A stretch of 64,000 nucleotides of DNA, taken from Selenomonadales bacterium (GTDB taxonomy: Bacteria > Bacillota > Negativicutes > Sporomusales > UBA7701). The notes under the pieces are model-generated. The model did no database searches, had not been told where the DNA came from, and worked only from the letters and a program-made list of their open reading frames with translations. The translations under genes were made by a program, and so were the position numbers. Positions 1 to 64,000 of the stretch are shown piece by piece (position 1 is the stretch's first letter; every line of letters begins with the position of its first letter). The DNA lies in contig JARKPR010000068.1 in the NCBI GenBank assembly GCA_029975165.1, positions 1-64,000 on the forward strand, in the 5' to 3' direction.

Positions 1-1
1 G

Positions 2-53
2 TGGCCGCAAGAGGGAGTGAGAATCAGGTGATTCTCACTCCCTCTTGCGGCCA
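2..53. repeat. Perfect 25-bp inverted repeat with 2-bp loop
   Basis: Positions 2-26 and 29-53 are exact reverse complements separated by GG. The arm contains GGCCGCAAGAGGGAGTGAG. There is no T-run, so it is not a standard terminator. It lies at the extreme end of the window within the IS remnant and overlaps the end of the OrfA-like frame. It may be a rearrangement breakpoint, a recombination hairpin or an assembly-end artefact. Confidence 0.85.
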
Positions 54-209
54 ACGCTTCGTCAACATCTGGACAGTATCCAACGTCAATTGATGGACTT
101 TATGCAGCAGCAGCAACACAAATTCTTTTGCAATGGCGCGATGCGTTATGCCCCGTTCTTTCATAACAAGCACTTGCGCTATAATGCTTTCTCCGAAATG
201 TTTGCCCAT
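24..209 (-). pseudogene. IS3-family OrfA N-terminal fragment
   Basis: The 61-residue frame opens MGKHFGESIIAQVLVMKERG and continues THRAIAKEF, the usual start of IS150-type OrfA, where a helix-turn-helix DNA-binding domain is expected. After about residue 30 the similarity is lost (FVLLLLHKVHQ), consistent with a small deletion or frameshift, and the frame ends inside the palindrome at 2-53. It is far shorter than a full OrfA (about 100-170 residues), so I treat it as a non-functional remnant. Confidence 0.6.
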
Positions 210-281
210 TTACAAGACCTCCTGTCGTAGTTATCCTACAAAAGGAGGTCTTTTTGCTCAATGTCCATTTTTGGGGGTTCA

Positions 282-436
282 GTCCACATGCCACTGCTGC
301 ATTTACGATGGACACTTATGTTCATAAAACCGACGACATGATAAAGGGCGTGCGCGAAAAACTCACAAGAAAAAGGCGTGGTAGTCAAAAAGTAGTCACA
401 GCCCAACGGACTAAAAATGAAAAAGCCCAGGAGTAA
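282..436 (+). pseudogene. C-terminal fragment of a tyrosine recombinase (integrase)
   Basis: The plus-strand frame reads HATAAFTMDTYVHKTDDM and then a basic tail, ending in TAA at 434-436. The A-F-T-x-D-T-Y-x-H block is the end of the phage/ICE tyrosine recombinase catalytic domain, in which the Tyr is the nucleophile. Everything upstream is missing because the IS3-type end lies directly against it. It converges on the 3' end of tRNA-Leu at 462, the usual position of an integrase relative to a tRNA attachment site. It is likely the scar of a lost integrative element. Confidence 0.65.
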
Positions 437-450
437 ATCTCCTGGGCTTT
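422..450 (-). terminator. Intrinsic terminator of the tRNA operon
   Basis: A 12-bp perfect stem (422-433 with 439-450) has a 5-nt loop and T-rich sequence on the minus side. It lies just downstream of tRNA-Leu and also covers the last codons of the integrase fragment, so it may work in both directions. Confidence 0.75.
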
Positions 451-461
451 AATTTTACTAC

Positions 462-546
462 TGGTGCGGGCGAAGGGACTTGAACCCCCACGGTTTTACC
501 CAACGGATCCTAAGTCCGTCGCGTCTGCCAGTTCCGCCACGCCCGC
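462..546 (-). tRNA. tRNA-Leu (anticodon TAG)
   Basis: Type II tRNA of 85 nt with encoded CCA (462-464 on the plus strand as TGG). The acceptor GCGGGCG pairs with CGCCCGC, the anticodon loop is CTTAGGA, and there is a long variable arm. It is last in the Leu-Lys-Gln-His minus-strand cluster. Its 3' end faces the integrase fragment, so it is the probable attachment site. Confidence 0.95.
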
Positions 547-562
547 ATAACAAACAGATAAA

Positions 563-638
563 TGGTGACCCACGATGGACTCGAACCATCGACACCCTGA
601 TTAAAAGTCAGGTGCTCTACCGACTGAGCTAGTGGGTC
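563..638 (-). tRNA. tRNA-Lys (anticodon TTT)
   Basis: 76 nt with encoded CCA. The acceptor GACCCAC pairs with GTGGGTC, the anticodon stem-loop is CCTGA-CTTTTAA-TCAGG, and the T-loop GGTTCGAGTCC is intact. It lies 16 nt from tRNA-Leu in the same transcript. Confidence 0.96.
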
Positions 639-643
639 ACGTC

Positions 644-719
644 TGGCAGGGGCGGCTGGACTCGAACCAACGCATGACGGAGTCAAAGTCCGTTGCCTTA
701 CCGACTTGGCTACGCCCCT
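644..719 (-). tRNA. tRNA-Gln (anticodon TTG)
   Basis: 76 nt with encoded CCA. The acceptor AGGGGCG pairs with CGCCCCT, discriminator G. The anticodon stem-loop ACGGA-CTTTGAC-TCCGT gives TTG. Only 5 nt separate it from tRNA-Lys. Confidence 0.95.
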
Positions 720-733
720 GTGTATTAACTTGA

Positions 734-810
734 TGGGGTGACTGGAGGGGATCGAACCCTCGAGTACCGGAGCCACAATCCGGCGTGTTAACCACTTCAC
801 CACAGCCACC
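734..810 (-). tRNA. tRNA-His (anticodon GTG)
   Basis: 77 nt including the extra G(-1) opposite C73 that marks tRNA-His. The anticodon loop is TTGTGGC and CCA is encoded. It is the first gene of the tRNA operon, directly behind the promoter at 842-870. Confidence 0.95.
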
Positions 811-841
811 ATAAAAGCAGGCAACGCCTGCGACAAAATAT

Positions 842-870
842 ATTCTACCATGGGGGTACCCTTATGTCAA
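842..870 (-). promoter_or_regulatory. Sigma-A promoter of the tRNA operon
   Basis: On the minus strand TTGACA (870-865) and TAGAAT (847-842) are separated by exactly 17 bp, about 32 bp before tRNA-His. Confidence 0.85.
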
Positions 871-976
871 GAATCCCTTGCGGTAAAATAAATTGCCAAA
901 AACGGCCCTTTCCGGGGCAAGCGAAAAAGCTCCGCCGTCGCGAAGCCTTCCCCGAGACCCGCCTATACGCCCCCGG

Positions 977-1135
977 CTAACCGCCCGGCTTCGTCGCCAG
1001 CGCCAGCATCGCCTGCGTGACCCAGCGGTAATAAGACTCCCCGCACCGGTCGCAGCAATAAAGATTCCAGCCATGCACCGGCGTCTTCCCCACCAGATGG
1101 GCGATTCCCCCGCACTCGTGCCTCACTCTGAACAT
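977..1135 (-). CDS. Small cysteine-rich (zinc-ribbon-like) protein
   Basis: The 52-residue product begins MFRVRHECGG and contains C8, then C27-C28 and C31 (YCCDRCGESYY), a pattern that could bind one metal ion. The ATG at 1135 lies a few bases downstream of the stop of the preceding gene (1141-1143), whose end supplies the GAGGT-like ribosome site, so translation is probably coupled. No family is recognised. The next 120 bp downstream hold nothing recognisable before the tRNA promoter. Confidence 0.6.
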   Translation of the reverse strand: MFRVRHECGGIAHLVGKTPVHGWNLYCCDRCGESYYRWVTQAMLALATKPGG

Positions 1136-1140
1136 GCCAT

Positions 1141-1341
1141 CTACCTCGCTCCGCTGAAATCCTCCGCCCCCTTCGCCGCCTTCGCGGCGAACGACAGGCA
1201 CTCCGTCCCCGACGCCTCCTTCGTCACCAGGCACGGGGCCGTCCTGCTCTTGAACCCCATCGCCCGGCAGCCGTAAGGGAAACCCTTGTCCCATGTCACG
1301 TAATAGTGCCGGCAATCCATGCACAGCGGCCTCACCGCCAT
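1141..1341 (-). CDS. Small conserved cysteine protein of unknown function
   Basis: 66 residues from ATG 1341, preceded by GGAGGGGAGG. An upstream in-frame start would add 20 residues but lacks this site. Five cysteines (C7, C10, C25, C37, C48) occur in a compact pattern: CMDCRHYYVTWD, PYGCRAMGFKS and GTECLSF. I have the impression of a widespread small protein in anaerobic bacteria with the TWD...PYGC...GFKS signature, but its role is unknown to me. It forms a coupled pair with the zinc-ribbon-like protein at 977-1135. Confidence 0.65.
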   Translation of the reverse strand: MAVRPLCMDCRHYYVTWDKGFPYGCRAMGFKSRTAPCLVTKEASGTECLSFAAKAAKGAEDFSGAR

Positions 1342-1441
1342 CCGGCTCCTCCCCTCCGCAGCGCGGCCCGGAAAATTCCTCTTGTCTACATTATACCACA
1401 TTGCCGCCCGTTGGGAACCGGCAAACTCGGCCGCCCGCCGG

Positions 1442-1897
1442 CTACCGCAACGCGGTGTACAGGGCGACGGCCAGCGAAACCAGCCCGCCGGCGATCAGCG
1501 GCCCGATCGCCACCCCCTGCAGGAACGACACCCCGATGACCGTGCCGACCACCAGTGAACTGACCATCTCCGGCGTCTCCTTGATGAAAAACAGCCCCCG
1601 GCCGGCGGCGTACGCCGCGAAAATGCCGGCGGCGATTGCCAGCAGCCCCACCGGGTTCCGGAAAGCGTCGGCCATATGCTGCAGCGTGATACGGCCGGAG
1701 GCGACCGGGGCCAAAATGGCGATCGTCAGGATGATCAACCCGATATTCATCCCCTTGCTCTCCAGCACCGGGAACCAACTGTCCAGCCCCAGCAGCTTGA
1801 CCGCCACCAGCACCGCCGCCGCCACCGACACCGACTGATTGTTCCCCAGCACCGCCAGCACAAGAATAAGCAAAATCGGCAAACTATCCCACGACAC
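1442..1897 (-). CDS. DUF441 / UPF0756 family membrane protein
   Basis: 151 residues, nearly all hydrophobic, with four or five membrane segments. It matches the UPF0756 (YtwI/YeaL) pattern: an early LGNNQS motif, KLLGLDSWFPVLESKG at about 35-50, PVASG near 67 and GVAIGPLIAGG near the end. The function of the family is unknown. I chose GTG at 1897 because GAGGAGGG lies 6 nt upstream; an in-frame TTG six codons earlier overlaps that ribosome site. It stands alone. Confidence 0.88.
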   Translation of the reverse strand: MSWDSLPILLILVLAVLGNNQSVSVAAAVLVAVKLLGLDSWFPVLESKGMNIGLIILTIAILAPVASGRITLQHMADAFRNPVGLLAIAAGIFAAYAAGRGLFFIKETPEMVSSLVVGTVIGVSFLQGVAIGPLIAGGLVSLAVALYTALR

Positions 1898-1994
1898 GAA
1901 AATCCCTCCTCGCAAAATCTCCAGGCGCTTCCCCGGCCCGCTACTAACATCTCACCGCGGCCGCCGCCTTATGCCCCTTGCGCCGCCTAAGCAA

Positions 1995-2024
1995 AAGCCG
2001 CAGGAGCTTACGTCCGTGCGGCTT
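1995..2024 (-). terminator. Intrinsic terminator after the TPR gene
   Basis: The minus strand forms AAGCCGCA / TGCGGCTT with a 14-nt loop followed by TTTGCTT. It lies 35 bp past the stop of the TPR gene. Confidence 0.6.
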
Positions 2025-2058
2025 CGGTTCCGTCAGTTCGCCCTGCGGCGGCAAAGGC

Positions 2059-3120
2059 CTATTTCCCCTTCACGGCCAGCGCCGCCGCCTTCTTCTTGGC
2101 GTCGGCCACCTCATACGGACAATACGGCGGGGGATTCTCGAGGAAAAGCACATAGGCCGCGCGCGCTTCCGCCGTCCTGCCCAGCTTCTCCAGCGCCGCC
2201 CCCCGGCGGTAATGGGCGATGGAATACCGCCCGTCGAGCGCCAGCGCCTTGTCCGCGTCGGCGACCGCCGCCAGGTACCTCCCCTGGGCGATATAAAACT
2301 CCGCCCGGCCGCCGTACAAGTCAGCCGCATTCGGCCTGACCAGCAACGCCCTGTCGACCTCGCCCACGGCGGCATCCACCTGGCCCTGGGCGAAATACAC
2401 GTACGCCTTCTGCTTCATCGCCAGATAATGCCGCGGATCGTTTTTCAGGATGCGCTCGCAATCGGCCATCGCCAGCGAATACTGGCGGCTCTCCCGATAA
2501 GCGATCGCCCGGTTGAGATAATACTCGTTCGCCCCCGGGTTGATCTCGATCGCCCGGTTGTAATCGGCCAGCGCCGCCGGCACCTTCCCCCGGTCGAAAT
2601 ACATCAGCCCGCGGTTATAATAAGCATCCGCGTAGCGCGGATCGATCCTCACCGCCGCGCCATAGTCCGCCTCCGCCTTTGCGTAATCCCGCTTGCCCTC
2701 GTAGGCGATCGCCCGGCGGTTATACGCACGGGCGAACTTGCCGTTCAGGCTGATCGCCCGGCTATAGTCGGCGATCGCCAAATCGTACATCCCGTAGTTG
2801 TAATAGCCCCAGCCGCGGTTATTGTAAGCCTCGGCGTCGCCGGGATCGATAGCCAGCGCCAGATTCTCGTCGGCCAGCACCTGCTCGTAGTTCTGCAAAG
2901 CGATATGGCAGACCGCCCGCCGGTCGTAAGCCTTCGCGTAGCGCGGCTCCGCGGCGATCGCCTTCGTGAACGCCGCGATCGCCCCCTGGTAATCCCCCGC
3001 CTTGAAGCTGCGCTCACCCTGCGAAAACCAGTATATCGCCTCCGGGGAGTGCTCCTGGGCCGCCGTCACGGGCAACGTGCAAAAACCGAGGACCAATACC
3101 AGCGCGACGAAAATACGCAA
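2059..3120 (-). CDS. Exported tetratricopeptide-repeat protein
   Basis: About 353 residues. A hydrophobic signal segment (RIFVALVLVLGFCTLPVTAA) is followed by roughly eight 34-residue TPR units with the characteristic A-Y-x-N-R-G / A-I-A-D-Y-x-x-A-I signatures. TPR arrays form protein-binding superhelices, so a periplasmic or envelope scaffold role is inferred. I place the start at TTG 3120 behind GGGGGGATGG; the open frame continues 64 codons upstream, but that part looks non-coding. The partner is unknown. A terminator follows at 1995-2024. Confidence 0.8.
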   Translation of the reverse strand: MRIFVALVLVLGFCTLPVTAAQEHSPEAIYWFSQGERSFKAGDYQGAIAAFTKAIAAEPRYAKAYDRRAVCHIALQNYEQVLADENLALAIDPGDAEAYNNRGWGYYNYGMYDLAIADYSRAISLNGKFARAYNRRAIAYEGKRDYAKAEADYGAAVRIDPRYADAYYNRGLMYFDRGKVPAALADYNRAIEINPGANEYYLNRAIAYRESRQYSLAMADCERILKNDPRHYLAMKQKAYVYFAQGQVDAAVGEVDRALLVRPNAADLYGGRAEFYIAQGRYLAAVADADKALALDGRYSIAHYRRGAALEKLGRTAEARAAYVLFLENPPPYCPYEVADAKKKAAALAVKGK

Positions 3121-3263
3121 CCGCCATCCCCCCAATGCCCCTCTCTCCGCGTCCTCCTTCGCCGGAACAAAGCCGCGCCTCTCGCATACACCTTCGTTGA
3201 CGGCTGCCCGATTCCTGCCATTTATCACCAGGGGAGGCAAAAAAACGCTACCCGAAAAGAAAA

Positions 3264-3289
3264 GCCGCAAGAGCCTGCGCCCCTGCGGC
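3264..3289 (-). terminator. Probable intrinsic terminator
   Basis: GCCGCA / TGCGGC stem on the minus strand followed by TTTTCTTTTC, 20 bp downstream of the stop at 3309. Confidence 0.55.
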
Positions 3290-3308
3290 CACACCTCTTC
3301 GCCCGCCG

Positions 3309-3794
3309 TCACCGGAACCAGCGCAGCAGGAAGAACGGATCCCGCTCCTCGGAATAGCCGTCCTCGCGCACATAGATGAACACGCCGCCGTCCATATACC
3401 CGAAACCGACCACCTCGTCGCGATCATCGAAAAACAGAATCGCGTCCCGTATCTCCCGGCCGTTGTGCCAGAACCCCTCGCGGCGCTCGCCGTAACCGTG
3501 CCAGCGGAAAGCGTGCAGTCCGGGGTAACGGTGCGCGAATTCCCGGTCGTGGATACGTTCCATATGATGCTTGCCGAACATGCGGTGATTATCCCGCCAC
3601 TTGAACGGCATGGACCTGTCATGCCCGTCGCGGTCGCGGTCGTAGCTGCCCCGGTCGCCGTGGCTCACCCGGTCGCGGCCGTCGTGCCGGTCGCCGCGCC
3701 GGTCGTAGTGCCCTCCCCGGTCCGCCGCCAGCGCCGTCGCCGCCACGCCCAGCACCAGCGCCAGCGCCAGCACCAGCGCCAATATGCGCTTCAT
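3309..3794 (-). CDS. Secreted charged protein of unknown function
   Basis: 161 residues from ATG 3794 (GGAAAGGAGGGG 6 nt upstream). A signal peptide (MKRILALVLALALVLGVAAT) ends in ALAADRGG. The next 45 residues are Asp/Arg/His/Gly-rich (repeats such as DRHDGRDRVSHGDRG) and likely disordered. They lead to a folded C-terminal part with aromatic motifs (PGLHAFRWHGYG, DAILFFDDRDEVVGFGYM). The His/Asp-rich stretch might bind metal; this is inference. No family is recognised. Confidence 0.75.
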   Translation of the reverse strand: MKRILALVLALALVLGVAATALAADRGGHYDRRGDRHDGRDRVSHGDRGSYDRDRDGHDRSMPFKWRDNHRMFGKHHMERIHDREFAHRYPGLHAFRWHGYGERREGFWHNGREIRDAILFFDDRDEVVGFGYMDGGVFIYVREDGYSEERDPFFLLRWFR

Positions 3795-3895
3795 GCCGAC
3801 CCCTCCTTTCCTGCTACATCCTACGCAGCAGGCCGCCGCAAAATGACACCATCCGCGCCGCCCAAACGAAAAGCCCCGCTTGCGCGGAGCCCTCT

Positions 3896-4369
3896 TCAAA
3901 GTCCCAGCTCGGCCAGGATGGCCGCCAGCCGCCGCCGGTAGCTCTCCCCCGGCAGAGGGATGCCGTACTGATGGCAATCCAGCACATCGGCGTCCTTCAC
4001 GATCTCCTCCAGCGCCGACCCGATCTCGCCCTTGCTGCTGTGCCCCTTCACCGCCAGGGCGATCAACTCGGCCTCCTCGGCCGTGAAACAGCCGCTCTCG
4101 CCGAGAAAAACCTTCACCGGCTCATACCCGGCGGCGGCGTGGTCCTCGTGCCGCCCCGTCACAATCCGGCCGTAATCGTGCACCGAACAGGCCACCGCCG
4201 CCAACTCGGCATCATAGCCGCGCCGCGCCGCCAAAAAGTACCCGTTGCGGGCGCAGCTCGCCAGATGCATCCGCTCCCACTGCAGGGACGTATCCCGCTC
4301 CCCGCCCGCGCGCTCCAGCGCGGCGATCCTTTCCAGCAGCATGCGCTGCACCTTGAAGACCCGGTTCAT
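3896..4369 (-). CDS. HD-domain phosphohydrolase
   Basis: 157 residues. Metal-binding residues of the HD superfamily are visible: His in RMHLASC (about 35), the HD pair in CSVHDYGRI (about 64-65) and Asp in VKDADVLD (about 126-130). Such small HD proteins are often annotated as metal-dependent hydrolases acting on nucleotides, but the substrate cannot be read here. It starts at ATG 4369 with AAGGAGGG. Its neighbours (a secreted protein and a NUDIX hydrolase) do not define a pathway, although the NUDIX neighbour is compatible with nucleotide housekeeping. Confidence 0.82.
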   Translation of the reverse strand: MNRVFKVQRMLLERIAALERAGGERDTSLQWERMHLASCARNGYFLAARRGYDAELAAVACSVHDYGRIVTGRHEDHAAAGYEPVKVFLGESGCFTAEEAELIALAVKGHSSKGEIGSALEEIVKDADVLDCHQYGIPLPGESYRRRLAAILAELGL

Positions 4370-4467
4370 GCGGCCCTATCCCTCCTTATCGCGGCGACCG
4401 GCTACTTCCTTCGCCGGCGGCCGGAAAAACCCCCTGCCCTTTTTCCGGGGCGCCGCCCGCCCAAAAC

Positions 4468-4491
4468 AATAACCGCCCGCAAGCGGTCATT
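4468..4491 (-). terminator. Intrinsic terminator overlapping the NUDIX stop codon
   Basis: AATGACCGC / GCGGTTATT on the minus strand, one mismatch, followed by GTTTTGG. The hairpin begins within the stop codon region of the NUDIX gene. Confidence 0.55.
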
Positions 4492-5332
4492 GGAATACAT
4501 CGAGCGTTTTCCGCGCCTTCCCGATGATCGCCTCCCTGGCCTCCTCGTCCAGCCCGTTCCACGCCTCGTCCGCATACCCGGTCTCCGGATGCGCGGCCAC
4601 GACGGCGTCGAGAATCTCCGGCAAACTCCTCCCGGACCGGAAGGCGGCCCTGTCGATGGCGGCGACCAACAGCGGCAGGACGTTACTATTCAGCTTTGCC
4701 GGCATCTTCTCCACTGTCTTAACGCCATCCGTCCCCGTCAGCCCATTCTTCGCCCGGAAAGCAAGCCATTTGCCAAACGCGCTGATCGTATAAGGGTCCT
4801 TGATCTCGCTCTTCGCTACCATCTCCTGCAGCGCTTCCTCGCCGGCACAGGCGACCCTCCGAATGCTCTCCAGCCGCTGGCCGGCGGTCGTCGCCCCCTG
4901 CGCGCCGCCGCTACCCGCAACATCGGCCTGGAAAACATGCATCTCATTCTCCATATGGGCCGTATCGGTATAAAACCAGCCCAAATACCTGACATTGCCG
5001 GCCTCCGCCGCCAGCTCCTCGCGCAGCTCCCTTCTCGCGGCAGCCTCAAATTCCTCGCCATGCTCCACGAACCCGCGCGGAAACTCGAGCAGCCACTCCG
5101 CGGCGGCATGACGGAATATGCTGACAAGGCAATACTCGCCGTCGGCGGTCACCGGCACGATCAAAACGCCCTTGTTCTTATGGCCCTTGATGCGTACATA
5201 GCTCCCCTCCGTCCCGTCCGGAAAGGCGACCTTATCGTCGTAAACGCAATAATACCCGTTATCGAGCACCTGTCGCGGCTCGACAAGCTCGATCTCCCCT
5301 TTTCTCCTGTCGCCGCGGTAATCGCTCCTCAT
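4487..5332 (-). CDS. NUDIX hydrolase with C-terminal extension (ADP-ribose pyrophosphatase-like)
   Basis: 281 residues. The NUDIX box GFVEHGEEFEAAARRELREE (about 91-110) matches GX5EX7REUXEEXGU, binding Mg2+ for hydrolysis of a nucleoside diphosphate linked to another moiety. The preceding beta-strands (RIKGHKNKGVLIVPV) and the RHAAAEWLLEFPRG block resemble ADP-ribose/NDP-sugar pyrophosphatases. The last ~100 residues form an extra helical region not part of a standard NUDIX fold. The substrate is inferred. It starts at ATG 5332 with GAGGCGGG close upstream. Confidence 0.85.
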   Translation of the reverse strand: MRSDYRGDRRKGEIELVEPRQVLDNGYYCVYDDKVAFPDGTEGSYVRIKGHKNKGVLIVPVTADGEYCLVSIFRHAAAEWLLEFPRGFVEHGEEFEAAARRELREELAAEAGNVRYLGWFYTDTAHMENEMHVFQADVAGSGGAQGATTAGQRLESIRRVACAGEEALQEMVAKSEIKDPYTISAFGKWLAFRAKNGLTGTDGVKTVEKMPAKLNSNVLPLLVAAIDRAAFRSGRSLPEILDAVVAAHPETGYADEAWNGLDEEAREAIIGKARKTLDVFQ

Positions 5333-5467
5333 CCCGCCTCATCCCCGTCCTCGCCCCGGCCGCGCTCGCACCCGCGGCCGCGAAAATCCTGCCCCTTCCT
5401 GCTACGGTCCCCTCCAGGCAAACCCCTATTCTGCCGGGCAACACCCGTCGGGCGCTGCCGCCCGGCC

Positions 5468-5653
5468 CTACACCCTTATATCCAGCGGATTCTTGTTGCT
5501 CCGCGACTGCGCTGCCGAAGCCTTGATCAGGCTTAAAATAATATTCTCCGCATCATCGCATATATGCTCCGCATTCTTATTGATGACTTCCTCGTCTTCC
5601 TGCTCCAGATACAGCTTAAGAATCACTTTGACTTTGTCCTTATTGACCAGCAT
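5468..5653 (-). CDS. Small acidic/basic protein of unknown function
   Basis: 61 residues beginning MLVNKDKVKVILKLYLEQED, with charged helical character throughout and no signal peptide or cysteine. ATG 5653 is preceded by GAGGGTAGGAAG. The upstream 120 bp are AT-rich, with a possible minus-strand promoter (TTGTCA near 5701-5706). I do not recognise a family. Codon usage looks like that of the neighbours, so it is probably a real gene. Confidence 0.55.
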   Translation of the reverse strand: MLVNKDKVKVILKLYLEQEDEEVINKNAEHICDDAENIILSLIKASAAQSRSNKNPLDIRV

Positions 5654-5778
5654 CTTCCTACCCTCTCAGCATATCCAATATACGACAATATTTATCATTA
5701 TTTGACAAATAACATCCAATTCCTCTTATTATTAAAAAATAGCAATAAAAAATGGCAGCCCTGCGCAAATTCCGCGGC

Positions 5779-6720
5779 TTAAAACCAATGCACCAGCAGG
5801 CCGCCGGCCAAAAGCGCGCCGAAAAGCGTATTCGTCTGCGCCGTTGCCGCCATGGCCGGCATAAGGGCCGGCGCCGCGGTGTTCTGCCGGAAAAGGCGGG
5901 AGGCCCGGAGCGCTTTCGGCAGGCTGAACAACGCCGCCAGCGCCCACGGCGACACCACCTCGGCGACCACCAGGAAAACGAGCCAGCCGTAAGAAAAAGC
6001 GAACATGCCCATCAAACAGAAAATCGCCCTGTTCCTGGTCAGCAAAATGGCCAGCGTTTTGCGGCCGTGCTTTTTGTCGTCCTCCAAATCGCGGATATTG
6101 TTGGCCATCAATATGGCGCCGATGAGAACGGACGTGGGCACGGACACGAGCACGGCGGCGGCGGTGACGGCGCCGGTCTGGATGAACTGCGCTATCGCGA
6201 TAATCACGAGGCCCATAAGCATACCCGCCACCAATTCCCCGAACGGAGTCGCCGAAATGGGATACGGCCCGCCCGAATAAAGATAACCCACCGCGGCGCA
6301 CACAAGGCCGACAGGCAAAAGCCACCAGCTTGTCCGCAGGCAAATATACAGGCCCAGCGCCAGGGCGGCCGCCAGGACGCCCAAGGCCAAAGCCATGACC
6401 GTCCGCGGCGCGACGCCGTCCCTGACGATCGCGCCGCCGATCCCGACCGAATGCTCGTGGTCCAGCCCGCGCCGGTAATCATAATACTCGTTGAACATAT
6501 TGGCTGACACCTGAATCAGCAGGCTTGCCGCCAGCATGGCCACAAAAAGCTCGCTATAGAAATGCCCGGACGGCAGCGCCAAAACCGTACCGATTATCAC
6601 CGGCACAAAAGACGCCGTCAACGTATGGGGGCGCAGCAGCCGCCACCAGACCTCCCAATCGCGCCCGGCGCCCCGCACCCCCGGACCGACGTTGCGGTCC
6701 GTCCTTGTTTGCAGATGCAT
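5779..6720 (-). CDS. menA: 1,4-dihydroxy-2-naphthoate polyprenyltransferase family (UbiA superfamily)
   Basis: 313 residues with about eight membrane helices. The two Asp-rich prenyl-diphosphate sites of UbiA enzymes are present: NMFNEYYDYRRGLD (about 77-90) and NNIRDLEDDKKHGRKT (about 212-227). The first half carries RPHTLTASFVPV, typical of MenA. The reaction would join an isoprenoid chain to dihydroxynaphthoate for menaquinone synthesis in the membrane. No other men genes are nearby, but the cytochrome bd and fumarate reductase-like genes in this window could use menaquinol. It starts at ATG 6720 with GGAGGAAG. Confidence 0.9.
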   Translation of the reverse strand: MHLQTRTDRNVGPGVRGAGRDWEVWWRLLRPHTLTASFVPVIIGTVLALPSGHFYSELFVAMLAASLLIQVSANMFNEYYDYRRGLDHEHSVGIGGAIVRDGVAPRTVMALALGVLAAALALGLYICLRTSWWLLPVGLVCAAVGYLYSGGPYPISATPFGELVAGMLMGLVIIAIAQFIQTGAVTAAAVLVSVPTSVLIGAILMANNIRDLEDDKKHGRKTLAILLTRNRAIFCLMGMFAFSYGWLVFLVVAEVVSPWALAALFSLPKALRASRLFRQNTAAPALMPAMAATAQTNTLFGALLAGGLLVHWF

Positions 6721-6836
6721 TGCGTTCTTCCTCCGCTAATATATTCCTCGTTCCCGCCGGCCGGGCAACCGGCTAATTCGTCCGCCTGCGAAACAGGCCG
6801 CCTGTTCCGTCGCCGTAACAAAAGGCAGACAACGAA

Positions 6837-6859
6837 ACCCCCGGCCGTGACCGGGGGCT
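6837..6859 (-). terminator. Intrinsic terminator of the ferritin-like gene
   Basis: AGCCCCCGG / CCGGGGGT stem on the minus strand with T-containing tail, just past the stop at 6883. Confidence 0.6.
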
Positions 6860-6882
6860 CTGCCGGTGAATATCCATCAGAA

Positions 6883-7431
6883 CTATACCGTTCTGATTAA
6901 CTCCTGCAGCTTCTCGACATGAGTCTGCTCCTCGGCCTTCAAATCGGCAAACACCTTTTTGGCCGCAGGAAACTTCGCATTATTCATCATCACATCATAA
7001 AATAAAATCGAGTCTTTCTCCGCTTGCAGAGCAAACTGCAGGATGCCCTTCGCCTTCAGGACGACCGAACTGCTTTGGCCCGGTATCTGGTCCTGCCAGC
7101 CGGTTCGTAAAACACCGTTGGCCATTTCGGGTTCGGCGGCAAACGGATTATCCCGCGGGAAAACCTGCGTCTCCACAAGCGCCTGAAGATAGCGCGACAC
7201 ATCGGCATCGAAAAAATACTCCTCGTCGCCGGCGCTCTTATTCGCCTTCAACTCACTATACATAGCCTCGAACTTGGCGGCGTGATTCAGTTCCTCCCGC
7301 ATCAAAAACCCGAACAACATCTTTTGCTCCGGGTCATGGGCGCCGTCATGCGCCTGCCGGTAAAAAGCCGCCCCCTGCCTTTCCATATCCACGGCCAACC
7401 GCAGGCCCTCCAGGTCGCTGAAATAACTCAT
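6883..7431 (-). CDS. Ferritin-like diiron protein (rubrerythrin-type)
   Basis: 182 residues from ATG 7431, with GGGAGTGAAG 6 nt upstream; a GTG four codons earlier overlaps that site. The four-helix pattern of carboxylate ligands is readable: DMERQGAAFY, REELNHAAKFE, ALQAEKDSILFY and KAEEQTHVEKL, giving two ExxH-like pairs. There is no rubredoxin domain. A role in peroxide or iron handling is inferred, fitting an anaerobe. A second, shorter protein of this kind lies at 30894-31406. Confidence 0.85.
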   Translation of the reverse strand: MSYFSDLEGLRLAVDMERQGAAFYRQAHDGAHDPEQKMLFGFLMREELNHAAKFEAMYSELKANKSAGDEEYFFDADVSRYLQALVETQVFPRDNPFAAEPEMANGVLRTGWQDQIPGQSSSVVLKAKGILQFALQAEKDSILFYDVMMNNAKFPAAKKVFADLKAEEQTHVEKLQELIRTV

Positions 7432-7604
7432 CCGCAACTTCACTCCCGTCGATTAGAAATTTACCGTCTCCCCGCAGTCCGATTATCTACAGTAGATAAT
7501 TCTTGTCCGCCTCGCCAATATCCTCCTGCCTCGCCGGCGGAAACATCTCCACCCTTATCCATTGTCACCGCTACCGTCGCCCCCTATTCCCCCAAAAACA
7601 CAAA

Positions 7605-7632
7605 AACCGCAGGAGCATACACTCTTGCGGTT
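7605..7632 (-). terminator. Intrinsic terminator of tRNA-Arg
   Basis: AACCGCA / TGCGGTT on the minus strand followed by TTTTGTG, 12 bp downstream of the tRNA. Confidence 0.7.
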
Positions 7633-7644
7633 ACTGCGTTCCTA

Positions 7645-7721
7645 TGGCGACCCCGGCAGGATTCGAACCTGCGACCTTTTGATTCGTAGTCAAACGCTCT
7701 ATCCAGCTGAGCTACGGAGTC
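7645..7721 (-). tRNA. tRNA-Arg (anticodon ACG)
   Basis: 77 nt with encoded CCA. The acceptor GACTCCG pairs with CGGGGTC, discriminator G. The anticodon stem-loop TTTGA-CTACGAA-TCAAA gives ACG. It is a monocistronic unit between its own promoter and terminator. Confidence 0.95.
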
Positions 7722-7755
7722 ATATCCGGACACCCGTCGCGGTGTCCACTTGTAT

Positions 7756-7784
7756 ATTATATATGCCCGGCCAGTCCGTGTCAA
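7756..7784 (-). promoter_or_regulatory. Consensus sigma-A promoter of tRNA-Arg
   Basis: Minus strand TTGACA (7784-7779), 17 bp, TATAAT (7761-7756): a perfect match to consensus. Confidence 0.92.
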
Positions 7785-7904
7785 CCATGCAAATGCTGGC
7801 AGGACGAACTTACCTCCCGTCCCAGGCGCGGCGGCGATACGCCGGCCGTTCGCGTCTGGCCGGCAAAACGCTCCCGTTCGCCCCGGGAAATTGCGACGGC
7901 CGCC

Positions 7905-9542
7905 TTATCCGCCGGCGGCCAGATATCTGTCCATCCCGAACTTCACGAAAAACGTCGTCCCCTCCTTGCCGGAAGTGAACTCTAGCCTCGCCCCGTGCCG
8001 ATAGGCGATCCGGTAGCACACCGGCAGCCCCAGCCCGGTTCCGTTGTCCTTCGTCGTCACGAACGGCGTACCGATCCTCCCGGCGATCGCCGCTGGGATG
8101 CCGCCGCCCGTATCCCGCACCGCAAGCACCACTCCCTCCCCGTCCTCGAAGGTCGCCACCGTCACCAGTCCGCCGACCGGCGCCGCCTCCAGCCCGTTGC
8201 GCACCAGATTTCCCACCAGTTGGCGCAGCTCCTTGCCATCGAACGCCACCGCCGGCACCGGCTCCGTCCGCAGCTCCACCGCGCACCCCATCCGCCGGGC
8301 GTCCGCCTGCAGCAGCGGCAGCATCGCCGCCAGGCATGCGTTCAGGTCGCCCCGCCGGAGGTCGGTCGCCTTGTTCTGAGCCAGCGCCAGGTACTCCGTG
8401 ATAATGCCGTTCGCCCGGTCGAGCTCGCCGATCATCGTCGCCAACTGGCTGCTGTACTCGCCAAACCTGTCCTTTCTCTGAAACAACTGCAGATAGCCGC
8501 GCACCGTCGTCAGAGGGTTGCGGACCTCGTGGCCGATGCCGGCCGCCATCTCGCCCACCAAGTTCAGCCGGTCGAGCCGCGCCAGCTCCGCGGCCAGCTT
8601 CTTCTCCGCCGTTATATCGTGGCCGATGCCCACCATGCCCACCGGGCGCCCGGCCACGTCGCGGTGCAGCGTCCAGTAGCACTTCACCACCTTCTGCGTG
8701 CCGTCCTTGCACCGTTCCTTCAGTTCCCCCTCCCAGTGGCCGGTGGCATTCAGCTTCCGCGCGATATCGGCCTGCGGCTCCGGAAACTCCGTCGCCAGCA
8801 GTTCGGCCTCCTTGCGGCCCATTGCCTCCTCCCGGCTCCACCCGTAGCCCTTCTCCGCCCCGCGGTTCCAATAAGTGATCGTACCGTCAATACCGCACAT
8901 CATGATATATTCGTCGGCCATATCCATGACCCTCGCCTGCTCCCTCGCCCTCTCCGCCGCCGCCAGCCACGTCATCTGGTCGTTGGCGCGGAAAAAGATC
9001 TGGAAACTGACATAGATGGCGATCGGCGCCAGCGCCATGTAAGGCAAGACAACCCTCGCCACGGCCGCGGGCGTGCCCGCCTGCCAGGGCGGGGCCAGGG
9101 GGATGATCGCCAGCGCCAGGGTCGGCAGACCGAAAATCAGGCCCAGCCAGAACCACGGCGTCCACGCCGCCATATCCGGGTGCCGGCCGCGCAGCCAGCA
9201 GCCGATATACGCGAACACGAACGCCATCACGACGCCGCCCGCCGCGCCGTCGCCGCCCACCGCCAACCGGTACACCGCGCACACCGCCGCCGCTATGAGC
9301 GCCGCCGCCGGGCCGCCGGAAAAGCCGCCCAGCATGAGAGGAACGATGCGGAAATCCATAAACCGGCCGGGAGCGACGCATATCTTGTCCTGCATCGTCA
9401 GCACCGCCGCCAGACCGAACAGCAATCCCCATGCCGGCGGCCGCCACCTGGCGGGCAACAGCAGCGCCATCACCCATCCCAGACTGACCACAACGACCAC
9501 CAGCAGGGAATTGCCGAACAACGGGATAAAAAAATCCTCCAA
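7905..9542 (-). CDS. LytS-type membrane sensor histidine kinase with PAS domain
   Basis: Up to 545 residues. Residues 1-185 hold five or six membrane helices of the 5TM-5TMR_LYT type (PLMLGGFSGGPAAALIAAAV). A PAS domain covers about 205-310 (CGIDGTITYWNRGAEKGYGW). The HisKA motif GIGHEVRNPLTTVRGY has the phospho-acceptor His at about 338. The ATPase domain has N (LVRNGLEAA), G1 (VRDTGGGI) and G2 (GTGLGLPV) boxes. The start is unclear: TTG 9542 overlaps the only GGAGG, and no good start lies at ideal spacing behind it. No response regulator gene is adjacent, but lrgAB lies upstream on the same strand. Confidence 0.9.
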   Translation of the reverse strand: MEDFFIPLFGNSLLVVVVVSLGWVMALLLPARWRPPAWGLLFGLAAVLTMQDKICVAPGRFMDFRIVPLMLGGFSGGPAAALIAAAVCAVYRLAVGGDGAAGGVVMAFVFAYIGCWLRGRHPDMAAWTPWFWLGLIFGLPTLALAIIPLAPPWQAGTPAAVARVVLPYMALAPIAIYVSFQIFFRANDQMTWLAAAERAREQARVMDMADEYIMMCGIDGTITYWNRGAEKGYGWSREEAMGRKEAELLATEFPEPQADIARKLNATGHWEGELKERCKDGTQKVVKCYWTLHRDVAGRPVGMVGIGHDITAEKKLAAELARLDRLNLVGEMAAGIGHEVRNPLTTVRGYLQLFQRKDRFGEYSSQLATMIGELDRANGIITEYLALAQNKATDLRRGDLNACLAAMLPLLQADARRMGCAVELRTEPVPAVAFDGKELRQLVGNLVRNGLEAAPVGGLVTVATFEDGEGVVLAVRDTGGGIPAAIAGRIGTPFVTTKDNGTGLGLPVCYRIAYRHGARLEFTSGKEGTTFFVKFGMDRYLAAGG

Positions 9543-9729
9543 AACACCACACCCATAAAACTCAATAAGCAGCCGGGATATCCACGCGACATTTTTTTGA
9601 CGTTCGCCAGAAACTATCCAATTCCTGCTAAATTCTCCATTAACTTTGTAAATTTTACATATTTTGGTCGTCTTTCCTTCGCCCGCCTGTCCCCCCGCCC
9701 GTCAAAACCAGTCCCGGAGGCATAAGCAC

Positions 9730-9871
9730 AAAAACGGCGCCGCAGACTATTATGCCGCATAGATGCAAAACCCCGGCGCGTGTAAACCCGGAAAACGAAA
9801 ACGCCTTCTCCCTCTCGGGAAAAAGACGCCTTTGCCAACTCTAGCGGCAACCCTGATAATCTTATACACGC
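9730..9871 (-). ncRNA. Candidate structured leader RNA ending in a terminator
   Basis: Directly behind a good promoter, the minus-strand transcript can close a 7-bp stem, GCGTGTA (9871-9865) with TACACGC (9784-9778). It encloses two hairpins, one being TTGCC...GGCAA. The 3' side of this stem overlaps by two bases a second stem, GCGCCG (9779-9774) with CGGCGC (9742-9737), followed by TTTTTGTG. This aptamer-plus-terminator layout resembles a riboswitch or small RNA. I could not match it to a known class. The next gene downstream is the LytS-like kinase, 190 bp away. Confidence 0.45.
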
Positions 9872-9900
9872 ATTATAGCGAAAACAGCCCGGGTTGACAA
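9872..9900 (-). promoter_or_regulatory. Sigma-A promoter of the leader RNA / kinase
   Basis: Minus strand TTGTCA (9900-9895), 17 bp, TATAAT (9877-9872). Confidence 0.8.
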
Positions 9901-9945
9901 ACTAACTCCAATCCTCGTCGCCCCGGCCCCGCACGCCCCCGCCTC

Positions 9946-10632
9946 CTACACGAACAACGGTATCAAAAGCGGCGCGATAAGCGCCGTGAACACCCCGGCC
10001 AACCCCATCGCCATACCGGCCATCGCCCCCTGCTGCTCCCCCTCGGTCAGCGCCATCGCCGTGCCCTGGCCGTGGAACATCGTGCCCATCGCCAGCCCGC
10101 GGGCCACCGGGTCCCTTATCCCCAGACGCGTCAGCGCCGACAGCCCGCAAAGCGCGCCGAACGTCGCCGTCGCCACGCAAAAAGCCGCCGTCAGCGCCGG
10201 ATCGCCCCCCATCATCTCGGCCACCGGCGCGGCGAACGGAATAGTCGCCCCCTTGGGCGCCAACGACACCACCACCACCTTGGTCAGTCCCCCCAGCCTG
10301 GCGATAACCATCGCCGTCGCCATCGACGCAGCCGTGGCCAGCCCCACGCCCGTCATGATCGCCCACCTGTATTGCCTGATCAAGTGGCGGTTCTTATAAA
10401 GCGGCACCGCCAGGGCCACCGTCGCCGGGCCGAGCAAATACGTCATAATCGCCGCCCCCGGCTTATAATCCTCGTACGGCACCCCGCAAAACAGCAGCAC
10501 CGCGATTACCGCCGCCGCGCCCAAAAACACCACATTCAGCAGCGGACTGCGGTACTTCATATGCAGTCGCCGGAAAAAAACATAACTGGCCACCGTAAAC
10601 GCGATAAAAAATACCGTAATCAACTGTTGCAC
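9946..10632 (-). CDS. lrgB: LrgB/CidB family membrane protein
   Basis: 228 residues, highly hydrophobic, with the conserved LrgB blocks ALAVPLYKNR (about 74-83), LAPKGATIPFAAPVAEMMGG (about 123-142) and the signature GTMFHGQGTAMAL (about 183-195). LrgAB/CidAB proteins are linked to murein hydrolase control, and in some bacteria to pyruvate or other organic acid export; the role here is inferred. It overlaps lrgA by 13 bp, implying translational coupling. A LytS-like sensor, the usual regulator of lrgAB, lies just downstream. Confidence 0.9.
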   Translation of the reverse strand: MQQLITVFFIAFTVASYVFFRRLHMKYRSPLLNVVFLGAAAVIAVLLFCGVPYEDYKPGAAIMTYLLGPATVALAVPLYKNRHLIRQYRWAIMTGVGLATAASMATAMVIARLGGLTKVVVVSLAPKGATIPFAAPVAEMMGGDPALTAAFCVATATFGALCGLSALTRLGIRDPVARGLAMGTMFHGQGTAMALTEGEQQGAMAGMAMGLAGVFTALIAPLLIPLFV

Positions 10633-10991
10633 CCTTTATCCCTCCTGGCCGAATACTGGGCGAGAAAACCGACAAGCCAAAGCGGCACGACCGAACTGAT
10701 CACCACCGCCGCCGCCAGCACCAGCCCCTCCTCGTAAAACAACCGTCCCCAGTTCATCAGCCCGACCGCGAGCGGGATGAAAAAAAACAGCATATGCTTC
10801 AGCAAAAAATCGGCCGCCTCCTGAACATACTCCAGCTTGACCACCCCCAGGCAAAGCAGGCCAAACAGCAACACCATCCCGAACACATTGCCGGGGACGG
10901 GCAGCCCGCTCAGCAGGGCGGCCTGATTCCCCAGCCAGGACACCGCGCACAGCAAAATGAGCTGGGCGGCAAACTTCAGCGCTTTACTCAT
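10620..10991 (-). CDS. lrgA: LrgA/CidA holin-like membrane protein
   Basis: 123 residues from ATG 10991 (GGGAGGGGGGAGAAGGG upstream); an open frame extends further upstream but without a ribosome site. Four membrane helices contain the family blocks LPVPGNVFGMVLLFGLL and FFIPLAVGLMNW. It works with LrgB in the membrane. A sigma-A-like -35 (TTGACA near 11108-11113) and a leader hairpin at 11036-11059 precede it, suggesting regulation of the lrgAB transcript. Confidence 0.9.
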   Translation of the reverse strand: MSKALKFAAQLILLCAVSWLGNQAALLSGLPVPGNVFGMVLLFGLLCLGVVKLEYVQEAADFLLKHMLFFFIPLAVGLMNWGRLFYEEGLVLAAAVVISSVVPLWLVGFLAQYSARRDKGCNS

Positions 10992-11035
10992 CCCTTCTCC
11001 CCCCTCCCGGTACATCCCGCGCAATGCGCAAGGAA

Positions 11036-11059
11036 GCCCCGCAACCTCGATTGCAGGGC
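11036..11059 (-). promoter_or_regulatory. Leader hairpin upstream of lrgA
   Basis: GCCCTGCAA (11059-11051) pairs with TTGCGGGGC (11044-11036), one G-T pair, 6-nt loop, followed by TTCCTT. It lies between a probable promoter and the lrgA ribosome site and could be a weak attenuator. Confidence 0.35.
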
Positions 11060-11187
11060 TCCACCAAAAAACACAATCGCTCTTTATAATATCCACCCTA
11101 TTCCGCCATTTGTCAATACAATGCGCAGAAGTGCCTTCGGCCGCCTTCCGCGCCCCCCTTCGGGTTCGCCTCCCGCAAAAACCCGCC

Positions 11188-11382
11188 CTAAATGATCGCC
11201 GTCACCGTTTTCCCCTTCCGCATCGTCTCGACCCGCTCCCGCAGCCCCTCACGAAACTGCCTCGCCTTCACCAGCGCCTCTTCGCGCGAAGCGGCGATCA
11301 CCAGCACCGCCTCCTGCCAGTCCGGCTGCTGCCCGCGGTACTTCGCCAAGCTTCCGTTGCGGACATACCAATACGACAACAC
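11188..11382 (-). CDS. Small protein of unknown function, paired with an XRE regulator
   Basis: 64 residues from GTG 11382 with GGGGGG 10 nt upstream. It has an aromatic N-terminus (SYWYVRNGSLAKYRGQ) then a helical, charged segment (AASREEALVKARQFREGLRERV). No signal peptide or cysteine. It begins 4 bp after the stop of the XRE gene at 11387-11596, so the two are co-transcribed. The family is not recognised. A regulator-plus-small-protein pair could be a toxin/antitoxin-like module, but nothing in the sequence shows this. Confidence 0.55.
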   Translation of the reverse strand: MLSYWYVRNGSLAKYRGQQPDWQEAVLVIAASREEALVKARQFREGLRERVETMRKGKTVTAII

Positions 11383-11386
11383 CCTG

Positions 11387-11596
11387 CTATTCCCCCCTTC
11401 CCGGTTGGTCGCGCAACAGCACGGTTATACTTACGCCGAGAGCGGCGGCGATCTTCTCCAGAAGCGCAAGTGAAGGAACCCTGTGGCCGTTCTCCAGCGC
11501 AGACAAATATTCCCGCGTAATACCCGCCAAAGACGCCAAATCCTGCTGCGCCAGCCTTTTTTCTCTCCGGACCCGCTTGATATCGATTCGCGGCAT
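11387..11596 (-). CDS. XRE-family helix-turn-helix regulator (minimal)
   Basis: 69 residues that are almost entirely one HTH_3 domain: RVRREKRLAQQDLASLAG, ITREYLSALENGHRVPSL and LLEKIAAALGVSI, then a short tail. It starts at ATG 11596 after GCAGAGGTGATAAC. The 150-bp region between it and the divergent XRE gene at 11787 contains direct repeats around 11642-11660 (two ATGCAA steps) that might be an operator. Probably a DNA-binding repressor; the target is unknown. Confidence 0.85.
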   Translation of the reverse strand: MPRIDIKRVRREKRLAQQDLASLAGITREYLSALENGHRVPSLALLEKIAAALGVSITVLLRDQPGRGE

Positions 11597-11786
11597 GGCG
11601 TTATCACCTCTGCTTGCCCCTATTGTAATCCAATAAATTACTTAATGCAACATCAATGCAATCTATTGAATTATAATTATTTCCATTTATGGCAATCGTG
11701 CGCTAATTATCGCCGCATATCTTGACCCTGCTAACTATTTGCAATATGATATTTGTAAACTATCAGATGACAAAAGAGGCACGCCC

Positions 11787-12092
11787 ATGGACATAGGTTC
11801 GCGGATCAGAGAAGTCCGGAAGCTGAAAAAAGTCAAACTGGTTGACTTGGCCCGGTCAGCCGATATTTCGCGGGTTTACCTCAGCGACATCGAGCGCAAC
11901 AAAAAAATTCCCCCCATCCAAACGCTCGACCGCATCTGCCAAGCCCTGGAAATTACCCTCGGCGACTTCTTCGCCGGCGACCGGCCGGAGCTCGCCCCCG
12001 ACCTCCGCCGCCTGCTCGAAACCGCCCAAAAGCTCACCCCCGAACAAAGAGAACACCTGCAAAAACTCTTCGACACTATCGTCAAAGACTAA
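11787..12092 (+). CDS. XRE-family transcriptional regulator
   Basis: 101 residues from ATG 11787 (AGAGG 8 nt upstream). Residues 4-60 are an HTH_3 domain (IGSRIREVRKLKKVKLVDLA, SRVYLSDIERNKKIPPI). It continues into a distinctive tail, GDFFAGDRPELAPDLRRLL then KLTPEQREHLQKL. The same tail follows a different HTH sequence in the gene at 22371-22676, so the two are paralogues with divergent DNA-binding halves. A strong terminator follows. The role is unknown; the tail may mediate dimerisation. Confidence 0.85.
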   Translation: MDIGSRIREVRKLKKVKLVDLARSADISRVYLSDIERNKKIPPIQTLDRICQALEITLGDFFAGDRPELAPDLRRLLETAQKLTPEQREHLQKLFDTIVKD

Positions 12093-12098
12093 CGCCAC

Positions 12099-12121
12099 AG
12101 CCCCCCGGATTCCGGGGGGCT
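12099..12121 (+). terminator. Intrinsic terminator of the XRE gene
   Basis: AGCCCCCCGG / CCGGGGGGCT perfect stem, 3-nt loop, then GCTCTTTCT. Confidence 0.8.
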
Positions 12122-12142
12122 GCTCTTTCTCGTGAATATAAA

Positions 12143-12211
12143 ATCTCCTGCCGTAGTTATCCTACCAATAGGAGGCTTTTTTGCTCAATATCCGTTTTCT
12201 GCGGGTCCAGT
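12143..12211 (-). mobile_element. Solo left-end remnant of the same IS3-type element
   Basis: This stretch aligns over about 68 bp with 217-283, sharing CGTAGTTATCCTAC, AGGAGG, TTTTTGCTCAAT and the terminal GGTCCAGT/GGTTCAGT. It has about ten substitutions and one small indel. No transposase sequence accompanies it, so it is a scar left by an old insertion or deletion. Confidence 0.65.
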
Positions 12212-12226
12212 ACAAGCACGCAAAAA

Positions 12227-12388
12227 TTAATAAACACCCCGGGCCTTTTGAGGGTTCTTTTTCGGGTTGTCGCGGTTAAACTTCTCGATCAACTCATCGA
12301 GCCTTTTCGTTTTCTCATCCGTCGCGACGGCTCCGTCACCAGACTCGTTTTGTTCCTCCGGTGTCCGGAGCGGCTTCTCATCTTTCAT
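12227..12388 (-). CDS. Small, highly charged protein downstream of rpoZ
   Basis: 53 residues from ATG 12388, preceded by GGGAGGA at ideal spacing. The protein is Lys/Glu/Asp-rich (MKDEKPLRTPEEQNESGDG, then KTKRLDELIEKFNRDNPKKN), has no hydrophobic segment, and is probably disordered with one helix. It lies 18 bp after the rpoZ stop on the same strand and is probably in the same operon. No family is recognised. Confidence 0.6.
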   Translation of the reverse strand: MKDEKPLRTPEEQNESGDGAVATDEKTKRLDELIEKFNRDNPKKNPQKARGVY

Positions 12389-12406
12389 TTTATTCCTCCC
12401 CTGCAC

Positions 12407-12613
12407 TCACTTGATGCCGGTCTTCGTCCGCTGATAAATAACTTTACTCTGAAGAATTTCTTCAAGGGCGATTGTCACCGCCTTATTCGAGCCGCTTTCG
12501 ATCATCGCGGAATCACCGTCGATGATTTCGCGGGCCCGCCTGGCGGCAAATACCGCCAGGGTGTACTTACTGTCCACTTTTTTCAGCAACTCGTCCATCG
12601 AGGGATTGATCAT
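12407..12613 (-). CDS. rpoZ: DNA-directed RNA polymerase omega subunit
   Basis: 68 residues. The omega signature is clear: [20 protein letters not shown], then AARRAREII and [12 protein letters not shown], matching the conserved N-terminal helix and the YxLVxxxAKRARxI / KPVTxALEEI blocks. Omega folds onto beta-prime to help polymerase assembly. ATG 12613 has AAGGAG 6 nt upstream. In many Firmicutes rpoZ follows gmk and remA; here it instead lies between two unidentified small genes. Confidence 0.9.
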
Positions 12614-12627
12614 GCCATTCTCCTTCT

Positions 12628-12768
12628 CTACCTTGCCCGCTTCAGCCAGTTTGCCCGTCTCTCGTTCAAATTAGCCAGCTTGGTATGGTTTACCGCCGCC
12701 AGTTTCTTGCCGTACTTGGCTGCCAGCAGCGCCTCCACGTCCTCGCGGGCCAACAGATAGACCTTCAT
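12628..12768 (-). CDS. Small basic protein upstream of rpoZ
   Basis: 46 residues: [20 protein letters not shown] followed by [18 protein letters not shown] and a Lys/Arg-rich end. It starts at ATG 12768 (GGGAACGGG upstream, moderate ribosome site) and stops 14 bp before rpoZ. Its basic charge and helical pattern suggest a nucleic-acid or polymerase-associated protein, but this is only an inference from position. I do not recognise a family. Confidence 0.5.
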
Positions 12769-12971
12769 CCCGTTCCCGGACTCTCCCACCGGTACCACCT
12801 CCGTCCCGCACCGGCAAAAGCCTCCGCCATCCGCGCGGGAAATTGCCTAATTTTTTTCGGCATTTTCCTATCTATATTTTACACTATTAAATCATCCTTC
12901 GCAACGCCGTTAACTCGGTTAAATATCACCGGCAAAAAGCCTAATAAAATTAAAAAACCAGCGGATTGCGC

Positions 12972-13000
12972 TTGACTCCCGGCCGGATTGAGGATATAGT
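12972..13000 (+). promoter_or_regulatory. Sigma-A promoter of the zinc-ribbon gene
   Basis: TTGACT (12972-12977), 17 bp, TATAGT (12995-13000). About 115 bp of untranslated leader follow before ATG 13118. The rest of 12840-12970 is AT-rich with no gene seen. Confidence 0.75.
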
Positions 13001-13117
13001 GTAAGAGCCCAGTCAATAGACCACGAAGAGTTTTCATTTGACCTTCTCAATGCGGGAAGCCCGATGAGCATTCTCCAGCCGCTATTTGGGTAAAACATTT
13101 GAGGAGGCTATTCCAAT

Positions 13118-13414
13118 ATGAACCAGGACAAAACCCTGACCTGCCGCGACTGCGGCGCCGACTTCGTTTTCACCGCCGCCGAGCAGGACTTCTTCGCCGA
13201 GAAAGGGTTCACCAACGAACCCGGCCGCTGCCCCGAATGTCGGGCGGCCCGCAAGCAGCAGAACAACGACCGTAGCGGCGGTTACCAGCAGCGCGAAATG
13301 TACGACGCGACCTGCGCCGCCTGCGGCGTGAAAACCCAAGTCCCCTTCCGTCCGAGCAACGACCGCCCCGTTTACTGCCGCGATTGCTTCCGACAGAACA
13401 ATAACCGCTACTAG
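13118..13414 (+). CDS. Double zinc-ribbon protein (CxxC-type)
   Basis: 98 residues with two four-cysteine zinc-ribbon units. The first is CRDCGADFVFTAAEQDFF...CPECRAAR and the second CAACGVKTQVPF...YCRDCF. The first unit is the widespread small bacterial domain with the FTAxEQxFFxEKGFxNEPxRCPxCR pattern, of unknown function; the second resembles its usual C-terminal companion. A Gln/Asn/Arg linker joins them. ATG 13118 is preceded by TGAGGAGGC. A monocistronic unit with its own promoter, long leader and terminator suggests stress or growth-phase control, which is inference. Confidence 0.88.
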   Translation: MNQDKTLTCRDCGADFVFTAAEQDFFAEKGFTNEPGRCPECRAARKQQNNDRSGGYQQREMYDATCAACGVKTQVPFRPSNDRPVYCRDCFRQNNNRY

Positions 13415-13421
13415 GAGCGCA

Positions 13422-13449
13422 AACTCCCTTGCCCGCAGGCAAGGGAGTT
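13422..13449 (+). terminator. Intrinsic terminator of the zinc-ribbon gene
   Basis: AACTCCCTTGCC / GGCAAGGGAGTT, 12-bp perfect stem with CGCA loop. Confidence 0.8.
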
Positions 13450-13555
13450 CATCTTGATGGCCCGTTACGCCGAAGCCCCCGCCGGCAGCTCGCCTGTGGC
13501 GGGGCACTTAGCCCCGAGCCCCGCAAAAAAGCCTCCCTTTGCAGCGCACGGCAAT

Positions 13556-13583
13556 TTGACTTTCCCCGCAAATATGTTATACT
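13556..13583 (+). promoter_or_regulatory. Sigma-A promoter of tRNA-Met
   Basis: TTGACT (13556-13561), 16 bp, TATACT (13578-13583), immediately before the tRNA. Confidence 0.8.
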
Positions 13584-13587
13584 TAGG

Positions 13588-13667
<80 letters not shown>

Positions 13668-13701
13668 AATGATATGAATTGTCAAAGGCTTTTAAGATTA
13701 T

Positions 13702-13731
13702 AAGGCCCCCGGCTTACGCGCCGGGGGCCTT
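13702..13731 (+). terminator. Intrinsic terminator of tRNA-fMet
   Basis: AAGGCCCCCGGC / GCCGGGGGCCTT, 12-bp perfect stem, then TTCC. Confidence 0.8.
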
Positions 13732-13739
13732 TTCCGCCC

Positions 13740-13895
13740 TTATTTTCTATGAATATAATACGACACCGTTATCCCGGCCCCGGCGGCGTTCCTGACGCTT
13801 TCCGCGCCCAGGAAGCCCTGGTTCGCAGCCGCCTTGACCGCTTCGTCCGCTATCGCGGCGTAGCCGTTGTCGCTCCCGGTCCGGGCATAATCCTG
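13740..13895 (-). pseudogene. Fragment of an unidentified coding region
   Basis: On the minus strand an open frame without any usable start reads NGYAAIADEAVKAAANQGFL and then GAESVRNAAGAGITVSYYIHRK before TAA at 13742-13740. An in-frame TGA lies at 13898-13896. The composition is protein-like (Ala/Gly-rich helix then a beta-strand), suggesting the surviving C-terminus of a gene. I do not recognise the parent family. Confidence 0.35.
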
Positions 13896-13980
13896 TCAAG
13901 CGCGCTTCAGCTGCGCTTGCAGGGTTTACTTCTTATCATCCCGAATTGCCCCTCTAAGTTATAATCGAAGAGGAGTAATC

Positions 13981-14310
13981 ATGGAAGTAATTAAATCACT
14001 GGCTTATTTCATTCTGGCCGGCTTATTCGAAATTGGCGGGGGCTATTTGATCTGGCTTTGGTTGCGTGAAGGGAAAAGTCTCTGGTACGGGGCTTTGGGC
14101 GCCTTCATTCTCGTCCTTTATGGCATAGTGCCTACATTGCAGCCGGCCAACTTCGGTCGCGTCTATGCCGCTTACGGCGGGATATTTATCGTTCTTTCCC
14201 TTCTATGGGGATGGAAAATAGATAATATCTTCCCCGACAGATTCGATATAATCGGTGGTCTGATAGCACTGGCCGGCGTCCTGATAATCATGTATTGGCC
14301 CAGAGGTTAA
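13981..14310 (+). CDS. UPF0060 (YnfA) family small membrane protein
   Basis: 109 residues with four membrane helices. The family signature is visible: [20 protein letters not shown] near the start, [22 protein letters not shown] in the middle and a closing hydrophobic helix. The fold resembles small multidrug-resistance exporters, but the function of UPF0060 is not established. ATG 13981 is preceded by GAGGAG. A bidirectional terminator separates it from the convergent deacetylase. Confidence 0.92.
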
Positions 14311-14336
14311 TATCCGTTCATCCAGTATAAAATACA

Positions 14337-14360
14337 AAGCCCCGACGCGCGTCGGGGCTT
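14337..14360. terminator. Bidirectional intrinsic terminator
   Basis: AAGCCCCGACGC / GCGTCGGGGCTT, 12-bp stem with no unpaired loop bases; serves the converging UPF0060 and deacetylase genes. Confidence 0.75.
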
Positions 14361-14371
14361 GCTTCATAGCC

Positions 14372-15184
14372 TCAGTACCTGTCCTGATATTGCGGCAGCA
14401 CCAGGTCGTACTGCAGCAGCGACGTCTTCGGAGCGTTGGCGTTGAGCAGCGCCAGCAGCCGGTCGAAGTCGGTGAACATGAAAACCGGGATGCGGCGCAC
14501 GAAATAAGCGTCGTGGCCTCCCGGCTTATTCAGGCCGGTGAGCACGGTGAACGCCCCCCTGTAGCCGGCCGTCGCGACCGCCTCCACCGTCGCCAGGTTA
14601 TAGAACCCGCCCGGATAGGCGAAATACCGCGCCTCCCGGCCGGTCGCCCGCTCGGCCTTCGCCTTGCTCCCCGCCACCTCCTCCCGGAGCGCGGCGCCGC
14701 TGCGGGCCCTCAGATCGGGGTGGGTCATCGAATGCCCGCCAACCGTGAAACCGCCGGCCGCCATCTCCCTGATCTGCCCGCCGGACAAGCGGCCCGGCCG
14801 GTCGAAATTGATCCCCACCATGAAAATGGCCGCTTTATAGCCGTACTTCTTCAGGATGGGGAAGGCGTATGTATAGTTGTCCTCATACCCGTCGTCGAAG
14901 GTCAGCGCGATCGGCTTAGCCGGCAGCGCTACCGCCTCGCCCCTCATATAGGCCAGCAGCTCGTCGGCCGTGATCGTCTCGAACCCGGCGTCTTTCAGCG
15001 CCCCCATCTGCCGGTCGAACTCCGCCGGCGAGGTGGTCAACTCCGGCATATCGCCGCCGTCGTCGTTCACATGGTGGTAAAGCAGGACCGGGATACCGTT
15101 CTGATACTGCGCGGCCGCGGTATGGCCCGCGGCCAAAAGGAGCACAACTATAATAGCGGCAAGCCTGCGGACAGCCGTCAACAC
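14372..15184 (-). CDS. Exported polysaccharide deacetylase (NodB homology, single domain)
   Basis: 270 residues. A signal sequence (LAAIIVVLLLAAGHTAAAQ) is followed by a NodB domain. Motifs: LLYHHV, the metal/catalytic Asp pair in ALTFDDGYEDN, the zinc-binding H-x4-H in GGHSMTHPD and RYFAYPGGFYN. The C-terminal part (TVLTGLNKPGGHDAYFVRRI) resembles PgaB/IcaB-like deacetylases that act on extracellular poly-N-acetylglucosamine; the substrate is inferred. It starts at GTG 15184 with AAAGGGG. A double-domain relative lies at 17236-18564. Confidence 0.88.
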   Translation of the reverse strand: MLTAVRRLAAIIVVLLLAAGHTAAAQYQNGIPVLLYHHVNDDGGDMPELTTSPAEFDRQMGALKDAGFETITADELLAYMRGEAVALPAKPIALTFDDGYEDNYTYAFPILKKYGYKAAIFMVGINFDRPGRLSGGQIREMAAGGFTVGGHSMTHPDLRARSGAALREEVAGSKAKAERATGREARYFAYPGGFYNLATVEAVATAGYRGAFTVLTGLNKPGGHDAYFVRRIPVFMFTDFDRLLALLNANAPKTSLLQYDLVLPQYQDRY

Positions 15185-15384
15185 CGTTTCACCCCTTTCC
15201 GGGTACTTGTCGTCTGGTTATTCGCCGCCGCCGCACCCATAACCTTTACATAATATGAAGCCAATTGTTGCTAACGAAGTTTTTCCCTTGCGCCACGGCC
15301 GCCGCTTTTCCGCGATAAAGGTGGCAATCCGCCTTATAGTATGTTACACTTGTCTCATACATCAATCCGAACGGGGGAGTGACC

Positions 15385-15627
15385 GTGACCAGAAACAGCT
15401 ACCGCCCCGGCGACATAATATACCTCGGTGAGCGCGACAGCGGCAAAGTCACCCTCGTGCCCGTCATTCTCGTCACCCTCGTCAGCGTCAGCCTGGACGG
15501 CGAACTGTGGAAAGTGCGCAACCCCGAATCCGGCGACCTCTACGACCACTTTATCCAGTACCCCGCCGACGACGCCGGCCCCGACGCCGAACAGCCGCTC
15601 AACACCCTCCCCGCCTGGCGCTGCTAG
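15385..15627 (+). CDS. Small protein of unknown function
   Basis: 80 residues from GTG 15385, with ACGGGGGAG about 6 nt upstream; a GTG two codons earlier overlaps that site. The sequence suggests a compact beta fold (SYRPGDIIYLGERDSGKVTL, then SLDGELWKVRNPESGDLYDHF) with an acidic tail. No cysteine, signal or membrane segment. The family is not recognised. It stands alone between divergent and convergent neighbours. The following 190 bp hold only a terminator. Confidence 0.6.
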   Translation: MTRNSYRPGDIIYLGERDSGKVTLVPVILVTLVSVSLDGELWKVRNPESGDLYDHFIQYPADDAGPDAEQPLNTLPAWRC

Positions 15628-15775
15628 GCGGCCCCCGCCCCTCTCTCCCCCGTTCCGCCAGCCGCCTCCGGCCACCCGTCCGGGGGTGTCCGTTTGTCCC
15701 CTGAATCATTGCTGCGGCCACGACCACCGTCACAAAAACGCCCGGCCGCTGCCCCCCGCGGCGGCGAAAAACGCC

Positions 15776-15808
15776 AAGCCCCCGGCAGTCATTCCTTGCC
15801 GGGGGCTT
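15776..15808 (-). terminator. Intrinsic terminator of the larA-like gene
   Basis: AAGCCCCCGGCA / TGCCGGGGGCTT, 12-bp perfect stem, 15 bp past the stop. Confidence 0.75.
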
Positions 15809-15822
15809 TACCGTCTGTTCCG

Positions 15823-17121
15823 CTAGCTCTTGAGGATGGGCACCGTATTGGCCGCGCCCGGCATGACCGTGATCGTGTAGTCCTCCCTGCCGAGCTTCTC
15901 CCTGGCGATGCGGTAGGCTTCATCCAGGCTGGTCACGGCGATCATCCCCGTGCCGTTCACGAAGTCCAGGTTCTCCGGCTTGGTGACGACGATCAGCGGG
16001 TGCTTCTTGGCGATGTCGGCGCACTTGTAGGCGACGAAGCCGGGGATGGTGAAATGGTTGCGGATCGCCATCTCGAAGTCGAGCATATCCTTGTGCTTGA
16101 ACCAGTCGCTGAACTCCCGCGGCTCATAGATGTCGCGGCATTCCATGATGCAGATGATCGCTCCGCCCGGTTTGCAGGCCATGAAGGCGTTGTCGATCGT
16201 CTTCGAGCCCTGGTACAGGTTGATATCCTTCGGGAAGCCGCCCGACGAGGCGATGACCAGGTCGGCCTGGGCCTTGATCGGCACGCCGTAGATTTCCTCC
16301 ACAAGCTTGGTGCCCGCTTCCCACGCCTTATACCAGTGGCCGGCGAAGAACTTCGCGAACTTGCCTTCAGGCGTGAACACCGCGTTCAGCAGGAAGTCGG
16401 GGGCGGCCAGCTCGGCCATGTCGCACATATCGTGGTGCATATCGTTCGGCTCCAGCGACCCCGACGCGCACAGCGGGTTCAGGCCCTTGCCCACCTCCTT
16501 GTTCATGCAGAACAGGTGGTTGCCCTGGATGGTGCGGAAACCGCTGATCGCCGGCATGATCGACTTGCGGCCGCCGCCGAACCCGGCCATGAAGTGGTAG
16601 ACGATGCCGCCGGTGATGATCATCTTGTCCGCCTCGGCCAGGCGTTTGTTGATATATGTCTCCACGCCGCGCTTGGTCTTGCCGACGTACGTCAGCTCGT
16701 CCTGGTTATGGCAGTCGTGCTGGTAGACGGGCACCCGGTGGCAGACGGCCTCGCCGCACACCAGGACATTCTCGTCCCCGGCGTGGGCACGGTGGGCGCC
16801 GACGCCGATGACGATGAACATATCGCTGTCCGGGATGCCGCACGCATTCAGCTCGTCGAGCAGCACCGGCAGGAAATGGTTGAACTTGACCCAGGCCCGG
16901 GTGATGTCGCTGACGACGATGCCGACCTTTTCCCCCGGCTTCACTATCTCTTTCAGCGGCGGGCTGCCGATGGGGTTGGCGAGCGCTTCCTTCACGGCGG
17001 CGGCGACGTCGGTCACCGGCGGGTAAGCCCGTCCTTCGATAACCTCGATGATCTGTTCTTCGGGCAATGCCAGTTTCAGTTTCTGATCCCCGAAGCCGAA
17101 TTCGTAAACCTTCTCTTTCAA
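15823..17121 (-). CDS. LarA-family nickel-pincer-dependent racemase/epimerase
   Basis: 432 residues, the full length of LarA. Residues known from lactate racemase are in register: D72 and R75 (SDITRAW), a His pair at 110/113 (VGAHRAHAGDE), H176 (GGIVYHFMAG), K186 of the cofactor-binding GFGGGRKSIMP, and H202. LarA uses a nickel pincer nucleotide attached to the Lys to racemise alpha-hydroxy acids. The substrate is open: larB, larC and larE are not in this window and the GAHRAH motif differs from GLHRP of canonical LarA. It starts at TTG 17121 with GAGGGGG 7 nt upstream. Confidence 0.85.
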   Translation of the reverse strand: MKEKVYEFGFGDQKLKLALPEEQIIEVIEGRAYPPVTDVAAAVKEALANPIGSPPLKEIVKPGEKVGIVVSDITRAWVKFNHFLPVLLDELNACGIPDSDMFIVIGVGAHRAHAGDENVLVCGEAVCHRVPVYQHDCHNQDELTYVGKTKRGVETYINKRLAEADKMIITGGIVYHFMAGFGGGRKSIMPAISGFRTIQGNHLFCMNKEVGKGLNPLCASGSLEPNDMHHDMCDMAELAAPDFLLNAVFTPEGKFAKFFAGHWYKAWEAGTKLVEEIYGVPIKAQADLVIASSGGFPKDINLYQGSKTIDNAFMACKPGGAIICIMECRDIYEPREFSDWFKHKDMLDFEMAIRNHFTIPGFVAYKCADIAKKHPLIVVTKPENLDFVNGTGMIAVTSLDEAYRIAREKLGREDYTITVMPGAANTVPILKS

Positions 17122-17235
17122 ACAAACGCCCCCTCACACAACAAATTATCTATATATTGGCCTCCTCGACGACATTTTCCTGCACAGCCGGCGAGAAAAA
17201 GGGCTCCCGATATATTATATTTTCTTATCCCGTTA

Positions 17236-18564
17236 CTATCCACTCCCGGCGCGCAAAAGGCCGCCCACCGTCGTAAGACTGTAGCCTCGCGCGCGCAGGG
17301 CGGGGATGATCTCCCGCAGCGCCTCGGCAGTGTGCGCCCCGTGGAGATGGAAGAGGACGATCGAACCTGCCGCCGTATCGTCGAGCACCCTTCGCACGAT
17401 CGCCGCCGCCGACAGCCCCGACCAGTCGCGGCTGTCCACGTCCCACATCACCATCGCCACGTAGCCGAGCGCCTTGAGGACGGCGGTCAGCGTCCTGTTA
17501 TACGCCCCGTACGGCGGGCGGAAAAACCGCGCCTCCCCGCTGCCGGCCGCTTCCCTAAGGGCCGTCCGCGCGGCTGCGATCTCCTCCTCCATCGCCCCGG
17601 CGTCAAGCAGGTTGAAGCGGGGATGGGAATAGGAATGGTTGGCGATCTCGTGGCCCTCGGCCGCGATGCGGCGTACCGCGTCCGGGTTGGCCGCCGCCCA
17701 TTCCCCCAGCAGGAAGAACGTGCTCCGCACCCCCGCCTCCCGCAGGATATCGAGGATCTCGTTCACCCGCCAGGCCGGGCCGCCGTCGTCGAAGGTCAGC
17801 GCCACGTAAGGCTGGTCGCCTCCGCCCCGCCGTATCACGGGCACCGCGCCGTCCGCCGGCGGGTAATCCGGCCGCCGCATCGGCGGCGGCTCGACGGCCG
17901 GCCGTTTTTTCAGCAGCTCGCTCACCGTCACCAGCTCGAAGCCGCGTGCCTTGAGGTCGTGGACCACCTCCGGCAGCGCGTCGGCCGCCGCCTTCACCTT
18001 CATATTTATATTGATTATATCCCCGCCGGCGGCCGCTCCCCGCAGTTGCTCGGCCACCGCTTCCGGCGAAGCAACGAACCAGTCGCCCGTATCGAGGCCC
18101 TTGACCGCGACCGCCGGCGGCGTGAGCTTCGCCGCCGCCCGGCGAAAGTTGTCGCCATAATAGTTCCGGGGCGGCCGCACCGCCCGGGGCGCCGCCGCCC
18201 CGGCCGCCTGCACCGCCGCGGCGCCCGCCGCCAGGTCGGCGGCGATCGCCTCGTCCTTCAGCCCGCCCCAGTACTCGTTGCCCAGACCGTGGTTGCCGAA
18301 CTCGTGGCCCGCGGCGACGGCGGCCTTCACCGGCAACGCGGCCAGGGCCTCGCCCTTGATGAAGAACGTGACCTTTATTCCCCAGCGCTTGCACAGGTCG
18401 AGCACCGCCCCGAACTCGACCGCGGTGTCGATGTCCTCCAGCGTCAGGGCCACCTGCTTATCCGCCGCCGGCACGCGGTCGACGATGGCGACGGCGGCGG
18501 CCGCCGCCGTCGCCGGCCCGGCCAGCACCGCCAATATTATCGCGCCGATAACCGCTATCCTCAT
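17236..18564 (-). CDS. Exported protein with two NodB-type domains, first degenerate
   Basis: 442 residues from ATG 18564 (AGGAGG 8 nt upstream). A signal peptide (MRIAVIGAIILAVLAGPATA) precedes two polysaccharide-deacetylase domains. In the first (about 30-235) the catalytic TFDDG is replaced by LTLEDID, and the zinc motif is GHEFGNHGLG. The second (about 260-440) is intact: ALTFDDGGPAW, HEIANHSYSHPRF and RFFRPPYGAYN, with DVDSRDWSG and FHLHGAHT. So one domain is probably catalytic and the other structural or substrate-binding. Peptidoglycan or exopolysaccharide is the likely substrate by family. Confidence 0.87.
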   Translation of the reverse strand: MRIAVIGAIILAVLAGPATAAAAAVAIVDRVPAADKQVALTLEDIDTAVEFGAVLDLCKRWGIKVTFFIKGEALAALPVKAAVAAGHEFGNHGLGNEYWGGLKDEAIAADLAAGAAAVQAAGAAAPRAVRPPRNYYGDNFRRAAAKLTPPAVAVKGLDTGDWFVASPEAVAEQLRGAAAGGDIININMKVKAAADALPEVVHDLKARGFELVTVSELLKKRPAVEPPPMRRPDYPPADGAVPVIRRGGGDQPYVALTFDDGGPAWRVNEILDILREAGVRSTFFLLGEWAAANPDAVRRIAAEGHEIANHSYSHPRFNLLDAGAMEEEIAAARTALREAAGSGEARFFRPPYGAYNRTLTAVLKALGYVAMVMWDVDSRDWSGLSAAAIVRRVLDDTAAGSIVLFHLHGAHTAEALREIIPALRARGYSLTTVGGLLRAGSG

Positions 18565-18688
18565 GGCATCATCCTCCTGTCCGCAAGGTACATGACAGTG
18601 TATGACGCCTGTCCCGGCCCTAGAACCGGCCGGGGGAAAGTTGCCACGGCGGGACAAATTTACTACAATAATTACAGGTAAACAGCAT

Positions 18689-18782
18689 CTGACATTCTCT
18701 GACACAACGTCTGCCATTCGCCCTGACTTTTTCCCTGCCATCCGCCCTGACATTTGCTCTGGCATCGCTCTGACATCAGTCG
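18689..18782. repeat. Eight degenerate 12-bp direct repeats upstream of the formate dehydrogenase
   Basis: CTG begins a unit at 18689, 18699, 18711, 18723, 18735, 18747, 18759 and 18770, so the period is 12 bp in the middle. The consensus is roughly CTGaCATtcGCC. The array ends about 16 bp before ATG 18798, so it occupies the promoter/leader region and could be an operator array. Confidence 0.6.
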
Positions 18783-18797
18783 TTTAAGGGGTGCTTT

Positions 18798-21260
18798 ATG
18801 TTTACTAAAACCATTCCCGGCGTCTGCCGTTTTTGTTCCGGCGGCTGCCGCGCTCTCTTCACCGTCCAAAATGGCGAAATTACCGACGTCCAGGGCGATT
18901 TGTGCGCCAAGGCCGCGCCAGGTTCGCCCGGCGGCCGCCCGGACCGCGTTACCCGGCCGCTGTGGCGGCCGGCCGGCGCGGACGAGTGGCGGGAGATAGG
19001 CTGGCGCGAGGCGATCGCCAGGCTGGCGGCGCGGCTTAAGGAGGCGCGCGACGCGGGCTGGGCGGCGGACGACGCCCGCACCGACGGCATCGCCGTGTTC
19101 GGCTCGGCGGCGATCACGAACGAGGAGAGCTACCTGCTGGCCAAGTTCGCCCGCCTCCTCGGCTCGCCGTATATCGAGCATCAGGCCCGCGTCTGACACG
19201 CCCCGACGGTGGCAGGTCTGTCATCGACATTCGGTTACGGGGCGACGACAAATTCATGGGCCGACCTGGCGGCGGCCGGGGCGGTGCTGGTCGCCGGGGC
19301 CAACCTGGCCGACAATCATGCGGTGGCGATGCGGCAGGTGCTGGCCGCCCAGGCGGCCGGGGCGAAGGTTGCGGTCGTGGACCCGCGCCGCACGGCCACC
19401 GCCGCCCGGGCCGACGTTTTCGCCCAGCTCCGCCCCGGCAGCGATATCGCCCTGCTGGGGGCGGTCATCAATCTGGTCCTGGAAAACGGCCTGTTCGACC
19501 GCGATTATGTGACAAGGTTCACCAACGCCCGCTATCTCGTCAATGCGGGCTACGGCTTCGCCGCCGGCCTGTTCGCGGGCTACGACGCGGCGGGGCGCAG
19601 CTACGACGCCGACCGCTGGGCCTATGCGCTCGACGGGCAGGGCCGGCCGATAGAAGCGGCGGACATCGAGGCGCCGGGGACGGTCTTCAGCCATCTGCGG
19701 GCCCATTTTTCCCGCTACGACCCGGCGACAGCGGCCGCCATTTGCGGCGTGCCGGCCGGGACCATAAGGGAGCTGGCGACGGCGGTGGCCGGACGGCGGC
19801 CGCTGGCCATCCTGTACGCCCTGGGGATAACCCAGCATACGACGGCCGTCCAGACCATCCGCTGCTATGCCATCCTCGCCCTGCTGCTCGGGTCGGTCGG
19901 CGTGGCGGGCGGCGGGATGAACGCGCTCCGGGGCGAGGCCAATGTGCAGGGATCGACCGATATGGGCTGCCTGGCCACCCATCTGCCGGGGTACCTGCCG
20001 GTGCCGTCCTGGCGGGACGCGACGCTGGCGGACTACGCCGTTCGCCACGGGACGGCCGCCACCACGGGCCTCGCCGCGCTGCTGGCGGCCTGGTTCGCGG
20101 CGCCGGCGGCCGAAGCTTACCGCTGGCTGCCACGTCAGGGGGCGGGCCAGCCGGCCACCTACCTGCCCATGCTGGCGGCGATGGCGGCCGGGCAGTTCAG
20201 GGCGGCGCTGGCCGTAGGCATCAATCTGCTGGCGAGCACACCCGACAACCGGCTGGCGGCGCGGGCCCTGGCCGCCCTCGACACGCTGGCGGTCGTCGAC
20301 CTTTACCGGTCGGAGACGGCGGAGTTCTGGCGGCTGCCGGGCGTGCGGCCGGCCGAGGTCAAGACGGAGGTGCTGCTGCTGCCGGCGGCCCACCTGTACG
20401 AGAAGGCCGGCTCGCTGACAAGCGGCAGCCGGCTCGTCCAGCGGCAGCCGCGCCTCCTCCGCCCTGCCGGGCGGGCCAGGGCCGACCTGGCGATCATCGA
20501 CGGGCTGTTCCGGGCGGTGCGCCGCCGGTACGCGGCGAGCGGCAGCGCCAAGGACGGGCCGCTGCTGGCGGCGGCGTGGGAATACGGGCGGCCGCCGGCG
20601 GCGGATAAGGTGCTGCAGGAGATCGACCGCGCCTGCCCGCTGTACGCCGGGGCGGCGGGTGCTCTGGCGGCGGGACGGCCGTTCGCCTGGCCGGACAACG
20701 CGCCCATCCTGTACGCGGACGGCGCTTTCACCACCGCCGAGGGAGTTGCCCGCCTGTTTGCGGCTCCCTATGCCGCCCCGGACGGCACGGCGAGGGCGGC
20801 GGTGTGCCTGGACGGCCCGCTGCCCGAGCACTACGAGCCGGTGGAAAGCCCGCTGGCCAACCCCCTCCATCCGGCGGCGAGCGCCAACCCGCTGCTCGAG
20901 GCCCCGCAGGATATAGGGGACGGCGCCTTCCCCTACGTCCTGACGACGTACGCCGCCGCGGACGGGGCGGCCGCGGCGACGGTGGAGGTGTCGGCCGCTT
21001 TGGCGGCGGCGCTGGGGCTGGCGGACGGCGAGCTTGTCACGGTGGCCTCGCGCCGCGGGACGGCGCGGGCGGCCGTACGGGTGAGCGACGCCCTGCGACC
21101 GCTGACGGCGGGCGGGCGGACCGTCCACACGGTGGCCATGCCACTGGGGCGGTCGGCCACCGTCCTCGGCGTGAACGCGGTGACGAGCGCGGCCGCCGAC
21201 CCGACCGCCGGCACGCCGGCGGCGAAAAGCTGCCTGGTGGCCATCCGCCAAGGCGAATAA
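18798..21260 (+). CDS. Selenocysteine-containing formate dehydrogenase, molybdopterin subunit
   Basis: One 820-residue product, provided the TGA at 19194-19196 is read as selenocysteine (residue 133). The context HQARV-U-HAPTVAGLSSTFG matches the RVUHGPTVA active site of bacterial formate dehydrogenases, where Sec ligates Mo/W. The N-terminus has the [4Fe-4S] motif C10-x2-C13-x3-C17 and C36. Later blocks (TVEVSAALAAALGLADGELV, SRRGTARAAVRVSDAL) are the C-terminal cofactor-binding domain. A SECIS hairpin follows the TGA directly. No twin-arginine leader is present, so it is probably cytoplasmic. No beta/gamma subunit is adjacent. Standard gene callers would split it in two. Confidence 0.93.
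19207..19226 (+). promoter_or_regulatory. Bacterial SECIS hairpin
   Basis: GGTGGC (19208-19213) pairs with GTCATC (19220-19225) with two G-U pairs and an AGGTCT loop; C19207-G19226 extends it. The loop and its spacing of 11 nt after the UGA mirror the E. coli fdhF SECIS (GCAGGUCUG), the SelB binding site. Confidence 0.88.
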
Positions 21261-21421
21261 GGCCCGCGACAAAGCCGCGGGAAGAATAGTGCTTATTCAG
21301 TTTTATGCTTGGCTGCTTTTGTGGTATGATGCATCGTAAGGGCTTACCTGCCGGGCTTTTACTTTCATCCTCGCAAGAGATGCGCAGAGCAAATTTGTAT
21401 ATGCTGGGAGAGAAGCGCCGA

Positions 21422-22180
21422 GTGTCGGTTATCCTGACCATGTTCATATTGGGTTTGCTGCTCGGGTTTGTCGGGGCGGGCGGCGCGGGGGTGGTAGTCG
21501 CCCTGCTGGCCGCAGTTTTCGGCATTCCTATCCACGTGGCGCTGGGAACATCGCTGGGCGCGATGGTATTTACCACGCTGTCCGGCGCGTACAGCCATTA
21601 TCAGGAAAAAAATATCGCCGTGCGATGCGGCCTCGCCGTCGGCCTGTTCGGGGCTCTCGGCGCTTTCCTCGGGGCAAAGGCCGCCGGCCTCCTGCCGGCC
21701 GGCGACTTGAAATGGCTGACGGCCGGCATGCTGTTCTTTTCGTCGATCATACTGGCGGCGCGGCTGTTTTTCCCCCAAAGGATGTATGCCCGCGCCGAAA
21801 GTCTGCCTGCTCCCACCGGCGCGCGGTTCTGGGCGGCCGCCGGCGGCGTGGGGGTGGTAGCGGGGCTGCTGTCCGGCACCTTCGGCGTGGGCGGCACGCC
21901 GTATATCCAGCTGGGGCTGCTGATCTTTTTCGGCATGTCGGTCCAGCAAGCGGCCGGGACAACCATGCTGGTGACCGTGCCCATCGCCCTGCTCGGCGGC
22001 GTGGGCTACCTTACCGACGGAAACCTGGATTTGCTCCTGCTGGCAAAAGTGGTGGCCGGCTTGATGACCGGCACCTATATCGGCGCCAAATTCACCCGCC
22101 GGCTGCCGCCCGCGGTCCTGAAAATCACTCTCGCGATCGTCCCCAGCCTCGGGGGCCTGCTGCTGTTATCCGGCTCCTAG
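21422..22180 (+). CDS. TauE/SafE family permease
   Basis: About 252 residues from GTG 21422 (GGGAGAG 9 nt upstream); ATG 21401 is an alternative. Two repeats of four membrane helices carry the family glycine motifs (GFVGAGGAGVVVALL near the start, GLLSGTFGVGGTPYIQLGL in the second half). TauE/SafE proteins are presumed exporters or importers of sulfonates, sulfite or other small anions. It follows the formate dehydrogenase by about 160 bp, and formate or another anion is conceivable but not shown. A second family member is at 54626-55369. Confidence 0.85.
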   Translation: MSVILTMFILGLLLGFVGAGGAGVVVALLAAVFGIPIHVALGTSLGAMVFTTLSGAYSHYQEKNIAVRCGLAVGLFGALGAFLGAKAAGLLPAGDLKWLTAGMLFFSSIILAARLFFPQRMYARAESLPAPTGARFWAAAGGVGVVAGLLSGTFGVGGTPYIQLGLLIFFGMSVQQAAGTTMLVTVPIALLGGVGYLTDGNLDLLLLAKVVAGLMTGTYIGAKFTRRLPPAVLKITLAIVPSLGGLLLLSGS

Positions 22181-22218
22181 CGCAACCCGCCGGCTGAGGG
22201 CGGCTTGGAGAGACGGAC

Positions 22219-22243
22219 AAACCCGGCTTTTGCGGCCGGGTTT
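22219..22243 (+). terminator. Intrinsic terminator
   Basis: AAACCCGGC / GCCGGGTTT followed by TCATAG, 40 bp after the permease stop. Confidence 0.7.
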
Positions 22244-22321
22244 TCATAGTTATAATATTTACATATTTTACCATTAATGTAATGAAGTCGCTGTGAGTTA
22301 CGGTTGCGGCGGTGTTCAAAT

Positions 22322-22342
22322 ATTGTGTGTTATAATCACAAT
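22322..22342. promoter_or_regulatory. Candidate operator of the second XRE gene
   Basis: ATTGTG (22322-22327) and CACAAT (22337-22342) form a dyad with a 9-bp spacer containing TATAAT, 29 bp before ATG 22371. This is a typical layout for an autoregulated repressor, but no experimental basis is visible. Confidence 0.45.
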
Positions 22343-22370
22343 CAGGATAATTTGCATTGGAGTAATGCTT

Positions 22371-22676
22371 ATGAATATCGGCGAAATGATTCAACAGGAG
22401 CGCCAACGCCAGAAGATCAGCATGAATACGCTCGCCAAGCGGGTGGAAATTGGCCAGTCCACATTAAGCTATATCGAAAGCGGCCAACGGCAACCAACTT
22501 TTGAAATTGTTTTACGTGTTGTCAGCGCCCTAAACCTTACCCTCGCCGAATTCTTCGCCGGGGAAAGGCCGGAACTCGAACCCGAACTCCGCCGCCTGCT
22601 CGACACCGCCCGCAAGCTCACCCCCGAACAGCGCGAAGCCCTGCAAAAGCTGTTGGAGACCATGAGCAAGGATTAG
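22371..22676 (+). CDS. XRE-family transcriptional regulator, paralogue of 11787-12092
   Basis: 101 residues from ATG 22371 (GGAG 8 nt upstream). The HTH_3 domain is IGEMIQQERQRQKISMNTLA, GQSTLSYIESGQRQPTF. The tail (AEFFAGERPELEPELRRLL, KLTPEQREALQKLLETMSKD) is nearly identical to that of the XRE gene at 11787, while the recognition helices differ. A dyad directly upstream may be its operator. The unit is monocistronic, ending in a strong GGGCCC-containing terminator. Confidence 0.85.
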   Translation: MNIGEMIQQERQRQKISMNTLAKRVEIGQSTLSYIESGQRQPTFEIVLRVVSALNLTLAEFFAGERPELEPELRRLLDTARKLTPEQREALQKLLETMSKD

Positions 22677-22687
22677 ACTTTAGCGTA

Positions 22688-22724
22688 TGAACCGGGCCCA
22701 GAGAAAATCTCTGGGCCCAGTTCA
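22688..22724 (+). terminator. Intrinsic terminator
   Basis: GGGCCCAGAGA / TCTCTGGGCCC perfect stem with a short A-rich loop, extended by flanking TGAAC/GTTCA. The next 240 bp (22725-22966) contain no recognisable gene; an open frame there lacks coding character. Confidence 0.75.
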
Positions 22725-22967
22725 TTTAAGGCGGTCAATCCGGTGCTGACGATTGTTCACGCTGCCTGGGTTTATGCCCTCTGCCGGTGCTAAAGAGCAG
22801 GGGCAGGCGGGAGAATGTCAGCAGCGTTGGATGGGTGGGTATGGGAAGGATGGCGAGGAGGAGCGGGCGCGGGGTGAGAAGACATTGACGAAAGCGGCCG
22901 TTCCCGTCGCGGGGTGCGGGCTGCGGATGGCGGCCCCAAGGCTGCTTCAGAACCTGCTTTAACGAAA

Positions 22968-22996
22968 CAAAGCCCGGTTTTGAAGACCGGGTTTTA
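22968..22996. terminator. Intrinsic terminator of the secreted-protein gene
   Basis: CCCGGT / ACCGGG stem flanked by A and T runs on either side, 10 bp from the minus-strand stop at 23005. Confidence 0.65.
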
Positions 22997-23004
22997 TTTC
23001 GTTA

Positions 23005-23589
23005 TTATTCTATGATCTCCGGCTGTTGAAGCCAGGCTCTTTTCAGCCTTTCGCCCGAATAAGAGCCAGAAGGCCGTTCGCGGAGAGCCCAGAGGCTTCC
23101 CTGGCGGCTGGCGATGCCGCCGGCGATTTCGGCCATGGGGAACGGGTCGGTAGGTTTATGGGCGATACGGATGCCAACGACTTTGTGGGGGTCGGGTTGA
23201 CGCCGGTCGTTCAAGGAATAGTAATTGTCATAAACCGTGTACTCATAGCCGCCGTTCTCAAAGATCAGAAGATTTTCGTCCATGGCCCCGTTTTGGGGAC
23301 CAAGACCTCTATGGTACCACCGGAAGGTAAACTTCTGCCACGAGGAGGCGTCCAGGACGTCCGGGTACTGCAGCTCGACATTGTCCTTCGTCCCGAAGCG
23401 ATAGACGATATATTCGCCGTTTTTCGCCACACAGACCGCTACCGTCTTGCCTTCCGCGGTTTGGAACCCGAAAGCCAAAGTTTCCGTTTCGCGGCGAAGG
23501 TTGTCGTCAAGAAAGCCCCCGGCGCGGGCAAACGCGGAACATAAGAGAATAAGGACAAAAAGCGACGACCATGCGAAGGTCTTGTTCAT
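23005..23589 (-). CDS. Secreted protein of unknown function
   Basis: 194 residues with a clear signal peptide (FAWSSLFVLILLCSAFARAG). The mature part reads like a beta-rich lipocalin- or lectin-like fold (LAFGFQTAEGKTVAVCVAKN, YIVYRFGTKDNVELQYP, FTFRWYHRG, YEYTVYDNYYS), with a final IRIAHKP motif. It carries one cysteine. ATG 23589 has GAGGAGAGG upstream. I do not recognise a family. It is monocistronic. Confidence 0.75.
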   Translation of the reverse strand: MNKTFAWSSLFVLILLCSAFARAGGFLDDNLRRETETLAFGFQTAEGKTVAVCVAKNGEYIVYRFGTKDNVELQYPDVLDASSWQKFTFRWYHRGLGPQNGAMDENLLIFENGGYEYTVYDNYYSLNDRRQPDPHKVVGIRIAHKPTDPFPMAEIAGGIASRQGSLWALRERPSGSYSGERLKRAWLQQPEIIE

Positions 23590-23746
23590 ACCGGCCTCTC
23601 CTCTTCCTTTTTCAAAAGTGCTAAATTAATTATACCAGGTTTGGCTATGGTGCAAGTTAACGACGGCGGCGGGAGGCTGTTTGGCGGCCAGCCAAGGGAC
23701 GTGAATGGGCAGGTAAAAGTTGTTGCTTCGGGCCTGGGTTCTTGAT

Positions 23747-23758
23747 ATTATTAATAAT
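23747..23758. promoter_or_regulatory. Perfect AT palindrome, candidate PadR operator
   Basis: ATTATTAATAAT is a perfect 12-bp dyad overlapping a TTGATA -35-like element 27 bp before the PadR start. PadR regulators usually repress their own efflux operons through such sites. Confidence 0.45.
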
Positions 23759-23784
23759 GATAAAATTACAAACGAAGGAGTATT

Positions 23785-24144
23785 TTGCCGGTGCGGAAGA
23801 GCGAGTATTTGGGTTGCGTGCGGCTGGTCCTGGGGTTGTACATCCTGAAGATTCTCGGGCAGGGACCGGCCCATGGCAATAAGATGGCCGAGGAGATAAA
23901 GCGGCGCACGCAGAATTTTTATACCCCGAACACCAATGCCCTCTACCCTTTGCTGAGGATAATGGAGGAGAAGGGGTATATCGTCGGCGAGTGGGACAGC
24001 CCGGTTACGCGGGGCAAGCGGATTTATACCGTTACCGCCGCCGGCGTGGCCCGCATCCCGGCTCTGGAGGAGATGATGGCCGAGCGGCTGAGGCAGACGG
24101 AAGCGAAGGTTGCCATTTTGCGGTCCGATTTATTGGGATTGTAA
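23785..24144 (+). CDS. PadR-family transcriptional regulator
   Basis: 119 residues. The winged-helix PadR signature is clear: VLGLYILKILGQGPAHGNKM, then YPLLRIMEEKGYIVGEWDSP and GKRIYTVTAAGVARI, plus a short C-terminal helix. TTG 23785 is 4 nt behind GGAG and GTG 23791 is 10 nt behind it; either could be used. It heads a probable operon with hlyD/emrA- and two emrB-type genes and is the obvious candidate to control it. Confidence 0.88.
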   Translation: MPVRKSEYLGCVRLVLGLYILKILGQGPAHGNKMAEEIKRRTQNFYTPNTNALYPLLRIMEEKGYIVGEWDSPVTRGKRIYTVTAAGVARIPALEEMMAERLRQTEAKVAILRSDLLGL

Positions 24145-24195
24145 GGCCAGACTAGCAGACAAACCATAATTCATGCAAGGAGCGGGGAAAATTTC

Positions 24196-25215
24196 GTGGA
24201 TAACGTCAAACCAAAGTTGAGTAACCGCGCCATGATTGCCGTCGTTGCCGTGCTGGCGGCGGTTTTGGCCGCCGGCGGACTGTGGTGGTGGGTTCGCGCC
24301 AGCCGGATGGTGTCGACCGACGATGCCAGGGTGAAGGGGACTATCGTCGCCGTGAGCGCGAAGGTGAACGGCCGGGTGGAAAAGGCGCTGGCCAATGAGG
24401 GCGATAGCGTGAAGGCCGGCCAGGTGATCGCCGTGATCGAGCAGCAGGAGTTTCAGGCCCAGGTGGAGCAGGCGAGGGCGAATCTGGCGATGGCCGAGGC
24501 CAAGCTGGCGGCGACGGAGGCGGGCAACAGGCCGCAGGAGGTCGCCCAGGCCGGCGCGGCCGTGCTCCAGGCCAGGGCCAATATGGAGAACGCCCGCCGC
24601 AATAGCGAGCGGGACGAGATACTGTTCGACAAGGGGGCGGTCTCCGGCCAGCAGCGGGACGCGAGCCGGACGGCGTATGACATCGCCAGGGCCCAGTATA
24701 TTTCGTCCAGCGAGCAGTATAGCCTCAGCGCCGAGGGGTTCCGCCGGGAGGATGTCCAGATGGCGCGGGCCCAGGTCGAGCAGGCCCGGGCGGCGCTGAA
24801 GAACGCCGCGATCCAGTTGGCGGATACGACGATCAAGGCGCCGGTCGCCGGGGTGGTCGGCCTGAAGTCGGTGGAGGAGGGCCAGATCGTCGTTTTCGGA
24901 CAGCCGCTGTTCAGCATAACCAATCTTGCCGACGTGTGGATCGGGGCGAATATCGAGGAAACTTACATCGGCCGGGTGAGGCTCGGCCAGCGCGTGGATT
25001 TCACGATCGACGCCTATCCCGATAAGAAGTTCACCGGCCATGTGATCGCGGTGGGGCCGGCCTCGGGGTCGCAGTTCGCCTTGCTGCCGACGGAAAATAC
25101 GGCCGCCAATTTCACCAAGGTGACGCAGCGGTTGCCGGTGAAGATCAAGGCCGACGAGTCCGAGTATGTGCTGAAGCCGGGAATGTCGGCGCTGGTCAGC
25201 ATTATTACCAGGTAA
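24196..25215 (+). CDS. HlyD/EmrA-type membrane fusion protein
   Basis: 339 residues from GTG 24196 (GGAGCGGGG). One N-terminal membrane anchor (about 12-35) ends in WWWVRASRMVSTDDARVKG, the usual EmrA beginning. A split lipoyl/barrel-sandwich domain (VNGRVEKALANEGDSVKAGQ and APVAGVVGLKSVEEGQIV) flanks a long Ala/Gln-rich coiled-coil hairpin, then a beta-barrel. It would bridge the EmrB transporters to the outer membrane in a diderm cell. It lies between PadR and two EmrB genes. Confidence 0.92.
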   Translation: MDNVKPKLSNRAMIAVVAVLAAVLAAGGLWWWVRASRMVSTDDARVKGTIVAVSAKVNGRVEKALANEGDSVKAGQVIAVIEQQEFQAQVEQARANLAMAEAKLAATEAGNRPQEVAQAGAAVLQARANMENARRNSERDEILFDKGAVSGQQRDASRTAYDIARAQYISSSEQYSLSAEGFRREDVQMARAQVEQARAALKNAAIQLADTTIKAPVAGVVGLKSVEEGQIVVFGQPLFSITNLADVWIGANIEETYIGRVRLGQRVDFTIDAYPDKKFTGHVIAVGPASGSQFALLPTENTAANFTKVTQRLPVKIKADESEYVLKPGMSALVSIITR

Positions 25216-25279
25216 GCCGGGGCAGTTGTTTGCGGCTCGCCGTCATCGCAGTGAAAGGTATTTATTAAGGTATTTATTT

Positions 25280-26857
25280 ATGAAGAAGTATGCCGTTCTG
25301 TTCGCCGTATGCCTGGGGTCGTTTTTGAGCGCCTATACGACCAGCTGTGTGAACATCGCTCTGCCGAATATCATGGCGTCGCTCAATTTCAATATGGATT
25401 CCGTGGTTTGGGTTTCGCTGGGCTATATGCTGCCTTACGGGTCGATTATGCCGCTGACCGGCAGGCTGGGCGACCAGTTCGGGGCGAAAACGTTGTATGT
25501 CCTCGGCTTTGTGCTTTTTACCGCGGCGTCCATGCTGTGCGCCATGGCGACAAGTTCGGCGGCGATGGTGATTTTCCGCATCCTCCAGGGGACGGGCGCC
25601 GGGCTGATATTGCCGAATGCGATGGCGATCGTTTCCCAGACCTTCGCGGCCCACGAGCGGGGCCAGGCGATGGGGATATGGGGGGCGATGGCGTCGATGG
25701 GCATGGCTCTGGGGCCGACGCTCGGCGGGTATCTTATCGAGCGTTTCGACTGGCGGATGATTTTCTTTTCCGTAGGGCCGATCTGTGTGCTCAGCATCAT
25801 ATTGGCTTTGGCGATCATCCCAAAATCCCGGCGGGTCCCGGCCGTCACGGTCAATTATCTCGGGGCGGCGCTGTTGGCGGCGGCGATCAGCGCGCTCCTC
25901 GTGGCCCTGAACCAGGGGCAGAGGGAGGGCTGGGATTCGCTGTATATCGTTGGGCTGTTTTACGCCGCCTGCGCCGCCTTTGTCCTGTTCCTGGCGGTCG
26001 AATGCCGGGTCCGCCAGCCGATGATCGACGTCCGCCTGTTCGCCAATCTTAATTTTGCTACCGCCAATGCCGTGGCTTTCCTGGCGTTTTTCGCCTTTAT
26101 GGCGACGAATTTCCTGTTGCCGTTTTTTTTGAAGTCGGTCCTCGATTATAATTCCATCACCGCCGGCATCATGCTGCTGCCGATTACGGCGGGGATCGTG
26201 GTTTTCTCCCCTGTCGGCGGCAGGCTGGTCGACCGGTTCGGGGCGCGGCTGCCGGCGTTCGCCGGCGTTATGCTGCTGGCCGGTTCGCTGTACGCGCTCA
26301 ATTCGATCAGCACGGACTATGCGACGCGGCACTTCGCCGTGCGGCTGGTTGTCCTGGGCACGGGCCTGGGGCTCATCACGGCGCCGCTGATCAACTGCAT
26401 CGTGGCCTCGCTGCCCAAGGACAAGGTGGGCGGCGGCTCGGGCGTCTACAACCTGTTCCAGGTCATCGGCGGCAGCGTGGGGGTGGTTTTCGCCCAGGTG
26501 CTTTTGAGCCGCCGGGAAATATATCATGCGGCGGTATTGAAGGAGCATTTGAATGCCGCCAACCATTCCGAGCAGGAGGTGTTCCGCCTGTTGCAGGCGC
26601 TGTGGGGCAGCCACGGCATGGATGTCGCCATGCTGACGACGGCCGCGCGGGGCTGGCTGACGGGGCACGGCTTCATCCCGCAGCAGTATGCGACGTTCAA
26701 GGCTTTCCTGGCGGCTATGGTTTCGCGGCAGGCGGCGGTATTGTCGTTCCAGGATGCATTCCAGGCCCTGGCCTTGGTATGTTTCGCCGCCGGCGCGCTG
26801 ACGCTCGTCATCCGGCGGCAGGCCGCGGATTTGGCTGCGCCGGCTGAGAGGCACTGA
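25280..26857 (+). CDS. EmrB/QacA-type MFS drug exporter (DHA2), copy 1
   Basis: 525 residues with 14 predicted membrane helices. MFS motifs: GRLGDQFGAKTLYVLGFVLF (motif A), LQGTGAGLILPNAMAI, and motif C GPTLGGYLIERFDWR. Substrate export uses the proton gradient. It has a non-ideal ribosome site (TAAGG) before ATG 25280. The neighbouring gene 26859-28421 is a close paralogue beginning 1 bp after its stop, so both are translated from one mRNA. Confidence 0.92.
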   Translation: MKKYAVLFAVCLGSFLSAYTTSCVNIALPNIMASLNFNMDSVVWVSLGYMLPYGSIMPLTGRLGDQFGAKTLYVLGFVLFTAASMLCAMATSSAAMVIFRILQGTGAGLILPNAMAIVSQTFAAHERGQAMGIWGAMASMGMALGPTLGGYLIERFDWRMIFFSVGPICVLSIILALAIIPKSRRVPAVTVNYLGAALLAAAISALLVALNQGQREGWDSLYIVGLFYAACAAFVLFLAVECRVRQPMIDVRLFANLNFATANAVAFLAFFAFMATNFLLPFFLKSVLDYNSITAGIMLLPITAGIVVFSPVGGRLVDRFGARLPAFAGVMLLAGSLYALNSISTDYATRHFAVRLVVLGTGLGLITAPLINCIVASLPKDKVGGGSGVYNLFQVIGGSVGVVFAQVLLSRREIYHAAVLKEHLNAANHSEQEVFRLLQALWGSHGMDVAMLTTAARGWLTGHGFIPQQYATFKAFLAAMVSRQAAVLSFQDAFQALALVCFAAGALTLVIRRQAADLAAPAERH

Positions 26858-26858
26858 G

Positions 26859-28421
26859 ATGTTCAACAAGTATACTATTTTATGCACCGTGTGTCTGGGA
26901 ACGGTGCTGAGCGCCTATGTGAGCAGTTGCGTCAATATCGCCCTGCCGAATATCATGGCGGCCCTGAATTTCAATATGGATTCGATCGTTTGGGCGTCGC
27001 TGGGCTATATGCTTCCCTACGGCTCGTCGCTCCCCATCACCGGCAAGCTGGGCGACCAGTTCGGCGCGAAGGCTCTCTATATCACCGGTCTGGTGCTTTT
27101 TACGGCGGCGTCGATGCTGTGCGGCCTGGCCACCAGTTCGGCGGCCATGGTTGTGTTCCGCATCGCCCAGGGTGTCGGCGGCGGCTTGTTGCTGCCCAAT
27201 GCGATGACGATCGTCGCCCAGACGTTCGACGCCCACGAGCGCGGGCAGGCGCTGGGGGTGTGGAGCGCGATGGCGGCGGCCGGCAGCGCGATGGGGCCGA
27301 TAGCCGGCGGGTATTTGATCGAGCATTTCGACTGGCGGGCGGTGTTTTTTTCGGTGGGGCCGGTCTGCCTCCTGAGCATCGCCCTGGCGGCGGCGATTAT
27401 CCCGGCGTCCCGGCGCAATCCGGCGGCCCGGATCGATTACCTGGGGGCGGCGCTCCTCATCGCCGGCATCAGTTCGCTGCTGGTGGCCCTCAACCAGGGG
27501 CAGCGGGAGGGCTGGGATTCGCTGTATATCCTTTTGCTGCTGTACTCGGCCTTCGCGGCCTTGGTCCTGTTCGTCGCCGTGGAGCAGTGGGTGGAGCAGC
27601 CGATGGTCGAGCTCCGGCTGTTCCGCAATCTGAATTTCACGGTGGCCAATATCGTCGGCTTCGTGTCGTTCGTCGCTTTTTACGGCGGCATGTTTTTGCT
27701 GCCGTTCTTTTTGAAGTCGATATTGAATTACAGTTCGACGACCGCGGGCCTGGCGATGCTGCCGCTGACCGCCAGCATGGTGATCGCTTCGCCGATCGGC
27801 GGCCGGCTGGCCGACCGCTTCGGCTCGCGGCTGCCGGCGTTCGCCGGCATCACGCTGATCGCTTGCGCGCTGTACTGGCTGGAGACGATCGACGCCGCTT
27901 ATTCGCCGCACGACTTTTTCATCAGGCTGAGCTTGTTCGGGGTGGGGCTGGGGCTGACGATGTCGCCGCTGACGAGCTGCGCCATTTCTTCGCTGCCCAA
28001 GGATAAGGTGGGCGTGGGCTCGGGCATTTTCAACTTCGGCAAGATCATCGGCGGCAGTATCGGCGTGGTTTTTGCGGAAACGCTGCTGGCCCGCCGGGAG
28101 ATTTATCATGCCGAGGTGCTGAAGGAGTACCTGAATCCCGCGTCTTCCGCCCCCCAGGATATATTTGCCCTGCTGCGCACGCTGTGGGGCGGCCAGGGGA
28201 TGGACAGTGCGATGATAGCGTCGGCCGCCCGCGGCTGGACGACCGGCCACGGGTTCCTGCCGCAGCAATACGAGGCGTTCAAGGTTCTCCTCGGAACGAT
28301 GGTTGCGCGGCAGGCTTCGATCCTGTCGTTTCAGGATGTTTTCCATACGATCGCTTTGATGTGTTTTGGCGGGGGCTTGCTGGCGCTGTTGATCGGCAGG
28401 AACAGGAAGAGCGCCGATTAG
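26859..28421 (+). CDS. EmrB/QacA-type MFS drug exporter (DHA2), copy 2
   Basis: 520 residues, about two thirds identical by eye to the preceding gene over its entire length (for example both carry SCVNIALPNIMA, NFNMDS, LVALNQGQREGWDSLYI, ARGW and TGHGF). Shared motifs imply the same topology. It starts at ATG 26859 immediately after the TGA of copy 1. Differences concentrate in loops and late helices, so the pair may differ in substrates or form a heteromeric unit; this is inference. Confidence 0.92.
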   Translation: MFNKYTILCTVCLGTVLSAYVSSCVNIALPNIMAALNFNMDSIVWASLGYMLPYGSSLPITGKLGDQFGAKALYITGLVLFTAASMLCGLATSSAAMVVFRIAQGVGGGLLLPNAMTIVAQTFDAHERGQALGVWSAMAAAGSAMGPIAGGYLIEHFDWRAVFFSVGPVCLLSIALAAAIIPASRRNPAARIDYLGAALLIAGISSLLVALNQGQREGWDSLYILLLLYSAFAALVLFVAVEQWVEQPMVELRLFRNLNFTVANIVGFVSFVAFYGGMFLLPFFLKSILNYSSTTAGLAMLPLTASMVIASPIGGRLADRFGSRLPAFAGITLIACALYWLETIDAAYSPHDFFIRLSLFGVGLGLTMSPLTSCAISSLPKDKVGVGSGIFNFGKIIGGSIGVVFAETLLARREIYHAEVLKEYLNPASSAPQDIFALLRTLWGGQGMDSAMIASAARGWTTGHGFLPQQYEAFKVLLGTMVARQASILSFQDVFHTIALMCFGGGLLALLIGRNRKSAD

Positions 28422-28467
28422 GCCCCCCTGCCCTTCGATGGCAGGATAGGCCGCATCGGGAACGAAA

Positions 28468-28495
28468 AAACCCGGCCGGGGTTGCGGCCGGGTTT
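28468..28495. terminator. Intrinsic terminator closing the efflux operon and the HD-GYP gene
   Basis: AAACCCGGCC / GGCCGGGTTT perfect 10-bp stem, A-run on one side and T's on the other, between convergent genes. Confidence 0.75.
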
Positions 28496-28530
28496 GGCTG
28501 GTTGTTGTCGGCGGCGGGTGCCGGCGACAG

Positions 28531-29670
28531 CTATTGGTCGGCTCGCCCGAGCGGCTGGAAGATTTGCGAATGGGCGGCGTAAGCCTGTACGTAGGTGTTC
28601 AGGTCGTCGAAGTCGACGATGAACAGGCCGGGGTTTTTGCGCAGGTCGAGTTCGACGATCTGGTTGGTGTAGTTGCCGTCCCGGTTGGCTACGATGCGCA
28701 CGAAGGGGGTGGCCTTGTTGTTGATGCTGACGCCGAGGATGACGCCGCTTTGCGAATTGTTGAGCCGCACCGTTTTTCCCATCGGGTAGACGGCGACGCT
28801 TTTGGTGAATTTGTCGACGATGGCGGGACTGAAGTATTCGCCGGCAGCCTTGTTCAAAATGGCGGCGGCGTAATATACCGGCGTGGGGCGGCGGTGCGGC
28901 ATGCCCGCGATCAGGCGGTCGTAGACGTCGGCGATGCTGATGATCTGGGCATATTCCGAGATGGCGTCCCCTTTGAGGCCCATAGGATAGCCGCTGCCGT
29001 TCCAGCGTTCGTGATGCTGAAAGCAGGCGGCGACTATGGCGGGGGACAGTTTGTCGTTCATGCTGAGGATTTCCATGGCGTAAAAGGCATGCCGCCGGTA
29101 TTCTTCCAGCTCACCCGCGGCGAGCGAGCCGGGGAACTGCCGGGCCAGGCGCCGGGAGAATTTGATTTTGCCGATGTCGTGCAGCATGGCGGCCAGCCCC
29201 AGTTCGTTCAGCCGCGCGGCGTCGTAGCCCATGGCCAGGCCGGTCATGACGGACAGGATGCAGGTGTTGACGGCATGGGAGAATATATACTCTTCTTTGC
29301 GGCGGAGGTCGAGCAGGTGGATCATTTCTTCCGGGCTCTGGCCGAGGCGGTCGATCAGGTCGCTGACGATTTGTTTCACGCCGTCCAGGTTTATGCCCTG
29401 GCCGACGCGAAAGCCCCGCACCGTATCCTTGGCGGCGTCTATGGCCTGTTTTTGCTGCCCGGCGCCGTGAGGGTCCGCCGGGGCGGCGGCCGCGGCGGCG
29501 GCGACCGGGTCGCCGATCACCAGGGAGGTCAGCCCTTGCTTGCGGAGGTATTCGATGTATCTTTGCTTTATCTCGATGCCCTCGTAAAGCAGGACCTTGC
29601 CGTCCGCCGTCATGAGCGGTTTCGACAGGTACATTCCCGGCCGGATGTCGTCCAACGATATGTTGCGCAT
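28531..29670 (-). CDS. HD-GYP domain cyclic-di-GMP phosphodiesterase
   Basis: 379 residues from ATG 29670 (GGAGGG 6 nt upstream). An N-terminal DUF3391-like segment (SLDDIRPGMYLSKPL) precedes an Ala-rich linker (56-65) and the HD-GYP domain. Its residues are H132 (SHAVNTCIL), H164-D165 (MLHDIGKIK), HH at 219-220 (FQHHERWNGSGYP) and GYP at 227-229. The C-terminal ~90 residues form a beta-rich extension (MGKTVRLNNSQSGVILGVS) also seen in many clostridial HD-GYP proteins. It likely degrades c-di-GMP in the cytoplasm. The 397 bp upstream (29671-30067) contain no recognisable gene or RNA. Confidence 0.9.
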   Translation of the reverse strand: MRNISLDDIRPGMYLSKPLMTADGKVLLYEGIEIKQRYIEYLRKQGLTSLVIGDPVAAAAAAAPADPHGAGQQKQAIDAAKDTVRGFRVGQGINLDGVKQIVSDLIDRLGQSPEEMIHLLDLRRKEEYIFSHAVNTCILSVMTGLAMGYDAARLNELGLAAMLHDIGKIKFSRRLARQFPGSLAAGELEEYRRHAFYAMEILSMNDKLSPAIVAACFQHHERWNGSGYPMGLKGDAISEYAQIISIADVYDRLIAGMPHRRPTPVYYAAAILNKAAGEYFSPAIVDKFTKSVAVYPMGKTVRLNNSQSGVILGVSINNKATPFVRIVANRDGNYTNQIVELDLRKNPGLFIVDFDDLNTYVQAYAAHSQIFQPLGRADQ

Positions 29671-30067
29671 GGAAGGCCCTCCAGAAAAAACGCCGCGGTT
29701 TATGAATAGTGCTAATAACGCTATATCAATATATCGAGAAAAGGGCCTGATGTTTAAAGCGGGAAAAGCGGCATCCAAGCGCCGGAAAGCGCCTGTTTTT
29801 TCGTCGTAGCGCCGGCTAGGGCCTGTTTATCGCCTAAAACGGAGTATACGAAAAGGTTTGTTCGTTGGGATTTGGGGCGGCAATCATCCCGTTTCTTCTA
29901 TTCTGGCTGCTTCGACGGGGGTGGGCGCAGAGCGACGGAGGGGGGCTGGCGCCCTCAGCCGTTTTGCAAGGGGAAATCGCCGCCGGGCCTGACATCCGCT
30001 TTATGCGGGCAGGTGTTTTCTTTATGTGGCGGGAATAAAAGGAGTATGGGGATAAGGAGGGAGTATT

Positions 30068-30817
30068 TTGAAGCTTGTTTCCTGGAATGTCAATGGCCTT
30101 CGGGCCTGCATGAACAAGGGGTTTAAAGATTTTTTCGCCGGTGCCGATGCGGATATCGTTTGCCTGCAGGAGACAAAGCTGCAGCAGGGGCAAGCGGATT
30201 TTGCCTTCGACGGCTACGGGCAATATTTCAATTGCGCGGTAAAGAAAGGGTATTCGGGAACAGCGGTTTTTTCCCGCATAAACCCTTTAAATGTCACTTA
30301 TGGCATCAACAATAGCGAATATGACCATGAGGGGCGGGTCATCACGGCGGAATATGAGCGGTTTTTCCTGGTGAACGTGTATGCGCCGAATGCCCAGCGC
30401 GGCTTGGCCCGTTTGGATTACCGGCTGGGATGGGAGGAGGAATTCAGGGCTTATGTATGCGCGCTCGACCGGGAGAAGGCGGTTGTCATCTGCGGCGATA
30501 TGAATGTGGCCCATCAGGAGATCGATATAAAGAATCCCGGCGCGAACAGGAAAAACGCCGGGTTCAGCGATGAGGAGCGGGGCCGGATGACGATGCTGCT
30601 GGCGGCCGGTTTTGTCGATACTTTCCGCCTCTTGTACCCGGACAGGCGGGACGCTTATACGTGGTGGTCGTATATGTTCGATGCCAGAAGCCGCAATGTC
30701 GGTTGGCGGATCGATTATTTTCTGGTGTCGGCAAGGCTGAAGGAGCATGTGCGGGCGGCCAGTATTTTCGCGGATGTTTACGGCAGCGACCATTGCCCGG
30801 TCGGGCTCGAGTTATAA
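30068..30817 (+). CDS. xth: Exodeoxyribonuclease III / AP endonuclease
   Basis: 249 residues from TTG 30068 (GGATAAGGAGGG 8 nt upstream). Motifs of the ExoIII family: [21 protein letters not shown] (metal-binding Glu), [47 protein letters not shown] and the terminal GSDHCPVGL (catalytic His). It cleaves abasic sites in base-excision repair. It is followed after 76 bp by a rubrerythrin-like gene, perhaps an oxidative-damage association. Confidence 0.95.
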
Positions 30818-30893
30818 GCAGGGGAACAGCCCTCAGCGGGGAGGAATTTCCTCTGGCGGGGCGCGAAAATAGGTTGCAGGAGGTGTGAAAGGT

Positions 30894-31406
30894 ATGAGGT
30901 ATGCTTTGGAAATCCTCGATTTTGCCATGACGATGGAGCAGGAAGGAAAGTTTTTCTTTACCGAGTGGGCCGGCCGGGTAAAGAGCCCGGCGACGCGCGA
31001 GATCTTCGCCGAGCTGGCGAGGTGGGAGGAGGAGCATTGGCGCTATCTCGACGGCCAGCGCAGTTCCCTGGAGAGGAGCGGCAGGATCGTGCCCGCCGAC
31101 GATGCGGTGGCGGCGGCCGAACAAAAAGCCCTGGCGGCCTTTTACGGCCGCGGCCAGGGCACAAACGGCCAGACCGAGGTAACGGGGGCCATGGGCGATA
31201 TGTCGGCGCTCAGGCTGGCCATCGCCATCGAGCATGATCTGCACGCGTTTTACGGCCGGGCCGCCGTGGAGGCGCAGGACCCCGATCTGAAGGCGATGTT
31301 CGCCATGCTCGGCAAATGGGAGCTGAACCATCGCGAGATATTGGAAGGCGAATACGAGGTCTTGAAGCAAGCGTTCTGGAGCCGGATGGGCTTCGCGCCC
31401 TTTTAG
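30894..31406 (+). CDS. Ferritin-like (rubrerythrin-type) diiron protein
   Basis: 170 residues from ATG 30894 (AGGAGGTG 9 nt upstream); a GTG three codons earlier overlaps that site. The carboxylate/His pattern is ALEILDFAMTMEQEGKFFF, ARWEEEHWRYL, IAIEHDLHAFY and GKWELNHREIL, a four-helix bundle with two ExxH pairs. It has no rubredoxin domain. It probably handles peroxide or iron, with electrons from an unknown partner. It is a relative of 6883-7431 but not a close copy. Confidence 0.85.
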   Translation: MRYALEILDFAMTMEQEGKFFFTEWAGRVKSPATREIFAELARWEEEHWRYLDGQRSSLERSGRIVPADDAVAAAEQKALAAFYGRGQGTNGQTEVTGAMGDMSALRLAIAIEHDLHAFYGRAAVEAQDPDLKAMFAMLGKWELNHREILEGEYEVLKQAFWSRMGFAPF

Positions 31407-31431
31407 GCGGCGGCTGCCGGCCGGCGGGCCG

Positions 31432-31884
31432 CTACCCGGGGGCGGACAGCCGTTCCAGCCGCAGTATCCGGTGGAATTTATAGAATACCCAGTACAGGAA
31501 CCAGTCGGCCGCGTAGGAGTGCCAGGTGCTCCACCAGAGGTGATAGCGCATGTGGCCGGTATGGATGAAGATGAGCTCGATGGCGAGGGCCAGCGTCGTC
31601 CAGAAGAGCCAATAGGCAAGCATGTCCCGGGCGGTTTGCCTTTTTGGCAGGCGCTGAATGAAGAGATATACCACGACAGGGTATATCGCGAGGTCATCGG
31701 CCAGGTGGATGAGCGCGGGCGGGCCGGCGTATTCCCAGAGCGGGTAATAGAACATCAGGACGTCGGTGGCCAGCGCCAGGGTTTTGGCGAAGATGCATAC
31801 GGGGAGGATTTCCCGCCAGCGGCTTTTGTCGGCGAGTGCCAGCCACGCCGCCCAGGCGACGACGAACCAGGTTGTGTAAAACAT
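31432..31884 (-). CDS. CBO0543-like membrane protein
   Basis: 150 residues with four or five membrane helices and many aromatic residues (FYTTWFVVAWAAWLALADK, REILPVCIFAKTLAL, YYPLWEYAGPPAL, YHLWWSTWHSY). The layout, a W-R-x-x-x-P start of the second segment and YYPLW...P, resembles the CBO0543 family found in spore-forming Firmicutes, whose function is unknown. ATG 31884 lacks a strong ribosome site. A second such protein is at 55528-56082. Confidence 0.6.
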   Translation of the reverse strand: MFYTTWFVVAWAAWLALADKSRWREILPVCIFAKTLALATDVLMFYYPLWEYAGPPALIHLADDLAIYPVVVYLFIQRLPKRQTARDMLAYWLFWTTLALAIELIFIHTGHMRYHLWWSTWHSYAADWFLYWVFYKFHRILRLERLSAPG

Positions 31885-32002
31885 ATGACCCTCGACTTTT
31901 GCGTGCCGCTAATTTTTGTAGTGTGCACCATAGCGGCGAAAAAAATGACGGCCTTGGCGGCAATAAAGAACCCGCGCCGGAGGCGCGGGTTCGGGGCGAG
32001 GG

Positions 32003-33409
32003 TCATGCGGGATAGAAGGAGCCGCGGGCCAGGTCGACGACGAGGGGCGCCAGACCGGCTTTTTTGACGGCGGCGGCGCCGGCGGCGGTGGTGATGAGCG
32101 TGCAGCCGCGGCCGCAGACGTAGCCCCGGTGCATGGCGACCCGCCCGTTGGCGATGGCCATGACCGGCTGCTGCCGTTCGAGGTCGACGACGGTGATGTC
32201 GGCGTCGGCGCCGGCGCGGAAGTGCCCTTTGTTTACCAGGCCGAGGATCTGCGCCGGGTTGTAGCTGGTTTTGCGCACGAATTCCGCCAGGGTGAGGGCC
32301 TGCAGTTTGACCAGGGACAGCCCCATGGCGGCGATGACGTTGCGGGGGATGCCGCCGCCGTCGGTGCTGATGGCGTCGACTACGAAGCTGCCGTCCGGCC
32401 GCTTGGCGGTGGCCAGCCGCAGGCGCGGTTCCGGCGGGTTGACGCTGAAGCCGACGGTGGTGTCGGTGCCCCGGCTGCGCCAGAAGGCGGCCGCTTCCGG
32501 GCCGACCCCCAGCACCATCTGGCCGCCGGCTTCGACGTTGATCCGGGCCCAGCCGGCCAGTATGGCTTCTTCCATGCCGGCCTCGGTGGCGGCGAAGCCG
32601 CCGGTTTGCAGGCAGCGGCGGGTGACGAGGCTTTCGGGCAGGCCGTCGCTGCATTTGGCGCTGGTGCCGTTGATGGGCGAGAGGTAGGATTCGCTGCGGA
32701 TGCGGGGGTTGGCGACGAGGGCGGCGATGGCTTCTTCCGTTTCGGCCATGTAGTCGCGCTTGAGGCCACGGCAGTAGCTGTTGATGTGGGCGAGGTGGAG
32801 CGAGTTGCCCTCTGCCAGGGCGACCGCTTCGAGAAAGCCGTCGATGTTGGAGCCATGCCGCTTGCTGCCGGCGTGGAAGGCGATGTAGGCTTTATGGCGG
32901 TTGGCGGTTGCGATGGCCCGGGCGGTGGCGGCGGGCGTGAGCGGGTAGTGGCCGCCGAGCAGTTTGAAGCCCAGCGAGCCTGCGGCCAGCACTTGGGCCA
33001 GCAGGCTTTCCAGCTCGCCGGCGGACGGATCTTCGTCCCGCACGGTGTGGCCGGGCCGCACGTAGGTGATGGTGGCCAGGTTGAGGCCGGCGCCGTGGTC
33101 TTTGGCGATCGCCAGCACGCTGTCGAGCGGGCCGGACATGTCGAGGGCGGTGGTGACGCCGGCGGCGGCGAGCATTTTGTGGGACGGCTTGCCGCCGAGC
33201 CAGGCGGAGGCGTGGACGTGGAGGTCAACGAATCCCGGCAGGACGTATTGGCCGGCGACGTCGAACACTTCCCCGGCCTGGGTGGGGTCGAGGTCGGGGG
33301 CGACGGCGGCGATTTTGCCGTCCGCCACCGCCAGGTCCAGGAGGCCTTCGCGGGCGGAGGCGGGGTCGACCACCGTGCCGTTTTTGAGTAGCAGGTCATA
33401 GCGGGCCAT
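32003..33409 (-). CDS. Metal-dependent amidohydrolase (D-aminoacylase/dihydroorotase-like)
   Basis: 468 residues. The amidohydrolase superfamily is shown by the beta-domain start (LLLKNGTVVDP), the first metal motif PGFVDLHVHASAW (about 58-70), a Lys in LGFKLLGGHYPL suited to carbamylation, FHAGSKRHGSNIDG (third-strand His) and LAHINSYC. The C-terminal block GHFRAGADADITVVDLE is typical. The final metal Asp is not obvious in its usual motif. The reaction is probably hydrolysis of an N-acyl or cyclic amide. It sits 9 bp behind an M20 peptidase and a DcuC carrier, indicating a catabolic operon. Confidence 0.82.
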   Translation of the reverse strand: MARYDLLLKNGTVVDPASAREGLLDLAVADGKIAAVAPDLDPTQAGEVFDVAGQYVLPGFVDLHVHASAWLGGKPSHKMLAAAGVTTALDMSGPLDSVLAIAKDHGAGLNLATITYVRPGHTVRDEDPSAGELESLLAQVLAAGSLGFKLLGGHYPLTPAATARAIATANRHKAYIAFHAGSKRHGSNIDGFLEAVALAEGNSLHLAHINSYCRGLKRDYMAETEEAIAALVANPRIRSESYLSPINGTSAKCSDGLPESLVTRRCLQTGGFAATEAGMEEAILAGWARINVEAGGQMVLGVGPEAAAFWRSRGTDTTVGFSVNPPEPRLRLATAKRPDGSFVVDAISTDGGGIPRNVIAAMGLSLVKLQALTLAEFVRKTSYNPAQILGLVNKGHFRAGADADITVVDLERQQPVMAIANGRVAMHRGYVCGRGCTLITTAAGAAAVKKAGLAPLVVDLARGSFYPA

Positions 33410-33418
33410 ATGTTTCCC

Positions 33419-34723
33419 TCACTTTCGCTTGAGCAGCCGGGCCGCGCAGGTGGCCATGAGTTCGACCCCCGGGGCCAGCACCGCTTCGTCAAAGTCGAAA
33501 TAGTTGCTGTGGTGGCCGGCGGCCAGGTCCGACCCGAGCATGAAGTAGGTGCCGGAGCCGCCCCGTTGCTGCACGACCGACATGAAGTGGGAGTAGTCTT
33601 CGGTGGCGCCGAAGCTGGCATAGTCGTCGATTTGGCTGAAGAAGCCGATGGCCGCGGCCGCGCTCTTCACGAGGTCGCGCATGGCGGGGCTGCTTTCGCC
33701 GCTTTTCGTGCCGCCGACCTGGGTGATTTCGCAGGCCACGCCGTACATTTGGGCGGCGGCGGCGATGATCCGCCGGGCTTCGGCGGCCATGTACTCGTCC
33801 AGTTCGCTCGTTTCGCCGCGGGTTTCCATTTTGTAGCGGGCGGTGGCGGGGATGATGTTGCGCCCCTGCCCGGCGGTGAGGGTGCCGACAGTGATGCGGG
33901 TGGCGCCCTGCCCGTGGCGGGCGATGGCGTGGAGGTTCAAGGCCGCGGCGGCGGCGGCGAGCAGGGCGTTTTTGCCTTCTTCCGGCGCCGCGCCGGCGTG
34001 GGCGGGGACGCCGCTGTAGCGGACGTCGTATTTGGTGGTGGCGAGGAATTTGCCGGTGGCGCAGATGAGCTGGCCGGTCCTGGTGGCCTGGAAGCCGATG
34101 TGGCCGCCGAGGATGTGGTCGACGCCGTCCACGGCGCTGGCGCCGACCATGGCCCGCGCCCCCCGGCTGCCTTCTTCGCCGGGCTGGAAGATGAGGCGGA
34201 GGGTGCCCGCCAGCCCGGGCCGCAGGCCGGCGAGGATTTCCGCCACCCCCAGCCCCATGGCGATGTGGCCGTCATGGCCGCAGGCGTGCATGGCGCCGGC
34301 GTTTTGGGAGGCGAAGCCGTAGCGGGCGGGGCGGTGCTTGTCGTCCTCGGCTTCGTCGATGTCGTTGGCGTCGAGGTCGAAGCGCAGCGCTACCGTGGGG
34401 CCGTCGCCGCAGGGCAGGTCGGCGACCAGGCCGGTCAGGCCGCCCTGCATGCGGGCGACCAGCGCGGGGTCGGCTCCCTGGCGCACGGCTCGGTCCATGT
34501 GGGCGGCCAGCTCCTGCGGGGCGGGCACGCCCATCATGTCGGCCGCGGCGACGGCCGCGGGCCCCAGTTTGACGGTGTAGCCGAGGCGCTGCAGCGTGGC
34601 GGCGACGAGGGCGGCGGTGCGGAATTCGGTCCAGCCGGCCTCGGGGTAGCGGTGAAAGTCGCGGCGCCAGGCGACGAGGCGCGGCGCCAGCGCCTGGGCG
34701 GCTTGTTGTATTTTGTCGCGCAC
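33419..34723 (-). CDS. M20-family amidohydrolase (AbgA-like)
   Basis: 434 residues from GTG 34723 (AAGGGGG). It resembles aminobenzoyl-glutamate utilisation subunit A: RRDFHRYPEAGWTEFRT at the N-terminus, metal ligands in RFDLDANDI, HACGHDGHIAMGLG, FQPGEEGSRGA and a late SGTYFMLGSDLAAGHH. These enzymes cleave acylated amino acids such as p-aminobenzoyl-glutamate, N-acetyl or N-carbamoyl amino acids with two zinc or manganese ions. It is co-transcribed with a DcuC-like carrier (16 bp gap) and the amidohydrolase. Confidence 0.88.
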   Translation of the reverse strand: MRDKIQQAAQALAPRLVAWRRDFHRYPEAGWTEFRTAALVAATLQRLGYTVKLGPAAVAAADMMGVPAPQELAAHMDRAVRQGADPALVARMQGGLTGLVADLPCGDGPTVALRFDLDANDIDEAEDDKHRPARYGFASQNAGAMHACGHDGHIAMGLGVAEILAGLRPGLAGTLRLIFQPGEEGSRGARAMVGASAVDGVDHILGGHIGFQATRTGQLICATGKFLATTKYDVRYSGVPAHAGAAPEEGKNALLAAAAAALNLHAIARHGQGATRITVGTLTAGQGRNIIPATARYKMETRGETSELDEYMAAEARRIIAAAAQMYGVACEITQVGGTKSGESSPAMRDLVKSAAAAIGFFSQIDDYASFGATEDYSHFMSVVQQRGGSGTYFMLGSDLAAGHHSNYFDFDEAVLAPGVELMATCAARLLKRK

Positions 34724-34738
34724 CGGGTATAACCCCCT

Positions 34739-35995
34739 TTAGAGTAAGACGAACATGACCGCGAATACGGCGATGATCATGCCCAGGGCGTTGCGTTTGG
34801 CGATTTCCATAGGGTTGACGCCGGCGATGGTGGCGCAGATGATCGCCGCCCCGGCGATGGGCGACATGGTGCGGCCCAAGGCGCCGCTGAGGGTGGCGAG
34901 GCTGCCCATGCCGATCTGGGTCATGCCGAATTGGGCGGCATGGGGGGTGACCGTCTGGTTGAAGGCGATGGCCGCCGCGTCGCCCGAGCCGGCGATGACC
35001 GCCAGCACGAAGGGGCCGAAGGTGGCCGCCGCCTTGACGAGGGCGGTCGAGGAGACCAGCAGGTTGATGAACGCTTTGACGAGGCCGATGGCTTCCATCC
35101 CGCCGACGAATACGCCGGCGGCGATGATGATGCCCATGATGCTGCCGTAGCTGTTGCCCATGCCGTCGAAGAAAGCTTTCGTCATTTCGGCCGGGTTCCG
35201 GCGGGTGACGACGATGGTCAGCAGCACACCGGTCAGCATGGCGTGGGGCACGCCGAGGGTTTTCAGCGCGGGGATTGCGCCGGTGGCGCCGATGATGAGC
35301 AGCAGTACCGGCACGACGGGCATGAGGGCGTACAGGGGGTTGACTTTTTCCAGCACTACGCCGCCGCCGGCGCTGTCGGCCGGCTCGTAGCCTTTGTTTT
35401 CTTTGAGGACGAAGGCCATGATGGTTACGCATATGGCGCCGATGAGGGCGCAGACGACGTCGGCGACCCAGTGCGCTTTGATGACTTCCATGACGCCGAC
35501 GCCGGCGATTTTGGCCACGAACGGGTTGTGCATCAGGCCGGGGCTGAGCATGCTGCCGAAGGTGCCGGCGTAAACGGCCGCGGCCGCGGTGGCCGGAAAG
35601 ACGCCGGCCGCCATCAGCAGCGGGATGAGGATGGTGCCGACCGCGGCCGATACGCCGGCGGCGCTGGGCAGGGCGATGTTGATGAGGAACGTGCCGAGCG
35701 TGGCCCCGGGGATCAGGACGGGCCGGGCTTTTACCAGCACGCTGGCCAACAGGTTGATGAGGTGTTTGTCGCAGCCGGTGTATTTCATGACGAAGGCGAA
35801 CCCCATGACCGAGCAGATGGCTTGGATGAGGCCGCTCGTGACCATGGCCTTGGCGAAGGCGTCGAAGGCCGCCAGGGGGTTGCCGGAAAGGACGGCCATG
35901 GCGAGGCCGGCGGCGATTAGGACCATGCGGGTCTCGTATTGTTTGATCAGGCAGTAAACCGCGGCCAGGATAACGATGATTCCCACGTAAATCAT
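34739..35995 (-). CDS. DcuC-family anaerobic C4-dicarboxylate carrier
   Basis: 418 residues with about 12 membrane helices. DcuC-like features: FVMKYTGCDKHLINLL (about 68-83), IALPSAAGVSAAVGTILIPLL (about 107-127), AGTFGSMLSPGLMHNPFVA and GSGDAAAIAFNQTVTPHAAQFG. DcuC-type carriers move fumarate, succinate or related acids; some relatives carry other organic anions. First gene of the operon, with ATG 35995 behind GCAGGAGGTAGAGC. The operon context suggests uptake of an amide-linked substrate or release of the resulting acid. Confidence 0.88.
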   Translation of the reverse strand: MIYVGIIVILAAVYCLIKQYETRMVLIAAGLAMAVLSGNPLAAFDAFAKAMVTSGLIQAICSVMGFAFVMKYTGCDKHLINLLASVLVKARPVLIPGATLGTFLINIALPSAAGVSAAVGTILIPLLMAAGVFPATAAAAVYAGTFGSMLSPGLMHNPFVAKIAGVGVMEVIKAHWVADVVCALIGAICVTIMAFVLKENKGYEPADSAGGGVVLEKVNPLYALMPVVPVLLLIIGATGAIPALKTLGVPHAMLTGVLLTIVVTRRNPAEMTKAFFDGMGNSYGSIMGIIIAAGVFVGGMEAIGLVKAFINLLVSSTALVKAAATFGPFVLAVIAGSGDAAAIAFNQTVTPHAAQFGMTQIGMGSLATLSGALGRTMSPIAGAAIICATIAGVNPMEIAKRNALGMIIAVFAVMFVLL

Positions 35996-36252
35996 TGCTC
36001 TACCTCCTGCTGGTTTTGTGATTTGTGACTGTTGTTTTCGTCAGGGGCGGGGAAAATCCTGCCGCTGCCCGGAGCGGAACCATCCGCAAAACAAAGGCCG
36101 CCCTCCCGGTCCCCGGCGGGACGGGCAATCGGGCGGCAGCCGGCTTCATTGCCATGCGGCGAGGCTATGCGATTGTTTCCCGTGAGCTACATATTTCGCT
36201 TGCCGCTGCCAATATCCTCCTCATGCGGCAAGATTATCGGCGATTTTATCCT

Positions 36253-36281
36253 TTGACAAATCGCCCCGCGCTATTTATCAT
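36253..36281 (+). promoter_or_regulatory. Sigma-A promoter of the glutamine amidotransferase gene
   Basis: TTGACA (36253-36258), 17 bp, TATCAT (36276-36281). The rest of the 350-bp divergent region with dcuC (35996-36252) shows nothing recognisable. Confidence 0.75.
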
Positions 36282-36297
36282 GGAGGTAGCAACGAAG

Positions 36298-36329
36298 CCC
36301 GAGGGGTAATGCCCCTGGGCCATTTTTTT
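36298..36329 (+). terminator. Attenuator-like terminator in the leader of the amidotransferase gene
   Basis: GCCCGAGGGG / CCCCTGGGC stem (36298-36320) followed by seven T's (36323-36329), placed between the promoter and the ribosome site GCGGAGG. Full-length transcription would require read-through. Confidence 0.6.
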
Positions 36330-36345
36330 GCGCGGAGGTGCCGCT

Positions 36346-37062
36346 ATGAGGAAGCTGCTTATCGTGAAGACGGGGACGACTTTGGCGTCGGTCCGCCGCC
36401 GGCATGGCGATTTCGAGGACCATATCGTCAACCAGCTCGGGGTGCCGGCGAGCGACGTGGTTACGGCGCCGGTTTTCATTGACGGCGTCCTGCCGCCGCT
36501 GCAGGATGTGTCGGCGGTGATCGTGACCGGGTCGCATGCGATGGTTTCCGACCGGGAGGACTGGAGCCGGCGTCTCGCCTACTGGCTGAGGCACGTGTGC
36601 GGCGCCTCGGTGCCGGTGCTCGGCCTGTGCTACGGCCATCAGATCGTGGCCGACGCGTGGGGCGGCAGCGTGGACTACCATCCCGGCGGCCGGGAGGTGG
36701 GGACGGTGGCGATCGAGCTTTGCGAGGCCGGCAAGCGGGATGCGCTGCTCGGGTGTCTGCCGGAGAGGTTCCTGGGCCATGTCTTCCACGCCCAGACGGT
36801 GACAAAGCTGCCGCCCGCCGCCCGCGTGCTGGCGAAGAACGCTTTCGAGCCTCATCACGCTTTCGTGATCGGCGATAATGTGTGGGGCGTCCAGTTCCAC
36901 CCCGAGTTCGATGCGGCGATAATGCTGGCGTATGTCGAGGAGGAGCGCGAGTCGCTCGCCCGCGAGGGCTACGCGGTCGACAAGCTGAAGGCGTCGCTGC
37001 GGGACCATCCTTACGGCCGGGCCCTCCTGCGCCGGTTCATCGGCCTCGCGGCCGGCGGCTGA
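36346..37062 (+). CDS. Class I glutamine amidotransferase (GMP synthase-like)
   Basis: 238 residues from ATG 36346 (GCGGAGG 7 nt upstream). The nucleophile Cys is in VLGLCYGHQIVA (about 94-105) and the catalytic His/Glu in WGVQFHPEFDAA (about 185-196). FLGHVFHAQTVTKLP and AVIVTGSHAMVSDRE are family blocks. Stand-alone members hydrolyse gamma-glutamyl amides or supply ammonia to unknown partners. It has no synthetase domain. Transcription may be attenuated. It lies opposite the amide-catabolic operon, so a role in nitrogen release is plausible. Confidence 0.87.
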   Translation: MRKLLIVKTGTTLASVRRRHGDFEDHIVNQLGVPASDVVTAPVFIDGVLPPLQDVSAVIVTGSHAMVSDREDWSRRLAYWLRHVCGASVPVLGLCYGHQIVADAWGGSVDYHPGGREVGTVAIELCEAGKRDALLGCLPERFLGHVFHAQTVTKLPPAARVLAKNAFEPHHAFVIGDNVWGVQFHPEFDAAIMLAYVEEERESLAREGYAVDKLKASLRDHPYGRALLRRFIGLAAGG

Positions 37063-37084
37063 CGCCGGGTACCGGCCGTGGGCA

Positions 37085-37737
37085 TCAGCCGAAGATGGCT
37101 TTGGTGGCCAGGAAACAGACCGACGGGCGGAGCAGGCAGCCGTAGATCATCGCCGCATGCGGGTTGTTGAGGCCGATGAACGGGGCCGTCAGCGGCGTCA
37201 GGATCATGACGAGGACGGATTTGATCACTCCGGCGGCGATGCTGATGGCGATGACTGGCGAGCTGGCGCCGAGGGCGGCGCCCGTGACCGAGCCGACGAT
37301 GAAGGTGACGGCGCCGGCGCCGATGGTCGCCAGGCTGACGGGGTCGCTGTAGCCGTAGGCAAGGGCCATGGCAACGCCTGTTATGTATGCGGAGAAGATG
37401 CTGATAAACAGGGAGAGTACCCCGGCGAGGCCGGTTTTTTTCTTTCGCCCAGCCGCGCGCCCCAGGCGGTGGCGACGATGGCGTAGTCGCGCAGCATGCC
37501 GCCACCCGCCAGGCCTATGGGGATGTACATGTTGCTCCAGAAGGTTACGCCGTCCGCGGTCGGCTTGGGCAACCTGCCGCGGGCGTGCAGGTAGTCGCCG
37601 GCGAGGATGAGGAAGAGCATTGCGAAGCCTACTCCGCCGACGTTGGCTTTTACGTTCAGCAAGGCACCCAGGATGTCGCCCAGCCATATCCCGAGGAAAT
37701 AACAAAGCGACAGCAGGGCCATGCCATAGATTACCAT
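37085..37737 (-). pseudogene. Decayed malonate transporter: madL start fused to madM remnants
   Basis: Reading from ATG 37737, the first ~70 residues match MadL (MVIYGMALLSLCYFLGIWLG, KANVGGVGFAML, GVTFWSNMYIPI). They then pass directly into MadM (GLAGGGMLRDYAIVATAWG), so the end of madL and start of madM are missing. At about 37434-37440 an A7 run on the minus strand shifts the frame by one. The other frame continues MadM (LAYGYSDPVSLATIGAGAVT, VTGAALGASSPVIAISIAAG). Near the end MIYG jumps to CLLRPSVCFLATKAIFG, losing roughly 40 residues. Three lesions make a functional transporter unlikely. Confidence 0.75.
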
Positions 37738-37804
37738 CCCGGCGAGGTCCTCCTCGTTGTTCGCCCCGGGGGAATGCCCTCCGGACGAGGCTGCTTGGTC
37801 CTGG

Positions 37805-38788
37805 TTATATCGCGACCCATTGGCCGATCCCCCGCGTTCGGGCCTGTTCGTAAGCGTAGCCGGCGGTGGCGAGGTCCTGGACGGCGACGCCGGTGGTGTC
37901 GTAGATGGTGATGCCGTCGGCGGCGGTCCGCCCCGGCTTGGCGCCGGCGATGATTTCGCCGATTTCGGCATGGATGGACTGGCGGGTGATGATGCCGGCG
38001 TCGTAGGGGTGCTGGCATTCGCCGAGGTAGATGCATTGGGCGGTGTCGTCGACGACGACCTTGGCGCCGGCGAACAGGTTGGCGTCGAGCTCCTGCTTGC
38101 CGCGGGTGTCGGTGCCGACGGCGTTGATGTGGGTGCCGGGTTTGACCCAGCCGGCCATGACGATTGGCCGGTAGCTGGAGGCGGCGGTGATGATGACGTC
38201 GGCGCCGCGGCAGGCTTCTTCGGCGGTGGCGGCGACGGCGATTTTCCGCGGGCCGGCGGCCAGTTCCCCGGCCATGGCGGCGGCGGCGGCCGGGACGGCG
38301 TCGTAGAGGTAGATCGTGGCGATGCGCGGCAGGACCCGCAGGGCGGCGGCCAGTTGGTTGCGCCCCTGCTGCCCGGCGCCGATGAGGGCCAGTACGGCGC
38401 TGTCCGGCCGGGCCAGGTATTTGCAGCCGATGGCGCCGCTGGCGGCGGTGCGGACCTGGGTGACGAAGTTGGCGGCGACGAGGGCGCAGGGCTGGCCGGT
38501 CTGCGGCGTGAAGAGGACCATGACCGACTGGTGGTTGGTGAGCCCGGCCGCCTTGTTGCCGGACCAGAAGCCGCCGGCCTTGAAGCCGAGGGCTTCCTGG
38601 CCCGGGAGGTAGCCCGATTTGATGCCGAAGATGCCGCCGTGCTCTTTGATCTCTTCCCGGACGACGGGGAAGACGCGGCTTCGGCCGGCGCTGTGGTCGG
38701 CGAAGGCCTGCTCCACCATCCGCAGGTTTTCTTCGAAGGATACGATATCCGCGACGTCCCGGTCGCTGAGGACGAGGACTTCGGCCAT
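37805..38788 (-). CDS. Ornithine cyclodeaminase / mu-crystallin family protein
   Basis: 327 residues. An N-terminal dimerisation part (VLSDRDVADIVSFEENLRMV) is followed by the Rossmann motif LALIGAGQQGRNQLAA (about 133-148) and family blocks TAASGAIGCKYLARPDS, GTHINAVGTDTRGKQELD, VVDDTAQCIYLGEC and ITIYDTTGVAVQDLATA. Members act as ornithine cyclodeaminase, alanine dehydrogenase, ketimine reductase or related NAD(P)-dependent enzymes. The exact substrate cannot be read. ATG 38788 has GGAGGG upstream. It lies upstream of the decayed malonate transporter on the same strand. Confidence 0.88.
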   Translation of the reverse strand: MAEVLVLSDRDVADIVSFEENLRMVEQAFADHSAGRSRVFPVVREEIKEHGGIFGIKSGYLPGQEALGFKAGGFWSGNKAAGLTNHQSVMVLFTPQTGQPCALVAANFVTQVRTAASGAIGCKYLARPDSAVLALIGAGQQGRNQLAAALRVLPRIATIYLYDAVPAAAAAMAGELAAGPRKIAVAATAEEACRGADVIITAASSYRPIVMAGWVKPGTHINAVGTDTRGKQELDANLFAGAKVVVDDTAQCIYLGECQHPYDAGIITRQSIHAEIGEIIAGAKPGRTAADGITIYDTTGVAVQDLATAGYAYEQARTRGIGQWVAI

Positions 38789-39094
38789 GTTTCATCCCTC
38801 CGTTGCCGTTGGTGCCAATTCCCTGGGAGGTATTCGCCGTGCCGGCCCGCTTCCCCTGCGCAGGCTGGTTATTATTTGCCAACGGCGGCGGCGCGTTGAC
38901 CGGACCCCTGGGCAGACGGCGCAGGGATGAAAACAGGGGCCCAGAGTTTCTTGGTCGCGGCGCCGTGGGTGAATTTACTGGCCGGTGCCAGCCGGATATT
39001 TCCGCCGGAAGATGTTTTGTCACGAGTTTGTCATATTTATGGGGTAATATATAGAAATATTCGGCTGCTCCGACCGTGAGAGGAGGTTTGCTTC

Positions 39095-40117
39095 ATGCGG
39101 TACGGTTTATTATATTATCGCCCCACCGGCAATATCGGCGATGAGATCCAAAGCCTCGCGGCCCGCCAGTTCCTGCCGCGCGTCGATGTGTTGGTCGACC
39201 GCGAGAGGATGAAAGAGTTCCCCAGCCCGGAGCCAGTGAAGATGATATTGAACGGCTGGTATATGTGCGAGCCGGCGCAATGGCCGCCCGCGCCCGCGAT
39301 AGCGCCGCTGCTGACCTCGATGCATATTGCGGATAAACGCCCGGTCACGGCCGCCTGGTTCGACGGCGACAACCGCCGTTATCTGCTGGAGCACGGCCCG
39401 GTCGGCGCCCGCGATACGGCGACTTTGGCGCTGCTGGAGCGGTACGGGGTCCCGGCGTATTTCTCCGGCTGCCTGACGTTGACGCTGCAGCGCAACGGCC
39501 AGGCCGTGCGCGGCGATTATGTCTGCGCGGTCGATGTCGACCGGGAGACGCTGGCGGAGCTGCGCGCCAGGACCGCGCGGCCGGTCATCCCTGTGACCCA
39601 TTGGCTGCCGCGTCATATGGAGCAGGAAGATACTTTCGTCTTTGCCGAGATGCTGCTGGACCTGTACCAGCGCGCCCATTGCGTGGTGACGACCCGGCTG
39701 CACGCCGCCCTGCCCTGCCTGGCGTTGCGCACGCCGGTGCTGCTGCTGTCCTCCGCGGAAAGTTCCCGCTTCGCCGGCCTGGACGCGCTGACGAGGCATT
39801 GTACGCGCGAGGACTATCTGAGCGGCAAGTTTGATTTCGATCTTGACAGCCCCGGGGAAAACCCGCAAAATTATCTGGCCTTCCGCGAGCGCCTCGTCGA
39901 AAGCTGCAGCCGCTTCATCGGCCCGGCAGACGAACAGGCTTACGTCGCCAGTCAAATCCGTATCTTCGCGGGGTTGCGTTCGTCCATCGCCGTTTGGGAA
40001 GAAAACAAACGGCTCGACAGGGCGCTCGTCGACTTGCGCCACGGCCATGTTAGGCCGCTGTTGAGGGAAATCCGCGGGTTCTTCGCGAAGCACGGACAGA
40101 GCAAACGGCGACTATGA
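39095..40117 (+). CDS. Polysaccharide pyruvyl transferase family protein
   Basis: 340 residues from ATG 39095 (GAGAGGAGG). Family features: TGNIGDEIQSLAARQFLP at the N-terminus, PVGARDTATLALLERYGVPA and FSGCLTLTL, the RAHCVVTTRLHAALPCLALRTPVLLL block (about 195-220) and a C-terminal helical region. Such enzymes add pyruvate ketals to surface polysaccharides using phosphoenolpyruvate, although many family members have other roles. No glycosyltransferases are adjacent. The 306 bp upstream hold the promoter region and no gene. Confidence 0.82.
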   Translation: MRYGLLYYRPTGNIGDEIQSLAARQFLPRVDVLVDRERMKEFPSPEPVKMILNGWYMCEPAQWPPAPAIAPLLTSMHIADKRPVTAAWFDGDNRRYLLEHGPVGARDTATLALLERYGVPAYFSGCLTLTLQRNGQAVRGDYVCAVDVDRETLAELRARTARPVIPVTHWLPRHMEQEDTFVFAEMLLDLYQRAHCVVTTRLHAALPCLALRTPVLLLSSAESSRFAGLDALTRHCTREDYLSGKFDFDLDSPGENPQNYLAFRERLVESCSRFIGPADEQAYVASQIRIFAGLRSSIAVWEENKRLDRALVDLRHGHVRPLLREIRGFFAKHGQSKRRL

Positions 40118-40131
40118 GGCTCGGCGGCCGG

Positions 40132-40752
40132 TCAGCGCACGATGGCCTGGAACTCGGGCAGGCCGCGCATGCGGGCGAAGTGGTCCTGTTCTTGGGCGAC
40201 GGCTTTTACGGCCGGGTCGAGCAGGGCGGCTTTGCGCAGGTAGGCGAGGGCTCCGGGGGTGTTGCCCCGGTCGGCGTGGATGGTGGCGATGCCGTAGTAG
40301 CTCCAGGTGTTTTGGGGGTCGCCCTGGATGGTCCGGTCGAACCAGTACAGCGCTTGGTCGTAGTCGTTCTGGAGCTTGTAGGCCATGGCCATGTCGTAGA
40401 AGGCCGGCACGTAGCCCGGGGCCATGGCGAGCGTTTTTTCGATGAGAGCCAGGCCGCCGCGGTAGTCGCCCTGGAAGCAGCGGGCGATGCCTTTGGCGGT
40501 GTAGATTTTGAAGTTGGCGGGGTCGGCGGCGATGGCCCTATCGTAGGCGGCGACGGCCCCCTGGTAGTCGTAGTCTTCGTAGAGTTTGCGGCCCTGGGCG
40601 TAGAATTCTTCCGCTTCCGCGGCCTGGGCGGGGTCGGCAGCGGGAGCGGCCGGCCCGGGCGGCTTGGGCCCGGGTTCGCGGGCGCAGCCGGGCAGGGCCG
40701 CGAGCAGCGCCAGCGCGGCGATGACGATGGTTTTGGCGGTGATAGTTTTCAT
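40132..40752 (-). CDS. TPR lipoprotein
   Basis: 206 residues. A lipobox (LAALPGC, Cys at about 23) ends the signal peptide. An Ala/Pro linker precedes four or five TPR units (QGRKLYEDYDYQGAVAAYDR, IYTAKGIARCFQGDYRGGL, DYDQALYWFDR). ATG 40752 is preceded by CGGAGGAC. It is likely attached to a membrane by a diacylglyceryl-Cys and used for protein-protein contacts. The function is not known. Confidence 0.85.
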   Translation of the reverse strand: MKTITAKTIVIAALALLAALPGCAREPGPKPPGPAAPAADPAQAAEAEEFYAQGRKLYEDYDYQGAVAAYDRAIAADPANFKIYTAKGIARCFQGDYRGGLALIEKTLAMAPGYVPAFYDMAMAYKLQNDYDQALYWFDRTIQGDPQNTWSYYGIATIHADRGNTPGALAYLRKAALLDPAVKAVAQEQDHFARMRGLPEFQAIVR

Positions 40753-40919
40753 CTTTGTCCTCCGTTGGTCGTGAGTGCAGGCGCTTTTTTATAACGATTT
40801 TATCATTTATCGACCGATTTTCCCAGTATGTTTCGCCGCCGCCGGAAATCCGGCAGGAAATTTCCCCCATCTGCCGAATGGTGCTTTAATGGCAATCGGA
40901 AGAATACGGGGGCGATGGC

Positions 40920-41240
40920 ATGGAAAGGCAGAGCTTCTGGCTGATGATCGAGTATCCCTATACCCTGGATTTGACTTCCGACGATATCCGGACCTGGCTG
41001 ACCGAGCAGCTGGCCGGCAAGGTGGACAATTTCGTCGCCTTTACGGAGGAGACGTTCGGCGGCGTGACGTTCCGCAAGATGATAACCGGCGTGCTGATCG
41101 TGGAGCACCAGGAGGACATTCCGGTCGAGAAGATGAAGTGGAACCTGCAGGGCCCCCGCCCTTTCCGGATCACGGATATCGAGAAGAAGAGGATCGACCG
41201 GCGGGCGAGACCTACGGCCGCGGACGGCCGGCCGTATTAG
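40920..41240 (+). CDS. Conserved-looking protein of unknown function
   Basis: 106 residues: ERQSFWLMIEYPYTLDLTSD, then IRTWLTEQLAGKVDNFVAFTEE, VEHQEDIPVEKMKWNLQGP and a basic C-terminus (EKKRIDRRARP). Alternating beta/alpha character, no signal peptide or cysteine. ATG 40920 with GGGGGCG upstream. A strong terminator follows. No family is recognised. Confidence 0.65.
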   Translation: MERQSFWLMIEYPYTLDLTSDDIRTWLTEQLAGKVDNFVAFTEETFGGVTFRKMITGVLIVEHQEDIPVEKMKWNLQGPRPFRITDIEKKRIDRRARPTAADGRPY

Positions 41241-41249
41241 CTGTAGACG

Positions 41250-41280
41250 AAATCCCCGGCTTTAAAGGCCGGGGATTTTT
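41250..41280. terminator. Bidirectional intrinsic terminator
   Basis: AAATCCCCGGC / GCCGGGGATTT stem followed by TT, between the convergent genes ending at 41240 and 41285. Confidence 0.75.
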
Positions 41281-41284
41281 GCTG

Positions 41285-41848
41285 TCATTTGTCCAGGGAT
41301 TCCTTGTAGGCGGCGCCCTCGCGGTAGACGGCGCCGATGGCGCGCCCGAGGGCGAAGTACGAGGGGTACATCATGACGATGGGGTCGATTTTGGCCGGGT
41401 CGGGGCGGCCGCCTTCGAGGCCGGCTTCGTCGGCGTAGACGGCGACGATGTCGCCGAGGTAGATGGTGAATCCGGCGGTGGGGATGGCCTGGGCGACGGT
41501 GCAGAGGATGTTGACCGGACATTCGGTGATGAGCGGGGCGCGGGCGGCCGGGTCGTAGAAGGGGGTGAAGAGGACGGATTTGTCGGCCGTTTTGCCGGAG
41601 ACGACGCCGCAGTAGTCGGTCTGGCGCACGAGGCCGGTCGACGGCAGGTTGACGCTGAAGCAGCCGTTCTCCCGGACGCCGGCGGCGGTGTGGTGGGTGT
41701 CTTTGAGGGAGATGTAGAGCATCGGCTCGAGGTTGACGACGCCGCAGGCGCCGACGGTGGCGTAGTTGGGCCGGCCGGCGACTTCGGCGCCGACGATGAC
41801 AGTGGGGAAAACGAGCGCCGGTGCGTTCGGCAGTTTGACTTTGTTCAG
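41285..41848 (-). CDS. Flavin reductase-like FMN-binding protein
   Basis: About 187 residues. The split-barrel flavin reductase pattern is present: VFPTVIVGAEVAGRPNYATV, GACGVVNLEPMLYISLKDTH, ENGCFSVNLPS and VSGKTADKSVLFTPFYDP. Such proteins reduce or bind FMN. The start is uncertain: no ATG or GTG follows the ribosome site GGGAGGGG, and CTG 41848 lies 5 nt behind it, so an unusual CTG start is possible. It follows an Fe-S aldo/keto reductase by about 70 bp on the same strand and may share its transcript. Confidence 0.8.
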   Translation of the reverse strand: MNKVKLPNAPALVFPTVIVGAEVAGRPNYATVGACGVVNLEPMLYISLKDTHHTAAGVRENGCFSVNLPSTGLVRQTDYCGVVSGKTADKSVLFTPFYDPAARAPLITECPVNILCTVAQAIPTAGFTIYLGDIVAVYADEAGLEGGRPDPAKIDPIVMMYPSYFALGRAIGAVYREGAAYKESLDK

Positions 41849-41916
41849 GTGGACCCCTCCCCTGCCCTTTTTGCTTAGTATTTGCCGGGCGAGGCGGGGC
41901 GATGCGCGGCCGACGG

Positions 41917-43059
41917 TTATTCGAACAGTTGGGCGGTTTCCTTGAGCAGGGGGCGGATGGGCAGGCCCTGCGGGCAGGCTTGTTCGCAGCGGCCGCAGCC
42001 GGTGCAGTTGGAGGCTTTCTGGGCGGGGCCGATGTGGACTTTGTAGAAGATGCGGTTGGTGGCGACGTCGTCGAGGATGTGGGCGTTGTTGAAGAGGGCG
42101 AAGCAGCCGGGGATGTCGACGCCGGCCGGACAGGGCAGGCAGTAGCGGCAGCCGGTGCAGTCGATCTTCATTCTCTGCCGGTAGACGGCCTTGACTTCGT
42201 CGATGAGGGCCCGTTCGGCGGGGGTGAGGCAGCCGGGCTGCGCCTGCCCGGCGACGCGGATGTTTTCTTCGACCTGGGACATGGCGTTCATGCCGCTGAG
42301 GACGACGCTGATCTCGGGCTGGTCCCACAGGAAGCGCAGCGCCCACTCGGCCGGGCTGCGGCGGATCGGGGCCCGGTCCCAGATCCGCCTGACGGCGGGG
42401 GGAATGTCGGCCGCGGCCAGCCGCCCGCCCCGCAAAGGCTCCATGACGACGACGCCGAGCCCTCGGCCGGCCGCGTATTGCAGCCCTTCGCGGCCGGCCT
42501 GGTAGTTTTCGTCGAGGTAGTTGTACTGGATCTGGCAGAAGGACCAGGGGTAGGCGTCGACGACTTCTTTGAAGAGCGGGAGTTCGTCGTGGAAGGAGAA
42601 GCCGGCGTGGCGTATCCGGCCGTCGGCTAAAGAGCCGTCGAGGAAGGCGAACAGGCCGTTGGCGACGAGGTGGGGCCAGACGCGTTTGTTGACGGCGTGG
42701 ACGAGGTAGCAGTCGAGGTGGCCGGTCTTGAGCCTGGCCAGTTGTTCGTCGAGGTACCGGTCCATGTCGGCCCGCGTTTTGACCAGCCAGCCGGGCAGCT
42801 TGGTCGCGAGATGGACCTTGTGCCGGTAGCCGCCGCCCAGGGCTTCGCCGAGGAAGGTTTCGCTGTTCCCCTTGTGGTAGGTGTAGGCGGTGTCGACGTA
42901 GTTGACGCCGTTGTCGATCGCCTGGCGGAGGATTTCCGTGGCCAGCGGCCTGTCGACCGCGCCGTCGTCGTCGCCGGCGCCGGCCAGCGGCAGCCGCATG
43001 CAGCCGAAGCCGAGGGCCGATACGTCCAGGCCGGTGCGGCCGAGTTTGCGGTAAAGCAT
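41917..43059 (-). CDS. Aldo/keto reductase with C-terminal 4Fe-4S domain
   Basis: 380 residues from ATG 43059 (GGGAGG 8 nt upstream). The AKR barrel carries RKLGRTGLDVSALGFGCMRL, the catalytic DTAYTYHKGNSE (Asp/Tyr), ATKLPGW (Lys) and a HAVNK strand. The C-terminus has ferredoxin-type cysteines CTGCRYCLPCPAGVDIPGCF and CTGCGRCEQACPQGLPI. This is the widespread AKR-ferredoxin fusion of anaerobes, with unknown physiological substrate. It is the first gene of a probable pair with the flavin reductase-like gene. Confidence 0.9.
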   Translation of the reverse strand: MLYRKLGRTGLDVSALGFGCMRLPLAGAGDDDGAVDRPLATEILRQAIDNGVNYVDTAYTYHKGNSETFLGEALGGGYRHKVHLATKLPGWLVKTRADMDRYLDEQLARLKTGHLDCYLVHAVNKRVWPHLVANGLFAFLDGSLADGRIRHAGFSFHDELPLFKEVVDAYPWSFCQIQYNYLDENYQAGREGLQYAAGRGLGVVVMEPLRGGRLAAADIPPAVRRIWDRAPIRRSPAEWALRFLWDQPEISVVLSGMNAMSQVEENIRVAGQAQPGCLTPAERALIDEVKAVYRQRMKIDCTGCRYCLPCPAGVDIPGCFALFNNAHILDDVATNRIFYKVHIGPAQKASNCTGCGRCEQACPQGLPIRPLLKETAQLFE

Positions 43060-43166
43060 AGTCACAACCTCCCGATTTCCTTAGTAGTGTCGGTATTCAG
43101 CGCCGGCCCGCGCGCCTCCTCCCGGGGCAAGCGGATTTTTTCGGCCTTTGTCGCCAGTCTGACGTA

Positions 43167-43196
43167 AAGGCCGCTGCCTTGGAAGGCAGCGGCCTT
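43167..43196. terminator. Intrinsic terminator
   Basis: AAGGCCGCTGCCTT / AAGGCAGCGGCCTT, 14-bp perfect stem with a 2-nt gap, 35 bp beyond the small gene's stop on the minus strand. Confidence 0.7.
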
Positions 43197-43230
43197 GTTC
43201 ATCGGGGGCGTTCTTTTTTTTGCCGGAGGT

Positions 43231-43410
43231 TTACAGGCCGCCGGGGATGTTCCAGTTTATCTCCTCCCGCCCTTTGGTGAGCAGGGCGCTGACGATTTCG
43301 CCCGACGGGCGGCCGGTTTTGCCTTTGACCCGCACGAGCAGGCGGAGGAGGTAGTTGAACTTGGCCCGTTCGTCCGGCCGCCGGGAATAGTCGGCCTTGA
43401 GAGCTTTCAT
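43231..43410 (-). CDS. Small protein of unknown function
   Basis: 59 residues from ATG 43410, 9 nt behind GGAG; several ATGs upstream in the same frame are possible. The sequence is MKALKADYSRRPDERAKFNY then LLRLLVRVKGKTGRPSGEIV, a basic helical protein without signal or cysteine. An AT-rich region separates it from cydB. The family is not recognised. Confidence 0.55.
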   Translation of the reverse strand: MKALKADYSRRPDERAKFNYLLRLLVRVKGKTGRPSGEIVSALLTKGREEINWNIPGGL

Positions 43411-43494
43411 GTTCATCATCTCCATAAGGTGCTTTTACTTAATTTTTACCATTTTCGCGCCTATTTGTCAATATTTATTTCTAAATAATAATTA

Positions 43495-44709
43495 TTATTT
43501 TTTACGTCTGAGGATGGCGAGAAGGGCGGCGAAGGCGGCGGCCAGGCGGCGGGCGCGGGCGATGAGGGTCCGGAGTTCGTGAAGGGCGGGGGCGCCGACC
43601 GGCGGGGCGGGCGGCGTTTTCCGCAGGACGGCGCCAAGTTTCGCGGCCTGGCAGGCCTGGGCCCGCAGCCGACCGCGCAGTTCGCGCCACAGTTCGCGGC
43701 GGGCCGCGGCGCCGGGGGCGGCTATGTTCGTCCGTTGGCGGAAGAGGCGGTATTTCCAGGCTTCGAAGGCGAGGACAGCGGGCAGGGCGACGGCCAGGGT
43801 GACGGCCATTATTTTGAGGGTGAGGGGGTTGGCGGCGGCGGCGTGGATGTCGGGGCTCCAGGCGGGATCGAGGCTGGAGACGGCGAGGCGGGGGTAGAGG
43901 CCGGCGAAGACGGCGCCGGCCAGGAAGGCGATGGCGGCGGCGCTGGCGGCGAAGGCGGCGGCGAAGCGGCGGCGGGCGAGGCAGCGGCGGGCGAGGGCGA
44001 GGGCCGGCAGGACGGCTATCAGCAGTAGGCCGGCGGCCGGGCGGGCGGTGATGTCGGTGCGGAGGAAGGTGAGGAGGGCGAAGCCGGCGGCGGCGATGAG
44101 GGCGCAGACGGCGGCGATGAGGCCGGCGCTGCGGGCGCGGGGGACGAGCCGCCGGTCGAGTTTGAGGGTGAGGTAGGCGGCGCCGTGGAGGGCGAAGAGG
44201 GGGACGAAGGCGAGGCCGCCGGCGAGGGCGCCGGGGCTGAGGAGGTCGGCGGGCGTGCCGGCGTACCGGCCGGCAGCGTCGACGGGCAGGCCGTGGAGGA
44301 GGGCGGCGACGGCGACGCCCCACAGCAGGGCCGGGAGGAGGCCGCCGGCGAAGACGGCTCCGTCCCAGAACAGCCGCCAGGCGGGACGGGGGTCGTGGCC
44401 GCGGAATTCGAAGGCGACGCCGCGGAGGATGAGGGCGGCCAGGAGCAGGAGGAGGGCGAGGTAGAGGCCGCTGAAGAGCAGGGCGTAGAAGGCCGGGAAG
44501 GCGGCGAACAGCACGGCGCCGGCGGCGACCAGCCAGACTTCGTTGCCTTCCCAGACCGGGGCGAGGGTGGCGAGGACGGCCTGCCGCTCGGGGTCGGTCC
44601 GGCCCACGAGGGGCAGGAGGATGCCGACGCCGTAGTCGAAGCCTTCGAGGATGAGGTAGCCGGCGAACAGGAAGACGAACATGAGGAAGCAGACGGTGTT
44701 GAGGTCCAT
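43495..44709 (-). CDS. cydB: Cytochrome bd oxidase subunit II with long C-terminal tail
   Basis: 404 residues. The family start MDLNTVCFLMFVFLFAGYLI, then EGFDYGVGILLPLVGRTDPE and WEGNEVWLVAAGAVLFAAFP are diagnostic, with eight to nine membrane helices. After the last helix (about residue 325) an unusual ~75-residue Arg/Ala-rich tail continues (RRELWRELRGRLRAQACQAA, then RARRLAAAFAALLAILRRKK). It starts 4 bp after cydA, so they are one operon. It forms the quinol oxidase with CydA for oxygen scavenging and respiration. Confidence 0.93.
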   Translation of the reverse strand: MDLNTVCFLMFVFLFAGYLILEGFDYGVGILLPLVGRTDPERQAVLATLAPVWEGNEVWLVAAGAVLFAAFPAFYALLFSGLYLALLLLLAALILRGVAFEFRGHDPRPAWRLFWDGAVFAGGLLPALLWGVAVAALLHGLPVDAAGRYAGTPADLLSPGALAGGLAFVPLFALHGAAYLTLKLDRRLVPRARSAGLIAAVCALIAAAGFALLTFLRTDITARPAAGLLLIAVLPALALARRCLARRRFAAAFAASAAAIAFLAGAVFAGLYPRLAVSSLDPAWSPDIHAAAANPLTLKIMAVTLAVALPAVLAFEAWKYRLFRQRTNIAAPGAAARRELWRELRGRLRAQACQAAKLGAVLRKTPPAPPVGAPALHELRTLIARARRLAAAFAALLAILRRKK

Positions 44710-44713
44710 GGCG

Positions 44714-46057
44714 TCACCCGCCGCCGGGGCCGTCGCGGAGGATGCGGCGGGCGCTGTGGGCGGCCGCGAGGACGACGGCGGTGTAGACGATCGCGTAGGC
44801 GAGCAGGGAGGCCCGGACGCTGGCGGCCGGCACGACGCGCGAGAGGCTGTCGGCGGTGAGCAGCAGGCCGTAGACCGCCCAGGGCTGGCGGCCCATTTCG
44901 GCTATGGTCCAGCCGGCGGCGACGGACAGGTAGGGCAGCGGCAGGGTCCAGAGGACGGCGCGGAGCAGGGCCGGGCGGTCTTCGGCCGGCCCGCGGCGCG
45001 CGTGCCGGAGGCCGGCGGCCGCGAGGACGAGGAGCAGCAGGCTGCAGCCGACCATGAAGCGGAAGGACCAGAAGAGGACGGGGACGGCGGGGATGTAGTC
45101 GCCGGGGCCGTAGCGGCCGGCGTATTCGGCCTGGAGGTCGTTGATGCCGGCGACGGGGGCGGCGAGGCTGTGGCGGGCCATGAGGGAGAGGCCGGCCGGC
45201 AGGGCGAGCTGCCAGGTGTTGCGGCGGTTCTGCCTGTCGATGCCGGCGGCGACGACGAAGGGGGCGGGGGCGGCGGTTTCCCAGTGGGCTTCGGCGGCGG
45301 CGAGCTTCATGGGCTGGACGGCGGCGAGGTGGCGGCCGTAGAAGTGGCCGCTGACGGTGACGAGCGCGGTGGCGGCGAGCAGGCACCACAGCCCCTGGAC
45401 GTAGGCGCGGCGGAAGAGGCGGACGTGCCGCCGGCGGAGGAGGTACCAGGCGCTGACGGCGGCGACGAAGTGGCCGGCGACGGCGAAGGCGGCCAGGATG
45501 GTGTGGGTGTACTGGTGGAAGAGGTAGGGATTGAGGATGACGGCGGCGAGGTCGGTGAGTTCGACGCGGCCGCCGGCGACGGCGTGGCCGGCGGGGTGCT
45601 GCATGAAGGCGTTGGCGGCCAGGATCCAGAAGGCGGAGTAGTTGGCGGCGAGGGCGACGAGGACGATCATGGCGAGGTGGGCGGCCGGGGAGAGTTTGTC
45701 TCCGCCGTAGGCCCAGACGCCAATGGCTACCGAGCCGACGAAGAAGGCGGTGAGGGCTTCGAAGGCGAGCGGCGGGCCGAAGACGCTGCCGACGTAGCGG
45801 GAGTATTCGGCCCAGTTCATGCCGAACTGGAATTCGTTGACAAGGCCGGTGGCGATGCCGACGGCGTAGTTGACGAGGAATAGCCGCCCCCAGAAGCGGG
45901 CCATGACCAGGTCGTCCGGGTCGCCGGCGCGGACGTGGCGGGCCTGCTGCCAGGCGATGATGACGGACAGGCCGAGGGTGAGGGCGACGAACCAGAAGTG
46001 GTAGGTGAGGGTGAAGCCGAACTGGAGGCGGGCGAGGGTAAGGGCGGTTGTGTCCAC
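44714..46057 (-). CDS. cydA: Cytochrome bd oxidase subunit I
   Basis: 447 residues from GTG 46057 (GGGGGAAACCC). Haem-ligand regions are visible: H20 in LQFGFTLTYHFWFV, His in YTHTILAAFAVAGHF (about 185) and Met in FWSFRFMVGCSLL. The conserved GRQPW motif (EMGRQPWAVYGLL) lies near 390. The Q-loop is of the short type. CydA oxidises menaquinol and reduces O2 to water in the cytoplasmic membrane. First gene of the cydAB operon; the CydDC exporter is not in the window. Confidence 0.94.
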   Translation of the reverse strand: MDTTALTLARLQFGFTLTYHFWFVALTLGLSVIIAWQQARHVRAGDPDDLVMARFWGRLFLVNYAVGIATGLVNEFQFGMNWAEYSRYVGSVFGPPLAFEALTAFFVGSVAIGVWAYGGDKLSPAAHLAMIVLVALAANYSAFWILAANAFMQHPAGHAVAGGRVELTDLAAVILNPYLFHQYTHTILAAFAVAGHFVAAVSAWYLLRRRHVRLFRRAYVQGLWCLLAATALVTVSGHFYGRHLAAVQPMKLAAAEAHWETAAPAPFVVAAGIDRQNRRNTWQLALPAGLSLMARHSLAAPVAGINDLQAEYAGRYGPGDYIPAVPVLFWSFRFMVGCSLLLLVLAAAGLRHARRGPAEDRPALLRAVLWTLPLPYLSVAAGWTIAEMGRQPWAVYGLLLTADSLSRVVPAASVRASLLAYAIVYTAVVLAAAHSARRILRDGPGGG

Positions 46058-46200
46058 GGGTTTCCCCCATGTATGGTGTCGAATTGCCCAGGCGGGGCTT
46101 TTGCACGGCCTGGCGTTTAGTATCTGCGGGCGGGGGTGTTTCCATACCCCCTGCCGGCCGGGGGGCCGGCGGCGGGGACGGCGCCTGCGGGGGGCAGAAA

Positions 46201-46228
46201 AAAATCCGGTACGGCGGTACCGGATTTT
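46201..46228 (-). terminator. Intrinsic terminator of the GGDEF/HD-GYP gene
   Basis: AAAATCCGGTAC / GTACCGGATTTT, 12-bp perfect stem, GGCG loop, 18 bp past the stop. Confidence 0.75.
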
Positions 46229-46245
46229 GGGGTTGCTTGTTGGGG

Positions 46246-47880
<1,635 letters not shown>

Positions 47881-48111
47881 GGTTGGCATCACCTCCCCGT
47901 TGTCGAGCCTATCTGCGGCCGGAACGGTTATGTTTTTCCGGCCATGTAAAAGTTCGACAGGATTCGCTTGAACCCTGCCGCTTTGCCGGCCGAAATGGAA
48001 GTCGCCGGGCGAGCCGGGAGCGGCGACGGCGTTGTCAAGGGGGAATCGAGGAAGGCAAAAAAGTGCCCGGAGGACCGGCCTCCGGGGTCTGCGGGCCACG
48101 GGGGACGACGA

Positions 48112-48522
48112 TCAGCGCATCAGGCCCGAGCAGCCGCGCGTGCAGGTGCCGCTGCAGCCGCTGCCGCAGTTGTTGGAGCAGCTGCCGCGACAGGTCTGCT
48201 GGCAGGAGCCGGTGCAGGTCTGGTAGCAGCTGCCGCGGCAGGTGTTGTCGCAGCCGTAGCTGCAGGTACCGCCGCACGAGCCGGAGCAGGCGCCGGCGCA
48301 GCCCCAGTTGCAGTTGCGGAGGGGGGTCCGGTCGCCGGCCGCGCCGGCGTCGGGGACGGTCGTCCGGCCACCCTGCCCCGCTGCGGCGAGCGGGCCGGAG
48401 GCCGCGGCGATCGAGCCGAGGCCGAGGACGGCGATGGACGGCAGGACGGCACCGGCCGTTTTGAGGAAGTCGCGCCTGGTTAAGCCGGCGGCGGGCCTGT
48501 TTTTCTTGTCCGGCTTTTTCAT
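48112..48522 (-). CDS. CXXX-repeat RiPP precursor with twin-arginine leader
   Basis: 136 residues from ATG 48522 (AAGGAGG 6 nt upstream). The N-terminus has a twin-arginine motif (LTRRDFLKTAGA, R16-R17) and hydrophobic stretch (LPSIAVLGLGSIAAA). After a 25-residue linker, 16 cysteines follow at residues 71, 75, 79 and so on to 131, exactly every fourth residue, with small or polar spacers (CAGACSGSCGGTC, CRGSCYQTCTGSC). This is the substrate of the upstream maturases by position and pattern. Thioether or other Cys cross-links made by the radical SAM enzyme are the expected modification. Last gene of the four-gene cluster. Confidence 0.88.
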   Translation of the reverse strand: MKKPDKKNRPAAGLTRRDFLKTAGAVLPSIAVLGLGSIAAASGPLAAAGQGGRTTVPDAGAAGDRTPLRNCNWGCAGACSGSCGGTCSYGCDNTCRGSCYQTCTGSCQQTCRGSCSNNCGSGCSGTCTRGCSGLMR

Positions 48523-48564
48523 GGCCACCCTCCTTTCCGTCTAAGGGGAATGGGTCCTAAAGCG

Positions 48565-48864
48565 TCACTGGCGGCGCAGGTAGATGTCGCCGGTGGCGAA
48601 GTCGATTTCCCAGCTGTGGCCGCTGATGTTTTCCCAGCCGTAGGTGCGGCTTTTTTCGTCCCACCAGGCCTGGAATTTGCCGGCGGTGGCCGCCATGTCG
48701 GCGACGAGCCGTTCGTAGAGGGGGCTTGCGGCCGTTTCTTCGGCCGCCATGCCGACGAGGGCGCGGAAGAGTTCGCCGAGGGCGTTTTTGCGTTCGTAGA
48801 GGGCTTTGATTTCGTCGCGTTCCGCCGGGGTTACGGCGCCGATTTTCCGTCGCTGGTCATTCAT
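48565..48864 (-). CDS. CXXX-repeat peptide modification accessory protein
   Basis: 99 residues: VTPAERDEIKALYERKNALG, ELFRALVGMAAEET, YERLVADMAATAGKFQAWWD and SWEIDFATGDIYLRRQ. The helical body with a K-F-Q-x-W-W motif and closing beta-hairpin matches my recollection of a small conserved protein that accompanies CXXX-repeat maturases; its biochemical role is unknown (perhaps precursor binding). Its ATG overlaps the end of the maturase gene by 8 bp and it lies 42 bp before the precursor. Confidence 0.78.
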   Translation of the reverse strand: MNDQRRKIGAVTPAERDEIKALYERKNALGELFRALVGMAAEETAASPLYERLVADMAATAGKFQAWWDEKSRTYGWENISGHSWEIDFATGDIYLRRQ

Positions 48865-49810
48865 GGCCTAATCCTCCATCGCTGATTTGGCTGAAGGGGT
48901 CGAGGTAGTCGAGGGCGGGGATGGGCGCCTGGCGCGCGAAGGCGGGCAGGTCGGCGAGGCGCTGCCGGAGCAGGCGGGTGGTTTCGCGTTCGTGGTGGGC
49001 GAGCAGGCATTGCTGGCGGGAGGGGGTGTTCCATTCGAGGGTGGTTTTGCGGTTGAGGTAGATGCAGCGTTTGCAGTGCCAGGCGTCGCAGCGGGCGCAG
49101 ACGGGGGCGTTCTCCAGGGCGAGCAGGCGGGCGTTGGCGACGGCGATGCCGCCCGTGAGGCTGCCGACGGCGCCGGCGTGGAGGAAGCCGGGACAGAGGT
49201 GGAGGCGGCCGTCGGGGGCGACGGTGAGGTGGACGGTGCCGGCGTCGCAGTTGTTCATGCGGCTGAGGAGCAGGCGGTCGGAGAGGATGCTGAGTTCGGT
49301 GAGGGCGCCCTGCCGGTAGCGGGCGGCGAGCAGGCCGGCGACGAGGCCGAGCTGCCGGCGGTAGAGGGCGAGGTCGCCGTCGGTGTAGCGGTCGATGTCG
49401 AGGGGATAGAGGTTGAGGCGGGTAGTGCGTTCGAGAGCGACGCCGACGACGGCGGCCAGGTCGGCCAGGCGCTCGCGGGGCAGGCGGACGATGAGCTGGG
49501 GCCGGACGCCCGGGATGGCGCCGGGGTCGTCTTGGCCGGCGACGAGCACGGGGACGGCGTCGGGGTGGCGGCCAGCGAGGGCGGCGGGGACGATGGCGGC
49601 GGGGCCGGCGGCGGCGATGATGTCCCGGCAGGCGGCCGGCAGCGGGGTTTCGCCGTAGAGGAGGACGAGGGCCAGGGAGCGGCGGCGGGCGAAGGCGACG
49701 GCCGTCGCCAGGACGGCGGGGGACATGGTTTGGCCGGGACCGCGGCCGGACGGGTAGTAGCAGAAGGACGGGGCGGCGGTGTCGAGGAGGACGAGGAGGT
49801 GGGTCAGCAT
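48857..49810 (-). CDS. CXXX-repeat peptide maturase (SPASM-like, no radical SAM motif)
   Basis: 317 residues from ATG 49810. There is no CxxxCxxC motif. The N-terminal half (LLVLLDTAAPSFCYYPSGRG) is followed by a C-terminal cysteine-rich region like SPASM auxiliary clusters: MNNCDAGTVHLTVAPDGRLH, LCPGF, then CARCDAWHCKRCIYLNRK and QQCLLAHHE. It matches the companion maturase described for CXXX-repeat systems. Its start overlaps the radical SAM stop by 7 bp and its stop overlaps the accessory gene, so translation is coupled. It is probably a partner that binds extra Fe-S clusters. Confidence 0.8.
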   Translation of the reverse strand: MLTHLLVLLDTAAPSFCYYPSGRGPGQTMSPAVLATAVAFARRRSLALVLLYGETPLPAACRDIIAAAGPAAIVPAALAGRHPDAVPVLVAGQDDPGAIPGVRPQLIVRLPRERLADLAAVVGVALERTTRLNLYPLDIDRYTDGDLALYRRQLGLVAGLLAARYRQGALTELSILSDRLLLSRMNNCDAGTVHLTVAPDGRLHLCPGFLHAGAVGSLTGGIAVANARLLALENAPVCARCDAWHCKRCIYLNRKTTLEWNTPSRQQCLLAHHERETTRLLRQRLADLPAFARQAPIPALDYLDPFSQISDGGLGHE

Positions 49811-50976
49811 GTGCCGGCCCCCAGTTTCCGCCTGAGGCGGTCCCAGTAGTAGCGGTTGGCACGGACGCGGGCTTTGTGCATGGGGCAGATGTAGGTGGCG
49901 CGCTGGTAGATGGTGGCGGTGTCGCTGCATTCGTAGTTGAGGCCCTGGCACCAGGCGCAGCCGCTGGCGATTTGGCAGGCGACGCATTGGGGCGGGCTCT
50001 GCGCCAGGCGGGTGAGGGCGAGGAAGGGCCGCAGGCGGTTGGTGTCGAGGCCGTCGCGGCAGTTGCCGACGGACCTGGGCGCCTGCCGGCTCATGGAGTG
50101 GGGGGCGAAGCGGACGCAGGGGTAGAATTCGCCTTGGGCGCCGATGGCAAGCATTTTGCCGGACCCGCACCAGTTCTGGTTGTCGCCGGCGGGATCGAGG
50201 GGGCGGCCGATGGTGTCGTCGAAGAGGGAGCAGCGGTATTGCCGGTAGAGGCCGCGGTCGACGATGGCGTCGGCGAGGCTAAGGAGCTGGTCTTCGAGGA
50301 GGGCGTCGTCGCCCGGCTGCCAGATGTTTTCGAAGACGACGTTGATGTTGACGGTTTGGACGCCCAGCCCCCAGAGGTGGAGGACGCTGTCTTTGATGTA
50401 GGGCAGGTCGTCGTGGGCGATGGTGACTTTGGTGGCGGCGCCGGGGAATTGGCGCAGCCAGAGGGGGAGCTGGGCGGCGACGGCGTCGTAGGAGCCGCGG
50501 CCGTCGGGGAAGACACGCATGAGGTCGTGTTTTTCGCGGATGCCGTCGATGGTTATGCCGATGCTGAGGTGGGTGCGGTTTTTGGCGATGTAGCGCTGGA
50601 CGCGGGGGTCGCCGTACATGAGGCCGTTGGTGGATAGGCTGAAGCGGTAGCTGTCGAACCAGGGGTGGCCTGTTTCGTAGAGGCGGAGTTTGATGTAGTC
50701 GCTGATGCGGTCGATGAGGTCGATTTCGAGGAGGGGCTCGCCGCCGATGAATTCCCAGACGACGGAGGGCTCGGCGAAAAGCGCCCGTTCGCGCAGGATG
50801 TAGTCGACCGCCTGGCGGGCGACGGCAAGGTCCATGCGCCGGCCGGGGTTTTTGCCGACGAGGTAGCAGTATTTGCAGCGGAGCTGACAGTCTTCGGTGA
50901 CGATGAAGGTTATGTTTTTGGCGCGGTCTTCCTCCCAGGAAGGTTCCGGCCGCGCGAGCCGGTCAAGGTTGTCCAC
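49804..50976 (-). CDS. Radical SAM/SPASM peptide maturase of the CXXX-repeat type
   Basis: 390 residues from GTG 50976 (GCGAGG 5 nt upstream); GTG 50982 is an alternative. The radical SAM cluster motif is C30-x3-C34-x2-C37 (DCQLRCKYCYL), with a GGE motif (WEFIGGEPLLEI) and STNG strand. The SPASM-type cysteines lie in NWCGSGKMLAIGAQGEFYPC, CVACQIASGCAWCQGLNYEC and YICPMHKA. It would use S-adenosylmethionine to generate a 5'-deoxyadenosyl radical and modify the precursor core. First gene of the locus; only a weak promoter is visible upstream (51000-51060). Confidence 0.9.
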   Translation of the reverse strand: MDNLDRLARPEPSWEEDRAKNITFIVTEDCQLRCKYCYLVGKNPGRRMDLAVARQAVDYILRERALFAEPSVVWEFIGGEPLLEIDLIDRISDYIKLRLYETGHPWFDSYRFSLSTNGLMYGDPRVQRYIAKNRTHLSIGITIDGIREKHDLMRVFPDGRGSYDAVAAQLPLWLRQFPGAATKVTIAHDDLPYIKDSVLHLWGLGVQTVNINVVFENIWQPGDDALLEDQLLSLADAIVDRGLYRQYRCSLFDDTIGRPLDPAGDNQNWCGSGKMLAIGAQGEFYPCVRFAPHSMSRQAPRSVGNCRDGLDTNRLRPFLALTRLAQSPPQCVACQIASGCAWCQGLNYECSDTATIYQRATYICPMHKARVRANRYYWDRLRRKLGAGTC

Positions 50977-51089
50977 AGGCACCTCGCTGGCGGTTGCTGG
51001 TATTTATTGTATTTTTGCTACTGTTATACATGGTATAGGGAAAATCCTGCCAATTGGGAGGAGCGGCGGGAAAATATGTGGGCAAATGG

Positions 51090-51113
51090 AAAAGCCGCGC
51101 GATCGCGGCTTTT
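51090..51113 (-). terminator. Intrinsic terminator of the C-terminal protease gene
   Basis: AAAAGCCGCG / CGCGGCTTTT, 10-bp perfect stem with a CGAT centre, 25 bp past the stop at 51138. Confidence 0.75.
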
Positions 51114-51137
51114 CTTCAGGGGTACCTCGCCCCTGCC

Positions 51138-52391
51138 CTATTGCATTTTTTCTTTGAGTATTTCGACGGCTTTGTCGAGCTGGAGGTCGCTGCCGGTTTC
51201 CCGGTAGTCGAGCGGCAGGGTGACGAAGATGTCGGGTTCGATGCCGATGTTGTCGATGACGCGGTCGGCGGGGGTGTGGTAGCGGGCGGTGGTGATTTTG
51301 AGGGCGGTGTCGTCGCCGAGGGGGACGAGGGTCTGGACGGAGCCTTTGCCGAAGGATCTGGTGCCGACGAGGGTGCCGGCGTGGGTGTCCTGGATGGCGC
51401 CGGCGACGATTTCGGAGGCGCTGGCGCTGCCGCCGTTGATGAGGACGACGAGGGGCAGGCCGAGGTTGTCGCCTTCGGTGTTGCTGGTGCGGCGGCTGCC
51501 GTCCCTGGCGACGACGGAGACGACGGGGCCTTGGGGGATGAAGCGGCTGGCGACTTTGACGCTGGCGCTGATTAGGCCGCCGGGGTTGTTGCGCAGGTCG
51601 AGGATGACGGCTTGCATGCCTTGGGCCTGCAGGTCGCGGATGGCGGCGTCGAGGTCTTCGCCGGTGTGGTTGTTGAAGTAGGTGAGGCGGAGGTAGCCGA
51701 TGCCGCCGTCGAGCATTTTGCCGAAAACGGATTTGATTTGGATGACGGCGCGGACGAGGGTGTAGTCGCGGTTGTTTTCGCCGGCGCGGGAGACGGTGAG
51801 GGTGACGGGGACGCCTTCGGGGCCGCGGATCAGGCTGACGGCCTTGTCGAGGGGCATGTCTTTGGTGGTCTGGCCGTCGATGGCGAGGACGCGGTCGCCG
51901 CTGACGATGCCGGCCGCGTCGGCGGGGGTGCTTTCGATGGGGGCGATGACGGTGATCTGTTTGTCGCGCATGCCGAGGACGAGGCCGACGCCGCTGAAGG
52001 AGCCTTCGGCTTCGGCGAGGAAGTCTTTGAGGGTTTTGGCGTCGAAGTAGTCGGTGTAGGGGTCGCCGGCGGCGGCGACGGCACCCCGGATGGCGCCGGT
52101 CATGAGGTCGCGCCCGGCGGGGTCGTCGACGTGCCCTTGGTTTATCAGTTCCCGGACGCGGAAGAGTTTGAGGGTGACGGCGAGTTCGGCGGCGTCCATT
52201 TGGGTGAGGTAGTGGTAGATTTCGGCGAGGGCGTTTTCGTCGGCGCCGGCTTTGAAGACGAAGCTTTGCGGGGGAATGGCGGCTTTGGCGGCGGCCTGGG
52301 GGGCGGCGAGGGCCGGCCCGCCGAGCAGGAAGAGGGCGGCGATTGCGGCGGCGAGGATGCGCCGGCAACGGCGCCCGCTGATGAAAGGCAT
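51138..52391 (-). CDS. C-terminal processing peptidase (S41 family, CtpA-like)
   Basis: 417 residues with a signal peptide (RILAAAIAALFLLGGPALAA). A PDZ domain lies at about 125-205 (GSFSGVGLVLGMRDKQITVI, AGIVSGDRVLAIDG). The S41 core follows: GGIGYLRLTYFN, VILDLRNNPGGLI, the Ser region GGSASASEIVAGAI (about 320-333) and the Lys in RSFGKGSVQT (about 349). It cleaves proteins near their C-termini in the envelope. ATG 52391 with CGGAGG. It lies downstream of nothing related and could contribute to processing of exported proteins, including possibly the neighbouring TAT peptide (speculative). Confidence 0.92.
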   Translation of the reverse strand: MPFISGRRCRRILAAAIAALFLLGGPALAAPQAAAKAAIPPQSFVFKAGADENALAEIYHYLTQMDAAELAVTLKLFRVRELINQGHVDDPAGRDLMTGAIRGAVAAAGDPYTDYFDAKTLKDFLAEAEGSFSGVGLVLGMRDKQITVIAPIESTPADAAGIVSGDRVLAIDGQTTKDMPLDKAVSLIRGPEGVPVTLTVSRAGENNRDYTLVRAVIQIKSVFGKMLDGGIGYLRLTYFNNHTGEDLDAAIRDLQAQGMQAVILDLRNNPGGLISASVKVASRFIPQGPVVSVVARDGSRRTSNTEGDNLGLPLVVLINGGSASASEIVAGAIQDTHAGTLVGTRSFGKGSVQTLVPLGDDTALKITTARYHTPADRVIDNIGIEPDIFVTLPLDYRETGSDLQLDKAVEILKEKMQ

Positions 52392-52542
52392 ATTTTTTTC
52401 CTCCGTTGTCAGGTTTGCTTAAAGGGGATGATTCGACCCCGACGGCTCCGTTCCTCCCTGCCGCGGCCGGTTTTCGCGGTTGCGGCGGAAAGTATTGGGG
52501 GGTAGAATAGGTACGAGAAGATGTTGCGGAGGGATGTGCGTT

Positions 52543-52899
52543 ATGGACGAGGAGCAGGTGATAACGGTGCGGGTGTACCGCTATGATCCGGCAAGCGATA
52601 AGGCGGGCCGCCTGGAGGAGCATAAGGTGGCGAGCGCGGCGCCGCTGTCGGTGATGGCGCTGTTGGCGAGGGTGCACGAGCTGGACGCGACGTTTTGCTG
52701 CCGGACGGCGACGTGTTTCAAGGGCAGGTGCGGCTCGTGCCTGGTACGGGCGGACGGCAGGGATGTTTTCGGCTGCACGACGCTGGTGCGGCCGGGGGAG
52801 ACAGTGACGGTGGAGCCGCATTCGCGGTTCGCGGTGATCCGCGATGTTGTGGTGGATTTCGAGCGGCCGCTGGCGGCCGGGACGGAGGCGGCGGAATGA
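52543..52899 (+). CDS. Short 2Fe-2S subunit of a fumarate reductase-like enzyme
   Basis: 118 residues from ATG 52543 (GGAGGG 9 nt upstream). It matches the N-terminal ferredoxin domain of SdhB/FrdB: ITVRVYRYDPAS at the start and the ligand pattern C58-x4-C63-x2-C66-x11-C78 (CFKGRCGSC). The usual C-terminal domain with [4Fe-4S] and [3Fe-4S] clusters is absent. Extra cysteines C52-C53 precede the motif. Its last codons overlap the start of the FAD subunit (ATGA), so the two are a unit. Electrons probably enter from an unknown donor. Confidence 0.87.
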   Translation: MDEEQVITVRVYRYDPASDKAGRLEEHKVASAAPLSVMALLARVHELDATFCCRTATCFKGRCGSCLVRADGRDVFGCTTLVRPGETVTVEPHSRFAVIRDVVVDFERPLAAGTEAAE

Positions 52900-54554
52900 G
52901 CGGGGCGGCGAAGTACGAGGCGGATGTGCTGGTGGTCGGGGCGGGCGGCGCCGGGCTGCGGGCGGCGCTGGCGGCGGCCGAGGCCGGGGCAAGCGTTATC
53001 CTGGCGAACAAGGGGCCGGTGGCGCGGTCGGGGGTGACGCTGACGGCGGCCGGCGGGCTGCAGGCGGTGCTGCATCCCGACGATAGCCCGGAGCTTTATT
53101 ATGAGGATATCGTCCGCTGCGGCTACGGGCTGGCGGACGGCGATCTGGCGCGGACGCTGGCGGCCGAGGCCGCGGACCGCGTGCGGGAGACGGAGCGGTA
53201 CGGGGCGCGGCTGATGCGCGATGCGGCCGGCGGTTACGCGCTGGGGCAGTTCCCGGGGATGGCGCGGCCGCGGAATGTGTTCGTGAAGGGCGGCGGCATC
53301 GGCCTGGCGGCCGCGCTGGCCGCGGCCTGCCGCCGACAGGGGAATATCCGGGTTGTGGAGGATTTCTTCGTGACCGGACTGGTGAAGGGCGGCGGCGCGG
53401 TGGCCGGGGCGGCGGGGCTGGATTTGAAGGGCGGCGCGCCGGCGCTGCTGGCGGCCGGGGCGACGGTGCTGGCGACGGGGGGCTGCCAGTGGCTGTGGGC
53501 GACGAACGACTGCCCGGCGGGGACGACGGGCGACGGGATCGTGTATGCGTACCGCGCCGGGGCGGAGCTGGTGGATATGGAGATGGTGCTGTTTTATCCG
53601 TCGGTGATCGTGTGGCCGCCATCGCTGGCGGGGGCGTTCGTGCATTACGAGTTTCTGGCGCCGGACGTGCTGGACGGGAATGTGTACGACAGGGCCGGGA
53701 AGCCGGTGCTGCCGAAGCCGCTGCCGCGGCGGGACGAGGCGATGCTTTTTTTGGCGCGGGCGATCCGCGAGGGCCGGGGCGGGCCGCATGGCGGGCTGCT
53801 GTGGTATGTGGGCGATTCGCCCCAGGCGGCGGCTAATGCCTCGCGGCTGAATACTTTGCAGTATGATTATATCCGCGCCCACGGGGTGGAGCCGGCGACC
53901 GACCGGATCGAGGTGGCGCCGGGGGCGCATTATCTGCTGGGGGGCGTGCATGTGGACGCGGACGGGCGAACGTCGGTACCGGGCCTGTTCGCGGCCCCGG
54001 AGTGCGCGGGGAATTTCGACGGGGCGAACCGCCTGGCGGGCAACGGCCTGACGGCGACGCAGGTTTTCGGGGCGCGGGCCGGGCTGGCGGCGCGGCGCTG
54101 GGCGGCCGGAAGTGGCGCGCGGCCGGACGAGGCGGCGGTGCGGGCGGAGTTCGACCGGTTGGCGGCGCGGCTGGGCGGCAAGGGCGGAACGGACGTGGCG
54201 GCGTTGCGCAACCGGCTGCGGGCGGCGGCGCAGGAAGGGGCCGGGGTTGGCCGCGATGCGGCGGGGCTCGGGCGCCTGGCCCAGGTGGCGGCCGAGGTGC
54301 GGGCCGAGGCGGCGGCGGCGCGGGTGCCGGCTGCGGGGGTGTTCAATCAGCAGCTGGTGGACGTGCTGGAGCTGGAGAGCATGGCCGAGGCGGCGGCGCT
54401 GGTGGCGGGCTGCGCGCTGGCGCGGACGGAGACGCGCGGCCACCATGTGCGTGAGGATTTCCCGGCGCGCGATGATGCGAATTGGCTGCGGCATACGACG
54501 GCGCGGCGGACGGCGGACGGCCCGGCGTTCGGCAGCAAGCCGGTGCGGCCGTAA
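52896..54554 (+). CDS. FAD-binding flavoprotein of the fumarate reductase / aspartate oxidase family
   Basis: 552 residues from ATG 52896. FAD binding is shown by ADVLVVGAGGAGLRAALAAA. Catalytic-domain motifs include GAHYLLGGVHVDADGRTSVP, LFAAPECAGNFDGANRLAGN and a terminal ETRGHHVREDFPARDDANW. The position of the FAD-linking His of SdhA/FrdA is instead in a VTLTAAGGLQAV segment, so flavin is probably non-covalent. It could be a soluble fumarate reductase, or oxidise another acid. The small 2Fe-2S subunit is directly upstream and no membrane anchor gene follows, only a terminator. Confidence 0.88.
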   Translation: MSGAAKYEADVLVVGAGGAGLRAALAAAEAGASVILANKGPVARSGVTLTAAGGLQAVLHPDDSPELYYEDIVRCGYGLADGDLARTLAAEAADRVRETERYGARLMRDAAGGYALGQFPGMARPRNVFVKGGGIGLAAALAAACRRQGNIRVVEDFFVTGLVKGGGAVAGAAGLDLKGGAPALLAAGATVLATGGCQWLWATNDCPAGTTGDGIVYAYRAGAELVDMEMVLFYPSVIVWPPSLAGAFVHYEFLAPDVLDGNVYDRAGKPVLPKPLPRRDEAMLFLARAIREGRGGPHGGLLWYVGDSPQAAANASRLNTLQYDYIRAHGVEPATDRIEVAPGAHYLLGGVHVDADGRTSVPGLFAAPECAGNFDGANRLAGNGLTATQVFGARAGLAARRWAAGSGARPDEAAVRAEFDRLAARLGGKGGTDVAALRNRLRAAAQEGAGVGRDAAGLGRLAQVAAEVRAEAAAARVPAAGVFNQQLVDVLELESMAEAAALVAGCALARTETRGHHVREDFPARDDANWLRHTTARRTADGPAFGSKPVRP

Positions 54555-54573
54555 GCGGCCTGCGGGCGAAGAG

Positions 54574-54600
54574 AAACCCGGTCCATATTGGACCGGGTTT
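54574..54600. terminator. Bidirectional intrinsic terminator
   Basis: AAACCCGGTCC / GGACCGGGTTT, 11-bp perfect stem between convergent genes. Confidence 0.8.
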
Positions 54601-54625
54601 GATGTTTGTTGACGATGGGCGCTCA

Positions 54626-55369
54626 TCAGCGGCCGCCCAGTATGCCGGAGAGGATGGTGACTATGCCGCTGAAGCCGATGATGGCGAGCGCCATCCGCCG
54701 GAAAAGGGCGGCGTCGACGCGGTGGAAGGCTTTTTGCCCCAGCCACCAGCCGAGGAGGGCGGCGGGCACGGACACGGCGGCGTAGAGGGGCACGCGCTCG
54801 GTGTAGACGGTGCCGACATGGTAGGCGATGGTGAGGGTGGCGACGTTGCAGAGGAAGAAGTAGCGGGCGAGGTCGGCGCGGATGGTGACTTTGTCCTGGC
54901 CGGCGTTCATCATGTAGATGACGAGGGGCGGGCCGTTGAAGCTGGTGACGGCGCCGAGGAAGCCACTGAGGAAGCCGACGACGGCTTTGGCGAGGCCGTG
55001 GCGGCGGACGGCGACGGTGTAGTTGGCGTACATGGCGCCGGTGACGAGGATGAGGGTGAGGCCGATGCAGATTTTGAGGGCGCTGTCGCTGACGGCGCGG
55101 AGGGCGTAGGACCCTGGAACGGCGCCGATGACGCTGGCGACGGAGGCGATGAATATGCGGGTGAACGAGCCTTCGCTCCAGGTTTTGTAGACCATGAAGC
55201 CTTTGACGACGATGCCGATGGCGATGACGGCGATGACGGCTTCCTTGGGCGGCAGGGCGAGGGCCAAGAGGGGCGCGGCGGCGAGGGCGAAGCCGAAGCC
55301 GCTGACGGTCTGCAGGGCGCTGGCGACGAGGATGACGGCGAAAACGTAGAGGGCGGTCATGGTGAGCAT
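54626..55369 (-). CDS. TauE/SafE family permease
   Basis: 247 residues from ATG 55369 (GGAGG 6 nt upstream). Eight membrane helices, with the family motifs ALQTVSGFGFALAAAPLLAL near the N-terminus and GFLSGFLGAVTSFNGPPLVI in the second repeat. A presumed organic-sulfur or anion transporter; the substrate is unknown. It is only distantly similar to the family member at 21422-22180. Confidence 0.87.
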   Translation of the reverse strand: MLTMTALYVFAVILVASALQTVSGFGFALAAAPLLALALPPKEAVIAVIAIGIVVKGFMVYKTWSEGSFTRIFIASVASVIGAVPGSYALRAVSDSALKICIGLTLILVTGAMYANYTVAVRRHGLAKAVVGFLSGFLGAVTSFNGPPLVIYMMNAGQDKVTIRADLARYFFLCNVATLTIAYHVGTVYTERVPLYAAVSVPAALLGWWLGQKAFHRVDAALFRRMALAIIGFSGIVTILSGILGGR

Positions 55370-55527
55370 TGCTGGCCTCCGCGGGGATGAAAGATTAATG
55401 TCAAGTAACATTGTAATCCATTTCGGGGGCGAAAACAATTGGGGGAGCTTCCCGGTGACGGTATGATTTTCCTCGAATGGCAGAGAATAATGCCGACGGT
55501 ATTCGGGGGCCAGGAAGGGGTGAGCGG

Positions 55528-56082
55528 GTGAATGCCGGGTTTTTCGAGGCTGGATGGGCGGTGCTGGCGTTTAGGGTCTGCATGCAGGGCGGGTTTGCGT
55601 TCGCGGCGTGGCGGTGGGGGGATTGGCGACGGTGGCGCGATTATTATCCGACGGCCTTGTTCGCGATGATGGTTAACCTGTTCGCCGCCTTGGTCACCTA
55701 TCACCATGATCTGTGGATTTTCAACCCCGACGTGCTGGTGAAAAGCGAAACGGTGCTGGAGACGATCAGTACGTTCACGATCCTGCCGATGACGGTATTC
55801 ACGTTCCTGAGCCGGTTTCCCGCCGCCGGGCCGTGGCGGCAGGCGGCGCACACGCTGGCGTGGGTCGCGCTGTACGCGGCCCTGGAGACGGCCGATACGG
55901 CCCTTGGCGGCATTTCGTACGCCAACGGCTGGTCGCTGGGCTGGTCGGTGGCTTTCGATTTTATGATGTTCCCGTTATTTATTCTCCACCACCGCTGGCC
56001 GCCGCTCGCCTGGCTGGCGACGGCGGCGGCCACGGTCTATGTGTTGGCGGTGTTCGGCTTTTGGGCGGCGGAGATGAAGTGA
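55528..56082 (+). CDS. CBO0543-like membrane protein
   Basis: 184 residues from GTG 55528 (AGGAAGGGG upstream); an ATG 17 codons earlier is less likely. Five membrane helices with WRRWRDYYPTALFAMMVNL, TYHHDLWIFNPDVLVKSE and LGGISYANGW, the recurrent pattern of CBO0543 proteins of spore-formers (function unknown). It is related in layout to 31432-31884. A perfect terminator follows after 3 bp. Confidence 0.65.
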   Translation: MNAGFFEAGWAVLAFRVCMQGGFAFAAWRWGDWRRWRDYYPTALFAMMVNLFAALVTYHHDLWIFNPDVLVKSETVLETISTFTILPMTVFTFLSRFPAAGPWRQAAHTLAWVALYAALETADTALGGISYANGWSLGWSVAFDFMMFPLFILHHRWPPLAWLATAAATVYVLAVFGFWAAEMK

Positions 56083-56085
56083 GGA

Positions 56086-56114
56086 AAAGCCGCGGACATA
56101 TGGTCCGCGGCTTT
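56086..56114 (+). terminator. Intrinsic terminator
   Basis: AAAGCCGCGGAC / GTCCGCGGCTTT, 12-bp perfect stem directly after the stop at 56082. Confidence 0.8.
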
Positions 56115-56137
56115 GTCGTCGGGGACGATAAGCCAGA

Positions 56138-56352
56138 GACTGACGAGAAAGGTCCAGATGCAAGGCGCACCGGATAAGCAGACACACAACGCTTCAGCGT
56201 TGATGTGATCGCTTATACCCGAAAGGGTGCGAGCGCGCTGCGACGCGTACTTGGTTGCGTACGCTAGCAAGCGCTCTGATAAGTCAGACGCACGACGCTT
56301 CAGCGACGATGCGGTCGCTTACAACGCCGCAGATGGGCCTTTATCGTCAGTC
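56138..56352. repeat. Large inverted repeat, copy A, with two nested 45-bp units
   Basis: The outer arms GACTGACGAGAAAGGTCCA (56138-56156) and TGGGCCTTTATCGTCAGTC (56334-56352) are near-perfect complements. Inside lie CAGATGCAAGGCGCACC and AACGCCGCAGATG, plus a core CGACGCGTACTTGGTTGCG / TACGCTAGCAAGCGCTC shared with copy B (63131-63260). Copy A additionally carries two direct copies of a 44/45-bp unit, GATAAG..CACAACGCTTCAGCG..GCTTA, at 56173-56216 and 56278-56322. No open frame of note occurs within. Confidence 0.8.
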
Positions 56353-56391
56353 GGTCATACAATGTAGGTAAAAACGAAGGGCGGAGATATC

Positions 56392-56709
56392 ATGGCTGCA
56401 CGCGAAAGGCCGGACGAAGAGCTGGTCAACTGGGATCTGACGCGGAAGAGGTTCGCGGCGACTGCGCTCAGTATCACGACGCAGGTGTTGATCGAGGCGG
56501 CCCGGACCCAGAATATCATGACGACGGCCGGTAATACGGCCACGGAGACTACCGAGACGACGACGAGTACGAGCAGCACGGGCACGACGACGACGACGTC
56601 CGCGACGACGACGAATACGACGACGACGAGTACGGCGACGTCCCAGAACAATCTGACCGTGGCGGCGCTGGCGCAGGCGGTCGCGTCGTTGTTGTCGTCG
56701 GTTACCTGA
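56392..56709 (+). CDS. Threonine-rich low-complexity protein
   Basis: 105 residues from ATG 56392 (GGCGGAG 7 nt upstream). A helical N-terminus (ELVNWDLTRKRFAATALSIT) and C-terminus (LTVAALAQAVASLLSSV) flank about 35 residues of Thr/Ser (TETTETTTSTSSTGTTTTT) encoded by ACG-rich triplets. There is no signal peptide or membrane segment. The function is unknown; the arrangement recalls spacer-containing structural or gas-vesicle/spore-coat type proteins but no family is recognised. Confidence 0.65.
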   Translation: MAARERPDEELVNWDLTRKRFAATALSITTQVLIEAARTQNIMTTAGNTATETTETTTSTSSTGTTTTTSATTTNTTTTSTATSQNNLTVAALAQAVASLLSSVT

Positions 56710-56726
56710 TCTGATTCGGCGGGGCG

Positions 56727-57014
56727 TTATTCTTCGAAGCAGACGGCGGCGGCGGCGGCGATGTTGCTTTGCAGCCGCTTGCCGACTTCGAGGTGGAAGG
56801 GGTGCGTGAGGTAGGCCTGATAGTCGTCTTGGGTGGCGAATTTGGCGATGAGGGCTATATCGTACGACGATTCCGCCCGCCGGGTGTCGAGGGCGACCTG
56901 CAGGTCGCGGATGACTTCGACGTTGCCGCGCATGGCGAGCAGCAGGTCTTTGGCCTGGGCCAGGCTGTCGCCGCTTTTGTCGTGCATTTTCAATAACAGG
57001 TTGTGGATTATCAT
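56727..57014 (-). CDS. Dabb (stress-responsive alpha/beta barrel) family protein
   Basis: 95 residues: IIHNLLLKMHDKSGDSLAQA, then GNVEVIRDLQVALDTRRAES, YDIALIAKFATQDDYQAYLT and HPFHLEVGKRL. This is the dimeric alpha/beta-barrel Dabb pattern (F-D-I-x-L-x-x-x-F and Y-x-x-H-P-x-H). Function unknown in general, sometimes catalytic. ATG 57014 with GGGAGG. It lies 20 bp downstream of the amidase gene and may be co-transcribed with it. Confidence 0.85.
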   Translation of the reverse strand: MIIHNLLLKMHDKSGDSLAQAKDLLLAMRGNVEVIRDLQVALDTRRAESSYDIALIAKFATQDDYQAYLTHPFHLEVGKRLQSNIAAAAAVCFEE

Positions 57015-57034
57015 TTTTTGCCTCCCGTGTCTGT

Positions 57035-58396
57035 TTATAGTTCGGGGCGCCGTTTGTGCCAGTCGGTATCCTGCTGGTAGCCGTGGGCGAGGGCGAGGAG
57101 GAGTTGTTCGCCCAAGGGCGGGCCGGCGAGCTGCAGGCCGACGGGCAGGCCGGTGGCGGCGTCGAAGCCGGCGGGGATGGTGATGGCCGGCAGGCCGGCG
57201 TTGGTGAAGGGACCCTGGAAGGCGGGACTGCCGGTGCTCATGCCGACGGGCGGCAGGGTGGGCGTGGCGGGGGTGAGGATGGCGTCGACGGCGGCGAAGA
57301 GTTGGAGCATTTCCTGGCGGAAGAGGGTCCTGATGCGCTGGGCGCGGAGGTAGTCGACGGCGTAGGTGAGGGTGCCCATGTGGAGTTGTTCGCGGATGTA
57401 GGGGCCGAATTTTTCGGGGGCGGCGGCGAATTTGTCCTGGTGGTAGGCGGCCGCTTCGGCGCGCATGACGATGAGGAGGGCGGCGGCGGCCTGGTCCCAG
57501 CAGGCGGGCAGCTCGATGGTGCGGAAGCGGACGCCGCGGTCGGCGAGGACGGCGCGGGCCGCTTCGACGGCCTGGTCGATGGACGGGTCTTGGGCGTGGA
57601 AGAAGGTGGCCGGGAGGCCGACGACAAGGCCTTTGAGGTCGCGGTCGAGCAGTTTGCTATAGGGGGGGACGCCGCCGGCGAGGGAGGCGGGGTCGCGCGG
57701 GTCGGGGCCGGCGATGGCTTCGAGGACGAGGGCGGTGTCGGCGGCGGTGCGGGTGAGGGCGCCGATGTGGTCGAGGCTCCAGGCCGCGGGGAAGACGCCG
57801 TAGCGGCTGACGAGCCCGTAGGTGGCTTTGAGGCAGGTGAGGCCGTTGTAGGCGGCCGGGCGGAGGAGCGAGCCGACGGTCTGGGTGCCGAGGGCGAAGG
57901 GGGCCATGGAGGCGGCGACGGCGGCGGCCGAGCCGGAGCTGGAGCCGCCGGGGGTGCGCGCGAGGTCCCAGGGGTTGCGGGTGGCGGGGGGGCCGCCCCA
58001 GAAGGCGAATTCGGTTGTGGCGGTTTTGCCGAGCAGGACGGCGCCGGCGGCGGCGAGCCGGTCGACGACGGCGGCGTTTTCGCCGGGGACGAAGTCGGGG
58101 TCTACGGCCGAACCCCCGGCAGTGCGGACGCCGGCGGTGTACATGATGTCTTTGGCGCCGTAGGGGATGCCGTGGAGGGGGCCGAGGAGCCGGCCGGCGG
58201 CGATGTCCCGCTCGGCCCGGCGGGCGGCGGCGAGGGCGGCGTCGGCGGTGAGGGTGACCCAGGCGCGGATTTGGCCGTCGAGCCGGTCGATGCGGCCTAA
58301 GCAGGCGGCGGTGATGTCGACGGGCGATATTTCTTTGGCGGCGATGAGGGCGGCGAGGTCGGCGATGGTTAGGTCGGGCAGGTTATTGGCGGTCAT
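57035..58396 (-). CDS. Amidase signature family hydrolase
   Basis: 453 residues from ATG 58396 (CAGGAGG). The Ser-cisSer-Lys triad can be placed: K82 in HGIPYGAKDIMY, cis-Ser near 153 in TPGGSSSGSAAAVAA and nucleophile S177 in GTQTVGSLLRPAAYNG; the 71 and 24 residue spacings are as usual. It differs from GatA in lacking a GatC partner. The substrate, perhaps an aliphatic or aryl amide, is unknown. It overlaps by 14 bp the small upstream gene, as in pairs where a short protein assists an amidase. Confidence 0.9.
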   Translation of the reverse strand: MTANNLPDLTIADLAALIAAKEISPVDITAACLGRIDRLDGQIRAWVTLTADAALAAARRAERDIAAGRLLGPLHGIPYGAKDIMYTAGVRTAGGSAVDPDFVPGENAAVVDRLAAAGAVLLGKTATTEFAFWGGPPATRNPWDLARTPGGSSSGSAAAVAASMAPFALGTQTVGSLLRPAAYNGLTCLKATYGLVSRYGVFPAAWSLDHIGALTRTAADTALVLEAIAGPDPRDPASLAGGVPPYSKLLDRDLKGLVVGLPATFFHAQDPSIDQAVEAARAVLADRGVRFRTIELPACWDQAAAALLIVMRAEAAAYHQDKFAAAPEKFGPYIREQLHMGTLTYAVDYLRAQRIRTLFRQEMLQLFAAVDAILTPATPTLPPVGMSTGSPAFQGPFTNAGLPAITIPAGFDAATGLPVGLQLAGPPLGEQLLLALAHGYQQDTDWHKRRPEL

Positions 58397-58574
58397 GGCC
58401 GGGAGCACCTCCTGCGCGGGCGTCGGGCTCGACGAGCGGGGGCAGCGGGCAGGCGCGGACGAGGCTGATTTCGTTGAGGAAGACGGCGAGCTGCTCGTCG
58501 CCGATGCCGTCGGCGGTGAAGAGGATTTTTTCGAGGCCGCGCTTGCCGGCGCAGGCGTCTTTTTCATTGTTCAT
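58383..58574 (-). CDS. Small protein overlapping the amidase start
   Basis: 63 residues from ATG 58574: MNNEKDACAGKRGLEKILFT, ADGIGDEQLAVFLNEISLVR, then a Pro-rich end (ACPLPPLVEPDARAGG). The ribosome site is weak (AGAGTG). It starts 7 bp after the preceding gene and ends 14 bp inside the amidase, so coupling is likely. It is about the size of small amidase partner proteins, but I cannot assign a family. Confidence 0.5.
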   Translation of the reverse strand: MNNEKDACAGKRGLEKILFTADGIGDEQLAVFLNEISLVRACPLPPLVEPDARAGGAPGHDRQ

Positions 58575-58581
58575 GCGGGCA

Positions 58582-59460
58582 TCACTCTTTCTCTGTGGTT
58601 TGGGCGGGGGCGGGTTTCTTGTCGAGGGGGGCGGCCAGGGCCTCGGGGGGGATGACGATTTTGCCGACGGCGTTGAAGCGGGAGAAGGCGAAGGTGACGG
58701 TGGCTTTGTCGATTCTGAAGATTTGTCTGAAGGCAGGCTCCTGACCGGCGGGCAGGCTGCGGAGGAGTTTGTCGCTGACGGCCGCCACGAGGGCGGTGAG
58801 GTCGACGTCAGCCCGGGATACGGTGGCCGCGGTTTTGTCGATGGTGACGGTGTAGGTAAGGTCGCCGATGTCGGCCGCGAGTTCGTCGGGGACGGCGGCC
58901 TGCCGGCCGCTGAGGATGCCGAGGCTGCGGGCCATCGCCCGCCCGAGGTAGCGGCCGTCGATGGTGACTTCGTAGACGGCGGTGGCGAGGTAGTCGCGCA
59001 GCAGGGCGGCGCTTTTGACGATCTTGAAGTACTGGTCGTAGTCGGCGAAGGGGTCGAAAGAGGGCAGGTACTGTTTGACCCATTTGCCGTCTTTCCGGGA
59101 GTAGACGGCGAACCGGTCGCCATCTTGTTCGATGTACTGGAGAAGAGGCGAGCTGTCTTTTTGCCTGCCGCTCTGGAAAGTAAGGGTGCCGGCATTCTTG
59201 TAGCGTAGCGGTTTGGCGTTGTAGTCGCTTTCGATAGCGGTGAGGATGCTGGTCGTGTCCCGGCCGACAGTCATGACGATTTCGTAGGTGTAGGACAGGT
59301 GGCAGCTTTGCAGGGTGTTCTGGTTATTGTAGGCGGTAATGACGGCTTCCCTGGGGTCGGACGGTGCGGCCGGAGGCGCGCAGGCGCCGGACGGGAGGCC
59401 GGCGGCGAGGACGGCGGTGAGGCAGAGGACGGCGACGGCGAGGCGGGCGGCTCTGGTCAT
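58582..59460 (-). CDS. Exported protein of unknown function (lipid/lipoprotein-carrier-like)
   Basis: 292 residues with a signal peptide (ARLAVAVLCLTAVLAAGLPS, possible lipobox GAC). The mature part is beta-rich: QSCHLSYTYEIVMTVGRD, AGTLTFQSGRQKDSSPLLQY, GDRFAVYSRKDGKWVKQYLP, TYTVTIDKTAATVSRADVDL. The pattern resembles DUF6612-type proteins of Firmicutes with a LolA/LppX-like fold; this is a tentative impression. It lies between a flavoprotein and the amidase genes in one minus-strand run. Confidence 0.7.
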   Translation of the reverse strand: MTRAARLAVAVLCLTAVLAAGLPSGACAPPAAPSDPREAVITAYNNQNTLQSCHLSYTYEIVMTVGRDTTSILTAIESDYNAKPLRYKNAGTLTFQSGRQKDSSPLLQYIEQDGDRFAVYSRKDGKWVKQYLPSFDPFADYDQYFKIVKSAALLRDYLATAVYEVTIDGRYLGRAMARSLGILSGRQAAVPDELAADIGDLTYTVTIDKTAATVSRADVDLTALVAAVSDKLLRSLPAGQEPAFRQIFRIDKATVTFAFSRFNAVGKIVIPPEALAAPLDKKPAPAQTTEKE

Positions 59461-59485
59461 GGTGGTCAACCTCTTTTCGGCGGTG

Positions 59486-60142
59486 CTATTCGCGGGCGAG
59501 GCGGGCGCCGAGCTCGAAGGCGGCGGCGCAGTCGCGGGGGAATTGTTCGGCGCGGCGGGCGGCCTTGGCGGCGGGGTCGAACAGGGGGGCGACGTAGCGG
59601 CCGTAGTCGTCGAACTGGTAGGTGTCGCAGGCGAGGAGGGTTTGGTGGGGGGCGCCGAAGACCATGGCGAGGACGCGGTCATTGTTGGCGAGGTGTTTGT
59701 CCCAGCCGAATTCTTTGAGCCGCGCTTCGTCGACGTTCATGGTGTAGACGAAGGCGGTGGGCAGGGGCCGTGGAAAGAGGGAACGGCGGTCGCCGGCGGT
59801 GTAGGTGAGGTAGGGAAAGAGCAGCCGTTCCAGGCAGGAGCGCATTTCGCCGCTGACGGAGCCGAAGTAGACGGGCGAGCCGAGGAGGAGGGCGTCGGCG
59901 GCGGCCGCTTGGGCGAGGACGGGGGTGAGGCCGTCGCGGACGGCGCAGCGGCCGTAGCTGGGGCCGCCTTTCAGTTTGCAGGCGAAGCAGCTGATGCAGC
60001 CTTTGAAGTCGAGGTCGTAGAGGTGGATGAGTTCGGTGGCGGCGCCCTGGGCGGCGGCGCCTTCGAGGGCTTTGCCGAGCAGGGTGGCGGTGTTCCAGGT
60101 TTTGCGGGGGCTGCCGTTGATGGCGAGGACGGTCTTTTTCAT
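59486..60142 (-). CDS. NADPH-dependent FMN reductase / iron-sulfur flavoprotein-like
   Basis: 218 residues. The flavodoxin-like fold begins VLAINGSPRKTWNTATLLGK. A Cys cluster CISCFACKLKGGPSYGRCAV (about 50-68) suggests an iron-sulfur flavoprotein as in many anaerobes. LLLGSPVYFGSVSGEMRSCL is the FMN-binding second block. It could transfer electrons between ferredoxin/NADPH and a redox target. ATG 60142 with GGAGGGG. First of a probable four- or five-gene run toward the amidase. Confidence 0.88.
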   Translation of the reverse strand: MKKTVLAINGSPRKTWNTATLLGKALEGAAAQGAATELIHLYDLDFKGCISCFACKLKGGPSYGRCAVRDGLTPVLAQAAAADALLLGSPVYFGSVSGEMRSCLERLLFPYLTYTAGDRRSLFPRPLPTAFVYTMNVDEARLKEFGWDKHLANNDRVLAMVFGAPHQTLLACDTYQFDDYGRYVAPLFDPAAKAARRAEQFPRDCAAAFELGARLARE

Positions 60143-60311
60143 GGGGTCTCCCCTCCCCTATCGTATTTGCCGAGGTCCGGTATTATCCTTTCATAATGCT
60201 TCTCTTTCCGGCATTTTATTCCTGCCGGCGGCGGGGAACGGCGAGGGCGTATTGACCATTTTCTGGCATTGGCGTATGCTGGTGGTAAGTATGGACGAGG
60301 AGGGGTAGAAA

Positions 60312-60626
60312 ATGGTTGTGCGCATCTGGCGCGGGCAGGCGACGCGGGAGAACGCGCCGGCGTATTACCGCCATGTGACGGGGAAGGTTTTCCCGGAGCT
60401 GCGGGGGATCGCCGGGCATAAGGGGGCGTACCTGCTGCAGCGGGAGACGGCCGTGGGGGTGGAGTTTCTGGCGGTGACGCTGTGGGAGTCGGCGGCGGCG
60501 ATCCGCGCCTTCGCGGGCGAGGAGGCGGAGGTGGCGGTGGTGGAGCCGGCGGCGCAGGCGGTGCTGGCGGATTTCGACGCTTTCGCCCGCCATTATGAGC
60601 TGACGTACGGCACGTGCGGGGAGTAG
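60312..60626 (+). CDS. Antibiotic biosynthesis monooxygenase (ABM) domain protein
   Basis: 104 residues: VVRIWRGQATRENAPAYYRH, FPELRGIAGHKGAYLLQRET, EFLAVTLWESAAAIRAFAGE. This matches the small dimeric alpha/beta-barrel ABM group, related to YdhR/haem-degrading types; the activity is unknown. ATG 60312 with GAGGAGGGG. Monocistronic with its own terminator. Confidence 0.82.
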   Translation: MVVRIWRGQATRENAPAYYRHVTGKVFPELRGIAGHKGAYLLQRETAVGVEFLAVTLWESAAAIRAFAGEEAEVAVVEPAAQAVLADFDAFARHYELTYGTCGE

Positions 60627-60629
60627 CGG

Positions 60630-60660
60630 AGGCCGGTCCATGATGGACCGGCCTTTATTT
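60630..60660 (+). terminator. Intrinsic terminator
   Basis: AGGCCGGTCCA / TGGACCGGCCT perfect stem, 3-nt loop, then TTATTTTG; it overlaps the end of the convergent cyclase gene. Confidence 0.75.
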
Positions 60661-61335
60661 TGCGGCGACGATGTTTTTGGTCTGCTTGGCTTTATAAAGG
60701 GCTTCGTCGGCGAGGTCGGTGAGGGTGGCGAGGTCGGCGCCGGCGGGGGCGGAGGCTACGCCGACGCTGATGGTGACGGCGGCGGCCAGGCCGTCCGCCC
60801 CGACGCCGAAGCGGCTGCTTTCGACGGCCGCCCTGAGCCGGTCGGCGAAGCGGCAGGCGTTGTCCCGGTCGAGGCCGGCCAGGACGATGAGGAATTCTTC
60901 CCCGCCCCAGCGGATGGCGAAGTCGTCTTTGCGGATGTTGGCCTTGAGGAGGGCGGCGACCTGGCGGAGGACGGCGTCGCCGGCGCCGTGGCCGTGGCTG
61001 TCGTTGATCTGCTTGAAGTTGTCGATGTCGATCATGAGCAGGGAGACGTCGGCGCCGCTTTTTTTGAGCTTGGCGAGCCGCTCGCCGATGGCGGCGGCGA
61101 GGTAGTGGCGGTTGTTGAGCTGGGTGAGGCTGTCCCGGAAGGCGGTCTGCACGAGTTGGCCGCATTTGTAGGCGAAGGCGGCGTCGATAATGGCGACGCC
61201 GGCCCAGACGGCCGGGGAGGAGCCGGCGGACAGGTATTTTTCGGCCAGGTAGCCGAGGATGTGGAGGGTGATAACGGCGGCGGCGATGATGACGGGGGCG
61301 TGCAGGATGAAGAATTGGTTGACGATGGCAGTCAC
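60655..61335 (-). CDS. Membrane-anchored diguanylate cyclase (GGDEF)
   Basis: 226 residues. Two N-terminal hydrophobic helices (about 8-65) anchor a complete GGDEF domain: FRDSLTQLNNRHYLAAAIGE, IDIDNFKQINDSHGHGAGD, FAIRWGGEEFLIVLAGLD and TISVGVASAP. The GGEEF signature indicates activity; no RxxD inhibitory site is obvious before it. It makes c-di-GMP. GTG 61335 overlaps its GAGGGG site, so the true start may be slightly different. Confidence 0.92.
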   Translation of the reverse strand: MTAIVNQFFILHAPVIIAAAVITLHILGYLAEKYLSAGSSPAVWAGVAIIDAAFAYKCGQLVQTAFRDSLTQLNNRHYLAAAIGERLAKLKKSGADVSLLMIDIDNFKQINDSHGHGAGDAVLRQVAALLKANIRKDDFAIRWGGEEFLIVLAGLDRDNACRFADRLRAAVESSRFGVGADGLAAAVTISVGVASAPAGADLATLTDLADEALYKAKQTKNIVAAK

Positions 61336-61547
61336 CCCTCGTTATGGTTCTTGATTATGTTACTCTGGAAATTCGCGGCCGGGGGAAAAATTCCTGCGCC
61401 GGCAGGACAAAACCGGGAGGGGCAGGCGCGATATTCCCGGGGGTTGAAGTTTTTGTGAAGTGCGCCTTCCTTCCGTCATATATTTTAATGCGATTTATGG
61501 GCCGGCGGGCTCCCGGCGCGGGAGCGGCGCACGGCCGGGAGGACGCC

Positions 61548-62273
61548 ATGAATCAACCGGTGATTGGTATCGCGGCGGGGGTGGCGGTGGTCGAGGGCGG
61601 CGAGCGGCTGTTCGCCGGCGCGGGCTATGTGCGGGCGGTGCTCCAGGCGGGCGGCTGCCCGGTGGTGCTGCCGTTTACGGGCGGATCGGCGCAGGCGGGC
61701 CGCCATCTGGCGGTGGTGGACGGGGTGGTGCTGACGGGAGGCGGGGATGTCGCCCCCTGGCTGTACGGCGAGGAGCCGCTGCCGGGCTTGGGGGCGGTGT
61801 GGCCGGAGCGGGACGCGTACGAGATGGCGCTGGTGAGGGCGGCGGCGGCGCTGGGGCGGCCGGTACTGGCGGTGTGCCGCGGGCTGCAGGTGGCGAATGT
61901 GGCGCTGGGCGGCACGTTGCGCCAGGACCTGGGTGGCCGGCAGGGCGGGCTGCAGCATTGCCAGGAGAGCGGCGGCGAGGTGGCGGGCCATACGGTGGCG
62001 GTCAAGGCGGGCACGCTGCTGCATAGCGTGCTGCGCCTGGACCGGCTGCGGACGAACAGCTTCCATCACCAGGCGGCCGCTGCGGTGGCGGCGGGGCTGC
62101 GCGTGTGCGCCCAGGCGGCCGACGGGGTGATCGAGGCGCTGGAGGACGCTGGCGGGCGCTTGCTGGCGGTGCAGTGGCATCCGGAGAGGATGGTCGCCGG
62201 CGAGCCGGCGATGCTGGAGCTTTTTCGCTGGCTGGTGAATACGGCCGCCAATCAGGGGCGGCGGCGGGAGTGA
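61548..62273 (+). CDS. Gamma-glutamyl hydrolase family class I amidotransferase (PuuD-like)
   Basis: 241 residues from ATG 61548 (CGGGAGG 5 nt upstream). The nucleophile is in PVLAVCRGLQVANVALGG (about 105), catalytic His/Glu in LLAVQWHPERM (about 209) and earlier VLTGGGDVAPWLYGEE and NSFHHQA blocks are as in peptidase C26 gamma-glutamyl-GABA hydrolases. It hydrolyses gamma-glutamyl amides in polyamine breakdown or related pathways. The next gene overlaps its end region, so they are one transcript, although functions differ. Confidence 0.88.
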   Translation: MNQPVIGIAAGVAVVEGGERLFAGAGYVRAVLQAGGCPVVLPFTGGSAQAGRHLAVVDGVVLTGGGDVAPWLYGEEPLPGLGAVWPERDAYEMALVRAAAALGRPVLAVCRGLQVANVALGGTLRQDLGGRQGGLQHCQESGGEVAGHTVAVKAGTLLHSVLRLDRLRTNSFHHQAAAAVAAGLRVCAQAADGVIEALEDAGGRLLAVQWHPERMVAGEPAMLELFRWLVNTAANQGRRRE

Positions 62274-62279
62274 GTGAGG

Positions 62280-63002
62280 ATGCTGCGGACGGTCGGGGTT
62301 TTTCTGCGGCGGCGGACGGTGTATTGGGGGTTGGCGTCGCTGGTGCTGCTGGCGCTGGCGGTGAGTTTCGCGGCGGCCGATTACCTGGACGAACGGGAGC
62401 TGGCGGCGGCGCCGGGGCAGCCGTCCAGCCCGCCGGCGGGAACGGTGAGCCTGCGGATAAATGTGGCGAAGAGGACGCTGGAGGTTTTGAGCGACGGCCG
62501 GCTGCATAAGACGTACCGCGTGGCGGTGGGCCGGAACCAGACGCCGACGCCGTTCGGGGAATGGCGGGTGGTGTGGAAGGATTACAATTGGGGGACGGGG
62601 TTCGGGACGCGCTGGATGGGGCTGAATGTGCCGTGGGGGATGTTCGGCATCCACGGGACGAATAAGCCGTGGTCGATCGGCAGCTTTGCCAGCCACGGGT
62701 GCATAAGGATGCTCAACCGCGATGTGGAGGAGCTGTTCGAGTGGGTGCCGGTCGGGACGATGACGGTTATCGAAGGAGGCCGGACACGGCTGAACAGGGT
62801 GCTGAAGTACCAGTCGGTGGGGCCGGATGTGGTGACGGTGCAGCTTAAGCTGAAGGAGCTGGGGTACCTGGAGGACCGGGCGGACGGCATCTTCGGACTG
62901 CAGACGGAGGAGGCGGTGCGGCGGTTCCAGCAGGACCGGGACCTGGAGGCGAACGGGATGGTGGGGACGGAGGTGCTGGCGGTGCTGGGGCTGAAGCCGT
63001 AG
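62280..63002 (+). CDS. L,D-transpeptidase (YkuD) with peptidoglycan-binding domain
   Basis: About 240 residues from ATG 62280 (GGGAG 9 nt upstream). One N-terminal membrane anchor (about 15-35) precedes the YkuD domain: RINVAKRTLEVLSDGRLHKT, then the catalytic SHGCIRMLNRDVEEL with Cys in HGCIRM, and earlier GIHGTNKP. A C-terminal PG_binding_1 domain follows (VVTVQLKLKELGYLEDRADG, AVRRFQQDRDLEANG). It crosslinks meso-diaminopimelate residues or anchors proteins to the wall. A strong terminator follows. Confidence 0.92.
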   Translation: MLRTVGVFLRRRTVYWGLASLVLLALAVSFAAADYLDERELAAAPGQPSSPPAGTVSLRINVAKRTLEVLSDGRLHKTYRVAVGRNQTPTPFGEWRVVWKDYNWGTGFGTRWMGLNVPWGMFGIHGTNKPWSIGSFASHGCIRMLNRDVEELFEWVPVGTMTVIEGGRTRLNRVLKYQSVGPDVVTVQLKLKELGYLEDRADGIFGLQTEEAVRRFQQDRDLEANGMVGTEVLAVLGLKP

Positions 63003-63072
63003 ATGCGGCTGGGCGTAAGGGCGGGCGGTGGTGATTGCCCGGGAAATAGACGGCTTTTTGTCGCAGAAAGGG

Positions 63073-63100
63073 AACCGGCCCGGTGGATACCGGGCCGGTT
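63073..63100 (+). terminator. Intrinsic terminator
   Basis: AACCGGCCCGGT / ACCGGGCCGGTT, 12-bp perfect stem with GGAT loop, then TTGTG. Confidence 0.8.
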
Positions 63101-63130
63101 TTGTGCGGGGGAATGCGTAGCTGCTTTTGG

Positions 63131-63260
63131 AAAGCCGCGGCCGCGCAGAAGTCCCCAGGTGCAAGGCGCACCGGAAGAGCGCGCCGCGACGCGTACTTGG
63201 TTGCGTACGCTAGCAAGCGCTCTGAGGAGCAACGCCGCAGATGGGGGCTTATCCGCGGCC
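63131..63260. repeat. Large inverted repeat, copy B (compact form)
   Basis: Outer arms AAAGCCGCGG (63131-63140) and CCGCGGC (63253-63259), with AAGTCCCCA / TGGGGGCTT inside them. The shared core is GTGCAAGGCGCACCGG, GCGACGCGTACTTGGTTGCG, TACGCTAGCAAGCGCTCTGA and GCAACGCCGCAGATGGG. It lacks the two 45-bp units of copy A at 56138-56352. It lies between a convergent gene pair, just downstream of the barrel-like gene's stop. Confidence 0.75.
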
Positions 63261-63262
63261 GA

Positions 63263-63835
63263 CTACAGTTTCCACGTAAAACCCAGGCCGAAGCCGCGGA
63301 AACTTTCCTTGGCATGGAGAGGGCCGATTTTTTCGACGGTGAGGTGGCGGTAGGTGGTGGTGAGCTCCAGGTCGGGGCGGAGGCGGTAGGAGAGGCCGAA
63401 TTCGACGTTGGCGACGTCGCGGCCGCCGCCGAGGACGGTGTAGAGGGTGAAGCGGTCGCCAAGTTTTTTGGCGGCGATGACGCCTCCCTGGACGACGCTT
63501 TTGTCGCCGACTTCGCCGTCGGTGCGGGAATAGCCGAGGTAGAGCTGCAGGCCGGGACCGATTTTGCGGATCAGGTTGAATTCGCTGCTGTTCACCCGGT
63601 AGTCGCCGTTGCCGCGGGCGGTGTCGAAGGCGCTATGGCGGCCGCCGATGGCCCAGCCGCGGCCGAGGCCGGCGGTGATGCCGAGGTCGAGGGCATTGCC
63701 GCCCTGGTAGGCGTTGGGTTTCCAGTTGACGTCGAAGGCCCAGCGGCCGGGGGTGAAGTCGTCGAGCGGGCTGGCGCAGGCCGTGCCGGCCAAAAGCAGC
63801 AGGCAGGCGGCCATTATGACTACGAGCTTTCGCAT
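63263..63835 (-). CDS. Small outer-membrane beta-barrel-like protein
   Basis: 190 residues from ATG 63835 (GAGGAGGTG 5 nt upstream). A signal peptide (KLVVIMAACLLLLAGTACA) is followed by alternating beta-strand patterns with aromatic girdles (WAFDVNWKPNAYQGGNALDL, NLIRKIGPGLQLYLGYSRTD, FTLYTVLGGGRDVANVEFGL, LELTTTYRHL) and a terminal aromatic stretch (GFGLGFTWKL). This is typical of eight- to ten-stranded outer-membrane barrels and supports a diderm cell. No specific family is assigned. Confidence 0.75.
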   Translation of the reverse strand: MRKLVVIMAACLLLLAGTACASPLDDFTPGRWAFDVNWKPNAYQGGNALDLGITAGLGRGWAIGGRHSAFDTARGNGDYRVNSSEFNLIRKIGPGLQLYLGYSRTDGEVGDKSVVQGGVIAAKKLGDRFTLYTVLGGGRDVANVEFGLSYRLRPDLELTTTYRHLTVEKIGPLHAKESFRGFGLGFTWKL

Positions 63836-63933
63836 TTTTTCACCTCCTCGGCTCGCGTTTCTGTACAAGTGTACGCGGCCGGCGGCTTGTCTTATGAACG
63901 GAAGACACGGCCGGAGGCAAAAAAAAAGAGGGG

Positions 63934-64000
63934 CTATGCTTTTTCGCAGGGGGCCGGGACGGCGGGCCGGGTGAGCAGGTAGGCGGCGTAGACGGCGAGG
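63934..64000 (-). CDS. Partial gene running off the window (C-terminus)
   Basis: The minus strand reads LAVYAAYLLTRPAVPAPCEKA before TAG at 63936-63934. The hydrophobic segment suggests the last membrane helix of a transporter or membrane protein. The rest lies outside the window, so no identification is possible. Confidence 0.45.
   Translation of the reverse strand, partial: LAVYAAYLLTRPAVPAPCEKA

Follow-up and report, generated by a model that had tools for sequence, protein, structure and literature searches.

Encoded at 48112-48522 of the window (the whole 64,000-nucleotide stretch of DNA analysed here) is a peptide precursor in which a Tat-like leader and a linker precede a CXXX-repeat core. 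We consider it probable that this peptide is a RiPP addressed to Tat, its repeat being modified in the cytoplasm ahead of export, a call based on the leader motif, its conservation and the presence of tatC. The precursor gene is the last of a cassette of four adjacent genes on the same strand, transcribed in the order radical SAM, TIGR04119, TIGR04116 and precursor, with overlaps of 7-8 bases between the three maturation genes. The features are as follows.

49804..50982, minus strand: radical SAM/SPASM maturase, 392 residues (TIGR04115, 587 bits; cut-off 350)
48857..49810, minus strand: CXXX repeat peptide maturase, 317 residues, radical-SAM/SPASM-like without CX3CX2C (TIGR04119, 190 bits; cut-off 150)
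48565..48864, minus strand: CXXX repeat peptide modification system protein, 99 residues (TIGR04116, 78.3 bits; cut-off 50)
48529..48534, minus strand: AGGAGG ribosome-binding site, 5' of the ATG at 48522; three genus relatives likewise have AAAGGAGG ahead of the ATG
48112..48522, minus strand: precursor gene, 136 residues, with Tat-like leader, linker and CXXX core (TIGR04114, 24.8 bits; TIGR04117, 36.4 bits)
48406..48483, minus strand: Tat-like leader, residues 14-39 (LTRRDFLK...P-S-I-A-V-L-G-L), with RR, P and A invariant in ten leaders
48313..48405, minus strand: Ala/Gly/Pro-rich linker, residues 40-70, with possible AxA-type signal peptidase sites, not conserved
48130..48312, minus strand: core, residues 71-131, with a Cys at exactly every fourth residue (16 in all), kept in three relatives

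The cysteines of the precursor fall at residues 71, 75 and so on to 131 (n = 16); all 15 gaps are of four residues and no Cys is found elsewhere in the peptide. The initial annotation had read this array and its coordinates correctly, the gene lying on the minus strand, and the plus strand at 48112-48522 is a low-complexity artefact frame interrupted by a stop. It had also drawn attention to an LTRRDFLK motif followed by a hydrophobic stretch, and this motif indeed occupies residues 14-21. As a strong ribosome-binding site (AAAGGAGGGTGGCC-ATG) shows, translation begins before the RR, and since such a site precedes the equivalent ATG in three genus relatives as well, the RR motif is translated; a start 3' of the RR is ruled out, in the relatives too. 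All three of these relatives carry RRDFIK and 16 Cys at period four.

The machinery is that of the catalogued NCBIfam CXXX-repeat RiPP system, because TIGR04115, TIGR04119, TIGR04116 and the repeat model TIGR04114 (cut-off 20) all exceed their curated cut-offs. Against the precursor model TIGR04117 the window peptide falls under the cut-off of 50; two Rhodospirillales relatives that share its leader exceed this value. The radical SAM protein, an association that the initial annotation had foreseen, contains a CX3CX2C motif and seven SPASM-type Cys, and its nearest solved structure is CteB (PDB 5wgg), spanning residues 22-374. The TIGR04119 protein lacks CX3CX2C but has seven invariant Cys that follow a SPASM-like arrangement; its profile matches the SPASM region of CteB 5wgg (E 9e-5), and CteB is also the only confident match of its structural model (E 2e-7; pLDDT 65, with low values towards the C terminus). 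In three relatives, from Anaerococcus, a Clostridiaceae genome and Tissierella, it forms one chain with the radical SAM protein, and such fusion indicates that the two belong together, and from sequence and model it looks like a pseudo-radical-SAM partner of the radical SAM enzyme. The AlphaFold2 model of the TIGR04116 protein (pLDDT 86.6) comprises a strand, three helices and two strands. It has no PDB match with E < 0.001 and its strand order is unlike that of an RRE, so we rejected its assignment to a known fold or an RRE.

Neighbouring genes were also considered as cassette members. The S41 protease gene at 51138-52391 is excluded, because another gene intervenes between it and the radical SAM gene in L010, and no S41 protease was seen next to the Rhodospirillales (L016) or Acidobacteriota-phylum (L108) loci. 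The UvdE gene, found 3' in relatives, and GGDEF genes are mere neighbours.

PapB links Cys to an Asp or Glu four residues further on (PMC9413430). In the window core, the residue at i+4 is again Cys for 15 of the 16 cysteines and Met for the final one, never an acidic residue, and the core holds one acidic residue in total. PapB-type Cys-to-Asp/Glu links are thus ruled out for most of the array and the acceptor must differ from that of PapB. Across the relatives only the cysteines are fixed, and X2 is preferentially Gly in the Tat-type precursors, and X3 a small residue or one with a hydroxyl group. G, S, T and N make up ~70% of the core residues other than Cys. This disfavours an alpha helix and makes an alpha-helical version of the rod envisaged in the initial annotation unlikely; a turn-rich chain of small rings appears the more plausible shape. 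The literature available to us contained nothing relevant on CXXX-repeat peptides or on the chemistry of CXXX maturases.

It is possible, although we think it unlikely, that the cysteines stay uncross-linked and serve as a periplasmic thiol or metal-binding array resembling a metallothionein or a bufferin, the radical SAM enzyme making some other change. Such an array would suit 16 Cys in 66 residues and a repeat without a fixed acceptor residue, and bufferins, which are RiPPs rich in Cys and exported, bind copper (PMC12452194). The nearest characterised enzymes, PapB and CteB/SCIFF, however, make thioethers from Cys (PMC9413430, PMC8326336), and profile searches identified no metal-related gene among the cassette proteins. 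The metal binding thought conceivable in the initial annotation would drop if all of the thiols were made thioethers. An MNIO enzyme with its partner was not found among the cluster proteins scanned.

Ten leaders from three phyla (the window's genus and the L016 and L108 genomes) were aligned. All ten share M, RR, P and A, and L-x-L is close to invariant; the RR is never KR or KK, a hydrophobic pair stands behind it, followed by a hydrophobic stretch, and the motif P-x-[IL]-A is conserved. In all four L016 precursors an AxA-type site (VQA, AQA, VSA or ARA) stops 1-2 residues before the first repeat Cys, which argues that the leader acts as a signal. tatC is present in the window's own genome (TatC, E 2.5e-67) and in all three genus relatives. 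The presence of tatC does not predict leader type: RR-less relatives include Tissierella, in which tatC went undetected, as well as genomes that have it (Clostridiaceae, Margulisbacteria). Curated Tat profiles remain under their cut-offs, PF10518 matching the window precursor with 19.5 bits (E 9e-4; gathering score 22.7) and none of the three genus relatives' precursors, and TIGR01409 scoring 10.1 bits in the window and 13-15.5 in the relatives (cut-off 16.7). The Tat prediction of the initial annotation therefore stands on the translated RR motif before a hydrophobic stretch, on its conservation and on the presence of tatC, and not on a formal predictor. Homologues devoid of leader and periodicity alike, which would have counted against that annotation, were not what we observed: the Tat-like leader recurs together with the repeat in homologues. 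Modification in the cytoplasm ahead of export, as had been proposed, would be the natural order for Tat.

A rather doubtful alternative holds that the leader, for all its resemblance to a Tat signal, serves chiefly in recognition by the maturase, the peptide being exported otherwise or kept inside. The sub-threshold profile scores favour this reading, as does a conservation exceeding that of a generic Tat signal (the invariant Pro and P-x-[IL]-A), and relatives that lack the RR, with maturases of the same families, have short leaders of their own (SKI..N). Yet the RR is invariant and backed by the hydrophobic pair and stretch, AxA sites abut the core in the Rhodospirillales paralogues, the genomes concerned also have tatC, and an RRQFLR leader is borne by a CXXX precursor of a second branch, represented by an Acidobacteriaceae MAG (L112). 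Recognition and export are not exclusive roles, and the conservation of P-x-[IL]-A suggests that a Tat-addressed leader may have maturase recognition as a second role.

Signal peptides as RiPP leaders have been called "highly unusual" and are described as Sec signals in bufferins (PMC12452194); in a search covering mostly papers outside subscription, we found none on Tat leaders of radical SAM RiPPs. The initial annotation's description of the leader as unusual holds for RiPPs in general but not within one clade of CXXX maturases, all of which has such precursors. Because the TIGR04117 alignment to the precursor already includes the RR region, the leader is part of a family that had been catalogued, although we found no discussion of its meaning. 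Judged by sequence comparison, the Tat-like leader is no oddity of the window locus.

Relatives were gathered by a scan of named genomes and by whole-genome searches, the Anaerococcus locus by a plasmid search. The cassette is rare, being found in 1 of 398 genomes of a phylum sample and 4 of 300 of a class sample, all from the window's genus, in which four of five genomes have it. True relatives are the Rhodospirillales MAG L016, the Acidobacteriota-phylum genome L108, and those of Clostridiaceae (L017), Tissierella (L018) and Anaerococcus (L009), with termite-gut Margulisbacteria and a Mollicutes MAG more remote; TIGR04117 was matched in none of 297 genomes from the phylum of a Halodesulfovibrio locus. 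In the radical SAM tree, the window's genus groups with L016 and L108 in a single clade (92/92) that spans three phyla and is sister to the clostridial types. Gene tree and species tree conflict, and the cassette is therefore likely to have spread by horizontal transfer.

Every CXXX precursor found in that clade has the RR followed by a Tat-like [DGSH]-[FLV]-[LIM], with one such precursor per genus member, four in L016 and three in L108. The clostridial precursors of the sister types are RR-less, with ~30 residues before the repeat, and ABC transporters with a membrane domain lie near their cassettes. The Acidobacteriaceae locus with the RRQFLR-bearing precursor (L112, 6681-8964) is on a separate branch, its radical SAM protein scoring about equally with the PapB and TIGR04115 models; on this sequence evidence, a Tat-like leader with a CXXX core is present on two branches of the radical SAM tree. 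In the termite-gut Margulisbacteria (L020-L023 and L025, Ca. Termititenax and others), giant CXXX proteins of ~500-670 residues have 79-122 Cys, mostly four apart, and no RR leader, and their genes adjoin a TIGR04115-like radical SAM gene and genes for small TIGR04116-like proteins.

We propose the following route for the Tat-addressed precursor. The precursor would be made with its Tat leader, the start being shown by the ribosome-binding site and the Tat routing being predicted. The TIGR04116 protein and the pseudo-radical-SAM TIGR04119 protein may then bind the leader, present the core and mask the signal. By analogy to PapB and CteB, the TIGR04115 enzyme would modify the Cys of successive CXXX units and compact the core, the product most likely being thioether cross-links to carbons of neighbouring residues. 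The host Tat translocase would accept the compact core with no need for a dedicated exporter, a step suggested by the presence of tatC and by the lack of an ABC exporter in the ORFs examined beside Tat-type cassettes. Finally, signal peptidase could cleave an AxA site in the linker and free the cysteine-derived chain into the envelope. An extension of this route is speculative, and as a whole we give it rather little probability: Tat proofreading would act as a RiPP checkpoint, such that only fully cross-linked cores can be exported, and the product would be a continuous ladder of undescribed Cys-derived links, given that the only residues at a fixed distance from a Cys are themselves Cys.

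Possible roles of the exported chain include a scaffold, a metal or redox buffer and a toxin. The last of these corresponds to an ordinary bacteriocin-type RiPP secreted via Tat, which we regard as improbable. A CXXX relative on an Anaerococcus plasmid does adjoin an ABC transporter and a lanthipeptide synthetase, but neither an immunity gene nor a dedicated exporter was recognised at the window cassette, and the core is near-identical among genus relatives instead of diversified. For these same reasons, we slightly prefer a scaffold or buffer retained in the envelope as the role of the Tat-addressed peptide. The plasmid in question, pAPRE01 of Anaerococcus prevotii, is conjugative, and the fused TIGR04115-TIGR04119 gene (locus 44-6361) adjoins the ABC transporter gene and one for a synthetase of the LanKC type.

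The window is G+C-rich (64%) and has overlapping open frames on the opposite strand, but a chance low-complexity ORF is extremely improbable and was rejected: given 16 Cys within the last 66 residues, all fall in step of four with a chance of 7e-15 (at most 11 share one phase in 200,000 shuffles), frame and spacing are kept in the relatives, the cassette is a curated one, and within the genus leader (dN/dS 0.06-0.44) and core (0.07-0.29) are under purifying selection, values that come from few sequences with dS partly saturated. For the linker, most comparisons give values close to neutrality (0.74-1.13), with an outlier of 0.14 where dS is saturated and one comparison not computable.

The CXXX cassette is found in several phyla and in phage. 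A viral contig (IMGVR_UViG_3300036886_000243, 2045-8370) has matches to TIGR04115 (430 bits) and TIGR04116 (79.5 bits) and encodes a 937-residue protein whose interior contains a CXXX array with 50 Cys and 41 gaps of four; a phage may carry the system to modify one of its own large proteins. In a second (IMGVR_UViG_3300036766_002220), a TIGR04115 radical SAM gene (473 bits) lies downstream of a baseplate-wedge-like phage gene, and a CXXX array is absent within the stretch examined, 1555-7116. A locus from an Acidobacteriota-phylum genome (L110, 4118-9419) encodes, next to a radical SAM gene, a 762-residue protein (phrog_8917) whose C-terminal part carries a long Cys array, and this locus adjoins tail-fibre-like and endolysin genes. 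CXXX precursors and a TIGR04115-like radical SAM gene also lie near tail-fibre-like genes in an uncultured Mollicutes MAG (L024, 7012-9040), possibly a prophage.

Tat prefers folded cargo, and a Tat leader would therefore be a simple answer to the problem of premature export. How RiPPs with an export signal avoid leaving the cell unmodified is a question that has been raised for the Sec-exported bufferins (PMC12452194). The peptide system was already catalogued; what is added here is the leader as a testable idea of how the product exits the cell.

The window system can be compared with four known ones. Bufferins, which are MNIO-modified and copper-binding, are likewise Cys-rich RiPPs with a signal peptide as leader and a periplasmic action, but differ in using Sec instead of Tat and an MNIO instead of a radical SAM enzyme, and in their core. 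SCIFF/CteB (TIGR03974; PDB 5wgg) provides the closest solved structure for the radical SAM protein and for the SPASM part of the TIGR04119 protein, yet is a separate family, for which the window maturase scores 100 bits against a cut-off of 425; a SCIFF precursor and SCIFF-type maturase are present elsewhere in the same genome (L014, around 8232 of contig C37). The PapB/freyrasin ranthipeptides (NF047865) share a radical SAM/SPASM enzyme and in-line Cys motifs with three-residue spacing, whereas the window maturase scores 169 bits against a cut-off of 340 and the i+4 residue is Cys instead of Asp/Glu; a Tat leader is not known among them. The fourth is the CXXX-repeat RiPP system itself (TIGR04114, 04115, 04116, 04117 and 04119), with the same three maturation proteins and a Cys at every fourth residue, from which the window precursor differs in its TIGR04117 score below the cut-off and in its uninterrupted 16-Cys array behind a 31-residue linker.
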